Positions 1 to 14,634 of a DNA stretch of 14,634 bases are shown here, piece by piece. A model generated the notes under the pieces. The model had not been told where the DNA came from and did not search any database. It worked only from the letters and a program-made list of their open reading frames with translations. The stretch lies in assembly GCA_016793415.1 (NCBI GenBank), contig JAEUMC010000179.1, positions 1-14,634 of the forward strand. Direction: 5' to 3'. The stretch is from Devosia sp. GTDB lineage: Bacteria; Pseudomonadota; Alphaproteobacteria; Rhizobiales; Devosiaceae. The translations under genes and the position numbers were made by a program. Within the stretch, counting starts at the first letter, position 1. Each line of letters opens with the position of its first letter.

Positions 1-98
1 CGGGCTCGGAGCCTGCTGCTCCCCCCACCCTAGCTGCGCCATGAACTTGGCCGAGGCCAAGTTCAGCTTCGCTACCCTCCCCGCAAGGGGGAGGGAGA
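1..98. repeat. Dispersed palindromic intergenic repeat, right half (cut by window edge)
   Basis: This stretch aligns with the right half of the complete element at 2155-2294. Shared parts are a C-rich block ending in CCCACCCTAGC (near 22-34), a hairpin with an 8-bp stem GAACTTGG/CCAAGTTC (43-50 and 57-64), and the end block GCTACCCTCCCC-GCAAGGGGGAGGGAGA (71-98). The left half presumably lies outside the window or is missing. The element ends 9 bp past the stop codon of the ABC-1 gene. It probably folds in the 3' end of that transcript and may help end or stabilise it; that role is inferred. Confidence 0.75.
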
Positions 99-107
99 GC
101 CGGTGCC

Positions 108-1970
108 CTACTCCGCCGCCTCGGCCTTCATATCGAGGAAGCCGCCAGACTGGCGCTGCCAGAGCTGGGCATAGTGCCCGCCGCTGGCCAGCAGTTCGGC
201 GTGCGTGCCTTCCTCGACGATGCGGCCCTTTTCGAGCACCACCAGGCGATCCATCGCAGCGATGGTCGAGAGCCGATGGGCGATGGCGATCACGGTCTTG
301 CCCTGCATCAGCGACACCAGTTGATCCTGGATCGCCGCCTCGACTTCGCTGTCGAGAGCGGAGGTCGCCTCGTCGAGCACCAGGATCGGGGCGTTCTTCA
401 ACAGCACGCGAGCGATGGCGACGCGCTGGCGCTGCCCGCCCGAGAGCTTGACGCCCCGTTCGCCGACATGGGCGTCATAGCCCCGCCGTTCCTTGGGATC
501 GACGAGCCCGGCGATCACCTCGGCCACCTTGGCCTGCTCGGCAGCGCGGATCATCTCTTCGTCGGACGCCGTCTGGCGGCCATACTTGATGTTCTCGCGC
601 ACCGAGCGGTGCAGCAGCGAAGTATCCTGGCTGACGAGGCCGATCGCGGCGCGCACGCTTTCCTGCGTCACGTCGCGAACATCCTGCCCGTCGATACGGA
701 TCGCACCGGATTCCACGTCGAACAGACGCAGCATCAGGTTGACCAGCGTCGACTTGCCGGCGCCCGAACGGCCGACCAGACCCACCTTCTCGCCCGGCTT
801 GATGTCGAGGTTGAACCCCTCCATCACCGTGCCTTCCTTGCCGCGCCAATAGTTGAAGGTGACGTTGTCGAAGGCGATGCCGCCCTGCTTCACCTCAAGG
901 TCCTTGGCTTCCGGCTTGTCGAGCATGGTGATCGGCTGGGCGATGGTGACCATCGAATCCCGCGTGGTGCCGATCTGGCGGAAGATGTTGGAGCCGACAT
1001 CGAGGATCCAGCCCGACATGTTCATGATCTGCAGGGCGAACGGGATGGCCGTCGCCACCGCGGCAGCGTTCAGCGTTCCGGCGTTCCAGCTGGCGAGCGC
1101 GATCCAGGCAATCGAGATCACCAGGCCGGCGTTCAGCAGGAACAGCGTCGACCACATGTAGGTAAACACCCGCATGAGCTTTCTGAACTCGATGGCGTGC
1201 TCGTTCACCGAGTCCGCCACATAGGCGTCCTCATGCCCGTCGGTCGAGAAGGTCTTCAGCGTGTGGATATTGGTGTAGCTGTCGACGACGCGGCCGGTCA
1301 TCACCGACTTGGCTTCCGAGAGTTCCTCGGAGTGCCTTGCGATGAGCGGCATGACGATGGTGAAGAGAATGCCGTAGAGCACCAGCCAGATGCCGATCGG
1401 CACCAGCAGCACCCAGTCGAGGCGCGCCAGAACCACGACCGCGACGACCACGAAAATGCCGGCGTACCAGACGGCATCGATGGTCATGTTGACCGAGGAC
1501 TCGATCGACTCGCCCGCCTGCATGATCTTGTTGGCGATGCGTCCGGCGAAATCGTTCTGGAAGTAGCTCCAGGTCTGCCGGATGACGTGCCAATGGCTCT
1601 GCCAGCGAACGATGTCGACCAGGTTGGGTACGATCGAATGATTGCGGACCAGCGTATCGAGCAGGAAGGTGATCGGCCGGATCACGGCGATCACCAGGAT
1701 CATCCACAGGAAGGTCTGCCAGTGCAGCTCGAACATCTGTCCCGGCGGGGTGGTGGCGAGCAGACCGACCACGACGCCGACAAACACCGGCATCATCGCA
1801 TCGGCGATCGAGCCGATGGCAACCAGCACCATGCGGAGCAGGAATGCGCCGCGGAACTGGTTGACGAAATACATGGTGAACTTGGTAACCCCCATCGGGG
1901 GCTGGGTGTCCTTGGCCAGCGCTACCGGAGAGTAGCGGGCATCGAACCAGGCAATGACTCGGTTGAGCAT
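108..1970 (-). CDS. ABC exporter half-transporter, fused membrane and ATPase domains (ABC-1)
   Basis: A 620-aa type IV ABC half-exporter (MsbA/MdlB-like) that should work as a dimer in the inner membrane and move a hydrophobic compound outwards using ATP. The N-terminal part (about 30-330) holds several hydrophobic helices, consistent with the usual six-helix domain. The ATPase domain has Walker A GRSGAGKS (K406), signature LSGGQRQR (509-516), Walker B with catalytic pair D533-E534 in LVLDEATSALD, and switch histidine H565 in AHRLST. Every key residue is present. The start is ATG, but only a weak GAG lies at ribosome-binding distance, in contrast to the strong site of the small ORF just upstream. 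It is the last gene of a probable operon with ABC-2, which shares its length, its N-terminal pattern (RV..WF......TQPP.G) and a nearly identical ATPase core. The two may form a heterodimer or two homodimers; substrate unknown. Confidence 0.95.
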   Translation of the reverse strand: MLNRVIAWFDARYSPVALAKDTQPPMGVTKFTMYFVNQFRGAFLLRMVLVAIGSIADAMMPVFVGVVVGLLATTPPGQMFELHWQTFLWMILVIAVIRPITFLLDTLVRNHSIVPNLVDIVRWQSHWHVIRQTWSYFQNDFAGRIANKIMQAGESIESSVNMTIDAVWYAGIFVVVAVVVLARLDWVLLVPIGIWLVLYGILFTIVMPLIARHSEELSEAKSVMTGRVVDSYTNIHTLKTFSTDGHEDAYVADSVNEHAIEFRKLMRVFTYMWSTLFLLNAGLVISIAWIALASWNAGTLNAAAVATAIPFALQIMNMSGWILDVGSNIFRQIGTTRDSMVTIAQPITMLDKPEAKDLEVKQGGIAFDNVTFNYWRGKEGTVMEGFNLDIKPGEKVGLVGRSGAGKSTLVNLMLRLFDVESGAIRIDGQDVRDVTQESVRAAIGLVSQDTSLLHRSVRENIKYGRQTASDEEMIRAAEQAKVAEVIAGLVDPKERRGYDAHVGERGVKLSGGQRQRVAIARVLLKNAPILVLDEATSALDSEVEAAIQDQLVSLMQGKTVIAIAHRLSTIAAMDRLVVLEKGRIVEEGTHAELLASGGHYAQLWQRQSGGFLDMKAEAAE

Positions 1971-1986
1971 TTTGAACTCATTTTCC

Positions 1987-2024
1987 GAGCCCGGTAACTG
2001 ACTATCCGAGTCAGGTCAGGGCTC
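1987..2024 (-). promoter_or_regulatory. Hairpin over the small-ORF stop and the ABC-1 leader
   Basis: Outer arms GAGCCC (1987-1992) and GGGCTC (2019-2024) enclose inner arms CTGAC (1998-2002) and GTCAG (2010-2014). As RNA on the minus strand, the 5' arm and stop codon of the small ORF lie inside the structure, and the 3' arm ends 16 nt before the ABC-1 ATG. Ribosomes finishing the small ORF would disturb it. This fits leader-coupled control of ABC-1, but only the inverted repeat is observed; the function is inferred. Confidence 0.4.
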
Positions 2025-2112
2025 TAACGGATTGTTTTCGCTTCACTTTGGACCAGCTGGCGTTAGGGCCCGCGCTGAGGTCGATGAATCCGGGTTGATT
2101 GCGAGTTTCCAT
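2011..2112 (-). CDS. Small ORF (33 aa) between the two ABC exporter genes
   Basis: I do not recognise this protein. It starts METRNQPGF, has a middle part with little charge, and ends with a basic tail (KVKRKQSVRALT). There is no signal peptide or membrane segment. The reason to call it is its ribosome-binding site: AAGGAGG (2119-2125 on this strand) lies exactly 6 nt before the ATG, better than that of most genes in the window. It sits 40 nt upstream of ABC-1, which lacks a good site, and a hairpin overlaps its stop codon. It could be a leader peptide controlling ABC-1 translation, a small transporter-associated protein, or a chance ORF. Translation is likely from the signal; function unknown. 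Confidence 0.5.
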   Translation of the reverse strand: METRNQPGFIDLSAGPNASWSKVKRKQSVRALT

Positions 2113-2154
2113 TTGTCCCCTCCTTGGGATGGTTGAAGTCGTGTCTCTCAGTCG

Positions 2155-2294
2155 TCTCCCTCCCCCTTGTGGGGAGGGATCAAGGGTGGGGGTGGCCGCA
2201 CGCACGGAGCGTGGCCCTCCCCCACCCTAGCTTCACGACGGACTTGGCGAGGCCAAGTCCTGTTGCGCTACCCTCCCCACAAGGGGGAGGGAGA
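2155..2294. repeat. Complete palindromic intergenic repeat with 24-bp terminal inverted repeats
   Basis: The ends 2155-2178 and 2271-2294 are perfect inverted copies over 24 bp (TCTCCCTCCCCC-TTGTGGGGAGGG). Inside them a second pair of near-inverted blocks, CAAGGGTGGGGGTGG (2181-2195) and the complementary run before CTAG (2217-2230), continues the fold. Two small hairpins sit in the centre: CACGC/GCGTG (2199-2203, 2209-2213) and GGACTTGG/CCAAGTCC (2240-2247, 2253-2260). No ORF and no clear target duplication flanks it. It resembles a MITE-like or REP-like mobile repeat. It lies 20 bp past the ABC-2 stop and upstream of the small ORF, so a transcript from ABC-2 to ABC-1 would contain it as a large hairpin. 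Confidence 0.85.
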
Positions 2295-2314
2295 TTCCGT
2301 GCCGGCGGCAAGCA

Positions 2315-4177
2315 TCACTCGGCCGCCTCCTCCTGGGCATCCATCTCGATGAAACCGCCGGACTGGCGGGCCCAGAGCTTGGCATAGACGCCACCCAGCG
2401 CGATGAGCTCGGCGTGAGTGCCCTGCTCGACGATCTTGCCCTGCTCGAGCACCACCAGCCGATCCATCATGGCGATGGTCGAAAGGCGGTGCGCGATGGC
2501 GATGACCGTCTTGTTGCGCATCAGCAGCTGCAGCTGGCCCTGGATCGCCGCCTCGACTTCGCTGTCGAGCGCCGAGGTCGCTTCGTCGAGCACCAGGATC
2601 GGCGCGTTCTTGAGCAGCACCCGGGCGATGGCGATGCGCTGGCGCTGACCGCCCGAGAGCTTGACGCCACGCTCGCCGACATGGGCGTCGTAGCCCTTGC
2701 GGCCCTTGAGATCGACCAGCCCGTCGATGAAGGTGTCGGCCTCGGCGAGGCGCGCCGCGGCGAGCATCTCCTCCTCGGTCGCGTCAGGGCGGCCATAGAG
2801 GATGTTCTCACGTACCGAACGGTGCAGCAGCGACGTATCCTGCGTCACGACGCCAATCTGCTCGCGCAGCGTATCCTGCTGCACCGTGGCGATGTCGGTG
2901 CCGTCGATGGTGATGCGGCCGCTCTCGCGGTCGTAGAAGCGCAGCAGCAGGTTGACGATGGTCGATTTGCCGGCGCCCGAGCGGCCGACGAGACCGATCT
3001 TCTCGCCCGGCCTGATCGAGAGGTTCAGGTGATCGATGACGCCCGACTGCTTGCCGTAGTGGAAGCCGACATCGTCGAAGCGGACGTCGCCCTTGACCGG
3101 GCCGAGCGGCCTGGCGTCGGGCTGGTCGGCGACGACGCGCGGCAGCGAGATCGAGTTGATGCCGTCGCGCACCACGCCGATGTTCTCGAACAGCGCCGAC
3201 ATCTCCCACATCACCCACTGGCTCATGCCCTGGAAGCGCAGCACCAGGGCCGCCGCCACCGCGATGGCGCCGGGGGTCATGCCGGCAAAGATCCACTGGT
3301 TGATGCCGACGCACACCACCGCGAACAGCAGGATATTGTTCATCAGCGGGATGATGATCTGCAGGAAGGCGATCATCCGCATCTGCCGGTGCACGGTGCC
3401 CATGAACTGGTCCATGGCCTCGTGCGCATAGGCTTCCTCGCGACGCGAGTGCGAGAACAGCTTCACCGTGGCGATATTGGTGTAGCTGTCGACGATGCGG
3501 CCGGTCATCAGCGAGCGCGCGTCGGCCTGCGCCTCGGAGATCTTGCCCAGCTGCGGCACATATCTGACCAGCAGCGCCACATAGGCGACCAGCCAGACGA
3601 GGAACGGTACGGCGAGCCAGAGGTCGCTCATCGCCGCCAGCACTACGGCGCCGGCGAAGTAGACGACCACGAAGACCGTGACGTCGAGCAGCTTCATCAC
3701 CACTTCGCGCACGGCCAGCGAGGTCTGCATCAGCTTGGCGCCGATGCGGCCGGCGAACTCGTCCTGGAAATAGCTCATCGACTGGCGCAGCAGGTAGCGG
3801 TGCGCCATCCAGCGGATGCGCTGCGGCAGGTTGCCGATCAGCGTCTGGTGGATGATGTGGGTGTCGACGATCTGCAGCAGCGGCAGGCCGAGCAGTAGCA
3901 CCAGCGCCATCAGCCCGAGCTTCCAGCCCTCGGTCTCGAGGAATGTGGCCTTGTCGGCCGTGCTCAGCCAGTCGACCAGCGAGCCCATGAAACCGAACAG
4001 GGCAATCTCACCGGCGGCAATGGCGGCGCCCAGAAGCGCCATGGCGATCAGCCAGCGCTTGGCGCCCTTGCAGTAGTGCAGGCAGAAGGCGACCAGGCCC
4101 TTGGGCGGCTGCGTCGGCTCCCCGAGCGGATAGGGGTTCAGCCGATCCTCGAACCACTTGAACACTCTGTCGATCAC
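2315..4177 (-). CDS. ABC exporter half-transporter, fused membrane and ATPase domains (ABC-2)
   Basis: A 620-aa type IV ABC half-exporter, paralogous to ABC-1 downstream. The N-terminal half carries hydrophobic membrane helices. The ATPase domain has Walker A GRSGAGKS (K404), signature LSGGQRQR (S508), Walker B LVLDEATSALD with the catalytic Glu, and AHRLST with the switch His, so the ATPase looks fully active. The start is GTG, supported by GGAGGAG (4184-4190) 6 nt upstream; no better in-frame start is seen. It is the first gene behind a SoxR-like promoter (4212-4242) and is probably co-transcribed with the small ORF and ABC-1. In established biology SoxR responds to redox-cycling compounds and often switches on exporters, so efflux of such compounds is a reasonable inference. 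Family call is firm; substrate unknown. Confidence 0.95.
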   Translation of the reverse strand: MIDRVFKWFEDRLNPYPLGEPTQPPKGLVAFCLHYCKGAKRWLIAMALLGAAIAAGEIALFGFMGSLVDWLSTADKATFLETEGWKLGLMALVLLLGLPLLQIVDTHIIHQTLIGNLPQRIRWMAHRYLLRQSMSYFQDEFAGRIGAKLMQTSLAVREVVMKLLDVTVFVVVYFAGAVVLAAMSDLWLAVPFLVWLVAYVALLVRYVPQLGKISEAQADARSLMTGRIVDSYTNIATVKLFSHSRREEAYAHEAMDQFMGTVHRQMRMIAFLQIIIPLMNNILLFAVVCVGINQWIFAGMTPGAIAVAAALVLRFQGMSQWVMWEMSALFENIGVVRDGINSISLPRVVADQPDARPLGPVKGDVRFDDVGFHYGKQSGVIDHLNLSIRPGEKIGLVGRSGAGKSTIVNLLLRFYDRESGRITIDGTDIATVQQDTLREQIGVVTQDTSLLHRSVRENILYGRPDATEEEMLAAARLAEADTFIDGLVDLKGRKGYDAHVGERGVKLSGGQRQRIAIARVLLKNAPILVLDEATSALDSEVEAAIQGQLQLLMRNKTVIAIAHRLSTIAMMDRLVVLEQGKIVEQGTHAELIALGGVYAKLWARQSGGFIEMDAQEEAAE

Positions 4178-4211
4178 GACCGTCTCCTCCGTCCACCCTG
4201 GGATGGCGGCA

Positions 4212-4242
4212 CGGCTACGGCCTCAACCTAGGTTGAGGTCAA
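4212..4242 (-). promoter_or_regulatory. SoxR-type promoter and operator for the ABC exporter operon
   Basis: A perfect 18-bp palindrome, CCTCAACCTAGGTTGAGG (4221-4238), matches the CCTCAA-N6-TTGAGG form of the SoxR box as I know it from E. coli soxS. Read on the minus strand, -35 TTGACC (4242-4237) overlaps the left edge and a weak -10 TAGCCG (4217-4212) follows after exactly 19 bp, the long spacer typical of MerR-family activated promoters. The ABC-2 start lies 34 bp past the -10. No soxR gene is in the window, so the regulator would act in trans. Another MerR-family protein is possible but less likely given the half-sites. Confidence 0.75.
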
Positions 4243-4288
4243 GCGGCTCTTGCCATCCGAGGGCTTACCCTCTCGTCTGATTTGGATT

Positions 4289-4325
4289 ACGCACACGTCA
4301 CGCCAATAGCGTGACGGAGGTGCGT
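4289..4325. promoter_or_regulatory. Long inverted repeat between the exporter operon and pepN
   Basis: Outer arms ACGCAC/GTGCGT (4289-4294, 4320-4325) and inner arms CGTCACGC/GCGTGACG (4296-4303, 4309-4316) give 14 base pairs around a 5-nt loop, with a small internal loop. No T-run follows on either strand, and the site lies between two divergent start regions, so an operator or a leader-RNA hairpin is more likely than a terminator. I do not recognise the bound factor. Confidence 0.5.
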
Positions 4326-4483
4326 GCTGGCGGGCCAGCCGCGCGTCGATCCCAATAGCGCCGAATTCGGCAAGGATCGTTCCACGTGGCTGGTTGTCAG
4401 CCGCATAGAATACACTAACCCTTGGATTCGGCTGTTGCGCCTGCGCCACAGTTGGTTAACGAGTTGATGCAGCGGAGCATTTG
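4326..4483. other. pepN upstream region
   Basis: This holds no convincing gene. A 73-codon minus-strand frame (4228-4449) crosses it but starts at GTG with no ribosome-binding site and runs into the SoxR box, so it is not called. A -10-like TAGAAT (4406-4411) could serve pepN, but no matching -35 was found. GGAG (4474-4477) is the pepN ribosome-binding site. Confidence 0.4.
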
Positions 4484-7123
4484 ATGCGCGGCGAGAACGA
4501 AGAGACGGTCTTCCTCAAGGATTATGCCGAGACCCCCTACGCGATCGAAAAGGTCGAACTGGATGTCCGGATCGCCCCCGATACCTCGGTGATCCGCGCG
4601 CTGCTGACGCTGGTGCCGCGCGCCAACACCGCGCCGGGAACGCCGCTGGTGCTGGATGGCGAGGAACTGACGCTACGCACCGTCGCCATCGACGGGCTGC
4701 CGCAGGCGCTCACGGCCTATGAAGCAACCCCAACCGGGCTCACCATCCACCAGCCGCCGAACAAGCGCTTCGTGCTCGAGACGGAAGTCGCGGTCGAGCC
4801 GGAAAAGAACATCCGGCTGATGGGGTTCTATCGCTCGAGCGGCACCTGGTGCACGCAGTGCGAGCCCGAGGGCTTCCGCCGCATCACCTATTATCTCGAT
4901 CGCCCCGACGTCTTGGCGCCGTTCAAGGTGCGGATGACCGCCGACCGGACGCTGGCGCCGATCCTGCTCGCCAACGGCAACCTGGTCGAAACCGGCGCCC
5001 TGCCCGACGGCCAGCATTTCGCGGTGTGGGAAGATCCGTTCCCGAAGCCGGCCTACCTGTTCGCCATGGTGGCGGGCGATCTCGGCTCGATCCACGACGA
5101 ATTCACCACCGCCTCGGGCCGCAAGGTGGCGCTCGGCATCTACTGCGCGCATGGCAAGGAGAACGAGTGCCTCTACGCCATGGACTCCTTGAAGCGCTCC
5201 ATGGCCTGGGACGAGCGCCGCTTCGGCCGCGAGTATGATCTCGACATTTTCAACATCGTCGCCGTCTCCGATTTCAACTTCGGCGCGATGGAGAACAAGG
5301 GTCTCAACATCTTCAACGACAAGCTGGTGTTCGCCAAACCGGAGAGCGCCACCGATGCCGACTACATCAACATCGAGAGCGTCATCGCGCACGAGTATTT
5401 CCACAATTGGACAGGCGACAGAATCACTTGCCGCGACTGGTTCCAGCTCTGCCTCAAGGAAGGCCTGACGGTTTACCGCGATCAGGAGTTCTCGATGGAC
5501 GAGCGCTCGCGGCCGGTGAACCGCATCGACGACGTGCGGCAGTTGCGCCAGACACAGTTCCCCGAGGATGGCGGCCCGCTCGCCCATCCGGCGCGGCCCG
5601 ACCGCTACAAGGAGATCAACAACTTCTACACGGCGACGGTCTACGAGAAGGGCGCCGAGATCGTTCGCATGCTGGCAACACTGCTGGGCGAAGCCGGCTT
5701 CCGCAAGGGGATGGACCTCTACTTCGAGCGGCATGACGGCGACGCCACGACCATCGAAGCCTTCATCAAGGTGTTCGAGGATTCTTCGGGGCAGAACCTG
5801 CAGCACTTCCAGCAATGGTACCTGCAGGCCGGCACTCCCGATGTCAGCATCACCGATCGGTTCGACGCTGCGACGCAGACCTACACCCTCGATATCGTGC
5901 AGGAGAACAAGCCGACCCCGGGCCAGGACGAGAAGCAGCCGATGGTGCTGCCGATCAAGTTCGGCCTCATCGGTCCCAATGGCAGCCCGATGAGCTGGGC
6001 TTCGGTGTCGGGCGGCGAGGTGCGCGACGACCTGATCGTCATGGACACCAGCAAGCTCAGCCTCAGCTTCACCGGCATCCCGAACCGTCCGGTACCCTCG
6101 CTGTTCCGCGGCTTCTCCGCCCCGGTCAACCTCACCACCAATGCCAGCGAGGCGGACCAGCTGTTCCTCGCCGGTCACGATGCCGATCCGTTCAACCGCT
6201 GGCAGGCGCTGCAGGACGTCTCGATGCGGCTGCTGCTCGACGCGGCCGCGGGCAAGCCGTGGAGCGACGCACAGGTTGCCGCCATTGCCGACGCTTTGGA
6301 GGAGACACTCGGCTCCAAGGAACTGGACCCGGCCTACAAGGCGCTGGCGCTGAACCTGCCCAACGAGCAGACCATCGCACGTGCCATCGGCAGCGATGTC
6401 GATCCCGACCGCATCCATGTGGTGCGGACCGGGTTGGTGACGGCCTTGATCGCCCGGCTCGCCCCGACGCTGGAAAAGGTCTACCTGACCAATGACAGCC
6501 GCCTCGCCTATTCGCCGGATTTCCAGCAGACCGGTCGGCGTTCGATGAAGAACACCGCGCTCGCTCTCCTGGTACTCGGCAAGGCGGAAGGCGCAGCCAA
6601 GCTGGCACGCGAGCAGTATGAGCGGGCGCTCAACATGACCGACCGCCTGTCGGCGCTTTCGACGGTGGTGCAGTCCTGGACCACCGATGCCGATGCGCTG
6701 TTGGCTGATTTCTATCGCCAGTTCACCGCCGATCCGCTGGTGCTCGACAAGTGGCTGTCGCTGAACGCGCTGGCAACGGACGACGCGGCGCTCGAGCGCA
6801 TCAAGGCGATCCTCACTTCGCCGGATTTCCCGCAGAACAACCCCAACCGGTTGCGGGCGCTGATGGCGACCTTCGGCATGAACAACCCGACGCAGTTCGC
6901 GCGGAAGGACGGGGCCGGCTTCCGTTTCCTCGCCGAGTTCGTAGGCGACGTGGACAAGCGCAACCCGCAGGTGGCGGCGCGCGTGCTTACGGCGTTCCGC
7001 GTATGGCGCAGCTTCGAATCCGTACGTCGCAACGAGGCGGAGAAAGCGCTGAAATCGCTGCAGGAATCGGGCGGGCTCAGCCGCAACACGGCCGATATCC
7101 TCGAGCGGACGCTGGCTGGTTAA
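4484..7123 (+). CDS. pepN: Aminopeptidase N (M1 family zinc metallopeptidase)
   Basis: Cytosolic broad-specificity aminopeptidase that trims N-terminal residues from peptides and takes part in late protein turnover. At 879 aa it is close to E. coli PepN (about 870). The N-terminal beta domain is followed by the substrate-anchoring GAMENKG motif starting at residue 267, then the zinc site HEYFHNW (H303, E304, H307) with the third ligand E326 in LKEG; the 23-residue step from first His to this Glu equals that of the E. coli enzyme. The C-terminal third fits the Ig-like and helical-repeat domains of the family. No signal peptide. The start chosen is ATG 4484, with GGAG 6 nt upstream; a TTG directly before it is an alternative. 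A strong hairpin follows 6 nt after the stop. Confidence 0.97.
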   Translation: MRGENEETVFLKDYAETPYAIEKVELDVRIAPDTSVIRALLTLVPRANTAPGTPLVLDGEELTLRTVAIDGLPQALTAYEATPTGLTIHQPPNKRFVLETEVAVEPEKNIRLMGFYRSSGTWCTQCEPEGFRRITYYLDRPDVLAPFKVRMTADRTLAPILLANGNLVETGALPDGQHFAVWEDPFPKPAYLFAMVAGDLGSIHDEFTTASGRKVALGIYCAHGKENECLYAMDSLKRSMAWDERRFGREYDLDIFNIVAVSDFNFGAMENKGLNIFNDKLVFAKPESATDADYINIESVIAHEYFHNWTGDRITCRDWFQLCLKEGLTVYRDQEFSMDERSRPVNRIDDVRQLRQTQFPEDGGPLAHPARPDRYKEINNFYTATVYEKGAEIVRMLATLLGEAGFRKGMDLYFERHDGDATTIEAFIKVFEDSSGQNLQHFQQWYLQAGTPDVSITDRFDAATQTYTLDIVQENKPTPGQDEKQPMVLPIKFGLIGPNGSPMSWASVSGGEVRDDLIVMDTSKLSLSFTGIPNRPVPSLFRGFSAPVNLTTNASEADQLFLAGHDADPFNRWQALQDVSMRLLLDAAAGKPWSDAQVAAIADALEETLGSKELDPAYKALALNLPNEQTIARAIGSDVDPDRIHVVRTGLVTALIARLAPTLEKVYLTNDSRLAYSPDFQQTGRRSMKNTALALLVLGKAEGAAKLAREQYERALNMTDRLSALSTVVQSWTTDADALLADFYRQFTADPLVLDKWLSLNALATDDAALERIKAILTSPDFPQNNPNRLRALMATFGMNNPTQFARKDGAGFRFLAEFVGDVDKRNPQVAARVLTAFRVWRSFESVRRNEAEKALKSLQESGGLSRNTADILERTLAG

Positions 7124-7129
7124 CAGATC

Positions 7130-7163
7130 CTTAGCGCTGGAAGAATTTTTCTTCGGCGCTAAG
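7130..7163 (+). terminator. Hairpin at the 3' end of pepN
   Basis: CTTAGCGC (7130-7137) pairs with GCGCTAAG (7156-7163), and inside it GAAGAA pairs with TTCTTC around a TTT loop, giving 14 pairs with one small internal loop. It starts 7 bases after the pepN stop. There is no T-run after the stem, so it may be a weak terminator or an mRNA-end stabiliser rather than a classical terminator. Confidence 0.55.
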
Positions 7164-7164
7164 T

Positions 7165-7244
7165 GATTCAATCGACTCACGATTTTTCGCTTCGCCGTCA
7201 CGGCGCCCGGGTACCCCTCTGGACAGTGACAGCGAAGCGGATTC
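7165..7244. promoter_or_regulatory. Three GANTC (CcrM-type) sites upstream of the histidine kinase
   Basis: GATTC (7165-7169), GACTC (7174-7178) and GATTC (7240-7244) lie in the region between pepN and the kinase start. The first two fall in an imperfect 18-bp palindrome (7163-7180). In alphaproteobacteria GANTC is methylated by CcrM and can make a promoter cell-cycle sensitive. The sites are observed; a regulatory role is only a suggestion. No clear -35/-10 pair was found. Confidence 0.35.
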
Positions 7245-7303
7245 AAAGTCCCCTCATCGGGGCAAATCACTGGGTCGTCCCAATCACATAGGCGGAGAAC
7301 TTG

Positions 7304-8560
7304 ATGCGGCCGACGGAGCAATCCGGCGACGAGGCGAAGCGATTCCGTGCGCCTGAAGGCATGGTGCGAGGCAGCTGGCTGCGTCGCACCGCCATCGGTG
7401 CACTGGAGTGGCTGCTCACCCGTCTGACGGGCCGCGACGCCGCGCATGGCTATGCCGCGCTGATCGATACGCTGCCGTTCGGGGTAGCCTGCTGGGGAGC
7501 CGATGCGCGGCTCCTGGCCAGCAACGATCGCTTCGCTGAACGGCTGGGGGTCTTGCCGGACGCGCTCTACTCCGGCGCCGCCTACCATGAGGTAGTGAAA
7601 AGCCTCGCCCAGGGCGGCTACATGCAGTCGGTGCGCGAGGACTTTGAGAACCGCCTGCTCGAGCTGCATCGCGAAGACGGCTCGACACTGCTGATCGAAG
7701 AACGCCCGATCGAGGGCTCCGGTTTCGTCACCCTCCTGATGGACGTCACCGAAAGTCGCCGCACCAACCAGTTGCTGACCACCGTGCGCGAAGAGCAGCG
7801 CCTGCTGGCCCGGCGCTACCATGAAGAAAAGCTCCGCGCCGAAGCCGCCAGCCGTTCCAAGACCAGCTTCCTCGCCCATCTCAGCCACGACATCCGCACC
7901 CCGCTCAACCACATTATCGGCTTTGCCGACATGATGCGGCAGCAACCCTATGGCGCGCTCGGCGATCCGCGTTACCTCGGCTATGTCGAAGCGGTGAAAA
8001 GCTCAGGCGAGCGCCTGCTCGGCTTTTTCGGCTCGATCCTCGAACTGGCCGAACTCGAAGGCGGCCGGCGCGAGATGCGGAGCGACCGCTTCACCGCCGA
8101 CGAACTGCTGGTCGGGGTGTTCCGCCGCTTCGCCGGTCAGGCGCAGCATGCCGGGGTGATCTTCGGTCTGGGCGGCCCCTGCAACGCGCTGCTGACCGCC
8201 GACCGCTTCGCGCTCGAGCGCATGGTCTCGAACCTGGTCGAGAACGCGGTGCGTTTTACCCCGCGTGGCGGCAAGGTCACCCTCGCGGCCTATGCCGGCG
8301 CCGACGGCGTGGTGCTCGAGATCACCGATACCGGCATCGGCATGACCGCCGAACGCCTCGCCACCCTGTCGCAGCCGTTCGTGTTCGGCGATGCCGCGCT
8401 GACCCGCGACCGCGAAGGCGCTGGGCTGGGTATTGCGATTGCGCGAGCGATAGCCGAACTGAGCGGCGGGCACCTCGCCATCGACAGTCGGCAGGGACTT
8501 GGCACCACGGTGGCCGTCAGCCTGCCGGTGTTGGCGGAGCAAACGGCGAAGGCGGCCTAG
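7304..8560 (+). CDS. Cytosolic PAS-domain sensor histidine kinase
   Basis: A 418-aa histidine kinase that should autophosphorylate on H195 and pass the phosphate to a response regulator. Order: a basic N-terminal stretch, a PAS-like sensor (about 45-150, ending in LLMDVTESRR), a coiled linker (about 150-185), HisKA with SHDIRTPLNHIIGF, and the HATPase domain with N box NLVENAVRF (N310, N314), G1 DTGIGM (D342) and G2 GAGLGIAIA (G372). No membrane helix or signal peptide is visible, so it senses an internal cue. The HisKA helix and its extension (YGALGDPRYLGYVEAV, LELAELEGG) resemble the PleC/DivJ/PdhS kinases of alphaproteobacterial cell-cycle control; that is a resemblance by eye, not a proven assignment. 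No response regulator lies beside it. Start ATG 7304 has GGAG 6 nt upstream; TTG directly before it is an alternative. Confidence 0.9.
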   Translation: MRPTEQSGDEAKRFRAPEGMVRGSWLRRTAIGALEWLLTRLTGRDAAHGYAALIDTLPFGVACWGADARLLASNDRFAERLGVLPDALYSGAAYHEVVKSLAQGGYMQSVREDFENRLLELHREDGSTLLIEERPIEGSGFVTLLMDVTESRRTNQLLTTVREEQRLLARRYHEEKLRAEAASRSKTSFLAHLSHDIRTPLNHIIGFADMMRQQPYGALGDPRYLGYVEAVKSSGERLLGFFGSILELAELEGGRREMRSDRFTADELLVGVFRRFAGQAQHAGVIFGLGGPCNALLTADRFALERMVSNLVENAVRFTPRGGKVTLAAYAGADGVVLEITDTGIGMTAERLATLSQPFVFGDAALTRDREGAGLGIAIARAIAELSGGHLAIDSRQGLGTTVAVSLPVLAEQTAKAA

Positions 8561-8571
8561 AGTCTAACGAA

Positions 8572-8595
8572 AACGACCCGCCGAAGCGGGTCGTT
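8572..8595 (-). terminator. Rho-independent terminator of the outer-membrane protein gene
   Basis: A perfect 10-bp stem (8572-8581 with 8586-8595) encloses a 4-nt loop that reads TTCG on the minus strand, a very stable tetraloop. On the minus strand the stem runs into a T-rich tail (GTTTTCGTT), so it mainly ends the outer-membrane protein transcript. On the plus strand no T-run follows, but the stem may also slow transcription coming from the kinase gene. Confidence 0.85.
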
Positions 8596-8617
8596 GGTCC
8601 GATGCCTTGGTTCTTGA

Positions 8618-9241
8618 TCAGAAACTGATCTTCAAACCGACGAGGGCAGATGCCGTCGGCGCCTTGATGCCGTAGAAATCGTCATCGTCATAAGCGATCT
8701 CACCGAAGCCGCTTTGGTAGCGCAGCTCGCCCACCACGGCGATGTTCTCGGTTAGGTCGGCGGTCGCGCCGGCGATCAATTGGTAACCCCACCCGCTGTA
8801 GGTGCCCTCGTCGGGGTTGACGCCATAAGTAATCTGGCCGACGCCGACAGCGCCGTAGATGGTGAACATCTCGTTGAGCGGCAGGAACGCCTTGACGTTG
8901 ACCATGGCGCTCAGCGTCGAGAGATCGTAGTCGGGCTCCGTCGTGAACACCCGGTCGGTCCAGTACAGGTCGCCTTCGATGGCCACATTGTCCATGACCA
9001 TGACGCCCAGGGTCGCCGCCGCAGCAAACCCGGTGTCCATGGTGTAGTTTTCGTCATTGACGCCGCCCTCGAAGAAATCGACGTCGAGACCGAGTGAGGC
9101 GCCACCAAGCAGCTGCACATAGATGCTCGGGCTGGTCGAGACGGCCACCGGCTCTTCCTCAGGCATGACGATCAGATCGGCCGCGTGAGCCGCATATCCC
9201 GTCGACAGCAGCAAAGCAGAGGCCAGAAGCAGTTTGCGCAT
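8618..9241 (-). CDS. Small outer-membrane beta-barrel protein
   Basis: A 207-aa exported protein. The signal peptide is clear: MRKLLLASALLLSTGYAAHA, with cleavage expected after residue 20 (AHA|AD). The mature part is made of alternating hydrophobic/polar strands rich in Gly, Tyr and acidic residues (for example SIYVQLLGGASLGLDVDFF and FTIYGAVGVGQITYGV) and ends in LVGLKISF, the terminal Phe expected for insertion by the BAM machinery. This fits the eight-stranded OmpA/opacity-type barrels (Omp25/Omp31-like) common in Hyphomicrobiales. The loops are acidic (YDDDDFYG). Start ATG has GGGGGA about 4 nt upstream. Its own terminator follows, so it is probably a single-gene unit. The exact role (structural or surface protein) cannot be told from the sequence. 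Confidence 0.88.
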   Translation of the reverse strand: MRKLLLASALLLSTGYAAHAADLIVMPEEEPVAVSTSPSIYVQLLGGASLGLDVDFFEGGVNDENYTMDTGFAAAATLGVMVMDNVAIEGDLYWTDRVFTTEPDYDLSTLSAMVNVKAFLPLNEMFTIYGAVGVGQITYGVNPDEGTYSGWGYQLIAGATADLTENIAVVGELRYQSGFGEIAYDDDDFYGIKAPTASALVGLKISF

Positions 9242-9376
9242 TTATTCCCCCACGACTTCCAAACAGCCCGCCCAACGCCGTTAGTCAACCGGCGGGTCGA
9301 GGACTCTCGATACAGTAAGTTGCACTATTCACCTTACCAATCAACCAACGATCGGTGACCAGATGTGGAAGAAGCG

Positions 9377-10087
9377 TCACTGCCTTGTTGAGCCAACCGC
9401 CTTGCGCAGGTGCAACTCGGCCAGATAGTCCCGCAGCAGCACCACGCGTCGCGGCCGGAAGCTGGTCCCAGTCAGCCTCACCTCGCTGATCCCATCCGAG
9501 CGGAACATGCGGAACGCCTCTCGCAAACAGCACCACGCGAGGACGGTGAGGGCACCTTCGGTGTAGACGATGGCCAGTGGCAGGATGGTGCGCTCGGAGG
9601 CGGTGCCGGCCTTGTCGGTGTAGCGGATGGCCAGCGCCTCTTCGCGCCAGCACGCCTGCCGGACGATGTCCATGTCCGGTCCGGCAGCAAAACGCGCCTC
9701 CGGACGGTAGACCTGCGACACCGCGTGGAACAGGTGCTGTTCACGATCGTCCGGCAGGGTCGCCGCGACCTTGGCCAGCACCGAGGTTGCAGCTCTTGCC
9801 AAGGCCGGGTCGCCCATCCGCTTCACCTCGGCCAGCCCCAGCGCCAGGGCTTCGATCTCGTCGCGATCGAAGCTCTGCGGCGGCAGCGCGTAGTCCTCGA
9901 TCAGCCGATAGCCGTAGCCGCGCTCGCCCTCGATGCGGGCTCCGGCAGCACGCAGGCTGTCGATGTCGCGGTAGAGCGAACGCAGCGACACCTCGGTTGC
10001 CTCGGCGAGACGCGCAGCGGTGATCGGCGCGGGCATCTCGCGCATCGCCTGCAGCAGGCGAAAAAGCCGGTCGGGTCTAGCCATCAT
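9377..10087 (-). CDS. YafY-type transcriptional regulator (HTH plus WYL domain)
   Basis: A 236-aa DNA-binding regulator. The N-terminal winged helix-turn-helix (about 5-60: RLFRLLQAMREM, TAARLAEATEVSLRSLYRDID) is of the HTH_11/DeoR type. The C-terminal part (about 140-215) contains the WYL ligand-binding fold, with IRYTDKAG and LPLAIVYTEGALTVLAWC, followed by the arginine-rich RMFRSDG region. Such proteins usually control a neighbouring gene and themselves in response to a small ligand. It is divergent from the VOC protein gene, 71 bp apart, and a 25-bp inverted repeat touches its start codon, so autoregulation and control of the neighbour are likely. Tandem ATGs (10087 and 10084) lack a ribosome-binding site; either could be used. 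The ligand is unknown. Confidence 0.9.
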   Translation of the reverse strand: MMARPDRLFRLLQAMREMPAPITAARLAEATEVSLRSLYRDIDSLRAAGARIEGERGYGYRLIEDYALPPQSFDRDEIEALALGLAEVKRMGDPALARAATSVLAKVAATLPDDREQHLFHAVSQVYRPEARFAAGPDMDIVRQACWREEALAIRYTDKAGTASERTILPLAIVYTEGALTVLAWCCLREAFRMFRSDGISEVRLTGTSFRPRRVVLLRDYLAELHLRKAVGSTRQ

Positions 10088-10112
10088 CCAACTGACAGAA
10101 AGTGGCAGTTGG
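10088..10112. promoter_or_regulatory. Inverted repeat, likely operator of the YafY-type regulator
   Basis: CCAACTG (10088-10094) and CAGTTGG (10106-10112) are perfect inverted copies, and two inner pairs extend the symmetry (9 of 12 pairs over 25 bp). The site lies directly before the regulator's ATG and 46 bp before the start of the divergent VOC gene. Its place in the shared control region makes it the natural binding site for the regulator; this is inferred from symmetry and position. Confidence 0.6.
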
Positions 10113-10158
10113 GACCGGCTATAGCAGGTCGCATCAGGCCAGCAAACAGGAGCCCGCC

Positions 10159-10584
10159 ATGACCATCAAGACCACCACCCACCTCAACTTCCGCGGCGAC
10201 GCCCGCGCCGCCCTCACCTTCTATCAGTCCGTGTTCGGCGGCGAGCAGGCGGTCGTTACCTACAGGGATGCCGGCGCCGTGCAGAACCCCGGAGAGGCCG
10301 AGCAGGTGATGTGGGGCCAGGTGGAGGCCGCGAACGGCTTCCGCATCATGGCCTATGACGTACCCTCGCGCCTCAACTGGAACCCTGGCGAGATCCCGGT
10401 CTTCGTTTCGGTGCGCGGCAACGACGCCGAGGAGATCTCCGGCTACTGGCAGAGGCTCAGCGCCGATGCGACGATCCTGCAGCCCCTCGCCGCTGCCGGC
10501 TGGTCGCCGCTCTACGGCATGCTGCGCGACCGCTTCGGCATCACCTGGGTGCTGGATGTGGAAGTCGCCTACGCCCCTGCTTGA
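10159..10584 (+). CDS. VOC-superfamily protein, PhnB-like
   Basis: A 141-aa protein of the vicinal-oxygen-chelate (glyoxalase/dioxygenase fold) superfamily, PhnB-like branch. It opens with TTHLNFRGDARAALTFYQSVFGGE, in which the N-F-x-G-x-A-x-x-A-x-x-F-Y pattern is typical, and closes with DRFGITWVLDV, also typical. Members of this branch are often annotated as PhnB or demethylubiquinone methyltransferase-like, but the enzymatic role is generally unproven. Start ATG 10159 has AGGAG 6 nt upstream; a GTG at 10102 in the same frame lies inside the regulator's operator and is not used. The divergent YafY-type regulator probably controls it, a frequent pairing. Confidence 0.88.
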   Translation: MTIKTTTHLNFRGDARAALTFYQSVFGGEQAVVTYRDAGAVQNPGEAEQVMWGQVEAANGFRIMAYDVPSRLNWNPGEIPVFVSVRGNDAEEISGYWQRLSADATILQPLAAAGWSPLYGMLRDRFGITWVLDVEVAYAPA

Positions 10585-10653
10585 CCGCCCTCGACGGCGC
10601 CGTGCTTCCATGGCGTAGTGCCGACCGGCTTCGGCAACGCCATGGGGGCACGG

Positions 10654-11382
10654 ATGACTGAGCGCACGGACCTGCCGTTCTACAACGGGCAGCCGGTAGA
10701 GATCGGCGGGCGTGGCTGGCTGATCGTGCTGGCGGCGACGGCGATTGCCTTCGCGGCGCTCATCGCCCTGCCCTTGCCCGACTTTCCGCTGAACTTCATC
10801 CCGGCGATCCTCTTCGTCGGCCTCCCGCTCGGCGCCCTCGCCCTGGTCGCCGGCCCGCACTGGACGGCGCTGTTCCACCGCTATGGCATCAAGCAGTTTG
10901 GCCAATCGCTGGGCTTTGGGGTCCTCACCATGGCGATCTCGGGAGCTGCTGGCTTCCTCCTTAACCTCATCGCCCCGATGACGGCCAACCCCAGCGTGGC
11001 GGCGCTGACTACCCTGGGGTTGACCGATCTGCTGCAGTTCTTCGCCCGCACCTTCATCCAGCTGATCGGCGAAGAACTGACCACCATCCTGCCGCTGCTC
11101 GCCGTGCTGTGGCTATGCGTCAGCCGTTTCGGCATGTCGAAGCGCACAGGCATCATCATTGCCGTCATCGTCTCAACGCTGTGGTTCTCGGCACTGCACC
11201 TCCAGACCTACAACTGGAACATTCTGCAGTGCCTCGGCATCATCGGCACCGCACGCATCGTCTTGACCCTGTCGTTCCTCGTCACCCGCAACCTGTGGGT
11301 GTCGGCCGGCGCGCACATCATCAACGACTGGTCGGAGTTCCTCGGTGCCTACGGACTGAGTCACCTGCCGGTCGGCACGTGA
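10654..11382 (+). CDS. CPBP-family membrane protein (putative intramembrane protease)
   Basis: A 242-aa inner-membrane protein with about seven hydrophobic helices. The CPBP/ABI (Rce1-like) motifs are recognisable: GEELTTIL with E140-E141 (motif 1), FSALH with F178 and H182 (motif 2, FxxxH), and HIIND with H221 and D225 (motif 3, HxxxB). The Arg that normally follows the EE pair is absent, as in some subfamilies, so activity is plausible but not certain. The start is uncertain: ATG 10654 has a G-run 5 nt upstream and is chosen; ATG 10642 and GTG 10618 are alternatives in frame. It lies 69 bp after the VOC gene on the same strand and may be co-transcribed. Its stop is only 3 bp from the stop of convergent glnE. 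Confidence 0.8.
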   Translation: MTERTDLPFYNGQPVEIGGRGWLIVLAATAIAFAALIALPLPDFPLNFIPAILFVGLPLGALALVAGPHWTALFHRYGIKQFGQSLGFGVLTMAISGAAGFLLNLIAPMTANPSVAALTTLGLTDLLQFFARTFIQLIGEELTTILPLLAVLWLCVSRFGMSKRTGIIIAVIVSTLWFSALHLQTYNWNILQCLGIIGTARIVLTLSFLVTRNLWVSAGAHIINDWSEFLGAYGLSHLPVGT

Positions 11383-11385
11383 GGG

Positions 11386-14157
11386 CTAGAGCCCCCGCGC
11401 CTTCGCGTACCATGCAACGGCCGCGCCGCTGACCTCGCCTTCCATCTCACTGATGTCGGCGGCCAGCCGCTCGAAGTTCGGGGTGTTGGTGCGCTGCGCG
11501 AGGAGTTCGCGGAACGCTTCGGTCCAGCCCTCGTCCTTGAACGGATCGGCGAGCGCCGCGCTCATTACCTGCAGCACCGTGGAATAGAGTTCGAGGATCT
11601 CGGCCAGCCGCAGGCCCTCGGGCACAAGGCCGGTCTCGGCCAGACGGCGCAGTACCACGCCAGTCGTCGCCTGCGGGGCCGCGACGGTGCCACCGGCCAC
11701 CAGTTGCGCCGACTGGGCGATGAACTCCAGGTCGATCAGCCCCCCGGCCGCCAGCTTCAGGTCGAAGGCGTGGCGCGGCGGGCGCTCCTTGCTCATCAGG
11801 GCGCGCATCGCCAGCACGTCGTCGATGGTCTTGGCTGCATCGCGGGGGCGCGCCAGGATCTCGGCCACCGTCGCGTCGACCTTGGCGCCGAGTTCGCCAT
11901 CGGCATAGACGACGCGCGCCCGGCTCAGCGCCAGGTGCTCCCAGGTCCAGGCGCTTTCGTGGTGATACTGGATGAAGCCAGCCAGGCTGGTGGCAAGCGG
12001 GCCGGCATTACCAGACGGCCTGAGGCGCATGTCGGCTTCGTAGAGCACGCCCTCGGAGGTCGGGGCGCTGAGCGCCGCCAGCAGCCGCTGGGTCAGCCGG
12101 GCATAGTACTGGCTTGCCGCCAGGGGCTTCTCGCCATCGGACTCGTCGGCACCATCGGTTTCGTAGAGCATGATGAAATCGAGGTCGGAGCGGGCCGTCA
12201 TCTCGCGGCTCGCCATCTTGCCGAAGGCCAGCAGCGCCACGCGAGCTCCGGGCACCACACCGTGTCGCTTCTCGAATTCGCGCCGCACCGCATCGAACAG
12301 CCGGGTCAGCAGCGCCTCGGCGAGCGTGGTGAACTGCTCCCCTGCCCGAGCCGCGTCCATCGAGCCGGCCAGCAGGCCGGCAGCGATCAGGAACATCTGC
12401 TCCTGGCCGATGATACGGGCCCGATCGATGACGTCCTGGTAGTCACGGGCATCGGCAAAGAACGCTTCGATCTTGCCGAGCAGCGTCTCGCGCCGCCTTA
12501 CGTCGTCGGCGAAGGCCGGATCGATCAGCCCGTCCATCACATGGGCGCGGTGGATCACCGCGTCGGCCATGCGCGGCGCCGAGGCCATCAGCGCGACCAA
12601 GAGGCTGCGCAGGTTCTCGTGGTTGCGCAACAAAGCGAAAAGCTGCACGCCGGAGGGCAGGCGCGACAGGAAGTTGTCGAAGCGGGCCAGCGCCTCGTCG
12701 GGATTGCCGGCGCCCGAAATGGTCGACAGCAACGCTGGCAGCAGCTCGGTGAGATGGGCTCGCGCCGCCGCGGCCCGCGTCGCTGCATAACCGCCATAGT
12801 GCCACTTCTTGACCGTCTCGATCGCCTTGGTGGGCGCCTTGAAGCCCATGCCCGAGAGCGTCTCGATGGTCTCCGGGTCATCGTCGGCGCCAGTGAACAC
12901 CAGGTTGCCGCCGCCTGCCGCGAGGCTTTCACCTTCGGCGAACAGGTCGGAATAGTAGCCGACAACCTGATTCAACGCCGCCCGGTAAGCCGTTTCAAAC
13001 GCTGGCAGATCCTTCTCGCCCATCAGCGTTCCGATCACCGCGATATCGGCTTCCGCCTCCGGCATCACATGGGTCTGCTCGTCGCGCAGCATCTGCAGCC
13101 GGTTCTCGACGCCGCGCAGGAACCAGTAGATCCTGGTCAGATCTTCAGCTGCACGTTTCGAGATCCAGTTGGCTGCGGCCAACGCCTTCAGCGCTACGGC
13201 GGTCGGCCGCACCCGCAGCGTCTGGTCACGCCCGCCGGCGATCAGTTGCTGGGTCTGGGTGAAGAACTCGATCTCGCGGATGCCGCCCAGCCCGAGCTTG
13301 ACGTTGTGACCGGCGACCCGCGCGTCGCCGACGTTCTTGGTGATGTTGATCTGGCGCTTCATCGCCTGGATATCGGCGATGGTGGCGAAGTCGAGGTGCT
13401 TGCGCCAGACATAGGGGGCAAGATCCTTGAGGAAGCGCTCGCCCACCTCCCGGTCGCCGGCGCAGGGGCGCGCCTTGATCCAGGCGGCGCGCTCCCAGTT
13501 CTGGCCGCGACTCTCGTAGTAGGCGAGCGCCGCCTCGGTCGGCAGCGCCACCGGCGTGGCGCCGGGATCGGGCCTGAGGCGCAGGTCGGTGCGGAACACA
13601 TAGCCGTGCTCGGTGCGATCCTGCATCAGCGAGGCGAGCTTCTGGACAATGCGAGTGAAGAACTTCGTCTCCTCCCCCGCTTCCTTCACGGCGCGCTTCT
13701 CAGGGTCGAAGAAGGCGACGATGTCGATGTCGCTCGAATAGTTGAGCTCGCGCCCGCCATGCTTGCCGAGGGCAAACAGCGCCAGCCCGGAATTGGCCGC
13801 GGTCGCCTCGGTCAGGCCGCGCGCCGCGGCCAGCCGCAGCAGCACTTCGAGACCGGCGTCGAGGGCGGCATCGGCGAGGTCCGACAGCGCGGCGGTCGAT
13901 TGCGCCGTGGTCCAGCGCCCCTCGACTTCGGACACCGCTGCCAGCAGCGCCACCCGGCCCTTGGCGATGCGCAACTCGCGCCCGATTTCGTCCTCGCTCG
14001 CGGCCCCTTGGCCGGCCTTTGCCACCTGATCGAGCACCGCCGCCAGCGCCGTATCGGGCGACAGCCTGAGCGCCGCGGCGAACCAGTCGGCATGCCGATC
14101 GGCGAGACCTTTGAGATAAGGGGCTGAAGCGAGAAGGGTTTCGAGCGTGACTTTCAT
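11386..14157 (-). CDS. glnE: Bifunctional glutamine synthetase adenylyltransferase/adenylyl-removing enzyme
   Basis: A 923-aa enzyme that adds AMP to, or removes it from, a tyrosine of glutamine synthetase, turning it down or up in response to PII proteins. The family has two nucleotidyltransferase units and both are intact. The N-terminal (removing) unit has SSDIDIVAF with D143 and D145, followed by LGGIREIEFFTQ. The C-terminal (adding) unit has RSDLDFIMLY with D658 and D660, followed by AGGLIDLEFIAQ. Length is close to E. coli GlnE (about 946). I place the start at ATG 14157 (MKVTLETLL). An in-frame TTG at 14211 would add 18 residues with no family look. No good ribosome-binding site lies just before the ATG; instead GGGAGG (14195-14200) and a 12-codon frame overlap into it, suggesting coupled translation. 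Confidence 0.96.
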   Translation of the reverse strand: MKVTLETLLASAPYLKGLADRHADWFAAALRLSPDTALAAVLDQVAKAGQGAASEDEIGRELRIAKGRVALLAAVSEVEGRWTTAQSTAALSDLADAALDAGLEVLLRLAAARGLTEATAANSGLALFALGKHGGRELNYSSDIDIVAFFDPEKRAVKEAGEETKFFTRIVQKLASLMQDRTEHGYVFRTDLRLRPDPGATPVALPTEAALAYYESRGQNWERAAWIKARPCAGDREVGERFLKDLAPYVWRKHLDFATIADIQAMKRQINITKNVGDARVAGHNVKLGLGGIREIEFFTQTQQLIAGGRDQTLRVRPTAVALKALAAANWISKRAAEDLTRIYWFLRGVENRLQMLRDEQTHVMPEAEADIAVIGTLMGEKDLPAFETAYRAALNQVVGYYSDLFAEGESLAAGGGNLVFTGADDDPETIETLSGMGFKAPTKAIETVKKWHYGGYAATRAAAARAHLTELLPALLSTISGAGNPDEALARFDNFLSRLPSGVQLFALLRNHENLRSLLVALMASAPRMADAVIHRAHVMDGLIDPAFADDVRRRETLLGKIEAFFADARDYQDVIDRARIIGQEQMFLIAAGLLAGSMDAARAGEQFTTLAEALLTRLFDAVRREFEKRHGVVPGARVALLAFGKMASREMTARSDLDFIMLYETDGADESDGEKPLAASQYYARLTQRLLAALSAPTSEGVLYEADMRLRPSGNAGPLATSLAGFIQYHHESAWTWEHLALSRARVVYADGELGAKVDATVAEILARPRDAAKTIDDVLAMRALMSKERPPRHAFDLKLAAGGLIDLEFIAQSAQLVAGGTVAAPQATTGVVLRRLAETGLVPEGLRLAEILELYSTVLQVMSAALADPFKDEGWTEAFRELLAQRTNTPNFERLAADISEMEGEVSGAAVAWYAKARGL

Positions 14158-14192
14158 ATTCGTTCGATACCGCGCCGCATCGGCGATGTCAT
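14154..14192 (-). CDS. Possible 12-codon leader ORF overlapping the glnE start
   Basis: An ATG directly after GGGAGGA opens a frame MTSPMRRGIERI whose TGA overlaps the glnE ATG (ATGA). This is the geometry of translational coupling, and glnE itself lacks a ribosome-binding site. Against it, the spacing of GGGAGG to this ATG is 1 nt, too short for efficient starting, and to the second ATG (14180) it is 14 nt, rather long. I list it as a possibility only. Confidence 0.25.
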   Translation of the reverse strand: MTSPMRRGIERI

Positions 14193-14215
14193 TCCTCCCG
14201 GGGACGAACAAATCG

Positions 14216-14232
14216 GATCAACACTGTTGATC
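14216..14232. promoter_or_regulatory. 17-bp palindrome in the glnE / secreted-protein divergent region
   Basis: GATCAAC (14216-14222) and GTTGATC (14226-14232) are perfect inverted copies around ACT. The site is central in the 150-bp region between two divergent starts, so it could be an operator for one or both genes. No T-run follows and no -35/-10 pair is clear. I do not recognise a specific regulator. Confidence 0.4.
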
Positions 14233-14307
14233 TCCGACCAAAAGCCACTGGATTTCCGGCGCACTGCAAGTATTTTCGCCGGCCGAAACTCCTCAGAGAT
14301 CGCTTGC

Positions 14308-14634
14308 ATGCGCACCCGTATTGCCGCCCTCACTGCCCCCGTTCTGATGGCCCTCGCCCTCGCTGCTGTTCCCGCCTCGGCTGCCGGCCTGGACGGCATG
14401 GGTCAGGCGATCTTCGGCAACAGCTTCAACTTCAGCAAAGCCAACCTCGAGAAAGCGCCGGTCAAGGCGATCGGCGTGGGCAAACTGACGGTGCAGCTGC
14501 AACGCACCAAGCTCAAGGACGTCCAGAAGGCCTTCGGCGGCACGATCCGGCGCGAAGGCGATGGTGCCGGCCGCGCCGATTGGCTGTGCTATGGCGCCGA
14601 GGGCGCCAATGTGTGGTTCATCTCCAACGCGCTG
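14308..14634 (+). CDS. Secreted protein of unknown function (3' end outside the window)
   Basis: An open frame of 109 codons with no stop before the window ends. It starts MRTRIAALTAP and has a classical Sec signal peptide with cleavage expected after residue 25 (ASA|A). The mature part (GLDGMGQAIFGNSFNF, then a basic stretch with LQRTKLKDVQKAFGG and later DWLCYG) contains one cysteine and no membrane helix, so it is probably periplasmic or extracellular. I do not recognise the family. It is divergent from glnE. The ribosome-binding site is weak, and the signal peptide is the main support for the start. Confidence 0.8.
   Translation, partial: MRTRIAALTAPVLMALALAAVPASAAGLDGMGQAIFGNSFNFSKANLEKAPVKAIGVGKLTVQLQRTKLKDVQKAFGGTIRREGDGAGRADWLCYGAEGANVWFISNAL

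Follow-up and report, generated by a model that had tools for sequence, protein, structure and literature searches.

An ABC exporter gene in a predicted SoxR regulon of Devosiaceae, and a conserved leader reading frame before its neighbour

The window analysed here is the whole 14,634-nucleotide stretch of a Devosia sp. draft genome (contig JAEUMC010000179.1), and its minus strand carries two neighbouring genes for ABC half-exporters, ABC1 and ABC2, with the following elements around them:

4237 to 4242, minus strand: -35 element TTGACC, inside a 22-mer conserved across genomes of the family
4221 to 4238, minus strand: SoxR box CCTCAACCTAGGTTGAGG, with a 12/12 box at 12 of 17 ABC1 orthologues in the genus
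4212 to 4217, minus strand: proposed -10 element TAGCCG, weak, taken 19 bp from the -35 element
2315 to 4177, minus strand: ABC1, a 620-aa ABC half-exporter with a GTG start (Pfam ABC_tran and ABC_membrane; canonical ATPase motifs)
2145 to 2300, no strand assigned: dispersed repeat, situated between ABC1 and the leader ORF described below, with 65 matches in its own genome, mostly partial
108 to 1970, minus strand: ABC2, a 620-aa ABC half-exporter by Pfam, 48% identical to ABC1

A PDB sequence search places the ABC proteins among ABCB-type exporters and nothing finer, judging from the best 60 of 583 matches, and none of the best 25 of 187 NCBIfam families passes its cut-off for either protein. 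ABC2 falls outside the interval (2011 to 4242) covered by an earlier, sequence-only reading of this DNA.

That reading had described a palindrome with a TTGACC -35 element before an operon of two ABC half-exporters, and palindrome and -35 element are indeed present: a perfect SoxR box follows TTGACC and stands 43 bp 5' of ABC1. The hexamer lying 19 bp beyond the -35 element, TAGCCG, matches TATAAT at two of six positions, and the 19-bp spacer is therefore a choice of register rather than a measurement. TAG starts the hexamer in 11 of 11 ABC1 promoters printed, and TA does so in 15 of 15 promoters printed from soxR loci, the register being fixed by the search pattern in both sets. Taken within the window alone, a box with at most two mismatches is not significant, since shuffled sequences contained at least one such site in 62 of 200 cases.

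Comparison between genomes is more informative. The 4.64-Mb genome of the window holds two perfect 12/12 sites where 0.16 are expected from base composition, and both stand about 40 bp 5' of an ORF; the second (C5:1728) had seemed to lie inside a lysE ORF, a placement that we reject because the site lies beyond the end of lysE and some 40 bp upstream of a 135-aa ORF. Across 19 genomes of the genus, 35 perfect sites were found, whereas the reversed control pattern gave 2. Among 136 family genomes, -35 element and box joined as the 22-mer TTGACCTCAAN6TTGAGG occur at 58 sites against none for the reversed control. When the upstream regions of orthologues were compared, 12 of the 17 ABC1 genes read in the genus had a 12/12 box 42-48 bp upstream, or 12 of 18 with the ABC1 of G012, which has no box (7/12). 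The exact 22-mer precedes ABC1 in 25 of 120 family genomes and is absent there from 14 of the 35 SoxR-positive genomes whose ABC1 was read, among them G003, G006 and G009 of the window's genus.

The same box recurs at soxR itself. SoxR scores over the TIGR01950 cut-off in 15 genomes of relatives within the genus, each protein carries the CxxCxCx5C motif (15/15), and all 15 genes have a box of 11-12/12. A gene for an MFS pump faces soxR at 13 of these loci (no MFS relative does so at G003 and G012), and for the two MFS proteins scanned no listed NCBIfam family passes its cut-off. This arrangement closely resembles the mfsA-soxR promoter of Stenotrophomonas maltophilia, which was tested and has TTGACC, 19 bp and a CCTCAA-N6-TTGAGG box (PMC4411124): the -35 element, the box and the head-to-head placement of soxR and an MFS pump are shared. 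There, binding and induction were demonstrated for one pump gene, whereas here an ABC exporter and small genes would also be controlled. Over the 136 family genomes, soxR and the 22-mer occur together in 33, singly in 6 and 6, and neither is found in 91 (Fisher p 1.7e-19), and for the 22-mer at ABC1 in 120 genomes the corresponding counts are 21 (both), 14 (soxR alone), 4 (22-mer alone) and 81 (neither; p 1.2e-10), both p values being inflated by the relatedness of the genomes. Among cultured species, D. geojensis and D. nitrariae carry soxR as well as the ABC1 box. Because box and -35 element are conserved by comparison, because they co-occur with soxR and because soxR carries the same box, control of ABC1 by SoxR is strongly supported at the level of sequence.

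Might a different MerR-family regulator occupy the ABC1 box? In three 99% complete genomes (G028, G047 and G098) the 22-mer precedes ABC1 but no soxR was detected, and the genome of the window codes for four further MerR-type matches of 38-71 bits. Against this stand the identical box at every soxR gene of the genus and its co-occurrence with soxR, as well as the finding that the tested S. maltophilia SoxR box, CCTCAACTGCAGTTGAGG, recurs letter for letter in G008, at another gene. We thus regard another MerR-type regulator as very unlikely. A related concern is that the box might be a relic in a lineage that has lost soxR. No soxR over the cut-off is present in the window's draft genome, which on paper is the very result that the earlier reading had named as contradicting it, and D. 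indica, in which no SoxR passes the cut-off, combines a 12/12 box with an altered -35 element (TTGGCC). The draft is, however, 82.5% complete, and its contig C990, which has the MFS ORF, ends inside the soxR-MFS box, so that the missing gene is probably an assembly gap. Moreover, the box and -35 element of the window are perfect, and G008 and G004, its nearest relatives by ABC1, carry soxR; a relic is accordingly most improbable. SoxR, a redox-sensor switch, thus very probably turns on the drug-pump gene ABC1.

Does the same switch also govern ABC2? The earlier reading had SoxR driving both genes of one two-component exporter. Comparison upholds this for ABC1, whereas the extension to ABC2 is less well supported and needs read-through. 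A box before ABC2 was considered and rejected, the best candidates reaching 7-8/12 in 11 loci, and in the window the dispersed repeat parts the two genes. An obligate ABC1-ABC2 heterodimer under the single SoxR promoter would fit two adjacent, 48% identical genes on one strand; an intrinsic terminator between them was likewise rejected, as a simple pattern scan of the minus strand from 1900 to 4300 found no terminator-like site; and in G002 and G005 just 45 nt separate the ABC1 stop codon from the leader start. The usual heterodimeric ABC exporters, however, have one degenerate ATP site. No such site, with a non-canonical Walker B or signature, was found in ABC1 or ABC2: GRSGAGKS, LSGGQRQ and ILVLDE are present in both, so Walker A, signature and the Walker B glutamate look canonical throughout. 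In addition, an adjacent ABC2 went undetected in 44 of 94 ABC1 3' flanks, which vary in length, and ABC2 has a leader of its own. Both proteins are genuine half-exporters; their union in a single two-component exporter is less well supported, and we consider the obligate heterodimer possible yet unlikely.

The leader in question lies within a small ORF that the earlier reading had noted as embedded in the gene pair, and it overlaps sequences that can form two alternative hairpins:

2117 to 2125, minus strand: strong Shine-Dalgarno sequence AAGGAGGGG of the leader ORF
2011 to 2112, minus strand: leader ORF METRNQPGFIDLSAGPNASWSKVKRKQSVRALT, 33 aa, delimited by comparison of ABC2 upstream regions
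2019 to 2024, minus strand: 5' arm (GAGCCC) of hairpin H1, within the end of the leader ORF
1987 to 1992, minus strand: 3' arm (GGGCTC) of H1; across 13 sequences, 96.2% of cells are paired
1985 to 1991, minus strand: 5' arm (GGCTCGG) of a start-sequestering helix, with 85.7% of cells paired
1956 to 1962, minus strand: 3' arm (CCGAGTC) of that helix, at ABC2 codons 3-5

The listed small ORF (2011-2205, 64 aa) proved to be more than incidental. The repeat supplies most of its first half, and it is missing from the 190-nt stretch between ABC1 and ABC2 in G002 and G005; conservation is limited to the last 33 codons (2112-2011). That the ORF is spurious, as the repeat would lead one to expect, can be rejected, since relatives share this 33-codon core. 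A short ORF with a ribosome-binding site lies upstream of ABC2 at 49 of the 50 loci with an adjacent ABC2, compared with 0 of 36 ABC1 upstream regions and 105 of 10000 shuffles, and pN/pS ratios of 0.63 and 0.66 indicate mild purifying selection. Rfam gave three matches, all far below gathering scores, and no family that covers the leader ORF at its gathering score. It is conceivable that the 33-aa product is a small protein acting in trans, as the peTrpL leader of S. meliloti is reported to do (PMC7298713), and the strong Shine-Dalgarno sequence and the selection on the ORF would suit such a role. Yet the ORF varies freely in its middle but retains the tail, which overlaps the hairpins; at the loci counted it ends 34-106 nt upstream of ABC2, and its length and sequence vary between genera, all of which makes action in trans unlikely and favours a leader acting in cis.

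How might such a leader act? The 5' arm of the start-sequestering helix overlaps the 3' arm of H1, and the two would form alternative hairpins across the ORF end and the start of ABC2. In a sister genus, 24 of 24 sequences share the equivalent helix, CGCGG:CCGCG, without any change, and one H1 pair goes from GC to AU in 4 of 13 sequences. Comparison thus reveals some compensatory changes in the leader hairpins, although independent compensatory pairs are few and shuffled alignments often show as many pairs changed on both sides (413 of 500 for H1, 41 for the start-sequestering helix and 90 for a third comparison); the leader region as a whole folds no better than shuffled sequence (z -0.70; 50 of 200 as good). 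From these sequence comparisons we infer that the leader ORF sets ABC2 translation by attenuation, and the conserved tiny peptide probably tunes the amount of the second pump. A close parallel is bmrB-bmrCD of Bacillus subtilis, in which a small rare-codon leader ORF precedes multidrug ABC exporter genes and is overlapped by alternative RNA structures (PMC4191407). However, bmrB precedes both ABC genes whereas the leader of the window sits between ABC1 and ABC2, and bmrB uses an intrinsic transcription terminator. As the genes' strand has no terminator-like site here, control of translation is the more likely form.

We envision that redox-active small molecules oxidise the [2Fe-2S] cluster of SoxR, which, seated on the box, would remodel the over-long promoter spacer and allow RNA polymerase to transcribe ABC1, whose product is predicted to export redox-active compounds, possibly including the inducer. 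ABC2, downstream, would be reached by read-through as far as the sequence tells, and the hairpins formed by the leader end and the ABC2 start region, whichever way they switch, would set its translation separately. Taken as a whole, this account, with ABC1 in a Devosiaceae SoxR regulon and ABC2 under separate leader control, is in our judgement likely to be correct.

A bolder version is that the ABC2 leader founds a new family of drug-sensing arrest peptides in Alphaproteobacteria, whose basic tail would stall ribosomes when antibiotics that bind in the tunnel, for example macrolides or ketolides, are present, and thereby free the ABC2 start. The window's tail reads KRKQSVRALT, and relatives have RYRT, RHRT, RLRT or RTRS; the stalling element would thus be R-x-R-T/S in relatives and K-R-K-Q-S-x-R in the window. 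These tails can be compared with macrolide-sensing leader peptides such as ErmDL, the main motif for ketolide stalling being reported as Arg/Lys-X-Arg/Lys (PMC8298421), except that the gene downstream of the ABC2 leader encodes an exporter and a response to antibiotics is only hypothesised. We regard this arrest mechanism as rather doubtful. If true, the exporter pair would join a redox input, through SoxR and ABC1, to a ribosome input, through the leader and ABC2. In Rhizobiaceae, leaders with a similar role may have evolved independently upstream of ABC1-type genes.

Exporters under SoxR have been described before; the predicted combination with a leader into a double control would be a new variant. 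In the Streptomyces coelicolor SoxR regulon, SoxR likewise controls an ABC transporter (SCO7008/ecaA) together with a small number of redox or tailoring genes, but that organism is an Actinobacterium, the excerpt of the source mentions no leader peptide, and SCO7008 is likened to ABC1 by kind (PMC4146615). By title and abstract opening, the open-licence literature yielded no description of a Devosia-type SoxR regulon, nor did that on Devosia or Rhizobium leader peptides describe an ABC2-type leader ORF. For Devosia and its relatives, the predicted regulon would comprise the MFS pump gene facing soxR, the ABC exporter, an SgcJ/SnoaL-like gene and the gene for the 135-aa, apparently membrane, protein. 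To this is added a leader ORF that recurs throughout the family upstream of an ABC exporter gene and that no Rfam family covers at gathering score, and if that leader senses ribosome-targeting drugs, it would constitute a drug-induced exporter switch in these bacteria.

ABC1, the first of two minus-strand ABC half-exporter genes in the window, is very likely controlled by SoxR. The newest part of the finding is a conserved ORF that is likely to act as a leader for the second gene, ABC2. The features concerned are the following.

4177-2315, minus strand: ABC1, GTG start; Pfam ABC_membrane and ABC_tran
1970-108, minus strand: ABC2, 3' of ABC1 on the same strand; Pfam ABC_membrane and ABC_tran
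4221-4238, minus strand: palindrome CCTCAACCTAGGTTGAGG, by sequence match
4242-4237, minus strand: -35 TTGACC, directly before the palindrome
19 bp from the -35, minus strand: weak candidate -10 hexamer TAGCCG
2011-2205, minus strand: listed 64-aa ORF, start in a dispersed repeat
2112-2011, minus strand: conserved leader ORF of 33 codons, preceded by AAGGAGGGG; product METRNQPGFIDLSAGPNASWSKVKRKQSVRALT
2145-2300 and 4-98: dispersed repeat with inverted ends, 65 matches in the genome, mostly partial

Consistent with the sequence-only reading, the Pfam matches identify both genes behind the operator as ABC half-exporters. Their products are 48% identical, each has intact Walker A, signature and Walker B-Glu motifs, and together they are a candidate two-component exporter. 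In several relatives, ABC2 is followed by a third ABC paralogue (G004:C1:3778738-3780597 in the relative G004, and equivalents); among the matches listed, five of this type carry one in-frame TAG, and no leader ORF was found before the paralogue in G004.

The palindrome and TTGACC that had been described before ABC1 are indeed present, and 43 bp separate the palindrome end from the GTG start on the minus strand. Within the window alone, with two mismatches allowed, a box-type site arises in 62 of 200 shuffles, which is within chance; genome-wide, two perfect sites stand against 0.16 expected from composition, which is beyond chance. The 19-bp register of the candidate -10 was fixed by the search pattern, and in this preset register the hexamer begins with TAG in 11/11 ABC1 promoters printed and with TA in 15/15 soxR-locus promoters. 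No promoter with a 16-18-bp spacer was found on either strand of 1900-4300.

Across 19 genomes of the genus, perfect CCTCAA-N6-TTGAGG sites number 35, versus 2 for the reversed pattern. A comparison of regions upstream of ABC1 orthologues, which had been proposed as a check, revealed a box matching at all 12 fixed positions (12/12) 42-48 bp upstream in 12 of the 17 scored loci, a count that leaves out G016, where the gene is cut by a contig edge. No 12/12 box was found at ABC1 in G003, G006, G007, G009 and G017, and a partial, 59% identical ABC1 copy in G012 has no box (best 7/12). SoxR exceeds the TIGR01950 cut-off in 15 of the 19 genomes (not in G000, G007, G016 and G017). All 15 soxR genes have an 11-12/12 box within 20-31 bp of their matched start, and all 15 products contain the Cys motif CxxCxCx5C. 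An MFS relative faces soxR in 13 of these loci; none lies opposite soxR in G003 and G012 (loci L015 and L016), and both have the box at soxR. Two MFS proteins that were scanned gave E-value matches to EmrB/DHA2 and other multidrug families and no family match above a curated cut-off.

The sequence-only reading had also called for a search of the host genome for soxR and further boxes, which returned a second perfect site but no SoxR match over the cut-off in the assembly. The soxR-MFS locus of G004 matches the host contig C990 (locus L092), with 91% across the MFS half. This 3157-bp contig contains a 490-aa MFS ORF and has the terminus ...CTACAACCTCAACCTAAC, which falls within the soxR-MFS operator, so that the assembly lacks soxR at exactly that point; the soxR half of the G004 locus gives short matches only, elsewhere in the genome. 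Probably, then, the missing soxR reflects an assembly gap.

The second perfect box, again with TTGACC, is located at C5:1728-1745 (L005:1501-1518). About 40 bp after it begins an ORF of 135 aa without a Pfam match, apparently a membrane protein; the C5-type 22-mer, flank included, is listed for G002, G004, G005 and G008 as well. At other loci the box is followed by an SgcJ/EcaC-type ORF (TIGR02246; SnoaL-like; L081 and L082) or, as judged by eye, by similar ORFs (L085, L088 and L089), and in G003 a 46% identical MFS relative lies behind a box at another place (L086). The 135-aa ORF, the SgcJ/EcaC-type ORF and this MFS relative are predicted further targets.

How strict is the association of soxR with the box? 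Among 136 genomes of the family, soxR and the exact 22-mer TTGACCTCAAN6TTGAGG each occur in 39 (both 33, soxR alone 6, site alone 6, neither 91; Fisher p 1.7e-19, inflated by relatedness). For 22-mers at most 200 bp from ABC1, the numbers in 120 genomes are 21, 14, 4 and 81, respectively (p 1.2e-10, likewise inflated); this table leaves out G016 and G089, whose ABC1 loci are truncated, as well as 14 genomes in which no ABC1 match reached 1e-200, one of them G010, where ABC1 is split yet the box is present. Four genomes in this second table have the site alone: the window's own, G028, G047 and G098. The latter three are 99% complete and combine a perfect box at ABC1 with no SoxR over the cut-off, which is real evidence against a strict link. 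In a set of named genomes that partly overlaps the family set, 80 related ABC1 genes were retained and 79 loci were readable: nine have a 12/12 box and three one of 11/12, in every case 40-59 bp upstream of ABC1, L126 (titled Alphaproteobacteria only) has a 10/12 box 128 bp upstream, and no locus whose title names another genus than Devosia has a box of 10/12 or better. The SoxR search here covered 14 genomes; SoxR exceeds the cut-off in L109, L115, L118, L125, L127 and L134 (11-12/12 box each) and not in D. indica (L119) and D. marina (L121), which have the box at ABC1. A perfect box without SoxR, as in G028, G047, G098, L119 and L121, would be either a relic or the site of another regulator.

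The ABC2 leader appears as the end of the listed 64-aa ORF. One repeat copy lies between ABC1 and the leader, another at the window start; in G002 and G005 the repeat is absent, and the ABC1 stop codon is followed after 45 nt by the leader and after 190 nt by the ABC2 start. A motif search found KRKQS and ALT kept in nine distinct leader copies. Leader-type ORFs occur in 26/28 loci with ABC2 in a first set containing some duplicates, the other two being Maritalea. They also precede 49 of the 50 adjacent ABC2 genes starting with ATG (exception L278) in a second, larger collection of 94 ABC1 3' flanks; ABC2 was not detected in the remaining 44, where weak matches of 20-31% identity were discarded. 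The same criterion is satisfied by 0/36 ABC1 upstreams and 105/10000 first-order Markov shuffles, and a looser one finds some ORF upstream of ABC1 in two Devosia loci (L114 and L123). Leader pN/pS values of 0.63 (38 pairs) and 0.66 (90 pairs), for pairs less than 35% diverged, suggest mild constraint. Most members of the sister genus to which named Devosia species belong have the tail D-R-[YHFL]-R-[TP], some have TRTRS, and in a further genus it reads KRKQYHKAKP; in five window ORFs the frequencies per thousand of the window's tail codons CGA AAA CAA TCC GTT AGA are 2.0, 2.6, 2.6, 7.8, 2.9 and 1.2. These tails resemble the Arg/Lys-x-Arg/Lys ketolide arrest motifs in the excerpts of PMC8298421, a likeness that may serve as a lead only.

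Separately, a 17-19-aa ORF with a Shine-Dalgarno sequence (e.g. MDITFVMMRLRAVNPRF) lies some 230-140 bp upstream of the ABC1 homologue in 15 of 20 loci from the L154-L180 range whose titles name Rhizobium, Neorhizobium, Pararhizobium or Rhizobiales (counted by title and by eye), with hairpins predicted across its end. This ORF might encode another leader peptide for the same family of exporters, unrelated to the first.

RNA alignments comprised distinct sequences with a leader-ABC2 distance of at most 60 nt (13/17, all from the window's genus, and 24/24 from a sister genus), leaving out four sequences from other genera and all with wider spacing. In the 13 sequences, GAGCCC at the leader end pairs with downstream GGGCTC in 96.2% of cells, with one pair changed from GC to AU in four; the alternative partner of the GGGCTC arm is ABC2 codons 3-5 (85.7% of cells). 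In the 24 sequences, the leader-end helix has four pairs with two-sided changes, covering 16 cells, and 0/500 shuffles reach 16 cells and 90/500 reach four pairs; its covariation is 0.173 versus 0.029-0.074 in slid versions. Some two-sided changes are single inherited events, which weakens the compensatory support. CGCGG:CCGCG around the ABC2 start lacks covariation because it is invariant in all 24. The window leader folds no better than its own shuffles (z -0.70), and its minimum-energy fold relies on a third pairing, which counts against the proposed helices.

As far as the excerpts of the respective papers describe, the SoxR layer at ABC1 is similar to that of Stenotrophomonas maltophilia mfsA (PMC4411124) and the Streptomyces coelicolor ABC transporter SCO7008 (PMC4146615). 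The leader layer at ABC2 is reminiscent of bmrB-bmrCD, as excerpted in PMC4191407, but without a terminator here: a scan of the minus strand across 1900-4300 gave no terminator-like site. We envision that oxidised SoxR would turn on ABC1 transcription, that the transcripts may continue into ABC2, and that translation of the leader would then set whether the ABC2 start is open or closed.
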